This document shows positions 1 to 64,000 of a DNA stretch of 64,000 nucleotides, in pieces. Numbering within the stretch: the first letter of the stretch is position 1; each line of letters begins with the position of its first letter. Location of the stretch: contig NZ_CP129107.1 in assembly GCF_030406725.1 (NCBI RefSeq), positions 620,001 to 684,000 of the forward strand. Reading direction: 5' to 3'. The notes beneath the pieces are model-generated. The model saw nothing but the letters and a program-made list of their open reading frames with translations. It had not been told where the DNA came from and searched no databases. Source of the stretch: Alteriqipengyuania flavescens (GTDB taxonomy: Bacteria > Pseudomonadota > Alphaproteobacteria > Sphingomonadales > Sphingomonadaceae). The position numbers were made by a program, and so were the translations under genes.

Positions 1-74
1 TATCTCCGCGTGTGCCTGTGAGAAGCGCTGGCGAAGCGCCCCGGTTCCCGCCCGCGTGCGACAGCGGCTGGGGG

Positions 75-743
75 TCAGTCGACCTGCGCGTAATGCGCCG
101 GCGGATGGATGCCTTCCATGCGTTCGGCCAAGAGCGGGCGGAAGCTCGGCCGGCTCTTCATCACGCGGTACCAGCCGAGCGCTTCCTCGTGCCCGTCCCA
201 GTCGATCCCGCCGAGGTAATCGGCGACCGAGATGTGGGAGGCGGCGGCAAAGTCGGCCAGGCTGATCCGGCTGCCACCAAGCCAGCGGCGGCTGTCCACC
301 AGCCAGTCGATATATTCGAGGTGCTGCGCCGCCAGCCGCATCACCTCGCGCAGGGTGCGCGAGTCCGGCGGGGCCTTGGCGACAATGCGCTTCTTCATCT
401 TCTCGACCAGTAACGGCCCGGTGACGTCTTCGTAGAAATTGCCGTCGAACAGCGCGACCAGCCGGCGGATTTCCGCACGGCGGATGGCGTTGCCGGGGAT
501 CAGCGGGCTGCGTTCCACCGCATCGTCGAGGAATTCGCAGATCGCCTGGCTGTCGATCAGCGTGATGTCCTTGCCTTTGTGTCGCAGCACCGGCGTGCGG
601 CCGGCGGGGTTGAGGGCGAGGAACGCGTCGCGCCCTTCCCACGGATGCTCCCGCCAGATCTCATAGGTGACACCCTTCTCGCTCAGCGCGAGGCGCACCT
701 TGCGGCTGAAGGGGCACAGGGGAAAGGAATGGAGCTGCCACAT
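75..743 (-). CDS. glutathione S-transferase family protein
   Basis: This 222-aa cytosolic protein has an N-terminal thioredoxin-like fold with a CPFSRK motif at residues 10-15. That is where GSTs of the Omega/DHAR-like type, or stringent-starvation-type relatives, keep a Cys-Pro active site. The N-domain ends with the usual proline and ESxAI-like region (here DSQAICEFL), followed by an all-helical C-terminal domain. It probably conjugates or deglutathionylates small electrophiles; the substrate cannot be told from sequence. The length is normal for the family. It is the last of three minus-strand genes, with about 90 nt separating it from the preceding one. Confidence 0.9.
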   Translation of the reverse strand: MWQLHSFPLCPFSRKVRLALSEKGVTYEIWREHPWEGRDAFLALNPAGRTPVLRHKGKDITLIDSQAICEFLDDAVERSPLIPGNAIRRAEIRRLVALFDGNFYEDVTGPLLVEKMKKRIVAKAPPDSRTLREVMRLAAQHLEYIDWLVDSRRWLGGSRISLADFAAASHISVADYLGGIDWDGHEEALGWYRVMKSRPSFRPLLAERMEGIHPPAHYAQVD

Positions 744-834
744 GAAGCAACCCCGTTACCGCCAGCAGCGGCGCAGATAAAGCGGCTTGGGCGAAAGAAT
801 TGGTGGCGGCGCTACTCGCAGCGCCTGCCAGAGG

Positions 835-1203
835 TTAGACCACGCCCGCCTCGAAATCTTCGAGCAGGTAGAGGCATTCGGGGATCATCGCCGCGACCGT
901 GTCGGGATCTTCCGTCAATTCGCCGACCTGTTCTTCGACCAGCGGCATCAGGGCCGGGCCTTCGATGTCGTGCGCCTCGGAGATGCTCACCATCGTTTCC
1001 ACGAAGTATTCTTCGCCGCGCGCGTCGATGTCGCCGTATTGTTCGAAGCCTTCGAGCCCGGCGCGGTTGAACCCGGCGGTGAGCGCGAACACCACCGCAC
1101 AGCGCAAATTGTCCGCTTCATCCGTGGTCAGCGAGTAATCCTGCGCCGCCGCGGGAAGCGGGGCCAAAGCGAGCGGGAGGGCGAATGCGAGCGTTCTGAA
1201 CAT
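835..1203 (-). CDS. small exported protein of unknown function
   Basis: The 122-aa product begins MFRTLAFALP, a clean Sec signal peptide ending near PAAAQD. A longer reading exists, but this start is preceded by AGGA about 8 nt upstream and puts the signal peptide at the N-terminus. The mature part is acidic, about 100 residues, with two cysteines (in NLRCAVVF and IPECLY) that could form a periplasmic disulfide. I do not recognise a family. The next gene upstream on the same strand is also a small exported acidic protein. Confidence 0.75.
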   Translation of the reverse strand: MFRTLAFALPLALAPLPAAAQDYSLTTDEADNLRCAVVFALTAGFNRAGLEGFEQYGDIDARGEEYFVETMVSISEAHDIEGPALMPLVEEQVGELTEDPDTVAAMIPECLYLLEDFEAGVV

Positions 1204-1237
1204 GCAGCGATCCTGGGGGAGAAGGGTGAAAAAATAC

Positions 1238-1693
1238 CTAGCGGCGGGCGACTTCGCCAACTTCGGCCAGCCGCTCCGCCATCTGGCGCAGGACGGGCAG
1301 CATCGCGGTGAGGCTTTCGCTCATGTCAGCAGCCGTTTCCATCGCGGCCGGCAGCTCTTCGGACAGGCGCGCGGGGATTTCCGCGGCTTCGGGTCCGGCG
1401 AGGTCAGCCAGGGTCGTGTCGGGGTCTACGGGCTCGTCCAGCGTGCCGTCGGCCCGGTCGACCGCCTCGATCAGCGGCGCGGCGGGCATCTCCATCAGCC
1501 CTTCGATCATCGCGCCGAGCACGCCGATTGCCAGCTGCTGCATGGCGGGATCGCGCAAGCCTTCGGCAACCTCGGCGATGTTCTCCTCGGCAGCTAGCGG
1601 CGCAGCGGCTTCGGCGTCCTGCGCAGCGGCAGGCTGGGCGGCGAACAAGGCACTGGCGAGCGCGGCGGGCGCGAGAATAAGGGAACGGCGCAT
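1238..1693 (-). CDS. small exported Ala/Glu-rich protein
   Basis: The 151-aa product starts [12 protein letters not shown], a signal peptide with a predicted AQPAAAQD cleavage region. The mature protein is helical, rich in Ala, Glu, Met and Leu, and has no cysteines. I do not recognise a named domain. The start chosen trims 11 residues from the longest reading because those would sit in front of the arginine pair of the signal peptide. It lies 34 nt upstream of the next minus-strand exported protein, so the two are probably co-transcribed. The divergent neighbour is the formaldehyde dehydrogenase operon. Confidence 0.7.
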
Positions 1694-1825
1694 GTGGGGT
1701 CTCCTCGGTATAAGGACACCTGCCACGATGCGCTTGAAGCTGGGGTGAACGCTGCAGGCGCGCCTCTTGCCTGTTGCCGCGCCGCGCGCTTGCGCCTAGC
1801 CCACCGGCAAAGGAGAATTTCGCCC

Positions 1826-2932
1826 ATGAAGACCAGAGCCGCCGTCGCCTTCGCCCCCAAGCAGCCGCTCGAAATCGTCGAGCTGGACCTCGAAGGGCCC
1901 AGGGCGGGCGAGGTGCTGGTGGAAATCATGGCGACCGGCATCTGCCATACCGATGCCTACACGCTGGGTGGGCTGGACAGCGAAGGCCTGTTTCCCAGCA
2001 TCCTCGGCCACGAAGGCTGCGGCGTGGTGCGCGAAGTGGGCGCGGGCGTCACCAGCGTGAAGCCGGGCGACCACGTCATCCCGCTCTACACGCCGGAATG
2101 CCGCCAGTGCAAAATGTGTCTGTCGGGCAAGACCAACCTGTGCAGCGCGATCCGCGAAACGCAGGGCAAGGGGCTGATGCCGGACGGCACCAGCCGCTTT
2201 TCCTACAAGGGCGAGACGATCTACCACTACATGGGCTGCTCGACCTTTTCGAACTTCACCGTGCTGCCCGAAATCGCCGTCGCCAAGATTCGCGAGGACG
2301 CGCCGTTCGACACGACCTGTTACGTCGGCTGCGGCGTGACGACGGGCGTGGGCGCGGTGACCAACACCGCCAAGGTGCAGCCGGGCGACACCGTGGTGGT
2401 CTTCGGCCTCGGCGGGATCGGGCTGAACGTGATCCAGGGCGCCAGGATGGCGGGCGCGGACCGCATCGTGGGCGTCGACATCAACCCGTCGAAGAAGGAA
2501 TGGGGCGAGAAGTTCGGCATGACCGACTTCGTCAATCCGAAAGAGACGTCAGACGTGGTCGCGCACCTCGTCGACCTGCTCGACGGCGGGGCGGACTACA
2601 GCTTCGACTGCACCGGCAACACCGACGTGATGCGCCAGGCGCTGGAATGCTGCCACAAGGGCTGGGGGACCAGCATCATCATCGGCGTGGCGGAAGCCGG
2701 CAACACCATCGAGACGCGCCCCTTCCAGCTGGTGACGGGCCGCAACTGGCGCGGCACGGCCTTCGGCGGCGCCAAGGGCCGCACCGACGTTCCCAAGATC
2801 GTCGACTGGTACATGAACGGCAAGATCGCCATCGACCCGATGATCACCCACCGCCTCTCGCTCGACGAGATCAACAAGGGCTTCGACCTCATGCATGCGG
2901 GGACAAGCATCCGCGCGGTGGTGGTTTACTGA
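1826..2932 (+). CDS. frmA: S-(hydroxymethyl)glutathione dehydrogenase (class III alcohol dehydrogenase)
   Basis: This 368-aa zinc-dependent medium-chain dehydrogenase oxidises S-hydroxymethylglutathione, the formaldehyde-glutathione adduct, to S-formylglutathione with NAD+. Visible landmarks are the catalytic-zinc Cys in TGICHTDAY, the GHEGCG histidine, the four-Cys structural zinc lobe (PECRQCKMC and NLC), and the Rossmann motif FGLGGIGLN. An AGGAGA ribosome-binding site lies 9 nt before the ATG. The open frame continues upstream for 44 codons, but those residues are not protein-like. It heads a plus-strand run ending with S-formylglutathione hydrolase, the next enzyme of the pathway. Confidence 0.97.
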
Positions 2933-2954
2933 ATTTCACCAAGGAAAGACGAGA

Positions 2955-3335
2955 ATGTTCAGCCACGTCATGCTGGGCGCCGACGATATCGAGGCGTCCA
3001 AGAAATTCTACGATGCGTGCTTCAAGGCGCTGGGCGGGCGCGAGGGGCAGGTCGATCCCAAGGGCCGTGTCATCTACATGCACAATGGCGGCATCTTCCT
3101 GCTGACCAAGCCGATCGACGGCCAGCCGGCGAGCTGCGGCAACGGTTCGACCATCGGCTTCGCCGCCTCGAGCGAGGAAATGGCCGACGCTTGGCACGAA
3201 GCGGGCAAGGCCAATGGCGGTACCGAGATCGAGGATCCGCCAGGCCTGCGCGAAGGGGCCGGCATGAAGCTGTACCTGGCTTACCTGCGCGATCCCGCCG
3301 GGAACAAGATCTGCGCGATGCATCGCCCCGGCTGA
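2955..3335 (+). CDS. VOC family (glyoxalase/bleomycin-resistance fold) protein
   Basis: This 126-aa single vicinal-oxygen-chelate protein starts MFSHVMLGADD, the typical first beta-strand of a VOC module, and ends with the DPAGNKICAMH strand seen in glyoxalase-like proteins. It sits 22 nt after the formaldehyde dehydrogenase gene, and VOC proteins of this type are often found next to frmA in alphaproteobacteria. A role in glutathione-adduct metabolism is inferred from that position only; the reaction is unknown. An alternative upstream start would overlap frmA and is not supported. Confidence 0.9.
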   Translation: MFSHVMLGADDIEASKKFYDACFKALGGREGQVDPKGRVIYMHNGGIFLLTKPIDGQPASCGNGSTIGFAASSEEMADAWHEAGKANGGTEIEDPPGLREGAGMKLYLAYLRDPAGNKICAMHRPG

Positions 3336-3349
3336 TCGCACGCCGCCCC

Positions 3350-4084
3350 GTGAACTTCGCGCTTGCCGTGGCCGCTTGGACGGTGCCGGCGCTGCTCTTG
3401 GCGGTGGCGCTGTCCGCCGCCGGCAAGGCGACGCTGCGCTGGCGCTGGCTGCTGGTCGGCGCGGGTCTCTATGCCGTATACGGCCTGCTGAGCTATCTTA
3501 CCCTGCCCGCCGCATTTCTCGATATGCCGGCAGAGCAGCGGTGGCTCAGCCGCCTGTCGGCACTCGCCGTGTCGCTGGTCGCGATCGGCAAGTGGGTAAA
3601 CTCCGGCCCGGTGTTCGAGCGCGAGGCGCTGGGCCTGACGCTGCGACAGGCGCCCGGTTCGCTGCCCACCTCGATCCTCGGCCTCGGCGTCCTCGTCGCC
3701 ATATCCGCCCTGCCCGGCGGCATCGGCTGGAACCCGGCGGGGATCGATGCGGGCGCGGTTGCCTACCACCTCACCGTGCCGGGGCTGGAGGAGGAACTGA
3801 TGTACCGCGCCGTCCTGCCCGCAATCTTCGCGCTCGGCCTGTCCGCCCGGATGGTGGATGCTCGCAAGTATCTCGGCTGGGGCCTCGCGATGGGCGTCAT
3901 TGCCATGGCGTGCGGCCACGCCTTTGCGCTGCGCCCCGGCGGACAGATATCCTTCGACGTGTTCTCGCTGTTCTACGTCGGGCTGATTGGTGCCATCCTG
4001 GCGGACATGCGCTATCGCAGCGGCAGCCTGCTCTTCCCCATCATCGGCCACAATCTCGTCGGCCTGTTCGTTCGCATTCTCTAG
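3350..4084 (+). CDS. CPBP family intramembrane glutamic endopeptidase
   Basis: This 244-aa polytopic membrane protein begins with GTG at 3350, 14 nt after the VOC gene. The CAAX-protease/bacteriocin-processing (CPBP, Abi) motifs are all present: EExxxR (E148, E149, R153 in LEEELMYRA), a conserved His near 190 (ACGHAF), and H234 N in IIGHNLVGLF. Members cleave membrane-embedded substrates; prenyl-protein processing and bacteriocin self-immunity are the known examples. It lies inside the formaldehyde operon with no obvious functional link. The open frame runs far upstream, but that part overlaps the VOC gene and is not membrane-like. Confidence 0.88.
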   Translation: MNFALAVAAWTVPALLLAVALSAAGKATLRWRWLLVGAGLYAVYGLLSYLTLPAAFLDMPAEQRWLSRLSALAVSLVAIGKWVNSGPVFEREALGLTLRQAPGSLPTSILGLGVLVAISALPGGIGWNPAGIDAGAVAYHLTVPGLEEELMYRAVLPAIFALGLSARMVDARKYLGWGLAMGVIAMACGHAFALRPGGQISFDVFSLFYVGLIGAILADMRYRSGSLLFPIIGHNLVGLFVRIL

Positions 4085-4093
4085 GACCTGCCC

Positions 4094-4930
4094 ATGGAAA
4101 CCGTATCGACCACCCGCAGCCACGGCGGCACGCAAGGCGTTTATTCCCACCCGTCGGACGCGACGGGCACGGAGATGACCTTCTCCGTCTTCGTGCCGGA
4201 TCATGCCGAAGGCGCGAAGCTGCCCGTGCTGTGGTACCTCTCCGGCCTCACCTGCACTCACGCCAACGTCACCGAGAAAGGCGAGTACCGCGCGGCTTGC
4301 GCGAAGCACGGGATCGTCTTCGTCGCGCCCGACACCAGCCCGCGCGGGGAGGCGGTGCCCGACGCGGAAGACGAATACGATTTCGGCAAGGGCGCGGGCT
4401 TCTATGTCGATGCGACGCAGGAGCCGTGGGTGCAGCATTACCGCATGCGGACCTATATCGAGGAGGAATTGCCCGCCCTCGTCGCGGCCGAGTTCCCGGT
4501 CGATCCGGCGCGCCAGTCGATCACCGGCCATTCGATGGGCGGCCACGGCGCGCTGACCATCGCGCTGCGCAACCCGGGGCGCTTCCGCAGCTGCAGCGCC
4601 TTCAGCCCCATCGTCGCGCCCGGCGAAGTGCCGTGGGGCCACAAGGCGCTGGGCCGCTACCTGGGGGACGACCGCAAGACATGGCGCGAATACGATGCCG
4701 TCGCCCTGATCGAGGACGGCGCGCGGATCGAACACCTGCTGGTGGACCAGGGCACGGCGGACGACTTCCTCGTCGAACAACTGCAGACCCACCGGCTGGC
4801 AGCGGCCTGCGAGAACGCGGGCCTCGACGCCGAAATCCGCCTCCAGGAAGGTTACGACCACTCCTATTACTTCATCTCCACCTTCATGGCTGATCACGTC
4901 GCGTGGCACGCGCAGCGGCTGAAGGGCTGA
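4094..4930 (+). CDS. fghA: S-formylglutathione hydrolase
   Basis: This 278-aa alpha/beta-hydrolase of the esterase D family hydrolyses S-formylglutathione to formate and glutathione, completing formaldehyde detoxification started by frmA 1.2 kb upstream. The nucleophile elbow GHSMGGHGAL carries the catalytic Ser. The acid is probably the Asp in DQGTADDFL and the base the His in YDHSYYFI. N-terminal LSGLTCTHANV is a hallmark of the family. It starts 9 nt after the CPBP gene with an AGGACC-type ribosome site. Length and motifs are standard. Confidence 0.96.
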   Translation: METVSTTRSHGGTQGVYSHPSDATGTEMTFSVFVPDHAEGAKLPVLWYLSGLTCTHANVTEKGEYRAACAKHGIVFVAPDTSPRGEAVPDAEDEYDFGKGAGFYVDATQEPWVQHYRMRTYIEEELPALVAAEFPVDPARQSITGHSMGGHGALTIALRNPGRFRSCSAFSPIVAPGEVPWGHKALGRYLGDDRKTWREYDAVALIEDGARIEHLLVDQGTADDFLVEQLQTHRLAAACENAGLDAEIRLQEGYDHSYYFISTFMADHVAWHAQRLKG

Positions 4931-4933
4931 CAA

Positions 4934-5509
4934 GTGCCACGCCCACTTTTATGGCTCGCCCTGTCCCTGCCGGGCGCATGGATGCTCGGGCGATGGGGGT
5001 TGACGCCGGATGCTTACGGCTATGGCCATGCGATCGCGGACAGCGGGGACTGGGCGGCGTGGCTGCTAATGGCGACGCTGGCCGTCACGCCGGTGCGGCT
5101 GCTTTTCAAGCGCGCACGCTGGACTTCATGGCTGGCCCGCCGCCGGCGCGACCTCGGCGTGGCCAGCTTCGCCTATGCCGCGGGGCATACGGCGGTCTAT
5201 CTCTGGAAGAAGGGCTCGCTGGCGCAGGTGGTGGCGGAGATGTCCGATAGCTACCTTATCGCCGGCTGGCTGGCGCTGGCGCTGTTCCTGCCGCTGGCCA
5301 TCACGTCCAACGATGCGTCGATGCGGGCGCTCAAGCGAAAATGGAAGACACTCCACCGGCTGGTCTATCCGGCGGCGATCCTCACGTTCCTGCACTGGAT
5401 CTGGTCGGCCTTCGATCCGACCACGGCGTGGTTCCATGCAGCCGTCCTGGCCGCCATCGAGACGGCCAGGATCGTGCTGCAGCGGCGGGGAAGACCGCGC
5501 CGCAGGTGA
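4934..5509 (+). CDS. MsrQ-like haem-binding ferric-reductase-type membrane protein
   Basis: This 191-aa protein has five or six transmembrane helices of the ferric-reductase-like transmembrane family. Histidines suited to b-haem ligation lie in AAGHTAVYLW, KTLHRLVYP and FLHWIW, as in MsrQ, the membrane subunit of the periplasmic methionine-sulfoxide reductase MsrPQ. The start is GTG, 3 nt after the fghA stop, so translation is probably coupled. No msrP catalytic subunit is adjacent, so the electron partner is unknown. The name MsrQ is a family-level call and not proven. Confidence 0.82.
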   Translation: MPRPLLWLALSLPGAWMLGRWGLTPDAYGYGHAIADSGDWAAWLLMATLAVTPVRLLFKRARWTSWLARRRRDLGVASFAYAAGHTAVYLWKKGSLAQVVAEMSDSYLIAGWLALALFLPLAITSNDASMRALKRKWKTLHRLVYPAAILTFLHWIWSAFDPTTAWFHAAVLAAIETARIVLQRRGRPRRR

Positions 5510-5513
5510 CGGC

Positions 5514-6020
5514 TTACAGCGTCACGTACTTGCGGAAACGGGCGACTTCGGCCTCGTCGACATACTTGCCGATTTCGCGGTCGAATTCCTCCATGTTCTC
5601 GTAGGGGCGATATTCCTCGAACTCGTGGACCATCTTGTCGGTCATGCCGGGGACGAGCCTGATTTCGTCTTCGCTGGCGGAATTGAGGTTGATCGGCACG
5701 AACACCCGCTCGCGCACCGTGGCGGCGGCGCCTTCGTCCAGCGTTTCCATCAGCTTCGTGTTGAATGCCATGGCGCTGTCGTAGGGACGGCCCGCCACGA
5801 TCGCTTCGGCCAGTTCCGGCGTCATGCCGTCGATCACCGCCAGTTCCTCGGCGGTCGCGGTGTTGGGGTCGAGCACCGCGTCGGCTGACACGGTCGCTTC
5901 TTCACCGCCGTCGAGAGCAGCGGTTTCCTCAGCGGTGGTCGTCTCTTCCGGCGCTTCGGCGCAGGCGGAAAGCGACAGAGCGGTGCCGGCGAGAGCGGCG
6001 GCGAAAATCGTGTTGCGCAT
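5514..6020 (-). CDS. helix-hairpin-helix domain lipoprotein
   Basis: The 168-aa product has a lipoprotein signal with lipobox LSAC at residues 17-20, then a low-complexity acidic linker rich in Glu, Thr and Ala. Two ComEA-like helix-hairpin-helix modules follow: LDPNTATAEELAVIDGMT and INLNSASEDEIRLVPGM. The pattern (N-A-S/T-xx-EL/EI-xx-I/V-x-GM) is typical of the DNA-uptake protein ComEA, but this protein is longer and lipid-anchored. Role unknown; DNA or protein binding at the membrane is an inference. An AGGA site lies 8 nt upstream. It converges on the MsrQ-like gene with a 4-nt gap. Confidence 0.85.
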   Translation of the reverse strand: MRNTIFAAALAGTALSLSACAEAPEETTTAEETAALDGGEEATVSADAVLDPNTATAEELAVIDGMTPELAEAIVAGRPYDSAMAFNTKLMETLDEGAAATVRERVFVPINLNSASEDEIRLVPGMTDKMVHEFEEYRPYENMEEFDREIGKYVDEAEVARFRKYVTL

Positions 6021-6099
6021 TGCGAATCCTGTTCTTGCGAAAGCATCGCAATAGCAGCTTATGCCGCGATGCGAAGCGAAACCTTTGTATTGTCGTGTA

Positions 6100-6702
6100 T
6101 CAAGGGTTTGGCAATCCGCCGCTCACTTCGAAAAGGGCGTATTCCGCGCGCCAGTTGGCGCCGCCTGCGGGCATTTCACGGTCGCGGGTGAAGAACCAGC
6201 GCCGCTCGATGGCGATGCCGAGGGCTTCGGCCAGCAATTCGAAATCGCGTACCGTCACGTGGTGGATATTATCGGTCTCGTACCAGCTGACGGGCAAGTG
6301 TCGGGTGACGGGCATCCGGCCGCGCGACAGCAGCGCCCAGCGCATCCGCCAATAGGCGAAATTGGGGAAAGAGACGAAGGCCCGCCGCCCGACGCGCAGC
6401 AATTCCTGCATCATGCGGTCGGGCCGCGCGGCGGTCTGCAAGGTCTGGCTGAGCACGGCGTAATCGAACGCGCCGTCGGGATAGAAGGCAAGGTCGCGGT
6501 CGGCATCGCCCTGCACCACGCTGAGCCCCTGCGCCACGCAGGACGCGACGCAGCCGCCGTCGATCTCGATCCCGCGCGCGTCGACGTCCTTCGCCGTCAG
6601 CGCCGCCATCAACGCCCCGTCCCCGCAGCCGATGTCGAGCACCCGCGCGCCCGGCTCGATCCGGCGCAGGATGGTCGCAAGGTCCGGGCGCAAGGCGGTC
6701 AT
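6100..6702 (-). CDS. metW: methionine biosynthesis protein MetW
   Basis: This 200-aa SAM-dependent-methyltransferase-fold protein has the motif I sequence [11 protein letters not shown] near residue 20 and the LSQTLQT region typical of MetW. MetW is the partner of homoserine acetyltransferase MetX in proteobacterial methionine synthesis and is thought to stimulate the acetylation step. The start codon overlaps the metX stop by 4 nt (ATGA), so translation is coupled. Length and motifs are standard for the family. Confidence 0.95.
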
Positions 6703-7787
6703 CCGAGGAACCCCTCAACCACGCGGTCCAATTCCGGCACGTCGAGCAGGAAGCTGTCGTGGCCGAAAGGCGCGGACAGTTCGACGAAGCTGACGGGCTT
6801 CGCCACCGCATTCAGTGCATGGACAATGTGGCGGCTTTCGGACGTGGGATAAAGCCAGTCCGTGTCGAAGCTGACGAGGCAGAAGCGCGCATCGCTGCGG
6901 CGGAAAGCCTCCGCCAGCGAGCCGCCCGCTTCCTCGGCCAGGTCGAAGTAATCCATCGCCCGGGTGATATAGAGATAGGCGTTGGCATCGAAGCGGTCGG
7001 TAAAGGCGAGGCCCTGGTAACGCAGGTAGCTTTCGACCTGGAATTCGGCGTCGAAGTTGAAGCCCTTGGCCTCGCGGTCCTGCAACCGGCGGCCGAACTT
7101 GTCGGTCAACCCGGCTTCGGAAAGATAGGTTATGTGCGCCGCCATGCGGGCGACGGCGAGACCTTTCTCCGGGCCTTCCGCCGCGCCGTAATAGTCCCCG
7201 CCGTTCCAGCCCGGGTCGGCCATGATCGCCTGCCGGCCAAGCTCGTGGAAGGCGATGTTCTGCGCGCTGTGGCGGCTGGTGGTGGCGATGGCGAGCACGC
7301 GTGCCGCCCGGTCGGGGAAATTCGCCGCCAGGCTCAGCGCCTGCATCCCGCCCATGCTGCCGCCGACCACCGCATGGAGCCGCGCGATGCCCAGTTCGTC
7401 GAGCAGGGCGACAAGCGCGCGGACCATGTCGCGGATCGTCACGACGGGAAAGCGCATGGCGTAGGGCGCGCCGTCATCCGCGACGGTGGCGGGGCCGGTC
7501 GAGCCCATGCAGCTGCCGATCACGTTGGCGCAGATCACGTGGTGGCGCGCGGTATCGATGGGTTTGCCCTCGCCCACCAGCCGCTCCCACCAGCCGGGCT
7601 TTCCGGTGACCGGATGCGGGCTGGCGATATGCTGGTCCCCCGTCAGCGCGTGGCACACGAGGATGGCGTTGTCCCTGGCAGCGTTGAGGTCGCCATAGGT
7701 TTCGAACGCGATCTCGACATGGCCGAGCGACTGCCCGCTGTCGAGCGGCAGGGGGCGGGGCAGGATGAGGGAGCGCGGTGCGGTCAC
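6699..7787 (-). CDS. metX: homoserine O-acetyltransferase
   Basis: This 362-aa alpha/beta-hydrolase-fold enzyme acetylates (or succinylates) homoserine in methionine synthesis. The nucleophile elbow [13 protein letters not shown] holds the catalytic Ser. The acid is probably the Asp in SFDTDWLYP and the base the His in [11 protein letters not shown] start it at GTG 7787 (VTAPRSLIL) because the upstream extension is Arg/Ser/Cys-rich and runs into the hisC promoter. It is the first gene of metXW and divergent from hisC, with about 100 nt between the two starts. Confidence 0.93.
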
Positions 7788-7888
7788 GGGCGGGTCGGCA
7801 GGAAAGCTCGGGGCGGACGATAGGAAAGCCTGCCCTAACCCAGCGACGCAAGCTTGTCGAAGGGAGGATTTGGGGTAAAGCCGCGCGC

Positions 7889-9010
7889 ATGACCCAGCGT
7901 TCGCCCAACCGCCCCCCAATCCGTCCGGCGCCGAAGCCCTATGTCGAGCGGATCCATGCCTATGTGCCGGGCAAGTCTTCGGGCGCTGACGGCAAGCCGC
8001 TGGCCAAGCTGTCGGCGAACGAGAACCCGCTCGGCTCCTCGCCGCAAGCGCTTGCCGCCAAGTCCGACGCGCGCACGCTGGCGCTGTATCCCGATCCGGA
8101 CAGCCGCGCCCTTCGCGAAGCCATCGGCGCGCTCCACGGCATTGATCCGGCGCGAATCGTGTGCGGTGCGGGCTCGGACGAGATGCTGCAATGCGCGCTG
8201 CAGGCCTTCGCCGGGGTCGGCGACGAAGTGCTGTTTTCGCGCTACTCCTTCTCGCTCTACCCGCTGCTGACGCACAGGGTCGGGGCCGAGGCGGTGTTCG
8301 CCGACGATGCCGATTATGCGGCCTCGGTCGACAATATCCTGGCTGCGGTGACGGAGCGCACGAAGGTCGTGCTGCTCGACAATCCCAACAATCCGGTGGG
8401 CAGTTGGCTGGATGCAGGCGAGGTCGCGCGGCTGCACGCGGGGCTTGCCGCAGATGTGCTGCTGGTGGTCGACCAGGCCTATGCCGAATATCTCGCTCCC
8501 GGCGAGGACGACGGCGGGCTGGCGCTGGCGGCGGCGCACGACAACGTGCTCGTCACCCGCACCTTCTCCAAGGCCCATGGCCTCGCGGCGGAGCGGATCG
8601 GCTGGGCGACAGGCGCGCCGCATCTGGTCGATATGCTGAACCGGCTGCGCGGTGCGTTCAACGTGTCCGCCACCGGACAGGCCGCCGCCACTGCCGCGCT
8701 GGCCGATAGGCAATTTATCGAACATTCGCGCGCGCATAATGCCGAAGAATTGCAGCGCTTTGCGCAAGCCATCGCCGCGCTGGACAATCACGGCATCCGC
8801 ATGATCCCCAGCCGCGCCAATTTCGCGCTGGTGCTGTTCGAAGGCGACCTTTCCGCAGAGACCGCGCTGGCGGCCATCGCGGATGCGGGCATCGCGGTGC
8901 GGCACTTGCCCTCGCAGGGCCTCGCCCACGCGCTGCGCATTACCATCGGCACGCGCGAGCAAATGGATACGGTCGCGCAGGTCATCCGCGACCTGGCAGA
9001 GGCAAGCTAG
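7889..9010 (+). CDS. hisC: histidinol-phosphate aminotransferase
   Basis: This 373-aa PLP-dependent fold-type I aminotransferase converts imidazole-acetol phosphate to histidinol phosphate. It may also act on aromatic 2-oxoacids, since it lies directly in front of tyrA. Visible features are [10 protein letters not shown] near the N-terminus, the [11 protein letters not shown] segment, [21 protein letters not shown], and the PLP-lysine region [11 protein letters not shown]. The ATG at 7889 is used; a 37-residue upstream extension is not protein-like. The next gene begins 2 nt after its stop. The hisC-tyrA pairing is common in alphaproteobacteria. Confidence 0.94.
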
Positions 9011-9012
9011 GC

Positions 9013-9909
9013 GTGCAGCGCATCGCCATCATCGGCCTCGGCCTGCTCGGCGGGTCGGTCGGCCTCGCGCTGGCGGAGCGGCGGCCCGACATCGTCACTT
9101 GCGGTTACGACCGCGATCCCGCCGTGCGCCGCCGCGCCGCGGAACGCGCGCTGGTCACTGCCGTGTGCGAGACGGCGGCGGAGGCTGTGGCCGGATGCGA
9201 CCTTGCCATCCTGTGCGTGCCGGTGGGCGCGATCGGCGCGGCGGCCCGCGATCTGGCGGATACGCTGCCGGCAGGCGCCATCGTCAGCGATGTCGGATCG
9301 TCCAAGCAATCGGTGGTGGAGGCGCTGGCCGAAGCGCTGCCTCATCACACCGTCATCCCCGCGCACCCGGTCGCCGGGACCGAGGAGAGCGGCCCGGATG
9401 CCGGCTTCGCCAGCCTGTTCCAGGATCGCTGGTGCATCCTGACCCCGCCCGCCGACGCGCCGCCCGAAGCGGTCGAGGCGCTGACCGGCCTGTGGCGCTC
9501 TTTGGGTGCCAAGGTGGAGGTGATGGACGCGCAGCACCACGACCTCGTGCTCGCGGTGACCAGCCATATCCCGCACCTTATCGCCTACACCATCGTCGGC
9601 ACCGCGTCCGACATGGAGGAGGTCACGCGCGGCGAGGTGATCAAGTATTCCGCCGGCGGCTTCCGCGATTTCACCCGCATCGCCGCGTCCGATCCGGTGA
9701 TGTGGCGCGACGTGTTCCTAAACAACCGCGACGCGGTGCTGGAGATGCTCGGCCGGTTTACCGAGGACCTCACCGCCATGCAGCGCGCGATCCGTTCGGG
9801 CGACGGGGAGGCGCTGCACGACCTCTTCAGCCGCACCCGCGCCATCCGCCGCTCGATCATCGAGCAGGGACAGGACGACGCCTCGCCCGACTTCGGGCGG
9901 GGGCATTGA
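9013..9909 (+). CDS. tyrA: prephenate/arogenate dehydrogenase
   Basis: This 298-aa NAD(P)-dependent enzyme carries out the oxidative decarboxylation that commits prephenate or arogenate to tyrosine. The N-terminal Rossmann motif IGLGLLGGSVGLAL starts at about residue 6. The prephenate-dehydrogenase signature AHPVAGTEESGPDAG and the catalytic His region AVTSHIPHLIAY are present. It starts with GTG 2 nt downstream of hisC. Nothing resembling an ACT regulatory domain follows, so feedback by tyrosine, if any, is not through an ACT module. A GC-rich inverted repeat follows the stop. Confidence 0.93.
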   Translation: MQRIAIIGLGLLGGSVGLALAERRPDIVTCGYDRDPAVRRRAAERALVTAVCETAAEAVAGCDLAILCVPVGAIGAAARDLADTLPAGAIVSDVGSSKQSVVEALAEALPHHTVIPAHPVAGTEESGPDAGFASLFQDRWCILTPPADAPPEAVEALTGLWRSLGAKVEVMDAQHHDLVLAVTSHIPHLIAYTIVGTASDMEEVTRGEVIKYSAGGFRDFTRIAASDPVMWRDVFLNNRDAVLEMLGRFTEDLTAMQRAIRSGDGEALHDLFSRTRAIRRSIIEQGQDDASPDFGRGH

Positions 9910-9918
9910 GGCTTTTTG

Positions 9919-10004
9919 CCCTTCCCCATGGGGAAGGGTCGGGATGGGGGTACCGGCAAGCCGACGTGGAGCACCCACCCCCGGCCCCTCCCTCAAGGGA
10001 GGGG
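9919..10004. repeat. intergenic GC-rich inverted-repeat element, copy 1
   Basis: Between the convergent tyrA and plsC genes lie two self-complementary hairpins. One is CCCTTCCCC-AT-GGGGAAGGG (9919-9938), the other CCCCTCCCT-CA-AGGGAGGGG (9985-10004). The sequence inside them is also roughly complementary (GGGATGGGGGT against ACCCACCCCCG), so the whole 86 nt can fold as a long cruciform. A second copy of the same design lies at 24041-24146, again between convergent genes. It may act as a two-way transcription terminator or belong to a REP/BIME-like family. Confidence 0.8.
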
Positions 10005-10009
10005 AGAAA

Positions 10010-10687
10010 TCAGTTCAGCGAATTGATCGCGGTCCGCACGCGCTCTTCGATCTCCTCGCGCTGGAGGCCGGGTTCGATCTGTTCGTGGAAGCGCACGGTG
10101 ATGGTGCCGGGGCGCTTCCAGAAGCGGTGGTAGAGCGGGCCTGAATCGACCGCGACCGGCACAACCGGCAGGCGCAGCAGCTTGTAAAGGCCGGCAAAGC
10201 CCGATTGCAGCGCGCGCTCCTCCCCGTGCGGCACCCGCGTGCCTTCGGGAAAGATGCACAGCGGTCGCCCCTCCGCGCTGTAGCCCTTGGCTTGCGAAAC
10301 CATCTGGCGCAGCATCGTGGCGCCCTGGTCGCGCTTCACCTCCACCGCGCCGTAGCCGCGCGATGCGGCGCGCCAGCCGGGGATGCGGAACAGCTCCGCC
10401 TTGGCGAAGGGCACCGGCTTGTCGAGCAGTACGGGCAGGTCGATCGCTTCGAAAAAGGATTCGTGGCGCAGGGCGTAAAGCACCGGGCGGGTTTCCTGCG
10501 GCCCTTCCACCACCACCCTGATGGCGAGGATGTTTTCGCACAGCCAACGGTGCCAGCGGCTCCACCGGTCGGGCCAGCGCTGCGTATGCTCCCGCCCCAA
10601 CGGAGAGGTCAGCGCGCCCATGGAGATGCACACGATACTGCCCAGCACGAACAGCAGGTAGAACACGATATTGCGCAGCGCGATCAC
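10010..10687 (-). CDS. plsC: 1-acyl-sn-glycerol-3-phosphate acyltransferase (lysophospholipid acyltransferase)
   Basis: This 225-aa membrane-associated acyltransferase acylates lysophosphatidate in phospholipid synthesis. An N-terminal hydrophobic segment (FYLLFVLGSIVCISMG) is followed by the acyltransferase block I RHESFFEAID, in which the usual HxxxxD is HESFFE with D two residues later, and block III IFPEGTRVPHGEE. The GTG start at 10687 overlaps the ydcF stop by 4 nt. A much longer open frame exists upstream, but it is Arg/His-rich and lies over ydcF. It is the last gene of the ftsE-ftsX-ydcF-plsC run. Confidence 0.9.
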   Translation of the reverse strand: MIALRNIVFYLLFVLGSIVCISMGALTSPLGREHTQRWPDRWSRWHRWLCENILAIRVVVEGPQETRPVLYALRHESFFEAIDLPVLLDKPVPFAKAELFRIPGWRAASRGYGAVEVKRDQGATMLRQMVSQAKGYSAEGRPLCIFPEGTRVPHGEERALQSGFAGLYKLLRLPVVPVAVDSGPLYHRFWKRPGTITVRFHEQIEPGLQREEIEERVRTAINSLN

Positions 10688-11214
10688 CTGAGGATGATCC
10701 CCCCGGCATAATCCGCCAGCAGCTTGTGGTATTCGAGGAAGAGGATGTAGAGCGACGGCTCCGACGCCACCGCATCCTCCACCATCGTGACCCCGCCGGG
10801 CAATTCGCGGCCGAGATCGAGATGCGCGCGGCGCATGTGCCAGTCGGTGGTGACGAGGCGGATGCTTTCCACGTCGTTGCTTTCCACCCACTTGGCCGCT
10901 TCGGCCGCGTTGCCGCGCGTGTCGACGGCGGCGTAGCCCAACGTCACGCAGCATTCCATGCGGGCGTCGGACACGCCGAATTCGGCGGCGAATTCCTCCG
11001 CCCTCACCTCGCGGTCGACCCCGGTCACGAACATGCGCTCGGCCCGGCCCTGCTCCAGCACTTCGAGCCCGCGCTGGATGCGCCCGCCGCCACCGGTGGG
11101 CACGACCACCGCGTCGGTGCGAACGTCGTCCACGGGCTGCGGCAGGGCGACGGCGAACCAGCCGAAACCCAGTGCCCAGACAAGCAGGAATGCAGCAATC
11201 AGCCGCCCGATCAT
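10684..11214 (-). CDS. YdcF family (DUF218) protein
   Basis: This 176-aa protein has one N-terminal membrane anchor (LIAAFLLVWALGFGWFAVAL) and a DUF218 domain with DAVVVPTGGGGRIQRGLE, a RGNAAEAAKW segment and TTDWHMRRA. DUF218 proteins are linked to envelope carbohydrate or vancomycin-resistance-like functions, but the reaction is not established. The ATG at 11214 overlaps the ftsX stop (ATGA). Its invariable place between ftsX and plsC here suggests an envelope role; that is inference. Confidence 0.9.
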   Translation of the reverse strand: MIGRLIAAFLLVWALGFGWFAVALPQPVDDVRTDAVVVPTGGGGRIQRGLEVLEQGRAERMFVTGVDREVRAEEFAAEFGVSDARMECCVTLGYAAVDTRGNAAEAAKWVESNDVESIRLVTTDWHMRRAHLDLGRELPGGVTMVEDAVASEPSLYILFLEYHKLLADYAGGIILR

Positions 11215-12158
11215 AACATCTTCCTCAGCGCCAGCAGGATCGTGACGCGCGCCGTCAATGCGGCGAGCGCGACGCCTACCAGCGGAATCGCGGCAATCAA
11301 CAGCCACTCGCCCAAACCGAGCGAACTTTCCGCAATCAGGCCCGAATTCAGCGTCGAGAATTGCGAGCCGAGGACCAGGATAGCGCCCATGCCGATGGCG
11401 AGGCCCACCGCGCCGCCCAGCATCGCATCATAGGCGATGGAGCGCTGGAAAACGCCGGCGATCTGGCGATCCGTCCCGCCCAGGAGGTGGACGATCTCCA
11501 CCGTGTCGCGCGATCCGCCCAGCGCGCTGCGCGCGGCCAGCCACACGGCGGCCACGGTCGCCAGCGACAGCAGCACGACGAGCCCGAGCGACAGCCATTG
11601 CAGCGAGGCGATGGCGCCGAACACCGGCTCCAGCCAGCTCGACTGCGTGTTGACCGTCGCCCCCGGCACCGCCGCCGAAAGGGCTTCCGACAGACGCTCC
11701 AGCCGCTCGGGCGAAGCCGCGCCGTCCAGCTGCGCGTCGATCAGCGCGGGGATCGGGATGGCCGCCTCTTCCGCCCCGCCGTCGCCGCCCATCTCGCCGA
11801 GCCAGGGTTCGAGCAGGGTCGCCAGCTCGTCCTGCGGCACGCGCTGCGCGGCGATCACGCCGGACTGGTTGCTGAGGAAGGAGACCGCCTGTTCCGCCTT
11901 GCGATCGCGCGCGGCGGGGTTGGCTTCCATCACCTGCACGGTCAGCCCGCCGTCGAGTTCCGCCCGCGCGCCGGAGGCGAGGCTGCTGAGCGACAGGCCG
12001 CCTGCCGCAGCGACACTGGTCAGCGCGATCATGATCGCCATCACCCACGGCATTGGTCCGGAAAGCCGCGCGTGCGGCACGATCTCCGCCGCCCGGTCCC
12101 CGCGGAAAGGGGACAGGCCGCGCAGCCGTGCGAAACGGCGGGCGGGAGGCGGCTTCAC
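11211..12158 (-). CDS. ftsX: cell division protein FtsX
   Basis: This 315-aa inner-membrane permease-like subunit of FtsEX couples cytosolic ATP hydrolysis to activation of periplasmic peptidoglycan hydrolases at the septum. One TM helix (near MPWVMAIMIALTSVAA) precedes a large extracytoplasmic loop of about 120 residues. Three C-terminal TM helices follow, with the conserved VEIVHLLGGTDRQIAGVFQ cytosolic segment. The start overlaps the ftsE stop by 4 nt. The N-terminal Arg-rich tail preceding TM1 is normal for the family in this group. Confidence 0.94.
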   Translation of the reverse strand: MKPPPARRFARLRGLSPFRGDRAAEIVPHARLSGPMPWVMAIMIALTSVAAAGGLSLSSLASGARAELDGGLTVQVMEANPAARDRKAEQAVSFLSNQSGVIAAQRVPQDELATLLEPWLGEMGGDGGAEEAAIPIPALIDAQLDGAASPERLERLSEALSAAVPGATVNTQSSWLEPVFGAIASLQWLSLGLVVLLSLATVAAVWLAARSALGGSRDTVEIVHLLGGTDRQIAGVFQRSIAYDAMLGGAVGLAIGMGAILVLGSQFSTLNSGLIAESSLGLGEWLLIAAIPLVGVALAALTARVTILLALRKML

Positions 12159-12895
12159 CGGCGGCCCCCGCGCATGGTGCCTTCGGACTGGCGCGGCGGA
12201 TAACGCAGCGCGCCCGTGGGATCGGACAGGCGCCCCTTATCCAACCGCATGATCAGCGACTGCGGCACTTTCTTGAGCAGGTGGACATCGTGGGTGGCCA
12301 CCACCACCGTGGTGCCGAGGCGATTGAGCGCTTCGAACAGGCGCAGCAGTTTCAGCGCCATGTCGGGATCGACGTTGCCGGTCGGTTCGTCCGCCACCAG
12401 CAGTTCGGGCCGGGCGATCACCGCGCGGGCGATAGCGACGCGTTGCTGCTCCCCGCCCGAAAGCGTTTCCGGCCGCGCATCCATCCGTTCGGCCAGCCCG
12501 ACCCAGTCGAGCATGTCGGCCACCGGCTTGCGGATGTCGGCCTCCGGCACGCCCGCCACGCGCAGCGGCAGGGCGACATTGTCGAAGGCGGACAGGTGGC
12601 TCACCAGCCGGAAATCCTGGAACACGGTGCCGATCCGGCGGCGGAAGGCAGGCAGGCGGCCGCGCGCCAGCGTGATCACATCGGTGCCGAACATGCGGAT
12701 CGCCCCGCGCGACGGGCGCTGGGCGAGGTAAAGCAGCTTCAACAGGCTCGTCTTGCCCGCCCCGCTCTGCCCGGTGAGGAAATAGAAGCTGCCCGGGAAT
12801 AGCGAGAAGGAGACATCGCTCAACACCTCGCGATCGGTGCCGTAACGCAGCCCGACATTGTCGAACTGGATGATATCGTCACGCAGGTCGTTCAC
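12155..12895 (-). CDS. ftsE: cell division ATP-binding protein FtsE
   Basis: This 246-aa ABC ATPase is the partner of FtsX. It shows Walker [11 protein letters not shown]-loop TVFQDFRL, signature [14 protein letters not shown], Walker [13 protein letters not shown] and the switch His in [10 protein letters not shown] place the start at GTG 12895 ([11 protein letters not shown]), because FtsE normally begins only a few residues before the first beta-strand. The open frame does continue about 41 codons upstream and no strong ribosome site separates the choices. Divergent from the zinc-ribbon gene at 13063. Confidence 0.93.
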
Positions 12896-13062
12896 GATAT
12901 CGCGCCAGTCGGGGCGCAGGAGGGCAGGTTTCGGGGGCAGGAGAGCATGGGCAAAACGGCCTATAGCGGCGTGCCGGTGTGGAAAAAAGCCAATCCCGCC
13001 GCATGGGGCGGTTTTCACTACCTTGCCCGCTTCGTCGCAATCGTGCTTAACGCCATGCCAAG

Positions 13063-13983
13063 ATGATCATTTCCTGCCCTGCCTGCGCCACGCGCTATGT
13101 CGTGCCCGACAAGGCGATCGGCCCCGAAGGGCGAACCGTACGCTGTGCGCAGTGCCGCACGAGCTGGTTCCAGGATCCGTCCGAAGACGCGCTGGCAAGC
13201 CAGAGCAGGCCGGAAGCGAAGGCCGCGCCGACAGGGACAGCTCCGGCTCCCGCTTCTGCGCCTGCGGCTACGACACGAGGCGAAGCGGCCATCCCCGCGC
13301 CGACGCCCACGCCGCCGCCCGGCCCCTCGATCGCCGTGCGGCGGAGCGAGGAAGCGGCAGCCGCGCCCGCCTCTTCGCCTCCACCTCCCCCGCCCCCTAC
13401 CCCGCCTCCGGCGCGCGAGGAACCGGTCGCTCAGGCCGAAAGCGACGATCCGCCGCCCGTCCCACCCGCACCACAGGCGGCACCGGTGCGCGAGTTCATC
13501 CACGAACCGGACGACGACCGTTCGCAATTCGACCACGAGCCCCCCTTCCGCCCGCGCCGCAACAAGCTCAAGCTGCTCACCTGGGCGGCCGCGATATTCG
13601 CCATTTCCGCCATCGGCCTGATTGCCGCGGCGAACTACTGGGGCCTGCCCGACTGGGTGCCGATCGAGCGGCCTACCTTCGCCCAGCCGCAGCCGGACCT
13701 GCTGCTGGAATTCCCGCAGGACCGGCAGGACCAGCGCAAGCTGCCCAACGGCACGCAGTATTTCGGCGTCAGCGGCAGCGTGACGAACGTCGGCGAAACG
13801 ACGCAGCGCCTCCCCGAAATCCTGATCGTGATGCGCGATGCGCGCCAGAAGATCGTCTACAGCAAGGTCATCAACGCGGGGCAGCGCACCATCGCGCCGG
13901 GGGAAAGCGTCAGCATCAACCAGGCGGTGACCGACGTGCCCCGCACCGCCCGCTCTGCCGAGATCGGCTGGTCGCCCGCCTGA
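13063..13983 (+). CDS. MJ0042-type zinc-ribbon protein with proline-rich linker and single TM helix
   Basis: The 306-aa product opens with a CxxC...CxxC zinc ribbon (ISCPACATRYVVP ... VRCAQCRTSWF), the MJ0042 finger seen in many alphaproteobacterial membrane-tethered proteins. A long disordered Pro/Ala/Glu-rich linker covers about residues 50-160. A single TM helix follows (AIFAISAIGLIAAANYW), then a roughly 120-residue extracytoplasmic beta-rich domain resembling DUF3426. Function unknown; it is consistently linked to ftsEX in related genomes as far as I recall, which would suggest an envelope role. Divergent from ftsE. Confidence 0.85.
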   Translation: MIISCPACATRYVVPDKAIGPEGRTVRCAQCRTSWFQDPSEDALASQSRPEAKAAPTGTAPAPASAPAATTRGEAAIPAPTPTPPPGPSIAVRRSEEAAAAPASSPPPPPPPTPPPAREEPVAQAESDDPPPVPPAPQAAPVREFIHEPDDDRSQFDHEPPFRPRRNKLKLLTWAAAIFAISAIGLIAAANYWGLPDWVPIERPTFAQPQPDLLLEFPQDRQDQRKLPNGTQYFGVSGSVTNVGETTQRLPEILIVMRDARQKIVYSKVINAGQRTIAPGESVSINQAVTDVPRTARSAEIGWSPA

Positions 13984-14102
13984 CCCTGGCCTAACTTTGG
14001 CCTGAGCCCGCCCTGGCCCCGGCCCCATCCCCTGGCCGGCGCGGGACGAAAGCCGCTTGCAGCCCTCTCACCTGCTTGCTAAGGGCGCGCTCCTACCTCC
14101 GG

Positions 14103-14127
14103 GGGCCGCCGCAGACGCGGCCCTTTT
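14103..14127 (+). terminator. rho-independent terminator upstream of tRNA-Leu
   Basis: GGGCCGC (14103-14109) pairs with GCGGCCC (14117-14123) around a 7-nt loop and is followed by TTTT. It lies 120 nt after the zinc-ribbon gene and 10 nt before the tRNA, so it would separate the two transcription units on the plus strand. Confidence 0.7.
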
Positions 14128-14136
14128 CGATTGAGT

Positions 14137-14223
14137 GCGGTCGTGGCGGAACTGGTAGACGCGCAACGTTGAGGTCGTTGTGGCCGAAAGGCCGTGGAAG
14201 TTCGAGTCTTCTCGACCGCACCA
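14137..14223 (+). tRNA. tRNA-Leu(GAG)
   Basis: This 87-nt class II tRNA has acceptor GCGGTCG pairing with CGACCGC, discriminator A and an encoded CCA at 14221-14223. The anticodon stem CAACG/CGTTG encloses loop TTGAGGT, giving anticodon GAG (codons CUC/CUU). A long variable arm (TGGCCGAAAGGCC region) and the T-arm with TTCGAGT are present. No integrase or attachment-site duplication is seen beside it. Confidence 0.97.
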
Positions 14224-14294
14224 AATCCTTGTCCGAGACAAGCCCTGTCGCCGCGAGCCGACTTCGACGCGCGAATGCGACGGCGGAGCAAACT

Positions 14295-14593
14295 TTGATT
14301 GATGGCAGACCGACCAACCTGGGAGCATGGCCTGCCTATCTCCTTGCGGTTATCGCGGCGCTTGCATGGCTATGTTTTCCCAGACCTCAAGGGCGGCTTG
14401 TCGCACTCGGCAGTCTCGGGATCCTTCTCGCCCTGCCAACCTTGATGCCATTCTGGGACCTATACATCGAGGCTCGCTGTCCGACAACATCGCCCTGTTC
14501 GACGAGAAGGTGGACCAGCAGCGGGTGATGGCCGCCGCCCACGCGGCCAGCATCCACGCCGATATTGCGGCAATGCCGATGCAGTACGGGTGA
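14295..14593 (+). pseudogene. frameshifted small membrane protein gene (unrecognised)
   Basis: The 373 nt between tRNA-Leu and kbl hold what looks like one small gene in two frames. The first part could start at TTG 14295, with GGAG about 7 nt upstream, and encodes two hydrophobic segments (PAYLLAVIAALAWL and ALGSLGILLALP). Its frame becomes poor after about 14475 and stops at 14528. From there a different frame (a -1 shift) has strongly coding, GC3-rich codons to a stop at 14593 (ALFDEKVDQQRVMAAAHAA). This could be a sequencing error, a decayed gene, or less likely a real frameshift. The family is unknown. Confidence 0.4.
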
Positions 14594-14596
14594 GTC

Positions 14597-15781
14597 CTAG
14601 ATACCCATTTCCGCCTTGATCGCGGCGAATGCATCCAGCGCGTGGTCGAGGTCGTCGGTCGACAGCCCGCTCGACATCTGGGTGCGGATGCGGGCCTTGC
14701 CGTGGGGCACCACGGGATAGCTGAACGCGGTGACGTACACGCCCTTGCCGAGCGCCTTTTGCGCGAATTCGGCGGCGATTTTCGCATCGTAGAGCATGAT
14801 CGGGATGATCGGGTGTTCGCCGGGCAGAGATTCCAGTCCGATCCGCTCCAGCCCGGCGCGGAAATGCGCGGCATTGGCGAACAGCCGTTCGCGCGCCGCG
14901 CCGTCTTCCGCGATGTCCAGCGCCTTCAGCGCGCCGCTGACCACGGCGGGCGCGACGGAGTTGGAAAAGAGATAGGGGCGCGAACGCTGGCGCAGCAGCG
15001 CGACCACTTCCTTCTTCGCGGACGTATAACCGCCGCTCGCCCCGCCCAGCGCCTTGCCCAGCGTGCCGGTGGTGATGTCCACCCGGTCCATGCAGCCGCG
15101 GAATTCGTGCGTGCCGCGCCCGGTCGCGCCGAGAAAGCCCGTGGCGTGGCAATCGTCGAAATGCACGATTGCGCCGTATTTCTCGGCCAGGTCGCAGATC
15201 TCGTCGAGCCGGGCGATGTAGCCGTCCATCGAGAACACGCCGTCGGTGGTGATCATCTTGAAGCGCGCACCGGCGGCGTCGGCGGCCTTCAGCTGTGCTT
15301 CCAGGTCCGCCATGTCGTTGTTCTTGTAACGATAGCGCTGCGCCTTGCAGAGCCGCACGCCGTCGATGATGCTGGCGTGGTTGAGCTCGTCGGAAATGAT
15401 CGCGTCTTCGGCGCCCAGCAGCACTTCGAACAGGCCGCCGTTGGCATCGAAGCAGGACGGGTAGAGGATCGTATCCTCGAAACCGAGGAACCGGCTGAGG
15501 CGCGCTTCGGCTTCCTTGTGCAGGTCTTGCGTGCCGCAGATGAAGCGCACCGACGCCATGCCGTAGCCATGCGTGTCGAGCCCTTCGCGTGCCGCATCGC
15601 GCAGCCGCTCGTCGCCCGCCAGACCGAGGTAGTCGTTGGCGCACAGGTTGATGACGCGGCGCTCGCCCAGCGCGACCTGCGGCCCTTGCGCAGAGGTGAT
15701 CTCCCGCTCGTGCTTGGTCAGGCCCGCTTCCTCGATATCCTTAAGTTCGCTGGCGAGGTGGTCGTAGAATGTCGCGTCCAT
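14597..15781 (-). CDS. kbl: glycine C-acetyltransferase (2-amino-3-ketobutyrate CoA ligase)
   Basis: This 394-aa PLP enzyme of the alpha-oxoamine synthase family cleaves 2-amino-3-ketobutyrate with CoA to glycine and acetyl-CoA, the second step of threonine catabolism. Features are [11 protein letters not shown], the [14 protein letters not shown] block, the [11 protein letters not shown] Asp that contacts PLP, and the lysine region [14 protein letters not shown]. The ATG at 15781 overlaps the tdh stop by 1 nt; the longer upstream reading lies over tdh. Length is normal. Confidence 0.96.
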
Positions 15782-16812
15782 CAGATGTCCTCCCAGTTCA
15801 GCACGACCTTGGTGGCCGACCCGTCGAGCATGGCGGCAAAGCCCTTCTCGAACTCGGTTGCCGGCAGGCGGTGGGTGATGATCGGCGTCAGGTCCAGCCC
15901 GCTCTCGATGAAGACCGACATCTTGTACCAGGTCTCGAAAATCTCGCGGCCGTAGACGCCTTTCAGCGTCAGCATGTTGAAGATGACCTTGTGCCAGTCG
16001 ATCCGCACGTCGCCTGCGGGCAGGCCGAGGATGGCAATCTTGCCGCCGTGGCACATGTTGTCGACCATGGAGGCAAAGCCCGCCTCGCTGCCCGACATTT
16101 CCAGCCCGACGTCGAAGCCTTCGGTCATGCCGAGGTCCTTCTGCACGTCCGCCAGCGATTCTTCGGCCACGTTCACCGTGCGCGTCGCGCCCATCGTCTT
16201 GGCCAATTCCAGCCGTTCGGGGTTGAGGTCGCTGACCACGATATGCCGCGCGCCGGCATGCTTGCAGACTGCCGCCGCCATCAGCCCGATGGGCCCCGCG
16301 CCCACGATCAGCACATCCTCGCCCAGAATGTCGAACTGCAGCGCGGTGTGGACCGCATTGCCGAACGGATCGAACAGCGATGCGACGTCGAGGTCGATGC
16401 CTGGATTATGCAGCCACAGGTTCGCGGCGGGCAGGCTGAGATATTCGGCAAAGGCGCCCTGCCGGTTGACGCCGATCCCCTGCGCGTTGGCGCACATGTG
16501 GCGGCGCCCGGCCATGCAGTTGCGGCAATGGCCGCACACGACATGGCCTTCCCCGCTGACGATCTGGCCGACCGAATAATCCTTCACGTTGCTGCCGATC
16601 TCGGCAATCTCGCCGACGAATTCGTGGCCCACCACCATCGGCACGGGAATGGTCGCCTGCGCCCATTCGTCCCATTTCCAGATGTGCATGTCGGTGCCGC
16701 AGATGGCAGTGCGCTTCACCTTCACCAGCACGTCGTTGATGCCGACTTCGGGCTTGGGCACGTCCTCCATCCACAGGCCGGGTTCTGCGCGGGATTTGAC
16801 GAGGGCTTTCAT
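15781..16812 (-). CDS. tdh: L-threonine 3-dehydrogenase
   Basis: This 343-aa zinc-dependent medium-chain dehydrogenase oxidises L-threonine to 2-amino-3-ketobutyrate, the substrate of the following kbl product. Zinc ligands are in [10 protein letters not shown] and GHEFVGE, with structural Cys in [15 protein letters not shown], and the Rossmann motif [12 protein letters not shown] follows. The tdh-kbl pair is the canonical threonine-degradation operon. A palindrome resembling a LacI-family operator lies 15 nt upstream of its start. Confidence 0.97.
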
Positions 16813-16826
16813 GGTGCGGCGGATCC

Positions 16827-16841
16827 TTGAACCGGTTTCAA
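16827..16841. promoter_or_regulatory. candidate LacI-type operator upstream of tdh-kbl
   Basis: TTGAACCGGTTTCAA is a near-perfect palindrome centred on CCGG, 15 nt upstream of the tdh start on the minus strand. Its shape (TTGAAnCCGGnTTCAA-like) resembles LacI/GalR-family operators. No regulator gene is in the window, so the factor is unknown. Confidence 0.45.
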
Positions 16842-16984
16842 ATGCAACTTGTGGGCGCGCATATCGTGCCCGCAGGCCCGCGTCGAGTGCGGGCGTCGAG
16901 CGGGGCCATTCGCTGCGGCAGGGCGATTGCGCGCCGCGCGGCCAGCCCCTATCGCTGGGCGGCCAGCACAGGAGGAGCCGCGCC

Positions 16985-17233
16985 GTGAAGCCCTTTACCG
17001 CCCATCCGCAAACCGTCAGTGAAACCTATCTCCAGCATTTGCGCGTCGCGGCGAGTTTCGGCCTGCCGATGATCGCGGGCGGCATCGCCTGCCTCGTCCA
17101 CGGGGTGTTCCCCTTCCTGTTCGAGCGGACGGGTAGCGAGACGATCCGCTCCCTGCACGAGCGGATGGTGGCCAATCGCCACCACAAGGCCGACGCGGGC
17201 GAGCCGTGCCACGAACTCGACTGGTGCATCTGA
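16985..17233 (+). CDS. DUF6356 family small membrane protein
   Basis: This 82-aa protein begins at GTG 16985, after a strong AGGAGG-like site (GGAGGAG about 8 nt upstream). It has the [18 protein letters not shown]-terminus and one hydrophobic hairpin ([21 protein letters not shown]) followed by a helix with [14 protein letters not shown] recognise this as the sphingomonad DUF6356 family; no function is known. The thioesterase ATG follows 1 nt after its stop codon, so the two are translationally linked. Confidence 0.85.
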
Positions 17234-17234
17234 G

Positions 17235-17672
17235 ATGGGGGATACGATCTGGTTCGCCGCGCCCGACCTTGCCGCGATGACCGCGTCCGGCGGGGCCGTG
17301 ATGCCCGGCCTGCTCGGCATCGAATTCTGCGATTACGGGGACGACTGGCTGGCCGCGCGCATGCCGGTGGGGCCGGATGTCCACCAGCCCTTCGGCCGGC
17401 TCCACGGCGGGGCCTCGGTGGTGCTGGGCGAAACGGTCGCCTCGGTCGGCGCGGCATGGACGCTCGACCCGGCGAGCCACGCAGCCGTGGGCATGGAGAT
17501 CAACGCCAACCACGTCCGCCCGGTAAAGGACGGCTTCGTCACCTGCATCGCCCGGCGCGAAACCGCCGGCCGCACCAGCCAGGTCTGGACCTGGCGCGTC
17601 ACCGACGAGGAGGACCGCCCGGTCTGCATCGGCCGCATCACCATTGCGGTGATCGATAACGCGCGGAAATAG
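17235..17672 (+). CDS. PaaI family hotdog-fold thioesterase
   Basis: This 145-aa acyl-CoA thioesterase of the hotdog superfamily has the signature HQPFGRLHGGASVVLGETVAS, containing the HGG core of PaaI-type enzymes. The typical AVGMEINANHVRPVKDGFV strand pair follows. It probably hydrolyses an aryl- or acyl-CoA; the substrate is not evident. It starts 1 nt after the DUF6356 gene and is followed 4 nt later by an alpha/beta hydrolase. Confidence 0.92.
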   Translation: MGDTIWFAAPDLAAMTASGGAVMPGLLGIEFCDYGDDWLAARMPVGPDVHQPFGRLHGGASVVLGETVASVGAAWTLDPASHAAVGMEINANHVRPVKDGFVTCIARRETAGRTSQVWTWRVTDEEDRPVCIGRITIAVIDNARK

Positions 17673-17676
17673 CGTC

Positions 17677-18552
17677 ATGGATGTGATCGGACCCGTCAGC
17701 CAGACCTTCATCAGCCAGCGCACCAGATTGCATTACGCCGACTGGGGCAATCCGGACGCGCCGCCGCTGATCCTGCAGCACGGCGGGCGCGACCATTGCC
17801 GCAGCTGGGACTGGGTGGCGGAGGAACTGCGCGAAGACTGGCACGTGATCTGCCCCGACCTGCGCGGCCACGGCGACAGCGAATGGACCAACACCGGCCA
17901 TTACCCGATGACCGCCTATCTGTATGATTTCGCGCAGCTGGTCCACCAGCTCGAATTGGCGCCCGTGACCATCGTGGCGCACTCGCTCGGCGGCAATATC
18001 GCCATGCGCTATGCCGGGATGTACCCCGACAACGTGCGCAAGCTGGTGGCGATCGAGGGGCTCGGCCCCAGCCCGAAGATGCAGGCGAAGATGGCGGAAA
18101 AGCCGTGGTTCGAACACCGCACGGACTGGATCGCCAGGAAGCGCGAAGCCTCCGCCCGCCAGCCGAAACGCTATGCCACGTTCGAGGAAGCGGCGAGCCG
18201 GATGCACGAGGCGAACAGCTATCTCAGCCGCGCGCAGGCCGAATACCTCACCCGCCACGGCGCCATCCGCAACGAGGACGGCACGTGGAGCTGGAAGTTC
18301 GATCCCCACCTCCACGCCTGGCCGCCCGACGACGTGACGCAGGCGCAGGTGGAGGAGCTATGGACCCGCATCACCTGCCCCACGCGCCTCGTCTACGGCA
18401 ACGACAGCTGGGCCAGCAATCCGGCGGAGGATGGCCGCATGGCCCACTTCGGCGACAACGTGACCCTCACCAACTACGACCGCGCCGGCCACTGGGTCCA
18501 TCATGACCGGTTCGATGATTTCGTGGCGGAGGTGAGGGAGTTCGTCGCTTAA
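17677..18552 (+). CDS. alpha/beta fold hydrolase
   Basis: This 291-aa cytosolic hydrolase shows the oxyanion segment LQHGGRDHCRSWDW, nucleophile elbow VAHSLGGNIAMRYAG and catalytic His in AGHWVHHDRFD. The acid is likely in the GNDSWAS strand. It resembles carboxylesterase or haloalkane-dehalogenase-like members, but the substrate cannot be inferred. It is the third gene of a tight plus-strand cluster after DUF6356 and the thioesterase. Downstream the sequence turns AT-rich. Confidence 0.9.
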   Translation: MDVIGPVSQTFISQRTRLHYADWGNPDAPPLILQHGGRDHCRSWDWVAEELREDWHVICPDLRGHGDSEWTNTGHYPMTAYLYDFAQLVHQLELAPVTIVAHSLGGNIAMRYAGMYPDNVRKLVAIEGLGPSPKMQAKMAEKPWFEHRTDWIARKREASARQPKRYATFEEAASRMHEANSYLSRAQAEYLTRHGAIRNEDGTWSWKFDPHLHAWPPDDVTQAQVEELWTRITCPTRLVYGNDSWASNPAEDGRMAHFGDNVTLTNYDRAGHWVHHDRFDDFVAEVREFVA

Positions 18553-18653
18553 ATGCTTTGATCATAGCTTTATGCATTTGTGAAAAATTTCCTTTAACCA
18601 TTTTTATTTGAGCGGGCATTCGTTAGTCTGGCCGGAACGGGCGGGTAGTTTAT

Positions 18654-19955
18654 ATGATTCAAAACAGATTTGTCGCTGTAATACTCGCGGTCACGCTGGT
18701 CGCCTGTGGTGACGAAGGCAGTTCCTCGCCGCCGGTTGCCCAGCCGACAGCCACCCCCGCGCCGCCCCCGCCTCCCCCTCCCACCTACAGCGAGGAAGTC
18801 GCCCGCTTGAAAGCCGCGCTGGCAACGGGCTGCGCAATACAAATTGGCGACATCGCGCTCACGGTTTCGTCCCGCTTGCGTGAAAGCTGGATTGCCGATG
18901 CGCAATTCGTCGAGCCGGATGACGAACGGATAACCATGCTTGGCGGTCGGCACACACGGGCATCCGGCTACCCCTATCGTGAAACGCTGCTCAACCAGGC
19001 GGTCACCACGCGCGAGCCGGTTTATGACGACGCGGGTTACACTGCCGCAAGATACGGCCTCAACGACGGCATCGAATTCGTCCTGCCCGCCGGGCAATCG
19101 CGGTTCGAGCTCGTCTCCATCGACGGCGGCACCCCCGGAAACCTCATCATCGAAATCGACGGTGTGCGGACCAATCTTGCCGGTTACCCGAGCGGACAGA
19201 CATTCTCGGGAAGCTGGCTCTACAACCTGGTCGAAATACCGGAATCGCAGTCAGCACGGACAGTCCGGGTCTGGCTGCGCAACCGTGCTTTCGGAGGATT
19301 GCGGCTGCCCGCGGGTGAAACCCTGGGAGTAAAGCCCGACGGTACGCCCGCTTCGATGGTGTTCATCGGCGACAGTATTTCCGAAGGATCGAACGCCAGC
19401 CACGTCGTCAACACGTGGCCCATGCACGTAGCTGCTCGCTTGGGCATCGGTAATCCGGTCATGGCGTCGATCGGCGGCACGGGTTATTTGCAGCGCAGGG
19501 GCCAACAGTTCAATTTCCTCGACCGGCCGGAAGATGTGCTGGAAGCGGTAGCCGGCGGACCACCGGACGCTGTCGTCATTGCCGGTGGCCTGAACGATTG
19601 CCGGTCCGACGGCACGGGCTTCACCCCGCAGGAAATCGGCGATGCGGCCGCAAGCTATTTCACCGGACTGAGAAACGCCGCGCCCGATATGGTCATTTTC
19701 GTGCTGGGGCCATTCTCCTACAATGGCGGTGTGCCCTATCCGGCCCATCTTGCCGAATGCCGCGATGCGATTTTCGCTGCGGCGGCGGGTGTTGAGGCGA
19801 CTTACACAATCGACGTGTCAGGATGGTTGCCATCCGGAGACCAGTCTGCGTTCTTCAATCTCGCCATCGACGGCGTCCATCCCAACGATTACGGGCACTC
19901 GGTCTATGGCGAGAAGGCAGCCGCCGCGATGGGGGAAATTATCGCAGGCTTGTGA
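18654..19955 (+). CDS. SGNH/GDSL hydrolase-type esterase, lipoprotein
   Basis: This 433-aa exported protein has a lipobox (LVAC at about residue 18) and a Pro-rich linker (a run of eight or more prolines). A roughly 150-residue N-terminal jelly-roll-like region precedes a C-terminal SGNH hydrolase domain. Block I FIGDSISEGS, block II Gly in SIGGTGY, block III GGLNDC and block V DGVHPNDYG supply the four catalytic positions. It probably deacylates an envelope or exogenous polysaccharide or ester. The 100 nt upstream are AT-rich and contain TTAACCAT (18594-18601), a CtrA half-site-like sequence. Monocistronic. Confidence 0.9.
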   Translation: MIQNRFVAVILAVTLVACGDEGSSSPPVAQPTATPAPPPPPPPTYSEEVARLKAALATGCAIQIGDIALTVSSRLRESWIADAQFVEPDDERITMLGGRHTRASGYPYRETLLNQAVTTREPVYDDAGYTAARYGLNDGIEFVLPAGQSRFELVSIDGGTPGNLIIEIDGVRTNLAGYPSGQTFSGSWLYNLVEIPESQSARTVRVWLRNRAFGGLRLPAGETLGVKPDGTPASMVFIGDSISEGSNASHVVNTWPMHVAARLGIGNPVMASIGGTGYLQRRGQQFNFLDRPEDVLEAVAGGPPDAVVIAGGLNDCRSDGTGFTPQEIGDAAASYFTGLRNAAPDMVIFVLGPFSYNGGVPYPAHLAECRDAIFAAAAGVEATYTIDVSGWLPSGDQSAFFNLAIDGVHPNDYGHSVYGEKAAAAMGEIIAGL

Positions 19956-20028
19956 GCGTTGCTGAGCGTGTGGTGACTACCGAAGAAACCATTTTCCTAC
20001 TCTCGCCAAATCTGCCCTACCCTGCCGG

Positions 20029-20616
20029 ATGACGCAGCATCCCGATCCCCGTTCGTTCGACAGCGCCGATAGCGGCGCGCTCGTGCCGGCCGACCCGGCC
20101 ACGCTCCATCCCGCCGAAAACCTGCCCGCCAGACCCGTGCGCCACGACGGGTGGACGGCCGCGCGGCAGGCGGCTTTCCTGCGCGAGCTGGCGGCCACCC
20201 ACAACGTCTCTGCCGCGGCGCGGGCCGTGGGGATGAGCCGGCAGTCCGCCTATGCCCTGCGCACGCGGTTGCAGGACACGCCGTTCGATGCGGCGTGGCA
20301 GGCGGCCTACCTCACCCGCTTCGATGCGCTGGCCGAAGCCGCGCTCGACCGGGCGATCAACGGGGTGGAGGTGCCGCATTACTACAACGGCGAGCTCGTC
20401 GGCACCTCGCGCCGCTTTGACGAGCGGCCGACGCTGGCCCTGCTGGCGCAGCGACGGGCGATGCCGACGACCTGCGCGCTGAGCGAACGGCCCGAAACCG
20501 CCTACGACCCCGACGAGCTCGGCGCCCTGATCGAACGCGTTGCACGTGGTCCGGGAGACTGGCTGGACGACAGCGACGCGGAACTGGAAGGGCGGGGTCC
20601 ACGCGCCACGGATTGA
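20029..20616 (+). CDS. helix-turn-helix (homeodomain-like) protein
   Basis: This 195-aa protein has a central HTH of the form AAFLRELAATHNVSAAARAVGMSR, then QSAYALRTRL, the pattern seen in Fis-like or terminase-small-subunit-like DNA-binding domains. Flanking segments are hydrophilic. No phage genes are nearby, so a terminase role is unlikely. Similar single-HTH proteins of unknown function are common in sphingomonads. It may be a regulator, but no target is known; two palindromes follow it in the 3' intergenic region. Confidence 0.75.
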   Translation: MTQHPDPRSFDSADSGALVPADPATLHPAENLPARPVRHDGWTAARQAAFLRELAATHNVSAAARAVGMSRQSAYALRTRLQDTPFDAAWQAAYLTRFDALAEAALDRAINGVEVPHYYNGELVGTSRRFDERPTLALLAQRRAMPTTCALSERPETAYDPDELGALIERVARGPGDWLDDSDAELEGRGPRATD

Positions 20617-20666
20617 GGGGGGCGGGGCCGGACGTGGCGCATGACCTGCCGAGTCGGTTTTTTAGG

Positions 20667-20715
20667 TGATATATCAATGGTTTGGTGATCAGCCGTGAAA
20701 TTGACACCCTGTCAA
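20667..20715. other. two palindromes in the convergent intergenic region
   Basis: TGATATATCA (20667-20676) and TTGACACCCTGTCAA (20701-20715) are palindromic, locally AT-rich, and lie between the HTH gene and the converging CoA-transferase gene. They look like protein-binding sites, or the second as the base of a small hairpin. No T-run follows, so a simple terminator is not supported. Confidence 0.4.
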
Positions 20716-20740
20716 CTTCGTCAAATTCGCATCAGGCGAG

Positions 20741-21901
20741 TCACCCCACCGCGCCGCCTTCCCTGAGCGTGGCGATTTCGCCCTCGTCCATGCCCAGCCC
20801 TGCCAGCACCGCGTCGGTGTCGTCGCCCGGCATGGGGGCGGGATCGGGGCGGTCGGTGGGGGTGGCGGAATAGCGCGGCGCGGGGGCGGGCTGCATATCG
20901 CCGGCGACCTCCACGAAGGTCTCGCGCGCCCGGTTGTGCGGGTGGGCGGCCGCCTCGCTCATCGTGAGCACGGGGGCGTAGCAGACGTCGGTATGCTCCA
21001 TCAGCGCGTCCCATTCGTCGCGCGTCTTCGCGGCGAAGACTTCGGCGAGCCTGGCTTTCAGATCGGGCCAGGCGCGGCGGTCCATCTGGGCGTCGAAGGC
21101 GGCGTCCTCGGCGAGGCCCGCCAGCCGGCGCAGTTCGGCATAGAACTGCGGTTCGATGCTGCCGATGGAGACGAACTTGCCGTCCGCCGTCTCGTAGGTG
21201 TCGTAATAATGCGCGCCGGTGTCGAGCATGTTGGCGCCCAGGTCCTCGCTCCACACGCCCATGTTCTTCATGCCGTGGATCATGCCCATCAGCACCGCAG
21301 TGCCATCGGTCATCGCGGCGTCGATCACCTGGCCTTCGCCTCCGTTCGCAACAGCCAGCAGCGCGCTGACCATCCCGAAGGCGAGCATCATCCCGCCGCC
21401 GCCGAAATCGCCGACCATGTTGATCGGCGGGGTCGGCTTTTCGTCCGCCCGCCCGAAATGCGCGAGCGCCCCGGCCAGCGCGATGTAGTTGATATCGTGC
21501 CCGGCATAGGGCGCATAGGGCCCGGTCTGCCCCCACCCGGTCATGCGGCCGTAGACCAGCTTCGGATTGTCGGCGAGGAGCACCTCGGGGCCGAGGCCGA
21601 GCCGCTCCATCACGCCGGGGCGGAAGCCTTCGATGATCCCGTCGGCGCTGGCCGCCAGCTTGCGGGCGAGCGCGATGCCCTCCTCGCTTTTCAAATTCAG
21701 CGCGATCGACTTGCGCCCGCGCCCGAGCACGTCCTTCTGCGAAACCGGCGTGCTGCCGCCGCGCCCGCCCGTCGCTCGGTCGATCCGTATCACCTCGGCG
21801 CCGTGATCGGCCAGCATCATGCCGCAGAACGGCCCCGGCCCGATCCCTGCGAACTCGACGATGCGGATGCCCGAAAGCGGGCCGGAGCGCGGACCGGCCA
21901 C
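20741..21901 (-). CDS. CaiB/BaiF CoA-transferase family protein (alpha-methylacyl-CoA racemase-like)
   Basis: This 386-aa family III CoA transferase/racemase starts with LSGIRIVEFAGIGPGPFCGMMLADHGAEV, the block typical of alpha-methylacyl-CoA racemase. It contains the RGRKSIALNLK and HDINYIALAGALA segments. The AMACR-like N-terminus favours racemisation of 2-methyl-branched acyl-CoA, which would feed beta-oxidation with the crotonase and thiolase encoded next to it. It begins 3 nt after the crotonase stop, so it is co-transcribed with it. Confidence 0.9.
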   Translation of the reverse strand: MAGPRSGPLSGIRIVEFAGIGPGPFCGMMLADHGAEVIRIDRATGGRGGSTPVSQKDVLGRGRKSIALNLKSEEGIALARKLAASADGIIEGFRPGVMERLGLGPEVLLADNPKLVYGRMTGWGQTGPYAPYAGHDINYIALAGALAHFGRADEKPTPPINMVGDFGGGGMMLAFGMVSALLAVANGGEGQVIDAAMTDGTAVLMGMIHGMKNMGVWSEDLGANMLDTGAHYYDTYETADGKFVSIGSIEPQFYAELRRLAGLAEDAAFDAQMDRRAWPDLKARLAEVFAAKTRDEWDALMEHTDVCYAPVLTMSEAAAHPHNRARETFVEVAGDMQPAPAPRYSATPTDRPDPAPMPGDDTDAVLAGLGMDEGEIATLREGGAVG

Positions 21902-21904
21902 GGC

Positions 21905-22666
21905 TTACTTGCCCTTCCAGTTGGGCTTGCGCTTCTCGGCAAAGGCCATGGACCCTTCGCGCGCATCTTCGGAAACGAAGACCGGCCCGATCAGCTGGGC
22001 CTGCTTGTCATAGCGCTCCTCCATCGCCCAGCCGCGCGATTCTTTCAGGATCTGCTTGGAGACCTTCACGGCCAGCGGGCCGTTCTCGGCGATCCTGGCG
22101 GCCAGTTCCTTCGCCCCGTCCAGCGCGCTGCCTTCCGTCACGCGGTTGATCAGGCCGAGCTCGTAGGCCCGCTCCGCACCGATGAAATCGCCGGTCAGCG
22201 CCAGCTCCATCGCGATGCGTTCGGGAATCTGGTCGGGCAGCATCATGACGCCCCCTGCCGCGGCGACGAGGCCGCGCTTCGCTTCGGGAATGCCGAATTT
22301 CGCCCCGCTGTTGGCCACCACCAGGTCGCAGGCGATCATCAGTTCCAGCCCGCCGGCCAGCGCATAGCCTTCCACCGCGGCGATCAGCGGCTTCTGCGGC
22401 GGCTTCTGCACCACCCCGCCGAAGCCGCGGCCTTCGACGCTGGGACTCTCGCCGCGCAGGAAGCCTTTCAGGTCCATGCCCGAACAGAAGGTGCCGCCCG
22501 CCCCGGTCAGGATGCCGACGCGCAGATCGTCTTCCGCATCCAGCCGGTCCATCGCCGCCGCGATTCCCTCGGCCGCGGCCTTGCTCATCGCATTCTTGGC
22601 TTCGGGCCGGTTGATGGTGACGACGAGGACGCCGTCATCGACTTCGGTCAGGACTTCTTCGCTCAT
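21905..22666 (-). CDS. enoyl-CoA hydratase/isomerase family (crotonase) protein
   Basis: This 253-aa crotonase-fold enzyme has the oxyanion-hole segments GAGGTFCSGMDLKGF and AAVEGYALAGGLELMIACD. The hydratase glutamates occur in FGIPEAKRGL. It probably hydrates an enoyl-CoA, though dehydratase or isomerase activity cannot be excluded. The start at 22666 is supported by an AGAGGAAA site; the longer reading overlaps the promoter and the thiolase start. It is divergent from the thiolase gene, sharing a palindromic operator. Confidence 0.92.
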   Translation of the reverse strand: MSEEVLTEVDDGVLVVTINRPEAKNAMSKAAAEGIAAAMDRLDAEDDLRVGILTGAGGTFCSGMDLKGFLRGESPSVEGRGFGGVVQKPPQKPLIAAVEGYALAGGLELMIACDLVVANSGAKFGIPEAKRGLVAAAGGVMMLPDQIPERIAMELALTGDFIGAERAYELGLINRVTEGSALDGAKELAARIAENGPLAVKVSKQILKESRGWAMEERYDKQAQLIGPVFVSEDAREGSMAFAEKRKPNWKGK

Positions 22667-22723
22667 GGTGCGTTTCCTCTCTTGGTGCCGCTTCCGTTCG
22701 CGAAAGCGTGCTTGACGGGCATA

Positions 22724-22741
22724 TTTAATCGGGCGATTAAA
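22724..22741. promoter_or_regulatory. candidate TetR-type operator between crotonase and thiolase genes
   Basis: TTTAATCG-GG-CGATTAAA is an 18-nt perfect inverted repeat with 8-bp arms. It lies 58 nt before the crotonase start and 35 nt before the thiolase start, in a divergent promoter region. Symmetry and position suit a TetR-family repressor of acyl-CoA catabolism; the regulator is not in the window. Confidence 0.6.
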
Positions 22742-22775
22742 CAAGTCCACCCCGCTCACGAAGGAATCCGCCGCC

Positions 22776-24029
22776 ATGCCCGAAGCCTATATCATCGACG
22801 CCGTCCGTACCCCGCGCGGGATCGGCAAGGTCGGCAAGGGAGCGCTGGCGAACGAGCACCCGCAGCATCTCGCCGCGACGGTGCTGAAGGCGATTGCCGA
22901 GCGCAACGATCTCGACACGAGCACGGTCGACGACGTGATCTGGTCGACCAGCAGCCAGCGCGGCAAGCAGGCGGGCGACCTCGGCCGGATGGCCGCACTG
23001 GATGCGGGCTACGACATCACCAGCAGCGGCACTACGCTCGACCGGTTCTGCGGCGGCGGCATCACGACCGTCAGCCTGGCCGCGGCGCAGGTGATGAGCG
23101 GCATGGAAGACTGCGTGATCGCCGGCGGCACGGAAATGATGAGCTATGCCGGGCAGCTGACGCAGGAGGAAATGGCTGCCGGCCTGAAGCCGCCGATGAT
23201 GGGCGCGCACAACCAGCGGCTGCAACAGGTCCACCCGCAATCGCACCAGGGCGTGTGCGGCGATGCCATCGCGACGATGGAAGGCTTCACCCGGGAAGAG
23301 CTGGACGAAGTCGGCTACCGCAGCCAGCAGCGTGCGGCCGAAGCCATCGCGGACGGGCGGTTCGCAAGATCGGTCGTCCCGGTGGTGGACGACGAGGGCA
23401 ACGTCATCCTCGACCATGACGAATATCCGCGCCCCGAAACGACGCGCGAGGGGCTGGCCGAATTGCAGCCGGCGTTCGGGAAGATGGCCCAGATGCCGAT
23501 CGACAAGGACGGCACCACCTTTGCCGGGCTGATCAACCGCAAGTATCCCGACCTCGAAATCCAGCACTTCCACCACGCGGGCAATTCTTCCGGTGTTGTC
23601 GACGGTGCTGCCGCCGTGCTGGTGACCAGCAAGGAATACGCCGACAGCCACGGGCTGAAACCGCGCGCCCGCATCGTGGCCACCGCCAACATGGGCGACG
23701 ATCCCACGCTGATGCTGAATGCGCCGGTGCCCGCCGCGAAGAAGGTGCTGGAGAAAGCGGGCCTGACCAAGGACGACATCGACCTGTGGGAGATCAACGA
23801 GGCTTTCGCCGTAGTCGCGGCCAAGTTCGTCCGCGACCTCGACCTCGACTGGGACAAGGTCAACGTCAACGGCGGGTCCATCGCATTGGGCCACCCCATC
23901 GGTGCGACGGGATCGATACTGATCGGCACCATCCTCGACGAACTGGAGCGGCGCGACCTCAAGCGCGGCCTCGTCACCATGTGCGCTGCCGGCGGCATGG
24001 CCCCTGCCATCATTATCGAACGCGTCTGA
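22776..24029 (+). CDS. acetyl-CoA C-acyltransferase (thiolase)
   Basis: This 417-aa degradative-type thiolase cleaves 3-oxoacyl-CoA with CoA. The active-site Cys is in LDRFCGGGITTVSLA, the conserved His in ALGHPIGATGS and the second catalytic Cys in TMCAAGGMAP. NEAFAVVAAKF is a thiolase signature. Divergent from the crotonase/CaiB pair across a shared operator, so all three genes are likely co-regulated for branched or fatty acyl-CoA degradation. A GC-rich inverted-repeat element follows the stop. Confidence 0.95.
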   Translation: MPEAYIIDAVRTPRGIGKVGKGALANEHPQHLAATVLKAIAERNDLDTSTVDDVIWSTSSQRGKQAGDLGRMAALDAGYDITSSGTTLDRFCGGGITTVSLAAAQVMSGMEDCVIAGGTEMMSYAGQLTQEEMAAGLKPPMMGAHNQRLQQVHPQSHQGVCGDAIATMEGFTREELDEVGYRSQQRAAEAIADGRFARSVVPVVDDEGNVILDHDEYPRPETTREGLAELQPAFGKMAQMPIDKDGTTFAGLINRKYPDLEIQHFHHAGNSSGVVDGAAAVLVTSKEYADSHGLKPRARIVATANMGDDPTLMLNAPVPAAKKVLEKAGLTKDDIDLWEINEAFAVVAAKFVRDLDLDWDKVNVNGGSIALGHPIGATGSILIGTILDELERRDLKRGLVTMCAAGGMAPAIIIERV

Positions 24030-24040
24030 CACTGCAAATC

Positions 24041-24146
24041 CCCCTCCCTGGAGGGAGGGGCTAGGGGTGGGTGTACGGCCTTCCCGGACGGAGCGCACCT
24101 TTCAAGCCTTGAGCCCCCACCCCCGGCCCCTCCCCGCGGGGAGGGG
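24041..24146. repeat. intergenic GC-rich inverted-repeat element, copy 2
   Basis: Like copy 1, it lies between convergent genes (thiolase and the Nmad3-like gene). It has two hairpins, CCCCTCCCT-GG-AGGGAGGGG (24041-24060) and CCCCTCCCC-GC-GGGGAGGGG (24127-24146). The inward flanks GGGGTGGGTG and CCCCCACCCCCGG are also complementary. The block CACCCCCGGCCCCTCCC is shared exactly with copy 1. It ends 2 nt from the stop of the minus-strand gene. Confidence 0.8.
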
Positions 24147-24148
24147 AG

Positions 24149-24877
24149 TCAGGTCGCGATCAGTTGCTGTATAGCTTCCAGCCATTCGCGCGGAGCCTTG
24201 CGGCGCCCCATATCGGCGACGAATTCCTGCCCGCGCGCAACGCTCTGCAGGCGCGGGCCGCGCAGCCAGCGATCCGCGCGGTCGTGATAGCTTAGCCCGG
24301 TTTCGCGCAGCCACTGCGGGATGCACCACAGGCTCGGCGGGCCGCCGGACACGGTCAGGCGCAGGTCCGGATGGTCGGCCTTGGCGGTGCAGCCCGGCCC
24401 GCGGTAGATCACATCGTTGCGGCCATGCATGGCGATGGCATGCGGGTGATCGAGCGCCCGCAATCCGGCGAGCGTATCTTCGCGAGCAGTCGCAAGGGCG
24501 ATCACCTCTGCGACCTCCATCCAGCCGAAGATGCGGTGGTGCGGCTCCCCCGTTTCTTCCTCGCGGAACAGGCCGAAGAACACGAACACGTCGCCCACCC
24601 CCACTCCGTGGTTCGCGAGGTGGGTTTGCGCCGCGCCGCACTGGCCGAACAGGCACTCCCCGCCCGTGAACATCGGATCGTGATGGCACAGGTCCTCCCT
24701 GGCGATGCGGCCGCCGCTCGTGCTCTCTACCAGCGCGCCCAGCCCGATGTCGGCGTAGCGCGTGCGCGAGGCGGCGCCTGCAGGGATCGGCAGGCTGACG
24801 GGCACACCGTCCACGATGGGCGACGGGGCCCCGCCCGCCGCGCTGTCGAAGCCCTTGCGTGAAAAGACGATCCGCAT
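24149..24877 (-). CDS. Nmad3-like (nucleotide modification associated domain 3) protein
   Basis: This 242-aa protein begins MRIVFSRKGFDSAAGGAPSP and continues with DGVPVSLPIPAG, T/SRTRYADIGLG and CHHDPMF. I recognise these as the Nmad3 family, found by comparative genomics near DNA-base-modification systems but biochemically uncharacterised. GVGDVFVFFGLFRE and HHRIFGWMEV suggest a beta-rich EVE/ASCH-like fold, which is an inference. Here it stands alone beside putA, with no modification genes. The start chosen drops a 24-residue basic extension. Function unknown. Confidence 0.75.
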   Translation of the reverse strand: MRIVFSRKGFDSAAGGAPSPIVDGVPVSLPIPAGAASRTRYADIGLGALVESTSGGRIAREDLCHHDPMFTGGECLFGQCGAAQTHLANHGVGVGDVFVFFGLFREEETGEPHHRIFGWMEVAEVIALATAREDTLAGLRALDHPHAIAMHGRNDVIYRGPGCTAKADHPDLRLTVSGGPPSLWCIPQWLRETGLSYHDRADRWLRGPRLQSVARGQEFVADMGRRKAPREWLEAIQQLIAT

Positions 24878-25000
24878 GGCGGCCGCCCTGCCGTAGCGTC
24901 CGCCCGCTGCCAAGCGACTTTTCTTGAACCGGAAGGCCTCGGGGTCCAAGGGGCACGCTTACGCAACCGACTCGAATACCGATCCCTGCAGGAAATGCCT

Positions 25001-28000
25001 ATGCTCCGCCGCTCTGCCCCCATCGACCGCACTGCGCTGCGCCGCGCCTATCGCGCCGCCGAAGCGGACGTCGACCGCGAACGGATCGAGCAGGCCGCCC
25101 CGGTCAGCGCGTTGCACGATGCCGCCAGCGCCTATGCCGCCGGGCTGATCGAGGATGCCCGCAAACGCAAGGCGAGCGGGATCGACGCGTTCCTGCACAC
25201 CTACGGCCTCGATACGGACGAAGGCATCGCGCTGATGTGCCTTGCCGAAGCGCTGCTGCGCGTGCCCGACGCGCGCACGGCCGATGCGCTGATCCACGAC
25301 AAGCTGGGCGACATCGACTGGTCGGAGCATCTGGGCGAAAGCTCCAGCACCTTCGTCAACGCCGCCACCTTTTCGCTTATGTTGACCGGCGAGGTACTGG
25401 AACAGCGGCGCGAGACGCAGAGAGGGCTGTCGAAGAGCCTCGGCCGCGCCGTCGGCCGTCTGGGCGAACCGGTGATCCGCAAGGCCACGCTGCAGGCGAT
25501 GAAGATCCTGGGCGGGCAGTTCGTGTTCGGCCGCACCATCGACGAGGCGATCAAGCGCGCCCGGCCGGAGCGCGAGCGCGGCCTGTCCCACAGTTTCGAC
25601 ATGCTCGGCGAAGCGGCGATGACCTATCCCGATGCGGAACGCTATCGCGCGTCCTACGAAAACGCCATCGCGCGCGTCGGGCAGGTCGCGGGCAGCGGCC
25701 CGATGGATTCGCCCGGCATTTCGGTGAAGCTGTCGGCGCTCTATCCGAAATACGACTTCCTCCACCACGATGCCGCCGCCGATGCGCTGGTGCCGATGGT
25801 CCATGACCTTGCCGCTGCCGCGCGCGATGCGAACGTCCAGTTCACCATCGATGCGGAAGAAGCAGAGCGGCTGGAGCTCAGCCTCGACATCATCGAGGAA
25901 CTGCTGGCGGACGACGCCTTGTTCACCCGGCCCGACGGTTCGCGCTGGGAAGGCTTCGGCCTTGCGATCCAGGCCTACCAGAAGCGCGCTGCGCCGCTGT
26001 GCGACTGGATCGTCGCCGCCGCGCGCAAGCACGACCGCAAGCTGATGGTCCGGCTGGTCAAGGGTGCCTACTGGGATACCGAGATCAAGCTGAGCCAGGT
26101 CGGCGGCTACAGCGACTTTCCGGTCTTCACACGCAAGGTGGCGACCGACGTATCCTACCTCGCCTGCGCCGAGAAACTGCTGCGCGCCGACGACGTGATT
26201 GTGCCCGCCTTCGCCACGCACAACGCCTATTCGGTCGGCGCGATCAAGGCGCTGGCTGGCGGTCTGGCCTCAAGCAGCGGAGCGGTAGGCCACGAAAAGA
26301 GATCGGCCTCAAGCAGCGGAGCGGTAGGCCGACAAAAGACCTTTGAATTTCAGCGCCTGCACGGCATGGGCGAGGAGCTGTTCGCCGCCCTCGCCGCGCA
26401 GGAAGCGCGCGACGGCCAGCCGCAGACGCCGGTGCGCATCTATGCACCTGTCGGCAATCACAAGGACCTGCTCGCCTATCTCGTCCGGCGCCTGCTGGAG
26501 AACGGTGCGAACTCGTCCTTCGTCAACCGCATGGCCGATGCCGACGTGCCCGCATCCGACCTGGTGACCGATCCCGTCGCCGAGCTCGCCGCGACCGAGC
26601 CAAAACGCAATCCGGCGATCCCGCTGCCCGCCGATATCTTCCCGGGCCGCGAGAACAGCGCGGGCGTGGACCTGGCCGACCCCCTGGTGCGCGAGCCTTT
26701 GCTGGAGCGGCTGGAGCGGCTTGAGAAAGTCCGCTGGCATGCCGAGCCGACCTTCCTGTCGGATGATGACGGCACAGCGGAAATCGCGCCGATCAACGCC
26801 CCGCAGGACCTCTCCCACGAAGTCGGCACGCGGCGCGACACATTGCCGGGCGAAGTCGCGGACGCGATCGGTCGGGCGGAAGCGATCCAGCCCGGCTGGA
26901 ACGCGCTGGGCGGCGAGAAGCGCGCCCTGCTGCTCGAAGAAACCGCCAATTTGTTCGAAGCGCACACGGACGAGTTCCTCTCGCTCTGCCGGCGCGAGGC
27001 AGGCAAGTCCGTGGTCGACGGCGTGCTGGAGCTGCGCGAGGCGGTGGACTTCCTGCGTTATTACGCGCTGGAGGCGCGCCGCCACTTCACGCATTCGACC
27101 CCGCTGCCAGGCCCGACGGGGGAGGAAAACCGCTTGTCGCTGGTCGGCCGCGGCGTGTTCGCCACGATCAGCCCGTGGAATTTCCCGCTGGCGATCTTCA
27201 TCGGCCCCGCCGCCGCGGCCCTCGCCGCCGGTAACACGGTGGTCGCCAAGCCGGCCGAGCAGACCCCGCTGATCGCCGCGCTCGCCGTGCGGCTGGCGCA
27301 CGAAGCCGGCATCCCGCAGGAAGTCTTCCAGCTGCTGCCGGGCGCCGGCGATGTGGGCGAATACATCACCAGCGACCCGCGCATCGCCGGCGTCGCCTTC
27401 ACCGGATCGACCGAGACGGCGCGGGCGATCAACCGCACGCTCGCCGCGCGCGAGGCGCCGATCGCCACCTTCATCGCCGAAACCGGCGGTCAGAACGCGA
27501 TGATCGTCGACAGCTCCGCCCTGCCCGAACAGGTCACGCGCGATGTCGTCGCCAGCGCTTTCCAGAGCGCGGGCCAGCGCTGCAGCGCGCTGCGCATGCT
27601 CTATATCCAGGACGATGTGTACGACGAGATGCTGGCGATGATCCGCGGCGCGTTCGAGGCGCAGGTCATCGGCGATCCGAAGAACCTTGCGACCGATATC
27701 GGCCCGGTGATCGATCCCGATGCCAAGGCCGCGCTGGAACGCCACGTCGCCCGGCGAAAGAAGGCCGGGCGCACCGTGTGGCGGCGCAAGCTGCCGCGCG
27801 GCGCGAGCCATGGATGCTTCGTCGCCCCGACCATCATCGAGATGGATTCGATCAACGACCTGAGGCGCGAGAATTTCGGCCCGGTCCTGCACGTCGCGCG
27901 GTTCAAGGCGGAAGACCTGGGGCAGGTGATGGAAGACATCAACGCGACGGGGTACGGGCTGACGCTGGGCCTGCACAGCCGCATCGACGCTGTGCGCGCC

Positions 28001-28216
28001 TTCGTGGAAGCCCGCGCGAAGGTCGGCAATTTCTACGTCAACCGCAACCAGATCGGCGCGGTGGTGGAAAGCCAGCCTTTCGGCGGCGACGGCCTGTCGG
28101 GCACCGGCCCCAAGGCCGGCGGCCCGCACTACGTGGCGCGCTTCGCCAGCGAGCGGGTGGTGTGCATCGACACGACGGCCGCCGGCGGCAACGCCACGCT
28201 GCTTGCTGCGGGCTGA
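25001..28216 (+). CDS. putA: bifunctional proline dehydrogenase / L-glutamate gamma-semialdehyde dehydrogenase
   Basis: This 1071-aa PutA oxidises proline to glutamate in two steps. The N-terminal PRODH barrel includes GISVKLSALYPKYDF, RLVKGAYWDTEIK and PAFATHNAYSVGA. The C-terminal aldehyde dehydrogenase has SPWNFPLAIF, the general-base Glu in AETGGQNAM and catalytic Cys in SAGQRCSALR. There is no N-terminal ribbon-helix-helix domain, so it is probably not an autorepressor. ATG 25001 has AGGA 7 nt upstream; an ATG at 24995 is too close to it. Oddly, residues of about 422-447 are a duplicated Ser/Gly-rich insertion encoded by a tandem palindromic repeat inside the PRODH barrel. Confidence 0.95.
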   Translation: MLRRSAPIDRTALRRAYRAAEADVDRERIEQAAPVSALHDAASAYAAGLIEDARKRKASGIDAFLHTYGLDTDEGIALMCLAEALLRVPDARTADALIHDKLGDIDWSEHLGESSSTFVNAATFSLMLTGEVLEQRRETQRGLSKSLGRAVGRLGEPVIRKATLQAMKILGGQFVFGRTIDEAIKRARPERERGLSHSFDMLGEAAMTYPDAERYRASYENAIARVGQVAGSGPMDSPGISVKLSALYPKYDFLHHDAAADALVPMVHDLAAAARDANVQFTIDAEEAERLELSLDIIEELLADDALFTRPDGSRWEGFGLAIQAYQKRAAPLCDWIVAAARKHDRKLMVRLVKGAYWDTEIKLSQVGGYSDFPVFTRKVATDVSYLACAEKLLRADDVIVPAFATHNAYSVGAIKALAGGLASSSGAVGHEKRSASSSGAVGRQKTFEFQRLHGMGEELFAALAAQEARDGQPQTPVRIYAPVGNHKDLLAYLVRRLLENGANSSFVNRMADADVPASDLVTDPVAELAATEPKRNPAIPLPADIFPGRENSAGVDLADPLVREPLLERLERLEKVRWHAEPTFLSDDDGTAEIAPINAPQDLSHEVGTRRDTLPGEVADAIGRAEAIQPGWNALGGEKRALLLEETANLFEAHTDEFLSLCRREAGKSVVDGVLELREAVDFLRYYALEARRHFTHSTPLPGPTGEENRLSLVGRGVFATISPWNFPLAIFIGPAAAALAAGNTVVAKPAEQTPLIAALAVRLAHEAGIPQEVFQLLPGAGDVGEYITSDPRIAGVAFTGSTETARAINRTLAAREAPIATFIAETGGQNAMIVDSSALPEQVTRDVVASAFQSAGQRCSALRMLYIQDDVYDEMLAMIRGAFEAQVIGDPKNLATDIGPVIDPDAKAALERHVARRKKAGRTVWRRKLPRGASHGCFVAPTIIEMDSINDLRRENFGPVLHVARFKAEDLGQVMEDINATGYGLTLGLHSRIDAVRAFVEARAKVGNFYVNRNQIGAVVESQPFGGDGLSGTGPKAGGPHYVARFASERVVCIDTTAAGGNATLLAAG
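26266..26330 (+). repeat. tandem palindromic insertion inside putA
   Basis: Two identical 26-nt units, at 26266-26291 and 26305-26330, begin GGCCTCAAGCAGCGG and end GCGGTAGGCC. Their ends are inverted (GGCCT/AGGCC). The period is exactly 39 nt (13 codons), so the insertion stays in frame and adds two copies of ASSSGAVG plus a charged linker. The units resemble a small mobile palindromic element that tolerates coding DNA. Confidence 0.8.
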
Positions 28217-28265
28217 ACTTTTAAAAGAGTGCGACGTGGCAGGAATTGCCCGCTAAGGGGGCGCC

Positions 28266-29264
28266 ATGCAGATATTGGTGACAGGTGCGGCAGGGTTCAT
28301 CGGCGCGGCAGTGGCCGACCGACTTCTGGCGCGCGGCGACAGCGTGGTCGGGATCGACAACCTCAACGACTATTACCAGGTCTCCCTGAAGCGAGACCGG
28401 ATCGCGCGGGTCGAGGGCCAGGGCACTAACCGCTTCCGCTTCATCGAGGCCGATTTCTCCGACGAGGATGCGCTCAATCGCGCGCTGGAGAATGTCGCCA
28501 TCGACCGCATTGTCCATCTGGGCGCGCAGGCCGGGGTCCGCTATTCGATCGACAATCCGCGCGCCTACCTGCACTCCAATCTCGGCGGGCACCTCGAAAT
28601 GCTCGAGCTCGCCCGCCAGCGCGAGCTTGGCCACCTCGTCTACGCCAGTTCAAGCTCCGTCTATGGCGGCAACGAAAGCGTGCCCTTCGCCGTGGACGAC
28701 CGGGTCGACCACCCGATGTCGCTCTATGCCGCCACCAAGAAGGCGGACGAATTGATGAGCGAGACCTACGCCCATCTCTACCGCATCCCGCAGACGGGCC
28801 TGCGCTTCTTCACCGTCTACGGCCCGTGGGGCCGCCCCGACATGATGCTGTGGAAGTTCACCGACCGCATCCTGAAGGGTGAACCGATCCCGGTGTTCAA
28901 CCACGGCGAGATGTGGCGTGACTTCACCTACATCGACGACATCGTTTCGGGCGTGGTCGCCGCGTTGGACAATCCGCCCGCCGACGATGGCAGCGCGAAA
29001 GCCGGCGGCAGCACGAAGCCGCACGCGATCTACAACATCGGCAACCACAAGTCCGAACACTTGATGAAAGTCATCGGCGTGATCGAGGAGGCGTGCGGAC
29101 GCAAGGCCGAGGTCGAGATGCTGCCGATGCAGGCCGGCGACGTGCCGCGCACCTTTGCCAATATCGATGCGATCGCAAACGACCTCGGCTATGCGCCCAC
29201 CACCAGCATCGAAGACGGCGTGCCCGCCTTCGTGCGCTGGTTCCGCGAATATCACGGGGTATAA
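28266..29264 (+). CDS. NAD-dependent epimerase, UDP-glucuronate 4-epimerase-like
   Basis: This 332-aa extended short-chain dehydrogenase has GxxGxxG in VTGAAGFIGAAVADRL, the serine in YASSSSVYGGN and YxxxK in SLYAATKKAD. LNDYYQVSLKRDR and FTVYGPWGRPDM are diagnostic of UDP-glucuronate/UDP-galacturonate 4-epimerases that supply uronic acids for capsule or lipopolysaccharide. An AAGGGG-type site precedes the ATG. No other polysaccharide genes flank it. Length is standard. Confidence 0.93.
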   Translation: MQILVTGAAGFIGAAVADRLLARGDSVVGIDNLNDYYQVSLKRDRIARVEGQGTNRFRFIEADFSDEDALNRALENVAIDRIVHLGAQAGVRYSIDNPRAYLHSNLGGHLEMLELARQRELGHLVYASSSSVYGGNESVPFAVDDRVDHPMSLYAATKKADELMSETYAHLYRIPQTGLRFFTVYGPWGRPDMMLWKFTDRILKGEPIPVFNHGEMWRDFTYIDDIVSGVVAALDNPPADDGSAKAGGSTKPHAIYNIGNHKSEHLMKVIGVIEEACGRKAEVEMLPMQAGDVPRTFANIDAIANDLGYAPTTSIEDGVPAFVRWFREYHGV

Positions 29265-29312
29265 TTCCGCGGCTGCCTTGCGCAGGGTGGATGGGTGGGG
29301 AATCGTCGCGCC

Positions 29313-29867
29313 ATGGCGATTCTTTCCGACAAGTGGATCCGGCAGCGCGCGCACGAAGACGGCATGATCGAGCCCTTCGTGGAGGCGCAGCGGCGCGACG
29401 GCTGCATCTCCTACGGCCTCAGCTCATACGGTTATGACGCGCGGGTCGCGCCGGAATTCAAGATCTTCACCAATGTCGACAGCGCCGTGGTCGACCCGAA
29501 GGATTTCGACGGGAAAAGCCTGGTCGACCGCGAGACCGACGTCTGCATCATTCCGCCCAACAGCTTCGCGCTTGCCCGGACGGTCGAATATTTCCGCATC
29601 CCGCGCGACGTCCTCGTCATCTGCCTCGGCAAGAGCACCTATGCGCGTTGCGGCATCATCGTGAACGTCACGCCGCTGGAGCCGGGCTGGGAAGGCCACG
29701 TGACGCTGGAGTTTTCCAACACCACGCCGCTCCCCGCCAAGATCTACGCCAACGAAGGCGCGTGCCAGTTCCTGTTCCTGCAGGGCAACGAACCGTGCGA
29801 GACGAGCTATGCCGACCGCGCCGGCAAGTATCAGGGCCAGCGCGGCGTGACCCTGCCCAAGCTCTGA
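29313..29867 (+). CDS. dcd: dCTP deaminase
   Basis: This 184-aa trimeric dUTPase-superfamily enzyme deaminates dCTP to dUTP for thymidylate synthesis. [10 protein letters not shown] at the start, the [13 protein letters not shown] block, [21 protein letters not shown] and GHVTLEFSN with its catalytic Glu are all typical. The ATG at 29313 gives the family N-terminus; 6 upstream codons are discarded. It lies 48 nt after the epimerase. Conserved housekeeping gene. Confidence 0.96.
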
Positions 29868-29947
29868 CGCGGAACCCGCGCTGCCGTAGCAGCTTTGACT
29901 CCCCGCAAGCGCAGGCCCATCACCGACCGCGCTGAAGGAGGATTTCA

Positions 29948-31129
29948 ATGCCCGACCAATCCCGCGAATTCGATATCATCGTTTATGGCGCCACCGGCTA
30001 CACCGGCCGCCTCGTCGCCGAACATTTCGTGCGCGAATACGGCGGCAAGGCGGACGGCCCGAAGTGGGCGATGGGCGGGCGCAACCTCACCAAGCTGGAG
30101 GAAGTGCGCGGCCTTGTCAGTGCGCCGGGCGATACGCCGCTGGTGGTCGCCGATGCGGACGATCCCGCCAGCCTGGAGGCGATGTGCAAGCGGACCAAGG
30201 TCGTCCTGACCACGGTCGGCCCCTACCAGCTCTACGGCGACGACCTCGTCGCAGCCTGCGCGAAGACCGGCACCCATTATGCCGACCTGTCGGGCGAGCC
30301 GGCGTGGATGCACGAGAAGATCGAGCAGCACCAGGCCCAGGCGAAGGCGAGCGGCGCGCGCATCTGTTTCTCCTCCGGCTTCGATTCCATACCCTTCGAC
30401 ATGGGCGTCTTCATGCTGCAGCAGGAAGCGCAGAAGAAATTCGGCAAGCCGTGCAATCGCGTGCGTGGGCGGGTGCGCAAGATGCAGGGCACATGGTCGG
30501 GCGGCACGGCCGCCAGCTTCAAGGCGACCATGGCCGCGGCGGCCAAGAGGCCATCGATCCTGAAGGTCCTCAACGATCCCTTCGCGCTCACCCCGGGTTT
30601 CGAAGGACCGGACCAGCCCAACGGCCTGATCCCGAAATACGAAAAGGATTTGAATACCTGGGCCGCGCCTTTCGTGATGGCGGCGATCAACACCAAGAAC
30701 GTCCACCGCAGCAATTTCCTGCTCGGCCATCCTTACGGCGAGGACTTCCGCTACGACGAGATGGTGCTGACCAGCCCCGGCGACATCGGCAAGGCAGCCG
30801 CTCAGGCGATTGCCGGCGGGATGAAGGCGATGCTGGGCGACGGTGGGCCGAAGCCCGGCGAAGGGCCGAGCGAGAAGGAGCGGGAAGAAGGCTTCTACGA
30901 CCTCCTGTTCGTCGGCTCCACGCCCGATGGCGAGACGATCCATTACGGCGTCCGCGGCCAGTACGATCCTGGCTACGGTTCGACCAGCCGGATGCTGGCC
31001 GAAACCGGCATCGCGCTTGCCGAAAGCGAGCACGAGGGCGGCATCGGCACCCCCGCATCCATCCTGGGCGAAAAGCTGGTCGAGCGGCTGCGCGAGCATG
31101 CCGCCCTGACCTTCGAGGTGGAAGAGTAG
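29948..31129 (+). CDS. saccharopine dehydrogenase-like NAD(P)-binding protein (trans-acting enoyl reductase family)
   Basis: The 393-aa protein has an N-terminal Rossmann motif IVYGATGYTGRLVAEHF, typical of saccharopine-dehydrogenase-like oxidoreductases. Other landmarks are VGPYQLYGDDLVAACAKTGTHYADLSGE and CFSSGFDSIPFDMGVF, shared with mycobacterial trans-acting enoyl reductases and their eukaryotic SCCPDH relatives. Substrate unknown; a lipid role is inferred from the family. A GAAGGAGG site lies just upstream. Monocistronic, converging on the TonB receptor with a 4-nt gap. Confidence 0.9.
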   Translation: MPDQSREFDIIVYGATGYTGRLVAEHFVREYGGKADGPKWAMGGRNLTKLEEVRGLVSAPGDTPLVVADADDPASLEAMCKRTKVVLTTVGPYQLYGDDLVAACAKTGTHYADLSGEPAWMHEKIEQHQAQAKASGARICFSSGFDSIPFDMGVFMLQQEAQKKFGKPCNRVRGRVRKMQGTWSGGTAASFKATMAAAAKRPSILKVLNDPFALTPGFEGPDQPNGLIPKYEKDLNTWAAPFVMAAINTKNVHRSNFLLGHPYGEDFRYDEMVLTSPGDIGKAAAQAIAGGMKAMLGDGGPKPGEGPSEKEREEGFYDLLFVGSTPDGETIHYGVRGQYDPGYGSTSRMLAETGIALAESEHEGGIGTPASILGEKLVERLREHAALTFEVEE

Positions 31130-31133
31130 GCCG

Positions 31134-33299
31134 CTAGAGGCTCAGTCTCACGCTCAGCTTCAAATTGCGGCCCGCCAGCAGCACGAAGGCTTTCGTGAAG
31201 CTGGCGTGGCGGCGCGCATCCTCGTCCAGCAGGTTCTCGCCCTGAAGGATGATCGCAAGGTTGCGGTTGCCGCTCCACGGTTTCCACGTGATCGAGGCGT
31301 CCAGCATCGTGAAGCTCTTGGTCGGCGTTTCGTATTCCGCCAGATCTTCGGGCTCTGCCACATAACGCGCGGAGACGCGGCCGGTCCACGGCCCGTTGCT
31401 CGCCTCCAGCGCGGCATAGGTGCTCAGCGGCGGCAGGCGCGGGATCGTCTCGCCCGTGTCGTCCCGCCGCGCGCGGACGTAATCGAAGCCAAGCTCGCCC
31501 GTGAGGTCGAAGGTGCCGACAGTGGCAAGCGGCGCGATGACCTGCCCTTCCAGCCCGAACCAGTTCACGTTGTCCTGCTGGTACACGAACACCGGCAGTT
31601 CGTCCTCTTCCTCATCCGTTCCGGACAGGTAGATGAAATCGTCGAACCACTGGTGGTATGCTGCCAGCCGCAACTGCACGTCGCCGATCTTGCCGGCGGC
31701 AAAGGCTTCCACGCCCAGTGCCACCTCGGTGCCGAGACCGGGATCGCCGATCTCGAACTGCTGGGTGGCAATATGGGGGCCGTTGGAAAACAACTCTTCG
31801 GCGCTGGGCGCGCGTTCGGCCCGGCTCAGGTTGACGCCGTAACGCATGGCCGCATCGGGATCGTTGGAGAGGCCGATGGCGCCGGAATAGGAATCGAAGC
31901 CGCGCTCGATCCCCAGCGTGTCGGCGGCGACATCGGTCCGCTCGTAACGCAGCGCCGCTTCCAGCCCCAGCCCGCCGAAAGTGAATTCCTGCAGCGTGAA
32001 GGACGAGAACTGGTCGGTGACGTTGGGCGCGATATAGGCTTCCGCACCGACCGCTTCGAAATCGCGGTGGTAGTACTGGAAGCCGGTCGATCCGCGCCAG
32101 CCGCGCTGTTCGCGCTGGACGATTTCCAGGCGGCCTTCGTAGCCTTCCACATCGAAGGTCGTGCCGACTTCGTCGCCTTCGAATTCGGTGTGGAAGTAAT
32201 CACTGTAACCGCCGCGGAAACGGATTTCGGAGAACGGTCCAGGGAGGTCCACCCCGCCGCGCACGTCGGCGCGATACTGGCGCAGGCCGATGGAGACCGT
32301 TTCGTCGCCCCCCTCCTCTTCCTCGAATGCGCCCTCTTCGCCTTCTTCGCCGTGGTGATGGCCTGCGCCCGGTGCGGTCGGCACGCCGTAGAACGTGTCG
32401 TAGATGCCGAAGGATGCGCCGAAGTTGGCGCCGTCGCCCAGCCAGGCGAGGCCGCCGCCGACGGACCACGTTTCCGTGCCGCTGTTGGGAATGAACCCGC
32501 TGAGGTTGGCCGCTTCGCGCAATTCCGCCGCCTCCTCGAATTCGCCTTCCTCTTCCTCTTCCGCTGCGTCGGCGAGGAGATCCGCGCGAAGCGCATCGGA
32601 CAGGACGAAGCCGGGCACCTGTAGGTCGTCGGTCTGGCGATAGGATCCGTCGAGGTGGAATACGACCTGGTCGCCGATCGGCACGTCGATGGACCCGCCG
32701 CCGGTCAGCAGTTCGTCCGCCGTGGCCGTTGCAGCGAAGGCGTCGAAATGGACAGGTTCCGCCGGCATCCGAAGCGGAATGCGCTTGTCGATTATGTTCA
32801 CCGCCCCGCCGATGGCCTGGCTACCGTAGAGCAGCACAGCCGGCCCGCGCAGCACCTCGATCCGGTCGGCGGTCAGCGGATCGATGCTGACGGCATGGTC
32901 GGCGGACGTGTTCGACACGTCGATGGCGCCGATCCCGTCGACGAGGACTTTCACTCGTTCTCCGGAGAAACCGCGCAGGACAGGGCGCGAAGCCCCGGGC
33001 GAGAAAGAGCTTGCGGACACGCCGGGAATATCGGCGACGATCTCGCCCACCTGCCCGTCCATGTTCCGCTGCAACGCCGTGCCTGCAAGGATGTCCGTCC
33101 CTGCGAGAATATCTAGACGGTCGAGCCCGGCCGCAGTCACGACGATGCCGTGGAAATCGTCGTCGGCATTCGGATAGGACGGCGTTTCGCTGTCCTGCGG
33201 CGGCGCCTCCTGCGCGGACGCCATGGCGGGCGCCACGAGGCCCGTCGACGCAAGCAGGGAGGCGGTCAGGAGCGGTTTTGTAATTCGATGATACAACAT
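31134..33299 (-). CDS. TonB-dependent receptor, probable zinc/metal uptake (ZnuD-like)
   Basis: This 721-aa outer-membrane receptor has a signal peptide (to ASAQ, about residue 30), a plug domain (LRGFSGERVKVLVDGIG, EVLRGPAVLLYGSQAIGG) and a 22-strand-type barrel ending in an aromatic-poor KLSVRLSL strand. Two surface-loop regions are extraordinary: a Glu-rich run at about residues 247-260, and GHHHGEEGEEG followed by Glu at about 313-332. Clustered His and acidic residues in loops are seen in the zinc receptor ZnuD, so metal capture is plausible. The start codon lies in a Zur-box-like sequence. The start is chosen for the signal peptide. Confidence 0.9.
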   Translation of the reverse strand: MLYHRITKPLLTASLLASTGLVAPAMASAQEAPPQDSETPSYPNADDDFHGIVVTAAGLDRLDILAGTDILAGTALQRNMDGQVGEIVADIPGVSASSFSPGASRPVLRGFSGERVKVLVDGIGAIDVSNTSADHAVSIDPLTADRIEVLRGPAVLLYGSQAIGGAVNIIDKRIPLRMPAEPVHFDAFAATATADELLTGGGSIDVPIGDQVVFHLDGSYRQTDDLQVPGFVLSDALRADLLADAAEEEEEGEFEEAAELREAANLSGFIPNSGTETWSVGGGLAWLGDGANFGASFGIYDTFYGVPTAPGAGHHHGEEGEEGAFEEEEGGDETVSIGLRQYRADVRGGVDLPGPFSEIRFRGGYSDYFHTEFEGDEVGTTFDVEGYEGRLEIVQREQRGWRGSTGFQYYHRDFEAVGAEAYIAPNVTDQFSSFTLQEFTFGGLGLEAALRYERTDVAADTLGIERGFDSYSGAIGLSNDPDAAMRYGVNLSRAERAPSAEELFSNGPHIATQQFEIGDPGLGTEVALGVEAFAAGKIGDVQLRLAAYHQWFDDFIYLSGTDEEEDELPVFVYQQDNVNWFGLEGQVIAPLATVGTFDLTGELGFDYVRARRDDTGETIPRLPPLSTYAALEASNGPWTGRVSARYVAEPEDLAEYETPTKSFTMLDASITWKPWSGNRNLAIILQGENLLDEDARRHASFTKAFVLLAGRNLKLSVRLSL

Positions 33300-33302
33300 A
33301 AC
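33285..33302 (-). promoter_or_regulatory. possible Zur-type box overlapping the TonB receptor start
   Basis: On the minus strand GTTATGTTGTATCATCGA matches an ATGTTATAACAT-type Zur core at 10 of 12 positions and covers the ATG of the receptor gene. It is only a resemblance, but it agrees with the His-rich loops of the receptor. Confidence 0.35.
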
Positions 33303-33403
33303 GCGGCAGCTAGGGGCACGGCCCAATTGGCGCAAGGCGGCATTTGCATGCTATCGATGAACGGCAGTCGGCGAGCGACGAGCAGTTCGGGAGAATTCGC
33401 GCC

Positions 33404-33748
33404 ATGAGCGGCAACCGCATCACCACCTATGCAGACTTCTTCCCGTTTTACCTGCGCGAACATTCCAAACCCACGACCCGCGCCATGCATTACTGCGGCA
33501 CGGCAGCGGAAATCTTCTGCCTCGGCGCGCTGCTGGCGACCGGCAACTGGTGGTGGCTGCTCGGCGCGTTCATGGCGGGATATGGCTTTGCCTGGGTCGC
33601 GCATTTCTTCATCGAGAAGAACAAGCCGGCGACCTTCACCTATCCCCTATGGTCCTACATCGCGGACCATCACATGGCGGGGCTGGCGTTCTTCGGCAGG
33701 CTGAAGCCGCGCCTGCACGACGCGGGCGTTGCCGCCGACCGGATTTGA
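33404..33748 (+). CDS. Mpo1-like (DUF962) membrane protein
   Basis: This 114-aa protein has FYLREHSKPTTRAMHYCGTA, two hydrophobic segments, and VAHFFIEKNKPATFTYPLWSYIADHHMAG. The conserved histidines (HSKP, MHYCG, HFFIEKN, DHHMAG) match the DUF962 family, whose yeast member Mpo1 is an Fe2+-dependent dioxygenase of 2-hydroxy fatty acids. Catalysis in this bacterium is inferred. The start at 33404 removes a 20-residue unrelated extension. Divergent from the TonB receptor. Confidence 0.88.
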   Translation: MSGNRITTYADFFPFYLREHSKPTTRAMHYCGTAAEIFCLGALLATGNWWWLLGAFMAGYGFAWVAHFFIEKNKPATFTYPLWSYIADHHMAGLAFFGRLKPRLHDAGVAADRI

Positions 33749-33759
33749 TTTCTGGAAAA

Positions 33760-33834
33760 TGGAGCGGGCGAGGCGATTCGAACGCCCGACCCCAACCTTG
33801 GCAAGGTTGTGCTCTACCCCTGAGCTACGCCCGC
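33760..33834 (-). tRNA. tRNA-Gly(GCC)
   Basis: This 75-nt tRNA on the minus strand has acceptor GCGGGCG pairing with CGCCCGC, discriminator T and encoded CCA (TGG at 33760-33762 on the plus strand). D-arm GCTCAGGGGTAGAGC, anticodon stem CAACC/GGTTG with loop TTGCCAA (anticodon GCC), and T-loop TTCGAAT are all intact. It converges on the Mpo1-like gene. Confidence 0.97.
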
Positions 33835-34008
33835 TCACTGACGCAAACCGGGGCGCAGGGCCCCGATGGGAAGCGGGCAGTTAGCAGCGCCTCTGCAGGG
33901 CTGCAAGAGGAAATCGGCCTGCCGATCCGCTTTAATTGAACCCTTCACATCGCCGCGCGTTACCCCACATGGAGGGCACCAATTTTCGCGCACTGACAGG
34001 AGCACGCC

Positions 34009-34926
34009 TTGGCTAGCATGGGCCTCAATCTCGAAGAACAGAAAGCGGTCGACGCCTTTCGCAAGGACGTGGTCGAACCGTCGATGACCAAGCTCGTGAT
34101 CCTCGATTTCTGGGCCGAATGGTGCGGGCCGTGCAAGGCGCTCACCCCGGTGCTGGAAAAGGTCGCGGCCGAATATGCCGACAAGAACGTCGTGCTGGTG
34201 AAGGTCAACGTGGACGAACAGCAGTTCATCGCCAGCCAGTTCCAGGTCCAATCCATCCCCACCGTCTACGCCATGTTCCGCGGCCAGCCGGTCGCCGACC
34301 TCACGCCGATGCGCAGCGAATCGCAGCTGAAGGACGCGCTCGACCAGATCCTGAAGCAGCTCCCGATGGACGAGGCGGGCGGTGGCGAAGCCGGGCAGCA
34401 GCAGGCCGACATCGACCAATTCATCGCCATGGGCGAGCAGGTGCTGGCCGATGGAGACGGCGAGCGGGCGGCGGGCATTTTCGCGCAGGTCGTCGAGATG
34501 GCGCCGGACAACAAGGCAGCGCAAGCGGGCCTGATCCGCGCGCTGCTCGCCTCCGGCCGCGAGGAATACGCGCAGGCCGCCTTTGCCTCCCTGCCGCAGG
34601 AGATGCAGGACGACCCCGCTTTCGAACAGGCGAAGAGCGCGCTTCAGCTGGCGGCCGACCGCCCAGACGATAGTCAGCTGGCTGACTTGCGCACCAAAGC
34701 CGACGGCGGCGATCCGCAGGCGCGGTTCGACTATGCCGGCGCCGCCTTCGCCGCCGGCCAGCGCGACGAGGCGGCCGATACGCTGCTGTCGATGATCGAA
34801 GCCGATCCCGCATGGAACGAGGGTGCTGCCAAGGCCAAGCTGCTGCAGATCTTCGAAGCGGTCGGGCTGGAAGACCCGTGGGTTTCCGCCACCCGCCGCC
34901 GCCTGTCGCTGATCCTGTTCGGCTGA
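34009..34926 (+). CDS. ybbN: YbbN/CnoX-type thioredoxin with TPR-like C-terminus
   Basis: The 305-aa protein has a thioredoxin domain with WCGPC at residues 38-42 and the cis-Pro in QSIPTVYAM, followed by a helical TPR region of about 150 residues (EEYAQAAFASLPQEMQ). CnoX/YbbN proteins protect and transfer unfolded or oxidised clients to chaperones; here the redox motif is kept. TTG 34009 is used as the start because AGGAG ends 6 nt before it, while the first ATG is 15 nt from that site. A LON-domain gene follows 3 nt later. Confidence 0.92.
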   Translation: MASMGLNLEEQKAVDAFRKDVVEPSMTKLVILDFWAEWCGPCKALTPVLEKVAAEYADKNVVLVKVNVDEQQFIASQFQVQSIPTVYAMFRGQPVADLTPMRSESQLKDALDQILKQLPMDEAGGGEAGQQQADIDQFIAMGEQVLADGDGERAAGIFAQVVEMAPDNKAAQAGLIRALLASGREEYAQAAFASLPQEMQDDPAFEQAKSALQLAADRPDDSQLADLRTKADGGDPQARFDYAGAAFAAGQRDEAADTLLSMIEADPAWNEGAAKAKLLQIFEAVGLEDPWVSATRRRLSLILFG

Positions 34927-34929
34927 GGC

Positions 34930-35535
34930 GTGCGGCTCTCGATCTTCCCCCTGCCCGGCGCGGTCCTGTTCCCCGGACTGCAATTGCCCCTGCACATCTT
35001 CGAACCACGATATCGCGCGCTGGTGGGCGACGCGCTCGCCCGCGACCGGCGCATCGCCATGATACAGCCGCAGCAACCGCGCCAGGATTCGCCGCTGTTC
35101 GCGGTCGGCTGCACCGGCATCATTGAGGATGTCGAGACGACCGAGGACGGGCGCTACAACATCGTGCTGGAAGGCGAGCAGCGCTTCCGCATGATCCGCG
35201 AGCTCGATGTCGACACGCTGTTCCGCCAGATCGAGGCGGAGATGATCGACGAGCCGGAGTACGAGTACCTCAGCTCCGTAGAGCGCGCTTCGCTGGAACA
35301 GGAATCGCGCCGCTTCGCCGATGTGCGCGGATACTCGGTGGACTGGGATTCGGTGGAGCGGCTGGACGATGTCTCGCTGGTCAACGGTGTGTCGCAGATT
35401 GCGCCGTTCGATCCGGCGGCCAAGCAGGCGCTGCTCGAAGCGGCATCGCTGAAGGAGCGGTGTGAATTGCTGGTCCAGTTGATGCAGTTCTTCGGCGCAC
35501 CCGGCGGCGACGAGGACCGGGTCACGCTGCAATAG
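34930..35535 (+). CDS. LON substrate-binding domain protein
   Basis: This 201-aa protein consists only of the LON N-terminal (PUA-like) substrate-binding domain: LSIFPLPGAVLFPGLQLPLHIFEPRYR at the start, VGCTGIIEDVETTEDGRYNIVLEGEQRF in the middle, then a helical tail. No ATPase or protease domain follows, so it is not Lon itself. Coupling with YbbN (GTG start 3 nt after its stop) suggests a role in protein quality control, by inference. The ybbN-LON-domain pair is common in alphaproteobacteria. Confidence 0.9.
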   Translation: MRLSIFPLPGAVLFPGLQLPLHIFEPRYRALVGDALARDRRIAMIQPQQPRQDSPLFAVGCTGIIEDVETTEDGRYNIVLEGEQRFRMIRELDVDTLFRQIEAEMIDEPEYEYLSSVERASLEQESRRFADVRGYSVDWDSVERLDDVSLVNGVSQIAPFDPAAKQALLEAASLKERCELLVQLMQFFGAPGGDEDRVTLQ

Positions 35536-35538
35536 GGA

Positions 35539-36162
35539 TCAGATCCCGAAGCTGCCCTTCAGCCCGTCGATGACATATTGCGCGGCGAGCGCGGCCAGCA
35601 GGACGCCGAGCAGCCGTGTGATGACCGCTTCGACCCGGTCGCCCAGCAGGCGGATCAGCGGGCCGGCGGCGATCAGCGCCAGCATCGTCAGCAGAAGCAC
35701 GGCGCCGAGCGCGCCGAGCACGACCAGCGTTTCTTCCGTGCCTTCCGCGTTGTTCATCAGCAGCATGATCGCCGCGATGGCACCCGGCCCCGCCAGCATC
35801 GGCATGGCCATGGGGAAGACCGACACATCCTCTACTTCCGGTGTGGCGGCGATTTTCTCCGCCCGTTCCTCGCGTCGCTGGGTGCGCTTCTCGAACACCA
35901 TCTCGAACGCGATCCAGAACAGCATCAGCCCGCCTGCGATGCGGAAACTGTCGAGCTGGATGTGCAGCGCGGCCAGCAATTGCTCCCCGAACAGCGCGAA
36001 GATCAGCAGGATGATCGCGGCGATGAAGCAGGCGCGGATGGCCATCGAGCGCGCCTGTGCGGCAGAGGCTGCCTTGGTCAGCCCGGCGTAGATCGGCGCG
36101 CAGCCGGGCGGGTCGATCACCACGAACAGGGTGATGAAGGCGGAAACGAACAGCTCGGTCAT
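35539..36162 (-). CDS. MarC family integral membrane protein
   Basis: This 207-aa protein with six TM helices belongs to the UPF0056/MarC family: FVSAFITLFVVIDPPGCAPIYAGLT at the N-terminus and VFPMAMPMLAGPGAIAAIMLLM in the middle. The family was once linked to multiple antibiotic resistance, but its transport function is unproven. The start overlaps the stop of the upstream lipoprotein gene by 4 nt. It is the last gene of the minus-strand operon that starts near 40253 and converges on the LON-domain gene. Confidence 0.92.
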   Translation of the reverse strand: MTELFVSAFITLFVVIDPPGCAPIYAGLTKAASAAQARSMAIRACFIAAIILLIFALFGEQLLAALHIQLDSFRIAGGLMLFWIAFEMVFEKRTQRREERAEKIAATPEVEDVSVFPMAMPMLAGPGAIAAIMLLMNNAEGTEETLVVLGALGAVLLLTMLALIAAGPLIRLLGDRVEAVITRLLGVLLAALAAQYVIDGLKGSFGI

Positions 36163-36935
36163 TTGACGAAATTGCCTTCCGGCGTGACGCGGAACACGAG
36201 GGCTACTTCCCACTCGCCGCTCTTGACGAAATCGACCGTCAGCCGCCGCGCGCCGTCCGGCTGCTGCTCCCAACGCCAGACCAGGCTCCTGTCGCGCGAC
36301 AGGTTCTGGCCATGCTCGCTGCCATCCAGAGTGACATAATTGCGCGGTGCCGGAAGCGCTTCCGCGCCGCCACAATCCGCAACCCGCGCGGCGATATCAT
36401 CGAAAGCTTCGACCGTGATGGCGCCTTCTTCCAGCGGTTCCTCGTCGCGCCGGGCTTCCATGCGTGCGGTCAGTTCGGGATCGACCGCGCCCATGTCATA
36501 CGCCCACTTGTAATCGCCATCGAACTGGCGCTGCCACACGGTAACATACTGGCCCCAGTTGCCGTCGGGCTCGCGGAAGCGGCCGTAGGTGACGGCGGTG
36601 TCGCCCGTGCAGCTGACCCAGACGGCAGACGGCGCCCACTGCACGGCTTCGGCCGGTTCTTCCTGCTGGGCGAGCCACGGCAGCGCGGCAATCGCGCCGC
36701 CGCGCCCGTGGATCAGTGCGCCGTCGGCGGCAAAGGCGCGGAATGCGGCCCACTGCCCTGTCTCCCGCGCCGCGCGGGCGAAGCGGATATCGGCCGCGAC
36801 GACCTCGACCGGCTGGGCGATCACGTCGACTTTCGAAAGGACCTGCTCGGCCCGGCTTTGCGAGACGGCAGGCGGCGGCGCGGAAGCACAGGCAGCCAGC
36901 GCGCCGAGTGTCGGAAAGGCAAGCAAGGCCCTCAC
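36159..36935 (-). CDS. lipoprotein with SnoaL/DUF4440-like domain
   Basis: The 258-aa product starts at GTG 36935 ([18 protein letters not shown]), a lipoprotein signal with LAAC lipobox. The GTG overlaps the folD stop by 4 nt. The mature part has a helical region ([23 protein letters not shown]) and strands such as [23 protein letters not shown], resembling NTF2/SnoaL-like proteins. Function unknown. It lies between folD and marC in an overlapping operon. Confidence 0.8.
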
Positions 36936-37825
36936 AGCGCGCTTTCGTCCAGCTCCAGCCCCTCGCGACGGAAGGCGGAGACCAGCGTGTTGCGCAGCAG
37001 AACGGCGATGGTCATCGGACCCACGCCGCCCGGCACCGGGGTGATCGCCCCGGCCCGCTCGCTGGCGCCGCCGAAATCGACGTCCCCGACCAGCCGCGTC
37101 TTGCCCTCCTCGCTTGCCGCAACGCGGTTGATGCCCACGTCGATCACCGTCGCGCCGTCCTTCAGCCATTCGCCCTTCACCATTTCGGGGCGACCGACCG
37201 CGGCCACCACGATATCGGCGCGGCCGACCACGGCGGGCAGGTCTTTCGTGCGGCTGTGCGCGATGGTGACGGTGCAGTTCTCACCCAGCAGCAGCTGCGC
37301 CATCGGCTTGCCGACGATGTTGCTGCGGCCGATGACCACCGCGTCCATTCCCGACAGGTCGCCCAGCCGGTCGCGCAGCAGCATGATGCAGCCATAGGGC
37401 GTGCAGGGCACGAAGCCGGTGCCGCCCGTCGCCAGCCGCCCGGCGTTGATGACATGGAAACCATCGACGTCCTTTTCCGGCGCGATGGCGGCGATCACCG
37501 CCTGCTCATCGAGATGATCCGGGAGGGGCAGCTGGACGAGGATGCCGTCCACCGCATCGTCGGCATTGAGCCTCTCGACCAGGGCCAAAAGGTCGGCCTG
37601 CGACGTGTCTGCGGCGAGACGGTGCTCGAAGCTTTCCATGCCTGCGCCCACGGTCGCCCTGTGCTTGCCCCTCACATAGACCTGGCTTGCGGGATCTTCG
37701 CCCACCAGCACCACCGCGAGGCCCGCCTTCCGCCCGGCCTGCTCCTCGAACTGCGCGGCAAGCGTGCCGATCCGCCCGCGCAGGCGCTCGGCAAAACCCT
37801 TCCCGTCGATGATCACGGCGGTCAT
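36932..37825 (-). CDS. folD: bifunctional methylenetetrahydrofolate dehydrogenase/cyclohydrolase
   Basis: This 297-aa enzyme interconverts 5,10-methylene-, 5,10-methenyl- and 10-formyl-tetrahydrofolate with NADP+. The active-site Lys lies in [49 protein letters not shown] and [17 protein letters not shown] are family signatures. Its start overlaps the YggT stop, and its own stop overlaps the following lipoprotein start, each by 4 nt. Standard length. Confidence 0.97.
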
Positions 37826-38121
37826 ATGGATGCGTTCACCATGCCGCCCAGAACGATCATGATGACATTCAGGAGGACGATGACGACGAGCGGCGAAAAG
37901 TCGATCATGCCCGTGTCCGGCATGATCCGGCGGATGGGCCGCAGGATCGGTTCGAGCAGGCGGTTGATGCTGGTGTAGAAGTTCGAGAAGAACTGGTTCG
38001 ACGGGTTAAGCACGTTGAACGAGAACAACAGCCCGATGATGAATTGCGCGATGATCAGCACCAGGAACACCGTCGTCAGCAGGTCCATGATATTGTAAAG
38101 CGCGATCAGTATTTGAGTCAT
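37822..38121 (-). CDS. YggT family membrane protein
   Basis: This 99-aa protein with two TM segments separated by a loop is typical of Ygg[58 protein letters not shown]. The ILRPIRR segment and the DFSP motif are hallmarks. YggT proteins have been linked to osmotic stress and to cell-division or chromosome-positioning phenotypes in various bacteria. Position before folD with a 4-nt overlap indicates cotranscription. Confidence 0.92.
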
Positions 38122-38189
38122 TGCATTCCCTGCGCGTAACTGTGTTAGCGAGATAGGTCACGTACGCCTGCCTCGCAAGGGAGCGGGTC

Positions 38190-38708
38190 TCAGCCCCCTC
38201 GTCCGGAGCGCTCCAGCGGCTCGATAAAGGTCTGGCTCTCGATGCGCCAGCGCGTCGCCTGCCCTTCGTTCGTTTCCGGCTCCAGCACCCTGTTCATCAC
38301 CAGCGAGCCGCGCCGGGGCGGCGTGTCGGCCTTCGCCGCGTCGGTCAGCGTGCCCGTGACGGTGCAGCTGGGCATGCCCTCGCCGGTAGAGACTTCCGGT
38401 TCCTCCCACGCGATCTGCGGCGTGGTATAGTCGGCCAGCAGCGCTTCCAGCCGGGCGCCGTCGATCACCGGATCGTCCCACAATAAGGCGGCGCGCTGAT
38501 ATTCACCGGAGGACAGCGCCTCGAAATAGAACTGCGCCGCGGTCGCGCATTTCTCGCTGCGCAGCGCGGCCTGGTCGGCGGGCGCGATGGGCACCGGCGG
38601 ATTGGGACCGGACAGGCCCGGAGCCTCCTCGCCGGTCGCCGGTGTTTCGTCCGCGTCCCCGCAGGCGACGAGCGCCAGCGGCGCGAGCATCATGGCAAGC
38701 AGCCTCAT
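38190..38708 (-). CDS. lipoprotein of unknown function
   Basis: The 172-aa product starts [18 protein letters not shown], with lipobox LVAC at about residues 13-16, followed by a Pro/Ala linker. The folded part starts at about residue 45 ([29 protein letters not shown]). It looks like a small NTF2-like or lumazine-binding-like alpha+beta domain, but I cannot assign a family. The ATG overlaps the argB stop by 4 nt; a 33-codon upstream extension lies in argB and is discarded. Confidence 0.82.
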
Positions 38709-39595
38709 GCCTCCCTCCTGATCAGCGTACCCGCGCCGCGCGCGGTGAAGAATTCGAGCAGCATCGCGTGCGGCACCCGCCCGTCGAGCACAACCGCAGC
38801 ATCGCATCCTGCCTCCACGGCGGACACGCAGGTTTCCAGCTTCGGGATCATGCCGCCGCTGACCGTGCCGTCCTCGCGCAATTCCGCGATCCGGGCAGGG
38901 GTCAGGTCGGTGACGAGCTCGCCGTTCTTGTCGAGCACGCCCGCCACGTCGGTCAGCAGGAACAGCCGCGCCGCGCCGATGGCTGCAGCGATCGCGCCTG
39001 CCATCGTGTCGGCGTTGATGTTGTAAGTGTGCCCGTCCAGCCCGCGCGCGATCGGCGCGACAACCGGGATCATGCCCGCGGCACTGGCCGTGTCGAGCAG
39101 TGTGGTGTCGACTGATACGGGATCGCCGACGAAGCCGAGGTCGAGCGCCTTTTCGATCAGACTGTCGGGATCGCGCGTCGTGCGCTGAAGCTTCTCCGCC
39201 GTCACCAGCCCGCCGTCCTTGCCGCTGATGCCGATGGCCTTGCCGCCGGCGTTCGCGATCCAGCCGACCAGTTCCTTGTTGATTGCGCCCGACAGCACCA
39301 TTTCGGCGACCTTGGCCGTCGCCTCGTCCGTCACGCGCAGCCCATCGACGAAGCTTGTCTCGACCCCAAGCTTGCCCAGCATCTCGCCGATCTGCGGGCC
39401 GCCGCCGTGGACCACGACCGGGTTGATGCCGACAGCTTTCAACAGGACGATATCCTCGGCGAAGTCGCGGGCGGCATCGGCGTCGCCCATCGCATGGCCG
39501 CCGTATTTCACCACGAAAGTGCGCCCGGCATAGCGCTGCAGGTAAGGCAGCGCCTCGATCAGCACCTGTGCCTTGGCGATGCTTTCCCGGCTCAC
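38705..39595 (-). CDS. argB: acetylglutamate kinase
   Basis: This 296-aa amino-acid kinase phosphorylates N-acetyl-L-glutamate in arginine synthesis. [11 protein letters not shown] supplies the phosphate-binding Lys and [18 protein letters not shown] the acetylglutamate site, and [16 protein letters not shown] and [10 protein letters not shown] the ATP site. The N-terminal helix ([19 protein letters not shown]) resembles arginine-inhibited hexameric ArgB, so feedback inhibition is possible. It begins 1 nt after the upstream transporter stop. Confidence 0.97.
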
Positions 39596-39596
39596 C

Positions 39597-40253
39597 TCAG
39601 GCGCCCTTGCGGTCCAGCTTGCGGCCGAGCATCACCGCGCCCTGGATCAGGAACGGCACGACGACCAGGCTGAGCGCGACCTTGGCACTTGCCTGGCCGA
39701 TCATCAGGTCCATGATGGGCCGCGTGCCGGCAAAGGCGATGGTGATGAAGATGACGGTGTCGATCGCCTGGCTCAGCGCGCTGGCGATGGCCGCGCGGAC
39801 CATCAGCGCGCCGCCCTTGCTCTCGCCCTCCTGGTTGCCGCGCAGGCGGTTGAACAGGTAGACGTTGAGGAACATCGACACGCCATAGGCGATCGGCCCG
39901 GCGATCCAGATGCGCAGTGTGCCCGACAGAACGGTCTCGAACGCCTCTGGCGCGTAGCTGTTCTCGTCCACCGGCAGCCACAGGACCAGCTGGGTGAGCG
40001 CGAAGGCCACGCCGAGCGGCACGAAGCCCCACAGCACCAGCCGGTTGGCGACCGCGCGGCCATGCAGTTCCGCCGTGGCGCTGGACATGACGACCAGCAA
40101 CAGGAAGGCAAAGATGCCCGATTCCACCGCCAGCGGGCCGAGCGCGACCTGCTTGAAGCCGAGCACGCCGGCAAGCACCACCATGCCGCCATAGACGAGC
40201 GCGGTGAGGAAGAGCGAAGGCGCGATAGCGCGCGGCTGGGTATCCGGGTCCAT
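39597..40253 (-). CDS. queuosine precursor transporter (YhhQ/VUT family)
   Basis: This 218-aa protein with about six TM helices has the YhhQ/QueT-type landmarks [44 protein letters not shown] and [18 protein letters not shown]. Relatives import 7-cyano- or 7-aminomethyl-7-deazaguanine for queuosine in tRNA. It opens the seven-gene minus-strand operon. The substrate is inferred from family and not from local context; no que genes are nearby. Confidence 0.88.
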
Positions 40254-40327
40254 CGCGCCAGCCTTAGCGGCGGGGGCGCGCGGGGGGAAGTGGCCGCGCG
40301 GCGCGGGTGGTGATAGTCCCCCGAACC

Positions 40328-40918
40328 ATGGCCCGCCGCCCTTCCCGCACCCCGCCCCGTCGCAATCCCGGACCGCCCCGCTTCGATGCCAGGTGGAACC
40401 GCCGCCGCGCGCGGCAGCGCCGGCTTGGCGACTGGTGGCGCAGCGGGCGCTGGCTGCTGCTGGTCGCGGCCATCGTGCTGGCGTGGCGGATGCTGGAAAA
40501 CACGCTCGGCCCGCCGCGCAGCTGGACGCAGAGCGACGTGCGCGTCGGCGTGTGCGGCGAAGGGCGCAGCGCCGTGTGCGCGCTCGACGGCGATACGCTC
40601 GCCATCGGCTTCGGGCCGCAAGGCCGCCGCATCCGTCTCACCGGCTTCGACGCGCCCGAACGCGGCGGCGCCTGCCCGGCCGAGAGCGCGAAGGCCGAAG
40701 AGGCGACGCGCGCCCTCGTCCGCTGGCTCAACGCCGGGCCGTTCGAGTGGGATGGCGGCGCCGATCCCCCGCGCGACCGCTACGGGAGAGAGCTGCGCAG
40801 CGTCCGCCGTACCGGCGCCGATGGCCGCGTGCGCCTGCTCGCCGATCACATGGTAGAAGCCGGGCTTGCCGAAGGCTCCGGCTGGGCTGCATCCGCCATC
40901 GACTGGTGTAGGACCTGA
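40328..40918 (+). CDS. thermonuclease (SNase)-family protein with N-terminal TM anchor
   Basis: The 196-aa protein starts at ATG 40328 (MARRPSRTPPRRNP); a GTG 21 nt earlier is possible. An Arg-rich N-terminus and one TM helix (RWLLLVAAIVLAWRM) precede an SNase-like OB domain: LDGDTLAIGFGPQGRRIRLTGFDAPERGG, then RDRYGRELRSVR. Asp and Arg positions of the staphylococcal nuclease site are recognisable. It probably acts as an anchored, envelope-side nuclease, although many such proteins are uncharacterised. Divergent from the argB operon. Confidence 0.88.
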   Translation: MARRPSRTPPRRNPGPPRFDARWNRRRARQRRLGDWWRSGRWLLLVAAIVLAWRMLENTLGPPRSWTQSDVRVGVCGEGRSAVCALDGDTLAIGFGPQGRRIRLTGFDAPERGGACPAESAKAEEATRALVRWLNAGPFEWDGGADPPRDRYGRELRSVRRTGADGRVRLLADHMVEAGLAEGSGWAASAIDWCRT

Positions 40919-41089
40919 GTAGGAACCGCCCGGGCCGCCTCCTATCCGATGGAACACATGGAACACGGTCCTGGCGCAAAACCGCCGGCGCGGCCGCACG
41001 CCGCCTTCATGCGGTGAAGGCTGGCAAATGGGGCCGGTGATGCGGGGCATGGCGCAGGTGTGCCACGCCCCGCCGCGAGTAGGAAAGCG

Positions 41090-41224
41090 CTAGCGATTGA
41101 TCTTCGAGGCGTCGAAATCGCCGGTGACCGGTTCGCCGCCGGCGATCGGCTTGCCGCTGCGGAAATAGAGGAAAGCGCGCCAGCCGAGGGACAGGGCCAC
41201 GAAGACGCCGAACAATGTAAGCAC
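41090..41224 (-). CDS. 44-aa single-TM membrane protein
   Basis: A short reading frame on the minus strand starts at GTG 41224 and encodes LTLFGVFVALSLGWRAFLYF, one TM helix, followed by a hydrophilic tail with SGKPIAGGEPVTGDF and DASKINR. The high GC3, the clear helix-plus-tail layout and my recollection of near-identical proteins in sphingomonads support it as real. No strong ribosome site is seen (a GGGGG lies about 6 nt upstream). Function unknown. Confidence 0.65.
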   Translation of the reverse strand: MLTLFGVFVALSLGWRAFLYFRSGKPIAGGEPVTGDFDASKINR

Positions 41225-41286
41225 GTGACCCCCGTGATTTTATCGCGGAAGGCCATAGGGCCGGAGTGTTGAAAAGCCGGTAAACG

Positions 41287-42186
41287 CTACCGCGAAACCA
41301 GCCGTTCGAACACGCCCAGCATCAGGTCGCGCGATCCTTCGTAATAGGGGCGCTGGATTTCGGTATCGCCCGGCTTGTGGTAATCCGGGTTCTCGCTGCC
41401 GTCCTCGAATTCCTGGCTGATGCTGGCCACGGTGAAGCCTTCGCGCCGGTACGCCTCGTGGTCGGTGTTGGGATAGGTCGTCACCAGCAGCGAGATCGGC
41501 AGGCCTTCCGCCACCTCCAGGTAGAGCGCGGTCAGGTCTTCGGAATTGGAATCGAATTCGATCACCCCGTCGCCGTCGCTGTCCCAGCCGACCATGTCGA
41601 TATTGTTCATGGATTCGAGAGGGATGCCCGATTCCTTCCAGCGCGCGGCGTTCACCCGCGCGCCGACCAGGCCGACCTCTTCCTGGTCCAGCATGACGAA
41701 ATGCACGGTCGCGGTGCGGCGGGGCATGGCGGCAAGCCTGCGCGCGACCTCCAGCACGATTTCCACCCCGCTGCCGTTGTCGTCCACGCCGGGGCTGCCC
41801 GGCACGGTGTCGTAATGCGCCGCGATGACGATGTGGCGCTGGCCAGAAGAAGTGGGGTTATCCGCATTAATGTCGGTCGCGGGCAGCACGCCGACGACGT
41901 TGGAGCCGGTGTATTCCGTCGCCACGCCGCGGCGGGTGAAACTGGTAGTATATGGTTGGTATTCGACCGTCAGGCCGATCCGGATCATGTCCGCCGCGAG
42001 GAGAGTGCGCGCCACGTCCCGCTGCTCGGGCGAGGCCCGCTCGGTCATCAGCGTAAAGCAAGGCTCCACGCACCGCGTGATCGGCGCGTCGTCCTCTGGC
42101 GGAGCAGGCGTGCTGACCGGCGCGGGCGTGCAGGCAGCGGTGGCTGCGAAAAAAGGCACGATACGAACTAGGGAGGATTTATTCAT
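41287..42186 (-). CDS. M28 family zinc peptidase, lipoprotein
   Basis: This 299-aa lipoprotein starts MNKSSLVRIVPFFAATAACTP (lipobox TAAC). Metal ligands of a co-catalytic di-zinc aminopeptidase are visible: His in IVIAAHYDTVPGS, Asp in GVDDNGSG, Glu pair in MLDQEEVGL, Asp in NNIDMVGWD and His in DYHKPGD. It probably trims peptides in the periplasm. The start is chosen over an upstream ATG because it places the signal at the N-terminus. The 72 nt upstream are AT-rich, like the neighbouring OLD-family gene. Confidence 0.92.
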   Translation of the reverse strand: MNKSSLVRIVPFFAATAACTPAPVSTPAPPEDDAPITRCVEPCFTLMTERASPEQRDVARTLLAADMIRIGLTVEYQPYTTSFTRRGVATEYTGSNVVGVLPATDINADNPTSSGQRHIVIAAHYDTVPGSPGVDDNGSGVEIVLEVARRLAAMPRRTATVHFVMLDQEEVGLVGARVNAARWKESGIPLESMNNIDMVGWDSDGDGVIEFDSNSEDLTALYLEVAEGLPISLLVTTYPNTDHEAYRREGFTVASISQEFEDGSENPDYHKPGDTEIQRPYYEGSRDLMLGVFERLVSR

Positions 42187-42258
42187 CACCGTAGCCTTAA
42201 AGGTTTGACCGAAACTAACCAGAGAAACAAATAGTTTCATGGCGTTATAAACATATCC

Positions 42259-43953
42259 CTAGTTATTTGCTAATCTTATTCGAGAAACAATTTCATCCAA
42301 CGGCTCCCGAACCTCTGTTCTAAGTGCGCTGGGCATTTCTATTAGCTTTTGGGCAATCTTCATTTTATCAAAACCGGCTTCCACAAGCGAACCGTCGTCC
42401 CTACGAAAATTCAACGGCTTCGAGTATCTGTTGCGCCCGCCGCTTAAGCTTGCTGCTTGGGGATGGACAGCAAGCACAGCAGCCTCGCGCGCTTCGAAAG
42501 TGTAGTAGTTTTCAATTTCTCGCCCGTCTGTTACCCAGAAAAAGCCATCAACCGCCTCCAACTCTTGTTTAATTCTCAGTTTTGTGGGCCGAATCTGCGA
42601 ACTCGCTGACCCCAAGTCACTATCACAAATTAAAGCGAGATTTCTGCAGAGCGGCAAAAGGGAAATGAACTCATCAAACATTCCGTCGCTCGCACTCAGC
42701 CGACTGAGCAGCTTCCCGCCATAGAACATTATTGAATAGTCGATACCTTCCCGCAGAGAGGAATCGACCCCCTCGATCCAATTTTTCAAGTAAACTCGGT
42801 CCGATGGTCCTTCGACCCAAATGACATAATTTGATTGCAACAGGTCGCTAGCTTTGAAGCCTAGATCATGACAGGCTGTAAATTTCTCCTGTCTGGTTAC
42901 CAGAGGCTTGATCCGAGCGGCGGAGTCGTGGCTCACACCGAAGACAGCAGCTTCTTTAGTTTCAATTATTGAAGACGAATGAGTTGTAATAAAGTACTGG
43001 GCTGTCGTTTCATTGACGATAAATTCCATTAACCTTCTTTGGAGATGTGGGTGTAGATGGGTTTCCGGCTCTTCGAGCAGGATTGTCTCATCATCACGTA
43101 AGATCAGTTCCGACGCGAGCATAAAAACTTCATGCACGCCAGAACCCAAAGCTTCGATTGGAAGGAATGCCCCGCCGGATCGCACATTTATAGTTTGCTT
43201 ATCATTGGGAATCTCAATCTCAACATCGTCATCTGACAATATTCTGCCAACAAATTTTCTGAGCTTCTCAAATTTTTGCTTTAGCTGTTGTTGGTCATAA
43301 GGTGGATGGGCGAGATCGGCCAGACGATCAATAAGATGTTCACCCCCAATGTCGTGAGGCAACTCGGCATGAAATTCCTCTAACCTCGTTGGAAGCTGCC
43401 TAAAGGAAGGGATGAAGTAAGGGCGTACCGAAAATCGCGCCGCTTCCAATAGCTTGTTCAGTATACCCGGATACCACTGATTGATCGAACCTCCGCTCAT
43501 ACCCGTGAGGCGGTTCCAAAGAACGTGAACGTCGCGACTGTCTTGAGGATTTAGTGTCGGCACTTCGCCGGCATAAAGGCCGCCGCGCGAAATCGACTGC
43601 GTAGTAATCGGTAATCGAAAGATTTTATTAAGATGATCGAAGCCAATTCGACCTAATACATCTATATTGGCGGAGTCATACGACGCCAATACAGGCCCCT
43701 CAGGAAGGCCAAACTCCCAATCAAAGGTGGACAGTCGATCACCAGACCTAGGTAAGTCCACCCCAGACAAAACAATGGCTTGAGTGCGGCCAGGCTCGAT
43801 CGTTGGCGAGATTACTTTCTCAATATAACGCAATACGTTTGATTTGCCCGAATTGTTTCGGCCAATTAAAATGTTTACTCTTTTAAGAGGACCGACCCAC
43901 TGTCCGGCGGCGTCGAAGTTCCGAAATGCCTTTACTTCGAAGCCACGCAACAT
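42259..43953 (-). CDS. OLD-family ATP-dependent endonuclease (AAA ATPase + TOPRIM)
   Basis: This 564-aa protein has an SMC/RecF-like ATPase split by an insert: Walker A GRNNSGKS (31-38), signature ALGSGVHEV (268-276), Walker B ILLEEPE (291-297) and H-loop His325. A C-terminal TOPRIM nuclease domain has WVEGPSD (Glu381), ICDSD (Asp444, Asp446) and GREIENY. This is the layout of class 1 overcoming-lysogenisation-defect (OLD) nucleases, many of which act against phage. GC content is clearly below its neighbours, indicating transfer. It starts 5 nt after the nrdB stop, with GGAG formed by the nrdB 3' end 8 nt from its ATG. Confidence 0.9.
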   Translation of the reverse strand: MLRGFEVKAFRNFDAAGQWVGPLKRVNILIGRNNSGKSNVLRYIEKVISPTIEPGRTQAIVLSGVDLPRSGDRLSTFDWEFGLPEGPVLASYDSANIDVLGRIGFDHLNKIFRLPITTQSISRGGLYAGEVPTLNPQDSRDVHVLWNRLTGMSGGSINQWYPGILNKLLEAARFSVRPYFIPSFRQLPTRLEEFHAELPHDIGGEHLIDRLADLAHPPYDQQQLKQKFEKLRKFVGRILSDDDVEIEIPNDKQTINVRSGGAFLPIEALGSGVHEVFMLASELILRDDETILLEEPETHLHPHLQRRLMEFIVNETTAQYFITTHSSSIIETKEAAVFGVSHDSAARIKPLVTRQEKFTACHDLGFKASDLLQSNYVIWVEGPSDRVYLKNWIEGVDSSLREGIDYSIMFYGGKLLSRLSASDGMFDEFISLLPLCRNLALICDSDLGSASSQIRPTKLRIKQELEAVDGFFWVTDGREIENYYTFEAREAAVLAVHPQAASLSGGRNRYSKPLNFRRDDGSLVEAGFDKMKIAQKLIEMPSALRTEVREPLDEIVSRIRLANN

Positions 43954-43958
43954 TCATT

Positions 43959-45023
43959 TCACTCCGCCGCCACACTTTCGCTCGAACCACTCTCCCCGAA
44001 CATGTCCGGGCCGTCGTCCACCGCGTCTTCCTCGTTCGCGGCCTTGGCGCTGCGGCGCTTGTCGAAGCTGGACCACACGTCGTTCCAGTTGCCCTTCGTC
44101 GCGCCCTTCGAATATTCGGTCGCGCGGGTTTCGAAGAAGTTGGCGTGCTCCACCCCGTTCAGCAGCGGGGTGAGCCACGGCAGCGGGTGGTCTTCCACCA
44201 TGTAGATCGGCTGCAGGCCCAGCTGGCCCAGGCGCCAGTCCGCGATGTAGCGGATGTAGCGCTTGATTTCCTTCGCCGTCATCCCCGGCACCGGACCCGC
44301 GTCGAACGCCAGGTCGATGAAAGCATCTTCCAGCCGCACCGTCTTCTGGCACATGTCCATGATGTCTTCCTTCACGGACTTGGTCAGGCAGCCGCGTTCC
44401 TCGCAAAAGGCGTGGAACAGCTTGGTGATGCCTTCGCAGTGCAGGCTCTCGTCCCGCACGGACCAGCTGACGATCTGGCCCATGCCCTTCATCTTGTTGA
44501 AGCGCGGGAAGTTCATCAGCATGGCGAAGCTGGCGAACAGCTGCAGCCCTTCGGTAAAGCCGCCGAACATGGCCAGCGTGCGGGCGATATCCTCGTCATT
44601 GTCGACGCCGAATTCCTGCAGGTAGTCGTGCTTGTCCTTCATCTCCTCGTATTCGAGGAACATGCCGTATTCGCTTTCCGGCATGCCGATCGTGTCGAGC
44701 AGGTGGGAATAGGCGGCGATGTGGACCGTTTCCATGTTGCTGAACGCGGCCAGCATCATCTTGACCTCGGTCGGCTTGAACACGCGGCCGTATTTCTCGT
44801 GGTAGCAATCCTGCACCTCGACATCGGCCTGGGTGAAGAAGCGGAAGATCTGGGTGAGCAGGTTGCGCTCGTGATCGGACAGCTTTTGCGCCCAGTCGCG
44901 GCAATCCTCGCCCAGCGGCACTTCTTCCGGCATCCAGTGGATCTGCTGCTGGCGTTTCCAGAAGTCGTAGGCCCACGGATATTCGAAGGGCTTGTAGGTC
45001 TTTCTGGCTTCGAGCAACGACAT
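43959..45023 (-). CDS. nrdB: ribonucleoside-diphosphate reductase class Ia, beta subunit
   Basis: This 354-aa di-iron radical subunit houses the tyrosyl radical used by NrdA. Iron-ligand segments are visible (FTQADVEVQDCYHEKYG, NMETVHIAAYSHLL with a Tyr at the radical position, and SVRDESLHCEG). The C-terminal tail is acidic (EEDAVDDGPDMFGE) and would dock on NrdA. The start MSLLEARKTYKPF follows family usage; the longer reading is discarded. The OLD-family gene follows after 5 nt. Divergent from the small gene at 45208. Confidence 0.96.
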   Translation of the reverse strand: MSLLEARKTYKPFEYPWAYDFWKRQQQIHWMPEEVPLGEDCRDWAQKLSDHERNLLTQIFRFFTQADVEVQDCYHEKYGRVFKPTEVKMMLAAFSNMETVHIAAYSHLLDTIGMPESEYGMFLEYEEMKDKHDYLQEFGVDNDEDIARTLAMFGGFTEGLQLFASFAMLMNFPRFNKMKGMGQIVSWSVRDESLHCEGITKLFHAFCEERGCLTKSVKEDIMDMCQKTVRLEDAFIDLAFDAGPVPGMTAKEIKRYIRYIADWRLGQLGLQPIYMVEDHPLPWLTPLLNGVEHANFFETRATEYSKGATKGNWNDVWSSFDKRRSAKAANEEDAVDDGPDMFGESGSSESVAAE

Positions 45024-45207
45024 CTTGTGGTCTCCTGGATCTGGCGCGAACGACTCATATAGGGAATCATGGCTGCGAAACGAAGGCAAGCAGATATGAT
45101 TCGGCGGGGATAAGCGCGGGATATCTTGGCGCGATGGCCGGGTGCGCGGAACCTGCGGCCTTGCTCGCCCGTTTTCCCCGCAGCCCCATTGCAGAAGGAA
45201 CAGCACC

Positions 45208-45438
45208 ATGGCGCACCACGATACGGACAAGGAAACGGCGGCCGAGCCGAAGGTCGACAAGTCGCAGCAGAAGTTCGGCTATGGCGACCGCAACGACGGC
45301 ATCGAGCGCGCCGACAAGAAAGGCGCCGACAAGCAGGCGGGCGAGAACTCGGACGATCCCGACCACGACCCGCTGCTGGTGGACGAGCCGCAGAAGGTCG
45401 CCCGCGCCGATGCGCAAAGGCCGCTGCAGCAGTCCTGA
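45208..45438 (+). CDS. small hydrophilic protein, probably disordered
   Basis: The 76-aa protein MAHHDTDKETAAEP is rich in Asp, Lys, Glu and Gln with no hydrophobic core (for example DKSQQKFGYGDRNDGI and DDPDHDPLLVDEP). An AGAAGGAA site lies 9 nt upstream. No domain is recognised. Divergent from nrdB. A strong hairpin terminator follows 23 nt after the stop, supporting a real transcript. Confidence 0.72.
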   Translation: MAHHDTDKETAAEPKVDKSQQKFGYGDRNDGIERADKKGADKQAGENSDDPDHDPLLVDEPQKVARADAQRPLQQS

Positions 45439-45460
45439 CCGCAATATGCCCCCAAACGCG

Positions 45461-45489
45461 AAAGGCCCCGCATCACTGCGGGGCCTTTT
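45461..45489. terminator. bidirectional rho-independent terminator
   Basis: AAAGGCCCCGC (45461-45471) and GCGGGGCCTTT (45478-45488) form a long stem around ATCACT and are followed by TCGTTT, with A-rich sequence before it. It separates the convergent genes ending at 45438 (+) and 45524 (-). Confidence 0.85.
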
Positions 45490-45523
45490 CGTTTGTGCCG
45501 GCGACTGGGACTAGCGATTGGGC

Positions 45524-45823
45524 CTAACGCTGGGGCTTGTTCACCCGCCGGCTGATCTCCAGCAGCAGCAGGATCGGCGTCGCCCACAGCCACAGGAACA
45601 GCCCGCTTTCGTGCCAGCCGCGCGTGGTCGGCAGTTCGAAGCTGCATTCGTACATCTCGAACAGGCCCACACCCGGACAGCGCGCGGGATAGACCGCGGT
45701 GTTGAGCAGGAAGACTCCCAGCCCCAACCAGCTCAGGGCGCACAGGATCAGCAGGACAAAGCGCAGCGGCCCCCATTCGCGATAGGAGCGCCGCAAGCTA
45801 AGCGAGAGGTTCATCTGGCTCAT
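45524..45823 (-). CDS. small two-TM membrane protein of unknown function
   Basis: This 99-aa protein has two TM helices (LRFVLLILCALSWLGLGVFLL and GLFLWLWATPILLLLEI) separated by a loop with two cysteines (YPARCPGVG and YECSFEL) that could form an extracytoplasmic disulfide. The tail is basic (SRRVNKPQR). No family is recognised. It stands alone between a terminator and an AT-richer promoter region. Confidence 0.75.
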   Translation of the reverse strand: MSQMNLSLSLRRSYREWGPLRFVLLILCALSWLGLGVFLLNTAVYPARCPGVGLFEMYECSFELPTTRGWHESGLFLWLWATPILLLLEISRRVNKPQR

Positions 45824-45990
45824 GGTCAGCCTGCGTAGTTTGCGAGGGTTTCCATTCGGTTACCGGGACGTGGGCGGACAGGGTTAACCGCCCTGCCGCC
45901 CCCGAACGGTCTTTCCCGTGCGGCGAGCCGAGGAACGGCGCACGCGCACGTCCGTTCTATAGGTAACTCACTCATACGAAAGGAAAAAAC

Positions 45991-46272
45991 ATGCTCGAAC
46001 GGATGCGCATCAAGGAACATATGGAAGTCGTCGATTTCGATGGGAACCACGTCGGCACGGTCGATGAAGTCGAAGACGATCGGCTCAAGCTGACCAAGTC
46101 CGACAGCTCCGACGACAAGCACCACTACCTGCAGCTCGACAGCGTCGCGAAGATCGCGGAGAACCGGATCTACCTCGAAAAGGGAACGAAGCTTCCCGCC
46201 GGCATGGGCAACAAGGTCCAGATGGCGACGAGCTGGCCGACAAGCCGCACCGGCGGTCGCACTTCGTGCTAA
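45991..46272 (+). CDS. DUF2171 domain protein
   Basis: This 93-aa protein has a PRC-barrel-like DUF2171 core: IKEHMEVVDFDGNHVGTVDEVEDDRLKLTKSD, then HHYLQLDSVAKIAENRIYL. The strand pattern (MEVVD..G..VGTVD.V...) is typical. Often found in sphingomonads and rhizobia as stress-induced small proteins; function unknown. An AAAGGAAA site precedes the ATG, and a terminator follows 17 nt after the stop. Confidence 0.9.
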   Translation: MLERMRIKEHMEVVDFDGNHVGTVDEVEDDRLKLTKSDSSDDKHHYLQLDSVAKIAENRIYLEKGTKLPAGMGNKVQMATSWPTSRTGGRTSC

Positions 46273-46289
46273 CCGTCACGACACGGATG

Positions 46290-46327
46290 AAAGGCCCCGC
46301 CTATCCAGCGATGGTGCGGGGTCTTTC
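46290..46327 (+). terminator. rho-independent terminator after DUF2171 gene
   Basis: AAAGGCCCCGC (46290-46300) pairs with GCGGGGTCTTT (46316-46326) with one G-T pair and a 15-nt loop, followed by CGTG. The stem sequence nearly repeats that of the terminator at 45461. Confidence 0.75.
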
Positions 46328-46426
46328 GTGTGTCCGGCGTATCTCTCCAGCCAATGACGGCGGTTTGTCAGACGCGCGCCCCCGGCCTACGGTGACTTAC
46401 CGTACCGATTTTTCAAGGACCCACCG

Positions 46427-46888
46427 ATGACCCTCGCGATCCTGCTTCCTCTCCTTCTGGTCGCCGCGCCCCAATCGGCCGACGAGCCGTTGGCGCGGGC
46501 CGACTACCTGCGGCTGATGGATCAGGAGTTCGCCGCCTACGATTCGGACCGCGATGGTGTGGTCACTTCGGCGGAGGTTGCCGCGAAGTTGCAGCAGGCC
46601 CTGCAGATGCAGGCGCTGCAAGCGAACCGCCAACTCTTCGCGCAGCTGGATACCAATCAGGACGGCATGCTTTCGCCGCAGGAATTCGCCGCGCTTGCCG
46701 CGACCGGCCAGCGGGCCGATCCCTCGCAATTCATGGGCCGCGTCGACCTCGATGGAGACGCCAGCGTAACCCAGGTGGAACATCGCCGCGTCATGCTGGG
46801 CGCTTTCGATGCGATCGACACAAATCTCGACGGTATCGTGACGGCCGCCGAACTCGCGGCTTCACAGCAAGGCGGGGTGGCACGCTAG
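46427..46888 (+). CDS. exported EF-hand calcium-binding protein
   Basis: The 153-aa protein has a short hydrophobic N-terminus (LAILLPLLLVAAP) suited to export. Four EF-hand-like loops follow: YDSDRDGVVTSAE, LDTNQDGMLSPQE, VDLDGDASVTQVE and IDTNLDGIVTAAE. All keep Asp at position 1 and Glu at position 12, as in calmodulin-like calcium sites. A periplasmic calcium sensor or buffer is likely; no partner is evident. It converges on the YadA-like adhesin. Confidence 0.9.
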   Translation: MTLAILLPLLLVAAPQSADEPLARADYLRLMDQEFAAYDSDRDGVVTSAEVAAKLQQALQMQALQANRQLFAQLDTNQDGMLSPQEFAALAATGQRADPSQFMGRVDLDGDASVTQVEHRRVMLGAFDAIDTNLDGIVTAAELAASQQGGVAR

Positions 46889-46918
46889 GCACCGCCCCGC
46901 CCGCTTCACCTTGCGCCG

Positions 46919-49189
46919 TCAGAACTCGCCGCCGATGCCGATGGTGGCGCCGGTGTTGTCGCCGCCGGAGTGGCTGACGCTGGCGGAGATCACCAGCGGC
47001 ACGTCCACGTTCAGCCTGTGCGCCAGGCCCAGGCTGAAGGCATTTTCGTCCCGGAAGGTCGCGCCCTTGGCAAGGTAGCTCGTCCGCCCCGGTGCACTCG
47101 GTATGGAGGGGTCGGCCTGTGCCATCGCGGCCGCGACACCGGCCCGCATATCGCTGTCGAGCTCGTCGATCCTGAGCCCCAGCACGTCGACTCGCCCTTC
47201 CAGCGCCGCGAACTGCATGTCGCTGACCGCGGCGATGGACTGGACCTGCGCCCGCACGGTGGCGACCGAGGCGGCGGTCGCGGCGTTGGAGACGCCGAGC
47301 GTGCCGTTGCCGTCGATGGTGACGAACTGCTCCTCGCCCACCTGCGCCGCGTCGGAGGCTGCAATGTCGCCGATGGCGACCGAGCTGCCCGCACCGCCCA
47401 GCATCACCTGATCGTCAGCGGTGGTGGTAGCGGCAAAGCCGACGGCCGTGGCGCGGCCGTTGGCAGCATTGGACAGGCGCCCCACTGCCGTCGCCCCGCC
47501 GCCGGTCGCCGAGGATTCGCGCCCGATGGCAGTCGCGTTGCCGCCGGCCGTCGCCTGGTAACCGACCGCCGTTGCCGAATTGCCCGACGTGCTGGTGAAC
47601 GCACCCACCGAAGTGGAGCCGATCCCGCCGACCGTGGCCGAGCGACCGACCGCCGTGCCGAAGCGCGCACCCGCATCGGCAACCGAACCGATCGCCGTCG
47701 CATTCTCGCCCGTAGCCTGGGCCCGCAGGCCGATCGCCGTGGCGGATACCTGGTTCGCCAGTGTCTCGCGGCCGATGGCCACGCTGTTTCCGGCCAAGGC
47801 CTGCGTGTCCGCGCCAAGGGCCACGGCAGCCAATCCGATAGCCTGGGCGCCAATTGCATCGAGATCGTCGCCATCCCCGCCAAGAGCAAGCGCGGCAAGC
47901 CCATTCGCCACGCTGGCATTACCGCCTGCAAAGGCGCTTTCGCCGGTGGCGCTGGACTCACGCCCCATCGCCAATGCTCAAAAACGTCGGCCGCTGCATA
48001 AGACCCGAGCGCGGTTGCCCCCTCACCCGCAGTGTCGCTGCCGCGCCCAATAGCAATCCGCGCCCGAGCCGTCGCTCGTCGATAAATAGCCTATCGCGAT
48101 TGCTGTCGACGAATCCGCAAGGACGGCTGCCGTTTGCCCGATGGCGATTCCGTAACTCGACTGCGATTGCGCCTGGTAGCCGAGCGCAAGCGAATGGAAA
48201 CCTGTCGCCCGAGAAGTGACGCCGAGCGCCATGCTCGTGTCGCCGGAAGCCAGCGAGTCGAGACCCAACGCGATAGCGCCGGCGCCACTGGCCGACGCGC
48301 CGGAATCGCTCGCGTTTGACCCGTCTGCACCGATCGCAATCGAGTTTTCCCCGCCGGAAAAACTGCGAGCGCCGACAGCGATTGAATTGGCGCCGGTCGC
48401 GTTGGCGTTGGCTCCGACTGCGGTGGCGGTGTCTGCACCCGCGATCGCCTCGTTGCCGAGCGCCGTCGCTTCGGAGAAATTGGCGGTCGCCTGTTCGCGG
48501 ACGGCCGTCGCCTGGAAGCCCTGCGCTTTCGCTGCTTCGCCGAGCGCCGTGGATTCGCCGCCGCTCGCGTCGGATTGCGCGCCGAGCGCCGTAGCACCTC
48601 CCACCCCGGTTGCCTGCGCGTTTTCACCGACCGCCGTGGCGGATGCCTGCGAAGCATCGCTGTCGCGGCCGATCGCGATGCTGCCGGTCGATGCGGCCCG
48701 GGCGTCTTCGCCGATGGCGATCGATCCCGCGCCCTGCGCGCGCGCTGCGATCGTGTCGAGATCCCCACTGTCGTCGCCGCCGATGGCGACAGCCCCCTGG
48801 CCAGTGGCGCTCGCCCGGTTGCCGAGCGCGACCGATCCGGCCTGCGTCGCTTCCGCGGCATAGCCGAAGGCGGAGCTCGCCCCGGTCCCGCGTGCACTGG
48901 CGAACGATCCGACGGCCGTCGATTGCCCGCCAGTAGCTTCGGAGCTCGCGCCCACGCCGACCGAATTGAGCCCCGAAACGAGGGCATCGTCACCGCAGGC
49001 CACGTTGCTTATCTCGAATTCCGAGTCCGCCCCCAGGTCGGTATCGACATTGCTGTCGGCGTTGCCGTCGTTGTTGGTGTCGAGCAGGCAATCGTCGGCC
49101 CGCGCCTCCTGCGTCGGCAGCAAGGTGAGGCCCGCAGTGGTCGCGGCCCCCGCGAACAACGCGGCGCGAAGCATCGAAGTCTTGGTCAT
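46919..49189 (-). pseudogene. YadA-like trimeric autotransporter adhesin, interrupted by two compensating frameshifts
   Basis: A signal peptide (MTKTSMLRAALFAGAATTAG...QEARAD) is followed by over 30 YadA head repeats of the AIG/AVG/ATA type (GSIAIGRDSDASQ, NSIAVGARSFSGG). A short coiled-coil stalk (VRAQVQSIAAVSDMQF) and a C-terminal YadA membrane anchor (YLAKGATFRDENAFSLGLAHRL) end the protein. The frame has in-frame TGA stops at 48023-48025 and 47978-47980. Between them the +1 frame continues the repeats (IAIGRGSDTAGEGATALGSY). One extra base (GCGGATT at about 48058) and one missing base in the A-run at 47980-47984 explain it. Net frame is kept, giving 756 aa if repaired. Confidence 0.7.
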
Positions 49190-49410
49190 TGGTGTTCCCC
49201 CAGAATTGACATCCGGGCGGGCGACTTTGCGACTCGGCGAACGGACTGATGCGGGCGAGCGTAGCGCCAAGTTCGGCGGCGCGGTTGTCTTTATGCGACA
49301 ATCTGCGCGGCGAAGACGCAGGATTTCGCGTTTATTTCCTAGGAATTGGAAATTTCGGTCACTTCCGCGCCCGAGGCGGACCGCGGCGCTTCAAGGACAG
49401 CGCACAGCAA

Positions 49411-49447
49411 GACACCCGCAGCGCGCGGCTGCGGGTGTCCTGTTTTT
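49411..49447. terminator. hairpin terminator between nrdA and the adhesin gene
   Basis: GACACCCGCAGC (49411-49422) pairs with GCTGCGGGTGTC (49428-49439) around a GCGCG loop, with CTGTTTTT after it on the plus strand. It lies 27-63 nt beyond the nrdA stop, so it probably ends the nrdA transcript (minus strand), where the trailing bases are TTGCTGT. Confidence 0.7.
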
Positions 49448-49473
49448 GCATTGGTTGGCGAACCCAACGCCGC

Positions 49474-51528
49474 CTACTGGCAGGCGAGGCACTCGTCGTA
49501 GTCGGTGCTTTCGCCTGCGCTCAATTCATACTTCGCGGCATCGGCGGTGTTGTCCGCCTCAACCCCGCCGGCGAAACCGGCGCGCTGCACGGATTTCGAC
49601 CGCAGGTAATAGAGCGACTTGATGCCCTTCTCCCACGCCTGGAAGTGCAGCATCGCGAGGTCCCACTTGTCGACGTCGGCCGGGATGAACAAGTTCAGTG
49701 ACTGGGCCTGGTCGATATAGGGCGCGCGGTCGGCTGCGAATTCGAGCAGCCAGCGCTGGTCGATTTCGAAGCTCGTCTTGAACATCGCCTTTTCTTCCGG
49801 GCTGAGGAAGTCGAGGTGCTGCACGCTGCCGCCCTTTTCGAGGATGGAGTTCCACACATTGGTGGAATCCTTGCTCTTTTCGCGCAGTATCTCTTCCAGG
49901 TACGGGTTCTTCACGATGAAGCTGCCCGACAGGGTCTTGTGCGTGTAGATATTCGCCGGGATCGGTTCGATACAGGCGCTGGTCCCGCCGCAGATGATGC
50001 TGATCGACGCAGTCGGCGCGATCGCCATCTTGCAGCTGAAGCGTTCCATCACGCCCATTTCCGCCGCATCGGGGCAGGGCCCGCGTTCCTGCGCCAGCAT
50101 CATGCTGGCTTCGGACGCCCTGGACTGGATGTGCTTGAACATCTTCAGGTTCCAGGTCTTGGCCATCGCGCTTTCCATCGCGATGCCCTTCGACTGGAGG
50201 AAGGAGTGGAAGCCCATCACGCCGAGACCGACGGACCGCTCGCGCTCGGCGGAATATTTCGCACGCGCCATCTCGTCCGGCGCGCGGTCGATATAGTCCT
50301 GCAGCACGTTGTCGAGGAAACGCATCACGTCCTCGATGAACATCGTGTCCTTGCTCCACTCGTCCCAGTTTTCCAGATTGAGGGAGGACAGGCAGCACAC
50401 CGCCGTACGGTCGTTTCCGAGGTGGTCGACACCGGTCGGCAGCGTGATCTCGCTGCACAGGTTGGAGGTCGAGACCTTGAGACCGAGATCGCGGTGGTGC
50501 TTCGGCATCATGCGGTTCACCGTGTCGGAGAACACTATGTAGGGCTCGCCCGTGGCAAGGCGGGTTTCGACCAGCTTCTGGAACAGACTGCGCGCATCCA
50601 CCTTCCCGCGTTCGGAGCCGTCCTTGGGGCTGCGCAGGGTGAACATCTCGCCCGCACGCACCGCTTCCATGAACTCGTCGGTCAGGAGGACGCCGTGATG
50701 CAGGTTGAGCGCCTTGCGGTTGAAGTCGCCGCTCGGCTTGCGGATTTCGAGGAACTCCTCGATTTCCGGATGGCTGACGTCGAGATAGCAGGCCGCCGAT
50801 CCGCGCCGCAGCGAACCCTGGCTGATCGCCAGCGTCAGGCTGTCCATCACCCGCACGAAGGGAATGATGCCGCTGGTCTTGCCGTTGAGGCCGACCGGCT
50901 CGCCGATGCCGCGGACATTGCCCCAGTAGGTGCCAATGCCGCCGCCCTTGGATGCGAGCCACACGTTCTCGTTCCAGGTGCCGACGATACCGTCGAGGCT
51001 GTCGCTGACCGAGTTCAGGTAACAGGAAATCGGCAGGCCGCGTCCCGTGCCGCCGTTCGACAGCACAGGGGTCGCCGGCATGAACCACAGGCGGCTGATG
51101 TAATCGTACAGGCGCTGGGCATGCTCCTGGTCGTCCGCATAGGCATCGGCCACGCGGGCGAAAAGGTCCTGGAAGCTTTCGTCCGGCAGCAAGTAACGGT
51201 CGGTCAGCGTTTCCTTGCCGAATTCGGTGAGCAGCGCATCGCGGCTGTCATCGGTCTGGATAGTGAAGCGGCGCTCGCACACGGTGTGCGAATCGCGCGG
51301 GGCGAGCGCAGTCTTCAGCGCCTCGCCCATGGCTGCGGCGGCGCCTTCGGCAACCTTGTCCGCCACCAGCGTGTCGGTGCCGTCGTCCTGCTTGTCCATC
51401 TTTACTGCCTTCTTGGCCCCGTTCTTCGGGGTATCGGTTGCGGGCGCATCCAGCGTCGCTTCGTTCGTCACATCATCCATCGAAACGTCGTCACCTGCCT
51501 TGAAATCCATCTGTCTGCCCGCCTTCAT
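49474..51528 (-). CDS. nrdA: ribonucleoside-diphosphate reductase class Ia, alpha subunit
   Basis: This 684-aa catalytic subunit reduces NDPs to dNDPs. Features are ATPVLSNGGTGRGLPISCYLN with an active-site Cys, NLCSEITLP with the radical-site Cys region, APTASISIICGGTSACIEP, LYYLRSKSVQRAG with the radical-transfer tyrosines, and the C-terminal redox pair in YDECLACQ. The first 60 or so residues are a disordered Asp/Lys/Ala-rich extension without an obvious ATP-cone. The start could also be ATG 51510. nrdB is about 4.4 kb further on in the direction of transcription, an unusual separation. Confidence 0.95.
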   Translation of the reverse strand: MKAGRQMDFKAGDDVSMDDVTNEATLDAPATDTPKNGAKKAVKMDKQDDGTDTLVADKVAEGAAAAMGEALKTALAPRDSHTVCERRFTIQTDDSRDALLTEFGKETLTDRYLLPDESFQDLFARVADAYADDQEHAQRLYDYISRLWFMPATPVLSNGGTGRGLPISCYLNSVSDSLDGIVGTWNENVWLASKGGGIGTYWGNVRGIGEPVGLNGKTSGIIPFVRVMDSLTLAISQGSLRRGSAACYLDVSHPEIEEFLEIRKPSGDFNRKALNLHHGVLLTDEFMEAVRAGEMFTLRSPKDGSERGKVDARSLFQKLVETRLATGEPYIVFSDTVNRMMPKHHRDLGLKVSTSNLCSEITLPTGVDHLGNDRTAVCCLSSLNLENWDEWSKDTMFIEDVMRFLDNVLQDYIDRAPDEMARAKYSAERERSVGLGVMGFHSFLQSKGIAMESAMAKTWNLKMFKHIQSRASEASMMLAQERGPCPDAAEMGVMERFSCKMAIAPTASISIICGGTSACIEPIPANIYTHKTLSGSFIVKNPYLEEILREKSKDSTNVWNSILEKGGSVQHLDFLSPEEKAMFKTSFEIDQRWLLEFAADRAPYIDQAQSLNLFIPADVDKWDLAMLHFQAWEKGIKSLYYLRSKSVQRAGFAGGVEADNTADAAKYELSAGESTDYDECLACQ

Positions 51529-52048
51529 TCCGAACGACCCGCGAGGGCCGGATGTTCCAGTTTCGTTCGAGTCGGGAACGGGCCGGGAATGATGTAGCGT
51601 GTGTGGGGACCGGGCGCGCGGGTTACACCGCTTCTTTTCGCCCGATTTTTACCCCCGGCCTGTCCACAGACAGGCCCACAAGCTCTTCCACAGCGCCCGT
51701 GACCAACCCCGCCCTGACGAATCTTTTCCCGCCGCGCGCCTGCCCCGCTTTGGGGCAACGCTTTCGGGCTTTTCGCCTAGGTTTTGGGGCTCCCCGGCCT
51801 TCGAACCACTAGATAGTGAATCAACACCGACTCACCGTCAATGCCGGATTAACCGTGATTCCGCGTGCCGGCGGGGTGTATTAGTCATAGCATACGCCGC
51901 GACGCGTGGAGGAAGCTGGACTGGCGCAGCGCGCAAGCCCCAAAACGCATCTGTGAAGAAAAACATGGTGATTGAATCATTCGAATCCGCGCGTGAATCA
52001 ATCGTCCACGCGCGGGTACGAAAATTGCGCAGCGAAGCCTTCAACACC
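51529..52048. other. 520-nt non-coding region upstream of nrdA
   Basis: No convincing gene is present; the short open frames have no coding-like composition. The region should carry the nrdA promoter and the 3' end of the beta-helix gene's transcript. It contains an NrdR-box-like palindrome at 51806-51821, TTAACCGT-like CtrA half-site sequence near 51850, and two TCCACA sequences at 51660-51695 that weakly resemble DnaA boxes. Confidence 0.6.
51806..51821. promoter_or_regulatory. possible NrdR box upstream of nrdA
   Basis: CCACTAGATAGTGAAT matches the 16-bp NrdR consensus acaCwAtATaTwGtgt at about 12 positions and contains the inverted pair CACTA/TAGTG. It lies about 280 nt before the nrdA start. 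NrdR normally binds two boxes spaced by whole helical turns, and I could not find a good second one. Confidence 0.35.
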
Positions 52049-53767
52049 TTACCGGATGACGGCGAACCGTGTCGTCATGCGGCGGGCGTCGGCCCCGGCA
52101 ACCAGATTGCCCCGCGCCTGCTGCATGCCGCCTGCATCCCGTATCCGGACGCCGGCAGGCAGCGGCACGGTGGCACGCCCGGCGCCGCCCAGCACGACGT
52201 CGATATCCGCCGCCCGCGTAACCTGGTCCGTCAGGCCGAGCGCCAGCGCGTCGCCCCGCGCGTCTCCGCGATCGATTCGCCCGCGAAGGACGAATTCTCC
52301 AACGGTGGGCTGCTTCGATGCGGCGAACAGTTTCCCGTCGGTGCCGCTCATTTCGGCATCGATCTGCAGCGTGTCGATAGCCGCGCCATAATTCAGGAAC
52401 AGGATCGAGGAACCGGGCGATCTGCTGGCGGCCAACTGCCCCGACAGGGCGATCCGGTGGCTGCCGCCGCCCTCGTGGCTCAAGACGAAGCGCGGCAGGC
52501 CGGGTCCGATGCAAGCGACCGAGAGATCCACATCGTGGCCACGCCCGGCCAGTCGAATGGCGGAACCTGACGAGTAATAGGTGCGTCCACCGCGCGCGCG
52601 ATTGGTGCTCCAGTCCTCCAGCGTGATGTCCCCGCGAACCGTGACGTTCTGCGCGTTTCCCTGGAAATCGAGCGCTGCGCCGCTTCCTCCGGACAAGCGG
52701 ACGTTGCGCAGGGTCAGGGCGTCGACCGGCGCCAGAATGCCCGAACAATCCTTTCGCGCACCGGCACTCGTGGCAACGGCGGCCACGTGACGCGGGGTGA
52801 AGCGCACAGTCGTATCGGCAATCGTGGCGCGGCCGCATCCCTTGAGCGCGAGGGCCGCTTCCGCCCCTCCGGCATCTTCGAAAACGCAGCGTTCGACCAG
52901 CAGGCTATCGCCTCCGCCTCGCAGACCCTCGCTGTCGTTCATCGAAACCGAACGATCGCGTGGCCGCAGGCCGGTGAAGCGGCAATCCGAAATCACATTG
53001 GTCCCGGAGCGCACGAACACGAAATGGGCATCGGGGTCCCTGCCGCGCCCCGGATTGACATATTCCGACCAGCGGCTCCGGGTCAGGCGCACTCCGCCGT
53101 TCCGGCCGCTGTTCAAGCGCAGGCTCTCCGCACCGCCGTTTTCGAAGACCGCTCCATCGGCCACCAGCAGGCCGATCGGTGGCCCGTCACGCGACTGCAA
53201 CAAGTCGAAAGGGAAGCGATTGCCCCCGCTTGCCCGGGCGGAGAAATAGGTTCGCGACAGGTCGAGCTGGCCGATGCGTGCAGGTCCGCCCTGGCGATCC
53301 AGCAGGATGGCGGCATAGCCGAAATCGACGAACCGCGCCCCGGCCAGATCCCAGTCGAACGTGCCCGCCGATGCGCCTGCGCCCATGTGGAACACTGTGC
53401 GACAGTTCGCGAAAACCGGTTCGCCTTCGATACGAACGGAATAGGCCGGGCCGGTAAAAAGCGTCGTGCCGGTTTGCGACACCCCCTCCAGCCGCGCCCC
53501 GGGACCCGCCATGATCCGCACGGTCGCCCCGGGCGGGACGCGCAGCGGCGCCGCCAGGCGATCGCGACCGTCGAGCCTGATGGGCTCTCCCCGATCGATA
53601 GAAGCCTGGAACCGCGCACCGCTCTCGCGGGCCGGCACGGCGGCCGGCGCAGCAGAAACAGAGCGCGGTAGCAGCGCGGAGGAGGCACCGGCTGCGCCGA
53701 GCCCGGCAAGGACCTGGCGGCGCAAGGGAGAAAATCGGTTCGGCATTGTCCGTTCAGGAATATTCAT
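52049..53767 (-). CDS. Tat-exported right-handed beta-helix protein
   Basis: The 572-aa protein has a twin-arginine signal (LRRQVLAGLGAAGASSALLP) ending near VSAAPAA. The mature part is a run of short strands and Asn/Gly turns, such as ARLEGVSQTGTTLF, DCRFTGLRPRDRSV, GDSLLVERCVFED and LTLRNVRLSGGSG, typical of pectate-lyase-like or parallel beta-helix repeat proteins. It may bind or cleave a polysaccharide; no catalytic motif is certain. ATG 53746 (MPNRFSPLRRQ) is an equally plausible start. AT-rich promoter sequence precedes it. Confidence 0.82.
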   Translation of the reverse strand: MNIPERTMPNRFSPLRRQVLAGLGAAGASSALLPRSVSAAPAAVPARESGARFQASIDRGEPIRLDGRDRLAAPLRVPPGATVRIMAGPGARLEGVSQTGTTLFTGPAYSVRIEGEPVFANCRTVFHMGAGASAGTFDWDLAGARFVDFGYAAILLDRQGGPARIGQLDLSRTYFSARASGGNRFPFDLLQSRDGPPIGLLVADGAVFENGGAESLRLNSGRNGGVRLTRSRWSEYVNPGRGRDPDAHFVFVRSGTNVISDCRFTGLRPRDRSVSMNDSEGLRGGGDSLLVERCVFEDAGGAEAALALKGCGRATIADTTVRFTPRHVAAVATSAGARKDCSGILAPVDALTLRNVRLSGGSGAALDFQGNAQNVTVRGDITLEDWSTNRARGGRTYYSSGSAIRLAGRGHDVDLSVACIGPGLPRFVLSHEGGGSHRIALSGQLAASRSPGSSILFLNYGAAIDTLQIDAEMSGTDGKLFAASKQPTVGEFVLRGRIDRGDARGDALALGLTDQVTRAADIDVVLGGAGRATVPLPAGVRIRDAGGMQQARGNLVAGADARRMTTRFAVIR

Positions 53768-53824
53768 ATTTAAATGAACGGCGCCTTAGCTTCGATGTTC
53801 CTCTGTTCCGCTTTCTCGCGCGGC

Positions 53825-55525
53825 CTATTCGCCGGCCTGCCGGACGAAGGGCAGTTCCTGCCCGCCCTGGCGGATGACGAGGCCGGTGACGGCGCCCGCC
53901 TCGAGCTCGAAGGTGACCGTCGCATCGACGCCCCGCACGGCGAATTCGGTCTCGCTTGAAGGCGTCAGCGGAAGGGCGTTCTGCGGGCCGAGCTTGCCGG
54001 TCAGCCGGCCGTCCTCGCCCATCGCGACCACGAGTACGCCGATGGACGATTCGTAATTGCCGACGTAGGATGCCAGCACCGCGGCGGGCACTTCGGCGAC
54101 CTCCCGTTCCGGAACGTCGCCGGTCCGCGTGGCGATTTCCGCCGCCGTCTCTCCGTTCTGGTGCATCCGCATCACCGGCACGCCGTCGTCGGGCATGACC
54201 ATTTCGAACCACGTGAGGCTGTCAGGGCCATAGTGGAAACGGTTTCCGCCCGCGGCGTAGACCTGCGTCTCGCTCGCCCCCTCGCGCTGCGTGTAGAGCT
54301 GCCCGTCGCGTTCGAAGAACAGCCGCGTGCCGCCCCCGTTCGCGATGGCGTAGTTGCCGAAATACGGGGCGAGCGCGGCGATGTCGGCATCGACGGTGGC
54401 GAAGCTTTCGTAAGGATCGCCGATCGCGATGGCGGCGAGCCGGCGCATCGTGGTGCCGGCGCCGACCGCGGGCGAATCGGAATTGGCGAGCACGGCGACG
54501 AACACGTCCTCGTCCGGCAGATAGATGCTGTCGGTCGAAAAGCCGAAGATGCCGCCATTGTGGCCGATGGCCGGGCGGCCGCGCAAGTCGCTGAGGCCGA
54601 GGCCATAGCCGTAGGGTATTTCTTCCCCGTCGGTCAGCACGGTCGGGGCGGTCATCGCAGCGTAAGTCCCGGCGCCCAGGACCTTGCCGCCGTGGAGCGC
54701 GCTCGCCCACTTGGCGAGATCGAGCACCGTCCCGCTCAGCGCGCCGGCCGCGCCGGGGATCGACGGGTGGATCGGCTTGGAGGCAGAAAAGCGATCCTCG
54801 CCATCGAAGGTGTAGCCCGTGGCGAAGGCGGTGGTGGCGGCTTCGTCGGTCCGGAAGCCCAGCGTGGAGAGCCCGAGCGGGGCGGCGATGCGGCGCTCCA
54901 TTTCCTCGTACCACGGGCGGCCGGAGACCTGTTCGATGATTACGCCGACAAGGTAATAGGCGCTGTTGTTGTAGTTCCACGCGCTGCCCGGCGCGAACTC
55001 CATCGGCTCGGCGGAGAAGATCGCCACCAGCTCCTCGTTGGTCAGCGGCTGGGCCGTGTCGGTCTCGGCCATCCAGCCGGGCAGGTTGGTGTAGGACTTG
55101 ATGCCCGACGTGTGGTTGAGCAGCTGGCGCACGGTAACCGCCGCGCCGTCGCCCGGATAATCGGGCAGGAATTTCGAGACCGGATCGTCCAGCGACAGCA
55201 GCCCGTCGTCCACCATCTGCAGCAGCGTGGCCGCAGCGAACTGCTTGGTGATGGACGCGTAGCGGAAGACCGACCCGTCGGTCAGCAGCGCGCCGGTTTC
55301 CCCGTTCGCGACGCCTCTTGCACCGGTGTAAATCACGTCCCCCCCGCGCGTGACGATCACTGCGACGCCCGGTTCGTCTGCGGCGTAGCTGTCCGTAACC
55401 AGCCGGTCGAATGCGGTCCGCTCGGTCGTGACGTCGACGGCGGGCGGCGCGTCCTGCGCGGCCACGGATAGCGGGGCCAGGCTGGCGCCGGCGAGCGCGG
55501 CGGCGAGCAAATGGCGGAATTTCAT
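53825..55525 (-). CDS. class C beta-lactamase-like serine hydrolase, exported
   Basis: This 566-aa protein has a signal peptide (FRHLLAAALAGASLAPLSVAAQD), then a beta-lactamase-family domain. Catalytic SxxK is SITK in FRYASITKQFAA, the YxN motif is YNN in WNYNNSAYYLVG, and HNGGIFGF replaces the KTG triad. The C-terminal 150 or so residues form a separate lipocalin-like beta-rich domain seen in many such esterases and D-aminopeptidases. It probably acts as a periplasmic peptidase or esterase rather than a resistance lactamase. GGGAGAAA precedes the start. Confidence 0.92.
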   Translation of the reverse strand: MKFRHLLAAALAGASLAPLSVAAQDAPPAVDVTTERTAFDRLVTDSYAADEPGVAVIVTRGGDVIYTGARGVANGETGALLTDGSVFRYASITKQFAAATLLQMVDDGLLSLDDPVSKFLPDYPGDGAAVTVRQLLNHTSGIKSYTNLPGWMAETDTAQPLTNEELVAIFSAEPMEFAPGSAWNYNNSAYYLVGVIIEQVSGRPWYEEMERRIAAPLGLSTLGFRTDEAATTAFATGYTFDGEDRFSASKPIHPSIPGAAGALSGTVLDLAKWASALHGGKVLGAGTYAAMTAPTVLTDGEEIPYGYGLGLSDLRGRPAIGHNGGIFGFSTDSIYLPDEDVFVAVLANSDSPAVGAGTTMRRLAAIAIGDPYESFATVDADIAALAPYFGNYAIANGGGTRLFFERDGQLYTQREGASETQVYAAGGNRFHYGPDSLTWFEMVMPDDGVPVMRMHQNGETAAEIATRTGDVPEREVAEVPAAVLASYVGNYESSIGVLVVAMGEDGRLTGKLGPQNALPLTPSSETEFAVRGVDATVTFELEAGAVTGLVIRQGGQELPFVRQAGE

Positions 55526-55631
55526 CGCTTTCTCCCTGAGCGTGTAATGCCCACCTAACACACCTCGCGCGCCGAACAGAGCCCGGCGGACGAGTAGCCT
55601 TCCTGCCTCGACAGGGGGCTTCGACTGCCGC

Positions 55632-56528
55632 TCAGGCGTCCTGCATCGCCCCGTGGGCATGGTCGGCAATGGCATCGGCCACTTCGTCGACCAGTTCCAG
55701 CGGCAGGTCGTGGCCCCAGCCCGGGATGGTCTTCAGCCGGGCGCCCGGGATGCTCGCCGCCGTGTCGCGCCCGCCTTCCACCGGCACCAGCGGATCGTCC
55801 TCGCCGTGCAGGACCAGCGTTGGCAGGCGCACGTCCTTCAGCATCGCGCGGCGATCGCCGTCGGCGACGATGGCGGACAAGTGCCGCGTCGGCCCTTCGG
55901 GATAGAAGCTGCGGCGCACATTCTCGCGCACCCGGTCGCGCAGCCGCTCCTCGTCGGCGGGGTAGGCAGGGCTGCCGATGGTGCGCGACAGGTGCACGCC
56001 GTGCGCGACCAGCACGTCCTCCTCGGTCGATTTGGGCCGCTTCACCAGCGCCTTTATCGCTTCCGGCTTGGCGGCCGGCAGTTTCGGGTTGCCGGTGGTC
56101 GAGAAGATCGAGGTGAGGCTTAGTGCACGATCCGCATGGCGTGCCGCAACGTGCTGCGCGATCATCCCGCCCATGCTCGCACCGACGATATGCGCGCGCT
56201 CTATCCCCAGTGCGGTCAGCAGGCCGATCCCGTCGTCGGCCATGTCCGCCAGCGTATAGGGCACGCGCGGCGTCATGCCGATCTTCGACATGATCACCAT
56301 CTTGAGCATGCCGGGCGCCTTCACCCCGTCAAATTTCTGGCTGAGCCCGACATCGCGGTTGTCGTAGCGGATGACGCGGAAGCCCTTGGCCACCAGCGCC
56401 TCTACCAGCTCGATCGGCCACAGGGTCAGCTGCGCGCCGAAGCCCATGATCAGCAGGATCGGCGGGTCGCCCGGATCGCCGTGATCTTCGTAATGGATGG
56501 TGATTCCGTTGGCGGTGGCTTCGGGCAT
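55632..56528 (-). CDS. alpha/beta hydrolase
   Basis: This 298-aa hydrolase has the oxyanion region LLIMGFGAQLTLWP, nucleophile elbow VGASMGGMIAQHVA, acid in LHGEDDPLVPVEGG and base in IPGWGHDLP. The ANGITIHYEDHGD opening is common to the family. Substrate unknown; resembles esterases and haloperoxidase-like hydrolases. It is about 100 nt upstream of the serine hydrolase gene on the same strand, so the two may share a transcript. Confidence 0.92.
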   Translation of the reverse strand: MPEATANGITIHYEDHGDPGDPPILLIMGFGAQLTLWPIELVEALVAKGFRVIRYDNRDVGLSQKFDGVKAPGMLKMVIMSKIGMTPRVPYTLADMADDGIGLLTALGIERAHIVGASMGGMIAQHVAARHADRALSLTSIFSTTGNPKLPAAKPEAIKALVKRPKSTEEDVLVAHGVHLSRTIGSPAYPADEERLRDRVRENVRRSFYPEGPTRHLSAIVADGDRRAMLKDVRLPTLVLHGEDDPLVPVEGGRDTAASIPGARLKTIPGWGHDLPLELVDEVADAIADHAHGAMQDA

Positions 56529-56703
56529 TCTCGCTCTCCTCGGCCACGGTGAATAGCAGAGCGCGCCCGCCCGGCAAGCGGCTGGCCCGGTGAGCCCTGG
56601 GCAGGCGCTAGGCCGACTGCACTAGACCCCCTGTCGGATTTTCGCCGGCCCGCCCGCGGCGTAGTTTCGCCTCTCAATTCAACCGGATCGGGAGAGGACC
56701 GCC

Positions 56704-57063
56704 ATGACCGACAAGCTTGCGCTCGATTGCCCCAGCGCGCCGCACCAGCTCCCCGAAGCCAAGCTCTTCGGGGTCGTGCTGGAGGAAGAAGGCCAGCCGC
56801 GCGTCGCCTATCTCGACAAGCAGGCGCGCGAGCCCGACCGGCTCGATATCGAGGCGCTGGGCGTCGACCCCGGCCATGCGCTGCGCTTTTCCGCACCCTG
56901 CGCCAACAGCGGCTGCGGCCAGTGGCGCGACGGCGGGTGGTCCATCATGCCGCGGCCGCTTTTTTGCGCCCGACTTACGGCACCAGCACGGTGTCGCGCG
57001 CGACCTCGTCGGTTTCGGGATAGTCGAGCGTATAATGCAGGCCGCGGCTTTCGTGGCGCTTGA
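56704..57063 (+). CDS. hypothetical protein, possibly truncated, overlapping the nadB 3' end
   Basis: The first 80 or so residues (MTDKLALDCPSAPHQLPEAKLFGVVLEEEGQP, then RVAYLDKQAREPD) look like a genuine conserved sphingomonad protein, ending in a Cys-rich start (APCANSGCGQW). From about 56975 onwards the frame runs antisense over the last 89 nt of nadB and becomes Arg-rich and unlike protein. I recall homologues with more Cys (a CxxC-rich C-terminus), so this copy may have lost its C-terminal half. Ribosome site GGAGAGGACC is good. Confidence 0.45.
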   Translation: MTDKLALDCPSAPHQLPEAKLFGVVLEEEGQPRVAYLDKQAREPDRLDIEALGVDPGHALRFSAPCANSGCGQWRDGGWSIMPRPLFCARLTAPARCRARPRRFRDSRAYNAGRGFRGA

Positions 57064-58594
57064 GAGCGCTTTGCACGATGAGATAGGCGGCCTGGTGCAG
57101 GTTGCGCAGTTCGATCAGGTCGGTCGTCACGCGGAACGAGCCGTAGTATTCCTCGATCTCCTGCCCCAGCAACCGGATGCGGTGCGCCGCGCGCTCCAGC
57201 CGCTTGGTGGTGCGTACGATACCGACATAGTTCCACATGAAGCGGCGGATCTCGGTCCAGTTCTGCTTGATTACCACCTCCTCGTCGGAATCGGCCACGC
57301 GGCTCGCGTCCCAGGCGCGGATTTCGGGGGGATCGTCGAGCGTGTCCCAGCGCGCGAGGATGTCGTCCGCCGCCGCCTCGCCAAAGACGAAACATTCGAG
57401 CAGGCTGTTGCTCGCCAGCCGGTTCGCGCCGTGGAGGCCGCTTTCGGTGCATTCGCCCGCGGCCCACAATCCCGGCAGGTCGGTCCGCGCGTCGAGGCCG
57501 ATGAGGATGCCGCCGCAGGTGTAATGCTGCGCCGGCACGACCGGGATCGGCTCCTTCGTCATGTCGATGCCGAGGCCCATCAGCTTCTCGTGGATCGTGG
57601 GGAAATGCTCCTTCACGAATTCGGGCGGCTGGTGGCTGATATCGAGATGGACGTAATCGAGCCCGTAGCGCTTGATCTGGTCGTCGTTAGCGCGGGCCAC
57701 GATGTCGCGCGGGGCCAGCTCCATGCGTTCCGGATCGTATTTCTCCATGTAGCGCTCGCCGGTGACGGGATTGAACAAGCGCCCGCCCTCGCCCCGCACC
57801 GCCTCGGTGATCAGGAAGTTCTTGACCTCCAGGTTGTAGAGGCAGGTCGGGTGGAACTGCATCATCTCCATGTTGGAGACGCGCGCGCCGGCCCGCCAGG
57901 CCATCGCGATCCCGTCGCCCGTTGCGCCACGCGGAGCGGTGCTGAATAGGTAACAGCGCCCCGCACCGCCCGCCGCCATCACCGTGGCGCGCGCCACATA
58001 TGCCTCCACCTCGCCGGTTTCGGTGTTGAGCGCATAGGCGCCCCACACCCGTCCGCTGCCCGAATATTTGACCGCGTTGCGCCCGGTGATCAGGTCGATG
58101 CAGCTGCGGTTCGGCAGCAGGGTGATGTTGGGATTGGCCTCCGCCGCCTTCAGCAGGGCATCCTGCACGGCCCAGCCGGTCGCATCGTTGACGTGGACGA
58201 TGCGGCGGTGGCTATGGCCGCCTTCCCGCGTCAGGTGGAGGTCGCCGTCGCCGCTTTCGTCAGGCAATTTCTCGCGGTTGAACGGCACGCCGAGCTCGCA
58301 CAGGCGGTCGATCGCCTTGGGCGCGTTCTCGATGACGAATTCCACCGTGTCGCGATCGTTCAGCCCGGCGCCGGCCACCATCGTGTCGCGGATGTGGTTT
58401 TCGAACGTGTCGCCTTCGTCGAGCACGGCGGCGATCCCGCCTTGTGCCCAGGCGGTACTGCCGCCAGTCAGCGATCCCTTCGCGAGGACGAGCACCTTGC
58501 GCTGTTCGGCAAGCTCCAGCGCGGCGGTCAGCCCGGCCGCGCCGGATCCGATGACGAGGACGTCGTATTGGGCGATGGTCTGGGGGGTGGTCAT
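56975..58594 (-). CDS. nadB: L-aspartate oxidase
   Basis: This 539-aa FAD flavoprotein oxidises L-aspartate to iminoaspartate in NAD synthesis. FAD-binding GSGAAGLTAALELAE is at the N-terminus, and GGSTAWAQGGIAAVLDEGD and HSHRRIVHVNDATG are typical of the fumarate-reductase/aspartate-oxidase family. The catalytic Arg/His region lies in PAQHYTCGGI, and GLHGANRLASNSLLECFVFG is present. NadA/NadC are not in the window. Length is normal. Its 3' end overlaps the frame of the hypothetical gene at 56704. Confidence 0.95.
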   Translation of the reverse strand: MTTPQTIAQYDVLVIGSGAAGLTAALELAEQRKVLVLAKGSLTGGSTAWAQGGIAAVLDEGDTFENHIRDTMVAGAGLNDRDTVEFVIENAPKAIDRLCELGVPFNREKLPDESGDGDLHLTREGGHSHRRIVHVNDATGWAVQDALLKAAEANPNITLLPNRSCIDLITGRNAVKYSGSGRVWGAYALNTETGEVEAYVARATVMAAGGAGRCYLFSTAPRGATGDGIAMAWRAGARVSNMEMMQFHPTCLYNLEVKNFLITEAVRGEGGRLFNPVTGERYMEKYDPERMELAPRDIVARANDDQIKRYGLDYVHLDISHQPPEFVKEHFPTIHEKLMGLGIDMTKEPIPVVPAQHYTCGGILIGLDARTDLPGLWAAGECTESGLHGANRLASNSLLECFVFGEAAADDILARWDTLDDPPEIRAWDASRVADSDEEVVIKQNWTEIRRFMWNYVGIVRTTKRLERAAHRIRLLGQEIEEYYGSFRVTTDLIELRNLHQAAYLIVQSALKRHESRGLHYTLDYPETDEVARDTVLVP

Positions 58595-58718
58595 GGCCGC
58601 GTCTTAGGCCGTGACGGGCGCGCACGACAAGCCGCTTCGCCACTTCGCAGATGCAGCAATTCCCGGAACCCGAAGGCCCGCCCGGCCGTTTCCCGATCAA
58701 ACAAATCTAGAGGTTTCC

Positions 58719-59288
58719 ATGTCCCGTCTTTCCTGCGCACTCGCGGCTGCGCTGACGCTCTCGCTCGTCCCCGCCGCACCCGCTTTCACCGCCGAGGCGA
58801 TCCACCTCGGATCGGAGGATTTCGACGCGCGCCAGCAGGCTGCTGTACTGGCGCTTGCCGGTCTGGAGGACGTCGAGGACAAATACGGTGAACTCGCGCT
58901 CAAGCCCGGCCAGTTCCGCTGGAGCGACGATGGCGCCAAGGCGTCGCGCGTCGTCGTGAACCTCAACGAACAGCTGCTGTTCGTCTATTCCGGCAGCGAC
59001 CTGGTCGCGGTCTCGACCATTTCCAGCGGCACCGCGAAGAACCCCACCCCGTCGGGCATTTTTCCGATCATGGAAAAGCGCCGGATGCACCGCTCCAACC
59101 GGTACAACGACGCGCCGATGCCGTTCATGCAGCGGCTCGACAATTACGGCATCGCGCTGCACGCTGGCGAGCTTCCCGGCTATCCGGCCTCGCACGGCTG
59201 CATCCGCCTGCCGCGCGAATTCGCCGCCAAGCTGTTCGCCGCGACCGAAGTCGGCACCGAAGTTCTGGTCGGTGCCTATATGGAATAA
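58719..59288 (+). CDS. L,D-transpeptidase (YkuD domain), exported
   Basis: This 189-aa protein has a signal peptide (MSRLSCALAAALTLSLVPAAPAF) and one YkuD catalytic domain with His148 and the SHGCIRLP motif (Ser158-His159-Gly160-Cys161). Such enzymes make 3-3 peptidoglycan cross-links or attach proteins to the wall; Cys161 is the nucleophile. No LysM or PG-binding domain is attached. AGAGG lies 7 nt upstream of the ATG. Divergent from nadB. Confidence 0.94.
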   Translation: MSRLSCALAAALTLSLVPAAPAFTAEAIHLGSEDFDARQQAAVLALAGLEDVEDKYGELALKPGQFRWSDDGAKASRVVVNLNEQLLFVYSGSDLVAVSTISSGTAKNPTPSGIFPIMEKRRMHRSNRYNDAPMPFMQRLDNYGIALHAGELPGYPASHGCIRLPREFAAKLFAATEVGTEVLVGAYME

Positions 59289-59410
59289 GCGCGCCCGCTA
59301 ACGGCGCGGCGACGCCAAGCCACGGCCCGTCGCAGCGCGCTTTTCCCGCGCGAAACCGCCAATAACGGTAGACGCGACGGGGATCCCGGGGGCGGGAAGG
59401 GTCGTTTTAC

Positions 59411-59596
59411 ATGTTCATGGGGAGGATCGCCTGCGCGGTCGGCAAGCATGCCGCCGACCCACGCGGCGTGCGCCAGCTTTATTCCAACCAGGTCGGCCGT
59501 TGCCGCCATTGCCGAAAGCCGCTGGAAAACGACGGCGCCGGATGGCGGGTGCTGGCAATCCACGACGCGGGCCTCGATCGCCGCGCGGTGGACTAG
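59411..59596 (+). CDS. 61-aa protein with CxxC motif
   Basis: The small basic protein MFMGRIACAVGKHAA contains CRHCRKPLE, a zinc-ribbon-like half, and an Asp-rich tail. Similar tiny proteins with a GKH...CxxC pattern are common in sphingomonads, as far as I recall. It ends with a 4-nt tail-to-tail overlap with the ABC ATPase gene, which fits the packing of this genome. A second ATG 6 nt in is also possible. Function unknown. Confidence 0.6.
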   Translation: MFMGRIACAVGKHAADPRGVRQLYSNQVGRCRHCRKPLENDGAGWRVLAIHDAGLDRRAVD

Positions 59597-60531
59597 CTCT
59601 CCTTCGTAAGCTCCACGAAAACGTCCTCTAGGTCGGCTTCGCGAGTCGTCACGTCCTCGATCGCGTAACCGTGGCCCTGCACCTTGGCGAGCACCTGGCC
59701 GGCGGTCATCTCGTCGCGGTTGTACGTGACTTCCAGCGTGCGCGGATCGATCACGTCGGCCTTGGTGAAGCCTTCTTCCATAACCGGTCCGGCCAGGTCC
59801 TTGTCCACGCTGACCCGGACGATCTTTTCGCGCGCCATGCCGATCATCTCGCGCGTCGGCTTGTTCGCGATCAATTCGCCGTGGTTGATGATGGCGATCC
59901 GGTCGCACAATTCCTCGGCTTCCTCGAGGTAGTGCGTGGTCAGGACCACGGTGACGCCGTCGCGGTTGAGCTCGGTCACCAGTTCCCACAGCTGGCGGCG
60001 CAGGTCCACGTCGACGCCGGCGGTGGGCTCGTCCAGCACCAGGATCGGCGGTGAATGCACCATCGCCTTGGCGATCAGCAGCCGGCGCTTCATCCCGCCC
60101 GACAGCTGGCGGGTATAGGCATCGCGCTTGTCGGCGAGGTGGACGGCGCGAAGCAGTTCTTCCGACCGGCGCAGCTTTTCCGGCACGCCGAACAGGCCGG
60201 CCTGCAGTTCCAGCGCCTCGAACGGGGTGAAGAAGGGGTCGAAAACGATTTCCTGCGGCACGATGCCGATGCTGGCCTTCGCGTTGCGCCGCTCGTCATC
60301 GATGTCGAAGCCCCAGATGCTGGCGCTGCCGGAGGTCTTGTTGACCAGCCCGGCGAGGATGTTGATCAGCGTGGACTTGCCCGCGCCGTTCGGGCCGAGC
60401 AGGCCGAAGATACCACCCTGCGGCACATCGAAGCTGACGCCTTTCAGGGCCAGCTTGTCCTCCTGTCCCTTGTCGCCCTTGTAACGCTTGACGATGTCGC
60501 GGATGGCGATGGCGGGGGTGTCGTGGCTCAT
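59593..60531 (-). CDS. ABC transporter ATP-binding protein (drug/export type)
   Basis: This 312-aa ABC ATPase of the CcmA/DrrA-like export class has Walker A GLLGPNGAGKST, Q-loop GIVPQEIVFD, signature RQLSGGMKRRLLIAKA, Walker B ILVLDEPTAGVD and switch His in TTHYLEEAEEL. A C-terminal regulatory domain of about 90 residues follows. No permease gene is beside it in the window, so the transported substrate is unknown. Start MSHDTPAIAI is preferred to an ATG four codons earlier. Confidence 0.92.
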   Translation of the reverse strand: MSHDTPAIAIRDIVKRYKGDKGQEDKLALKGVSFDVPQGGIFGLLGPNGAGKSTLINILAGLVNKTSGSASIWGFDIDDERRNAKASIGIVPQEIVFDPFFTPFEALELQAGLFGVPEKLRRSEELLRAVHLADKRDAYTRQLSGGMKRRLLIAKAMVHSPPILVLDEPTAGVDVDLRRQLWELVTELNRDGVTVVLTTHYLEEAEELCDRIAIINHGELIANKPTREMIGMAREKIVRVSVDKDLAGPVMEEGFTKADVIDPRTLEVTYNRDEMTAGQVLAKVQGHGYAIEDVTTREADLEDVFVELTKES

Positions 60532-60608
60532 GCGCCTGCCCATGCCCCGCGGGCAGCCGTGCTGTAAAGGCTTTGCAGGGCCAGCCGCGCTTGCTATCGG
60601 CGCGGCCC

Positions 60609-60839
60609 ATGACAGACGCCGCGTCGATCCCCGCCCCTGAAACCAGCCTGGTCGAAACGCGCCGCGTGTGGTGCGACGGGGCGACCGATATCCGCAGCGG
60701 CGAGCTGTATCGCGCAGCCGCGCTGGGCCATCCGAAGACCTATTTCGAAATCGGCGCCGAAGGCTTCTTCGACTGCGGCTATTGCGACCGGCGTTTCGTC
60801 CTGAGGGGCGGCCCCGCGGATGACGGCAGCCACGGCTGA
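60609..60839 (+). CDS. zf-CHCC zinc-finger protein (NDUFS6-like)
   Basis: This 76-aa protein has the CHCC finger: Cys in RVWCDGAT, His in LGHPKTYFE, and CxxC in FFDCGYCDRRFVL. This is the zf-CHCC domain that in mitochondria forms the complex I subunit NDUFS6; bacterial members are encoded widely in alphaproteobacteria. The start at 60609 removes a 12-residue extension that overlaps the ABC gene promoter. Divergent from the ABC ATPase. Confidence 0.9.
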   Translation: MTDAASIPAPETSLVETRRVWCDGATDIRSGELYRAAALGHPKTYFEIGAEGFFDCGYCDRRFVLRGGPADDGSHG

Positions 60840-60914
60840 CAAATGTTTGCTCCGGCGGGAGCCAATTTGCCCTCCCGCGCGTTAAGCCCGATTATCGGGT
60901 ATGGAGGAAACGCT

Positions 60915-61364
60915 ATGAAAATGAAGACTATTTCCCTGCTGGCCTTGTCCGCTGCAAGCCTTTGCGCATGCGCCACGCTGGAAGAAAGCGCGGCCGAACT
61001 CGTCGCGCAGACCTACGATGCCGAACTGACCGGCGGACAGATCGTGGGCGCGGGCGATCCGGATGGTTTCGCCACCTTCGAAGTCACCGTTTCGGACGAG
61101 CTCGGCCAGGTCTGCTACGACCTCAACGATGAACGCAACCTCGGCACCGTGACCGCCGTGATGCTGCACCGCGGGGCGGCCGGCACCAACGGCCCGATGA
61201 TTGCCAATTTCGACCGCAACGAGCAGAACGGGTACCAGGATTGCCTCGATACGCCGGACTGGGTCCAGGGCTTCATCGAAGCGGACCCGACCGGCTTTTA
61301 TGTCATGGTCCACACTGCGGATTACCCGAACGGCGCCGTTCGCGGCCAGGTCGACAGGGATTGA
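60915..61364 (+). CDS. CHRD-like domain lipoprotein
   Basis: This 149-aa lipoprotein (lipobox SLCAC at about residues 14-18) has a CHRD-like beta-domain: YDAELTGGQIVGAGDPDGFATFEVTVSDELGQVCYDL and a C-terminal GFYVMVHTADYPNGAVRGQV. The final HTxxYPNGAIRGQ motif is characteristic. Two internal Cys may pair. GGAGGAAA precedes the start. CHRD proteins are poorly characterised; extracellular adhesion or metal binding is only a guess. Confidence 0.88.
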   Translation: MKMKTISLLALSAASLCACATLEESAAELVAQTYDAELTGGQIVGAGDPDGFATFEVTVSDELGQVCYDLNDERNLGTVTAVMLHRGAAGTNGPMIANFDRNEQNGYQDCLDTPDWVQGFIEADPTGFYVMVHTADYPNGAVRGQVDRD

Positions 61365-61385
61365 TCGAATGGCGCGATCCGGCGC

Positions 61386-61958
61386 ATGATGGCTTTGTCG
61401 GCCGATCCCGCCGGGTCGCTCCCCCCATGGGCACAGGACCTTCTGCATCTGTGGTTCCACCAGATGTCGGGCGCGGACTGGTTCCGCAAGAACGACGCGG
61501 TGGATGCGATGCTGGCGCGGCGCTTCGGCCGCTGGCTGGAAGCATTGCTAGGCCGGCCCGCGCAGGAATTCCTGACCTCGCCGCGCATGGCGCTGGCCGC
61601 CGTCCTTCTGTTCGACCAGGTCCCGCGCAACACGCAGCGCGGCAGCGCGCGCAGCTTTGCCGCCGATCCTCCGGCCGTTTCCATCACCCGCGGCGCCATT
61701 ACGCGCGGATGGCACTGCGCGATGGACCGGGACGAGCGCCAGTTCCTCGCCATGCCGCTGATGCATAGCGAGGATATTCGCGACCAACGGCTGAGCCTTG
61801 CCTATTTTGCGAAATGGCATCCCGGCACCCTGCCGTTTGCGCGGAGCCACTGGTGCATGATCGCGCGCTTCGCGCGCTTCCCGCATCGCAACGACGTGCT
61901 GGGCCGCAGGGCGACGCCGAAAGAGCAGGCGGCCATCGACGCGGGCTTCAGCCGGTAA
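61386..61958 (+). CDS. DUF924 family protein
   Basis: This 190-aa alpha-helical protein matches DUF924: LLHLWFHQMSGADWFRKNDAVDAML near the start, AALLFDQVPRNTQRGSARSFA, and QFLAMPLMHSEDIRDQ. The family resembles TPR-like or ureidoglycolate-hydrolase-associated proteins but has no established activity. It starts 21 nt after the CHRD-like gene; ATG 61389 is an alternative. It abuts the MATE gene tail to tail with no gap. Confidence 0.9.
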   Translation: MMALSADPAGSLPPWAQDLLHLWFHQMSGADWFRKNDAVDAMLARRFGRWLEALLGRPAQEFLTSPRMALAAVLLFDQVPRNTQRGSARSFAADPPAVSITRGAITRGWHCAMDRDERQFLAMPLMHSEDIRDQRLSLAYFAKWHPGTLPFARSHWCMIARFARFPHRNDVLGRRATPKEQAAIDAGFSR

Positions 61959-63326
61959 TCACGCGCTGCTTGGCAGCACCTTGCCCGCCGGTTCGCGCAT
62001 CACCCACCATGCCAGCAGCGCGGCGGCAAGCCCGGTGACGATGTTTGCCGCAAGCTCGCTCGCGTAAATCGCGTCGGCACCCCATTGCGGGCGGAGGAAC
62101 CAGGCGACCGGGATCATCACCAACGCGACGCGGGCGATGGACTGGCCCAGCGCCAGCCCCGCGCGGTCGATCGCATTCATCGCTCCGTTGACGATGATGA
62201 ATACGCCGAACCCGCCATAGCCCCACGCGGAGATGAGGATGAAGCGCGCCAGTTCCTCGCGCACCGCCGCATTGTCACTGAACAGGCTCGCGATGGGCTC
62301 GCGCAGCAATACGATCAGCGCGGCCACGGCGAGGCCGTAGACGAGGCTGAAACCGCCCGCCCAGCGGATCGCGGCGCGCGCGCGGTCGACCTTGTCGGCG
62401 CCGTAATTCTGACCGACGATCGCGCCGATGGAACTCGACAGGCCGAGCAGCGGCACGATGGCGAAGCTCTGCACCCGGCCCCCCGCCCCGAAAGCGGCGA
62501 CGGCATCCTGCCCGGCGCTGGCAACGAAAGCGGTCAGGATCGACAGGCCGACGGGGTTGATCGAGTTAGAGAACGCGGCCGGCCCCGCCACGCGGGTCAG
62601 CGCGCCGGTGTCGCGCTTGACGCTGCAATGCCGGATGTCGCCGGGTGCAAAAGTGATTTCGCTCGTCTGCAGCATCGCAAAGCCCACCACGACGGACACG
62701 ATCCAGCTGGCGATGGTGGCATAGGCGGCGCCGGCGATGCCGAAGCCTTCGAAGCCGAATGCCCCGGTGATCAGGATCGGATCCAAGATCCAGTTGACCA
62801 CCGCCATGGTGATCAGGATCGCCATCGACCGCTTGGCCGCGCCCTGCGCCCGCAGCGCGCCGTTGACGCCCATCATCGCCGGCAGGGCGGCGAAACCGAG
62901 CGCGTAGGGAAACATGTAGGCATCGACCAGCGGCAGCAGCTCCGCATCGGCCTGCATCAGCTGGAACAGCGGCTGGCGTACCAGCAGCAGGATCGCCGCC
63001 AGCGCCACGCCGATGCCCGCGGCCAGCAGGAAGCCCAGGTTGGCGAGCCCGCGCGCATGGTCCTCGTCGCCCCGACCCAGCGACCGGCTGACGACCGACG
63101 CGACGCCCACCATCACGCCCACGCCCAGGCTCGACAGGGCCTGCGTGACCGGGAAGATGAAGCTGACCGCTGCCAGCTCCGCCGAGCCGAGCTGGCCGAT
63201 GAAATAGGCGTCGATGATGCCGATCGACATGATCGCCGCAACGCCCACGATCATCGGCGCGGTCTGCGAGACGAGATGCCGGCGGATCGAGCCCGTGGTC
63301 AGCCGGGCGGACTTGCTTTCGCTCAT
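61959..63326 (-). CDS. MATE family efflux transporter
   Basis: This 455-aa protein with 12 TM helices arranged as two six-helix repeats has TAPMIVGVAAIMSIGIIDAYFIGQLGSAELAAVSF at the start and VRQPLFQLMQADAELLPLVDAYM in the first half. The inter-repeat symmetry (LSSSIGAIVGQNYGA) is typical of MATE/NorM exporters driven by H+ or Na+. The substrate is not predictable. The ATG overlaps the stop of the endonuclease III-like pseudogene by 4 nt. Confidence 0.93.
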   Translation of the reverse strand: MSESKSARLTTGSIRRHLVSQTAPMIVGVAAIMSIGIIDAYFIGQLGSAELAAVSFIFPVTQALSSLGVGVMVGVASVVSRSLGRGDEDHARGLANLGFLLAAGIGVALAAILLLVRQPLFQLMQADAELLPLVDAYMFPYALGFAALPAMMGVNGALRAQGAAKRSMAILITMAVVNWILDPILITGAFGFEGFGIAGAAYATIASWIVSVVVGFAMLQTSEITFAPGDIRHCSVKRDTGALTRVAGPAAFSNSINPVGLSILTAFVASAGQDAVAAFGAGGRVQSFAIVPLLGLSSSIGAIVGQNYGADKVDRARAAIRWAGGFSLVYGLAVAALIVLLREPIASLFSDNAAVREELARFILISAWGYGGFGVFIIVNGAMNAIDRAGLALGQSIARVALVMIPVAWFLRPQWGADAIYASELAANIVTGLAAALLAWWVMREPAGKVLPSSA

Positions 63327-64000
63327 GGGGCGTTGCCTACGCCTCTTTCCCGATACCACAAGCACAGATCGCCGACCGGGCAGGTTTCGCATTTGGGCGC
63401 GCGGGCGGTGCACACGCGCTTGCCGAACCGGATCAGCCAGAAATGCCCATCGCGCATCGCCCACTCCGGCGCGCGCTGCTCGATCTAAGGGGCGGTGCCT
63501 ACCGCCGTCTTCGCATCCGTCAGGCCGATCCGTTTGCGCACGCGGTGGATGTGGGTTTCGACCGCAATCGTATCCTTGCCGAACGTGAAGCTGAGGACGA
63601 TGTCGGCGCATTTGCGGCCGATGCCGGGCAGGCCCATCCGCCCTTCGCACACATCGGGCACCACCCCGCGGTGTTCGGCCAGAAAGGCCTCGCAGAACCG
63701 GCGGATGGAGCGGGTCTTGTTGTTATAGAGCCCGCACGGCTTCATCGCCCTCGCGATATCCCTGTCGCCCACCTCCAGGATCGCTTCCGGCGTGGTCGCG
63801 AGCTTGAAGAGCGCTTTGATTGCCGCCGCCGTATTCCGGTCCAGCGACTAGGCGGACAGCATGCAGGATAAGCAGTAGCGGAAGGCGTGCGGCTGGCCCC
63901 CTGGACCCCTGGCACTTTTGGTGCGCCCGGGCATTGCCCCGGCCGGCCGGCGATAGACCTCCTCGACCTGCGGCTCGCTTAGCACGGCAGCGGGTCGTCC
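63323..64000 (-). pseudogene. endonuclease III (HhH-GPD) family pseudogene, cut by window end
   Basis: Read through, one minus-strand frame gives an endonuclease III-like protein: FRYCLSCMLSA(stop)SLDRNTAAAIKAL, MKPCGLYNNKTRSIRRFCEAFL, LPGIGRKCADIVLSFTFG, IAVETHIHRV and a 4Fe-4S loop CTARAPKCETCPVGDLC. It carries TAG at 63848-63850, where a conserved Gln (LSAQ) is expected, and TAG at 63485-63487 before IEQRAPEWAMRDG. The catalytic Asp of the VDTH motif is Glu. Frame is otherwise intact, with no shifts. The 5' end may lie beyond position 64000. It overlaps the MATE start by 4 nt. Confidence 0.8.

Follow-up and report, generated by a model that had tools for sequence, protein, structure and literature searches.

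It is well established that defence genes cluster in hotspots at core sites (PMC10250203, PMC10121019, PMC9122126), and such hotspots have been used for finding new immune systems. In P. aeruginosa, the two hotspots cDHS1 and cDHS2 have median sizes of 26 and 6 kb, are flanked by tRNA or tmRNA and contain numerous mobility genes. The same study also mentions 'replacement' islands that carry short, unrelated cassettes (PMC10250203). Among the OLD nucleases, the class 1 layout has been defined in PMC10568477. Here we describe an OLD-family gene that lies directly behind nrdB, together with the content of the same site in related genomes. The window (the whole stretch of DNA that was analysed, 64 kb in length) is part of a complete 2.72-Mb genome, which its closest named nrdB relatives indicate to be of Sphingomonadaceae/Erythrobacteraceae type, and the features around the gene are as follows.

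42259..43953, minus strand: OLD-family ATPase-TOPRIM gene, AT-rich slot cargo, 564 aa (ORF, Pfam, homologue alignment, composition)
43954..43968, minus strand: junction, made of the nrdB 3' end GGCGGAG, the stop codon TGA and a 5-nt spacer (sequence)
42187..42258, minus strand: AT-rich 72-nt leader from the OLD stop to the likely M28 start, right edge of the islet (39% GC)
43959..45023, minus strand: nrdB, class Ia ribonucleotide reductase small subunit, fixed left wall of the slot
41287..42186, minus strand: M28 peptidase with native-like composition (start placed at MNKSS by judgement; longest ORF from 42240)
40307..40918, plus strand: conserved gene beyond the variable segment, 'snase' (label read from the sequence, without a Pfam match; synteny)
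38705..39595, minus strand: argB, conserved right anchor (synteny)

The OLD reading frame is intact, with a GC content of 47.6% and a GC3 of 48.1%, against a GC3 of 82-88% in nrdB, M28, argB, folD and nrdA. The lowest-GC 1,695-bp stretch at the gene has 46.9% GC, compared with 60.5% for the lowest such stretch elsewhere in the window. An earlier note on this DNA, made from the letters alone, had described the gene as far more AT-rich than its neighbours, placed directly behind nrdB without mobility genes, with the AT-rich stretch extending over the 72 nt ahead of the M28 gene. Our results agree on all these points: the OLD start codon follows the nrdB stop codon after a gap of 5 nt (GGCGGAG-TGA-AATGA-ATG), the leader is as AT-rich as described, and no mobility gene adjoins the OLD gene. 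The purine-rich end of nrdB is placed like a Shine-Dalgarno sequence for the OLD ATG and is a putative ribosome-binding site.

The predicted OLD protein matched the Pfam families AAA_21 and AAA_15, and the Pfam TOPRIM model gave no match to it; the best PADLOC matches were the AriA and GajA models, which cover the ATPase and reach at most into the beginning of the TOPRIM. Residue conservation was assessed with an alignment of 14 homologues, which located the following motifs.

43840..43863, minus strand: Walker A GRNNSGKS, residues 31-38 (G31, N33, N34, G36, K37 and S38 invariant in the 14 homologues)
43048..43149, minus strand: ABC signature-like LGSGVHE (269-275) and Walker B LLEEPETHLHP (G270, G272, E294, E295, E297 and H301 invariant)
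42505..42828, minus strand: TOPRIM domain with catalytic E381, D385, D444 and D446, plus T475/E481/Y483 (invariant in homologues; strand pattern in the model)

Walker A, the signature, Walker B, the His-switch and the four TOPRIM residues E381/D385/D444/D446 are all invariant in the alignment, which bears out the split ABC ATPase and the TOPRIM with Glu381, Asp444 and Asp446 named in the earlier note. Its assignment to the class 1 OLD layout, with ATPase and TOPRIM in one chain encoded by a solitary gene, also stands. Structure prediction, which that note had proposed, yielded an AlphaFold model of moderate confidence (pLDDT 69, pTM 0.56) in which the TOPRIM strand pattern is present; its best fold matches are the retron Eco8 effector and GajA, which at this model confidence serve as support only. 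Judged from its sequence, the protein has the class 1 layout and forms a distinct branch.

Homologues with 33-39% identity occur in about two dozen viral contigs as well as on plasmids of Burkholderia, Vibrio, Ruegeria, Rhodococcus and Arthrobacter. The plasmid and viral homologues that were inspected are lone genes with no constant partner, and the viral ones among them are more AT-rich than their own contig. On two P2-like viral contigs (L229 and L235), a homologue adjoins a P2-type portal gene, the same surroundings as at the classical old locus of P2. In P2, old is located close to cos at the genome end, and the portal gene Q starts just past cos. The identity to P2 Old over the alignment is 18%. 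Close homologues are rare, being present in 2 of 385 alphaproteobacterial genomes including the window's own (E <= 1e-60); a protein search found them in very few of 101 related genomes, and at nrdB in none. The comparison of presence and absence that the earlier note had suggested thus gave a uniform answer: none of the relatives examined has the gene at the nrdB site, and for this reason the OLD gene is, as judged from sequence comparison, an acquired islet. The condition that the note had set for refuting this, namely conservation of the gene with normal composition behind nrdB in all relatives, does not hold. The same note had spoken of a one-gene islet. Acquisition is upheld, but the M28 peptidase is also without a clear orthologue (none found in 60 relatives, with 37% over 127 aa as the best match), so that 'one-gene' may understate the unit.

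The M28 ORF (41287-42240, minus strand) encodes a probable lipoprotein-like N-terminus, and its composition is native-like. The conserved gene order is nrdA ... nrdB, the variable segment, a small conserved gene, argB, yggT, folD and marC. In the window, a 4.4-kb stretch separates nrdA from nrdB and includes a split YadA-like trimeric adhesin (46919-49270, minus strand; ORFs 48023-49270 and 46919-47974), whose intervening head-repeat sequence is readable in another frame, indicating either a degraded gene or sequence errors. A milder second GC dip (about 60%) was seen at 18000-20000, around ORF 18654-19955, a putative lipoprotein/esterase-like gene.

We gathered 58 nrdB loci, almost all one per genus, and 80 further loci from named species, giving 132 non-redundant loci, of which 125 had enough flank. 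Note that the named-species set was chosen by nrdB similarity to the window and is biased to its relatives, and that the slot borders rest on GC content and a simple ORF picker. The 3' side of nrdB is a defence cargo slot in Sphingomonadaceae including Erythrobacteraceae, holding one or two AT-rich genes at once. An AT-rich segment of at least 450 bp directly follows the nrdB stop in 79 of the 125 non-redundant loci of the family and in 29 of 53 one-per-genus genomes. Mean GC content drops by 9 points right at the nrdB stop, remains depressed over about 900 bp and is normal by about 2 kb. The GC content of the first 150 bp is lower than that of the locus by at least 8 points in 55% of loci; the corresponding figures are 0% for the final 150 bp of nrdB and 2-9% at distances greater than 2.2 kb. 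A GC dip in the first 300 bp was found in 48% of loci behind nrdB and in 9% behind nrdA. Measured against their own GC, the control genes nadB, thiolase and metX (names read from the sequence) gave 0-9%, compared with 30% for nrdB by the same measure, which understates the nrdB dip, nrdB being GC-poorer than its genome. Behind argB the dip is confined to the first 300 bp, where the conserved yggT lies; a control gene at 14597-15784 was left out, having too few same-family loci. In other families of the order, a comparable sustained dip was seen in 1 of 20 loci, and the nrdB genes of these loci do not have the C-terminal tail of the family. The site has the fixed flank and the content variable between relatives that define a core-gene hotspot. 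The earlier note had presented a lone oddity: the gene is odd, but it is not alone, as the site is recurrent with contents that differ in nearly every genome.

The slots contain 128 ORFs of at least 90 aa in 111 clusters, and the genes recognised by Pfam and PADLOC are mostly defence genes. They include NACHT and STAND-type AAA proteins, a DRT4 reverse transcriptase, Pycsar (PycTM plus PycC), TIR, SIR2, AIPR, Abi_alpha, Abi_2, FRG, Schlafen AlbA_2, a RelA/SpoT-like protein (PDC-S33) and a Panacea antitoxin with its partner, as well as type II restriction-modification (a C5-methylase with a NotI-like or NaeI nuclease, and an MT-A70 methylase with a BglII-type nuclease). A second slot OLD is unrelated to the window OLD (20% identity). 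About a third of 60 scanned slot proteins, a set that favoured larger ORFs, have no family match. At a PADLOC threshold of 1e-10, 177 families were matched by 88 slot proteins and a single family by 87 proteins taken from farther down these loci; the slot tally is dominated by methyltransferase models, and only its contrast with the downstream control was used. Both PADLOC and Pfam thus indicate that slot content is enriched in defence genes over the neighbouring genes. Defence-rich content is partly expected of any AT-rich accessory gene set, and the novel claim therefore rests on the location.

Eight Aurantiacibacter loci represent eight different slot states. The comparison was made between species, and the turnover observed is accordingly one between species. 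Behind nrdB in four loci of different lineages, one and the same MT-A70 methyltransferase occurs, with 76-84% identity (L070:8519-9169, L081:3178-3852, L157:7799-8476 and L208:8140-8790), with BglII-like nuclease partners that are mostly divergent. Three AAA/STAND-type ATPases of 421-443 aa (L104:7759-9087, L114:2127-3425 and L188:7341-8603), two of them with weak TniB similarity, possibly represent a recurring slot family. Six slot proteins of 283-441 aa without a Pfam or PADLOC match (L148:8107-9096, L164:8119-9441, L173:8159-9475, L158:8119-8967, L076:3149-4186 and L068:8037-9011) are candidates for new defence genes.

Between Croceicoccus pelagius and C. gelatinilyticus, nrdB is 97% identical up to the stop codon, the next 890 bp or so are unrelated (a WYL-domain protein in one species and an Abi_alpha protein in the other), and homology resumes at one sharp point (+899/+890) with 93% identity. 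The same border pattern was seen in L082 and Blastomonas natatoria (L186), in which the right edge is the stop codon of a convergent gene. A left border fixed at the stop codon across many genera, at a highly conserved nrdB end (GCGGCGGAG in 75 of 132 loci), would suit an attachment site of small mobile elements that integrate site-specifically at the nrdB 3' end, with a recombinase encoded elsewhere or lost. We consider this unlikely, as the right borders depend on the lineage and are often found where the next gene ends or has its promoter. Moreover, no integrase, transposase or other recombinase was recognised among the scanned slot genes, no IntI was seen among slot genes, no convincing direct repeats join the slot edges in six loci, no tRNA lies in or beside the slot, and no Rfam RNA was found in nine loci; the slot accordingly lacks the marks of a site-specific mobile element, namely an integrase or transposase in the scanned genes and attachment repeats in the six loci. 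Cargo probably enters instead by a rare illegitimate event and would then be swapped by homologous recombination in the conserved flanks, without a dedicated recombinase. The conserved flanks (nrdB protein is 81-93% identical across genera) would permit such an exchange.

The first slot gene lies on the nrdB strand in 64 of 76 cases (84%; binomial p=1e-9), and 27 first slot genes start within 15 bp of the nrdB stop. The sequence GCGGCGGAG encodes the C-terminal AAE of nrdB and plausibly doubles as a ribosome-binding site; GGAG occurs within the last nine bases of nrdB in 102 of 132 loci. Many occupants leave no room for a promoter or terminator before them, and GCGGAG forms the end of nrdB. 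Transcription of the occupants by read-through from nrdB is therefore probable, and close ones would often be translated from the nrdB end with GCGGAG as the ribosome-binding site. A simple terminator scan behind nrdB and behind the cargo found too few T-run hairpins to be informative. Defence genes are, in general, frequent among transferred AT-rich genes, and the slot might be nothing but a neutral permissive gap between convergent or operon-end genes, where defence genes accrue as commonly transferred genes with no coupling to nrdB. The 12 of 76 first occupants on the opposite strand are in keeping with such a gap, but the strand bias, the many starts within 15 bp of the stop and the lack of the pattern at other core-gene ends of the same family are not, and we hold this explanation to be possible but doubtful. 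We attach a similarly low likelihood to the stronger idea that the slot has been selected as an expression site, where immunity genes are made in step with ribonucleotide reductase. If it were true, expression of the immunity genes would increase upon disturbance of DNA synthesis or dNTP pools, as in phage infection, and the family would maintain one exchangeable immunity cartridge that is linked to its supply of dNTPs.

As for the OLD protein itself, its defence function is suggested by its family and context. It would most likely work by itself, as a TOPRIM nuclease under ATP control that responds to phage infection by cutting nucleic acid, and the most likely outcome, by analogy with the family, is that the phage is blocked or the cell is killed. 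A role other than defence, or a phage-derived remnant, seems very unlikely to us: a cell-cycle role is reported for an archaeal OLD protein (PMC12796447), and E. coli YbjD does not need its TOPRIM for the anti-phage phenotype (PMC13261556), but the sparse and patchy distribution of the window OLD, its plasmid and prophage homologues, the retention of all catalytic residues and the sharing of the slot with defence genes point to defence. Taken together, it is probable that the defence slot behind nrdB at present holds the OLD gene as a co-transcribed cargo that is exchanged by recombination and encodes a stand-alone anti-phage nuclease.

A full-text literature search, which had most subscription literature outside its reach and leaves novelty unproven, found no nrdB-linked hotspot, and 'nrd' is absent from the main text of the hotspot papers examined. 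The nrdB slot is a compact plug-in site for immunity genes that is apparently unreported. It is short, easily located, nearly free of passengers and occupied in more than half of a large, widely sequenced family. Because the slot is short, well occupied and nearly passenger-free, its genes without a match are good candidates for new one- or two-gene defence systems. The site also raises the question of why it lies behind nrdB and whether its occupants are expressed with nrdB.

Compared with known systems, the window OLD resembles the class 1 proteins (P2 Old, T. scotoductus OLD and E. coli YbjD) in being a solitary gene of similar length with an N-terminal ABC ATPase and a C-terminal TOPRIM, and the likeness to P2 extends to the two P2-like prophage homologues beside a portal gene. 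It differs from them in its low identity to P2 Old (18%) and its chromosomal slot behind nrdB, and its nuclease activity is putative. Gabija GajA (class 2) and the retron Eco8 effector (class 3) share the ATPase-TOPRIM order and are the best fold matches, but their sequence identity to the window OLD is low. Gabija itself was rejected, as no GajB UvrD-like helicase is adjacent to the window OLD, and so was a retron, as there is neither an adjacent reverse transcriptase nor an Rfam match in the locus. AriA of PARIS AriA/AriB is the best PADLOC match with the ATPase covered; the window TOPRIM is in the same chain, and an AriB-like neighbour was not seen. As a site, the slot shares with P. aeruginosa cDHS1/2 the fixed core flanks, the highly variable defence content and the low GC (PMC10250203), but it spans only about 0.5-3 kb with mostly one or two genes, and RNA and mobility genes were not seen. 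With the E. coli defence hotspots (PMC10121019) and the P2/P4 hotspots (PMC9122126) it has in common a defined site with exchangeable defence modules. The E. coli chromosomal hotspots are mostly integrating elements with a median occupancy of 8%, whereas the nrdB slot is occupied in about 55-63% of loci across dozens of genera.
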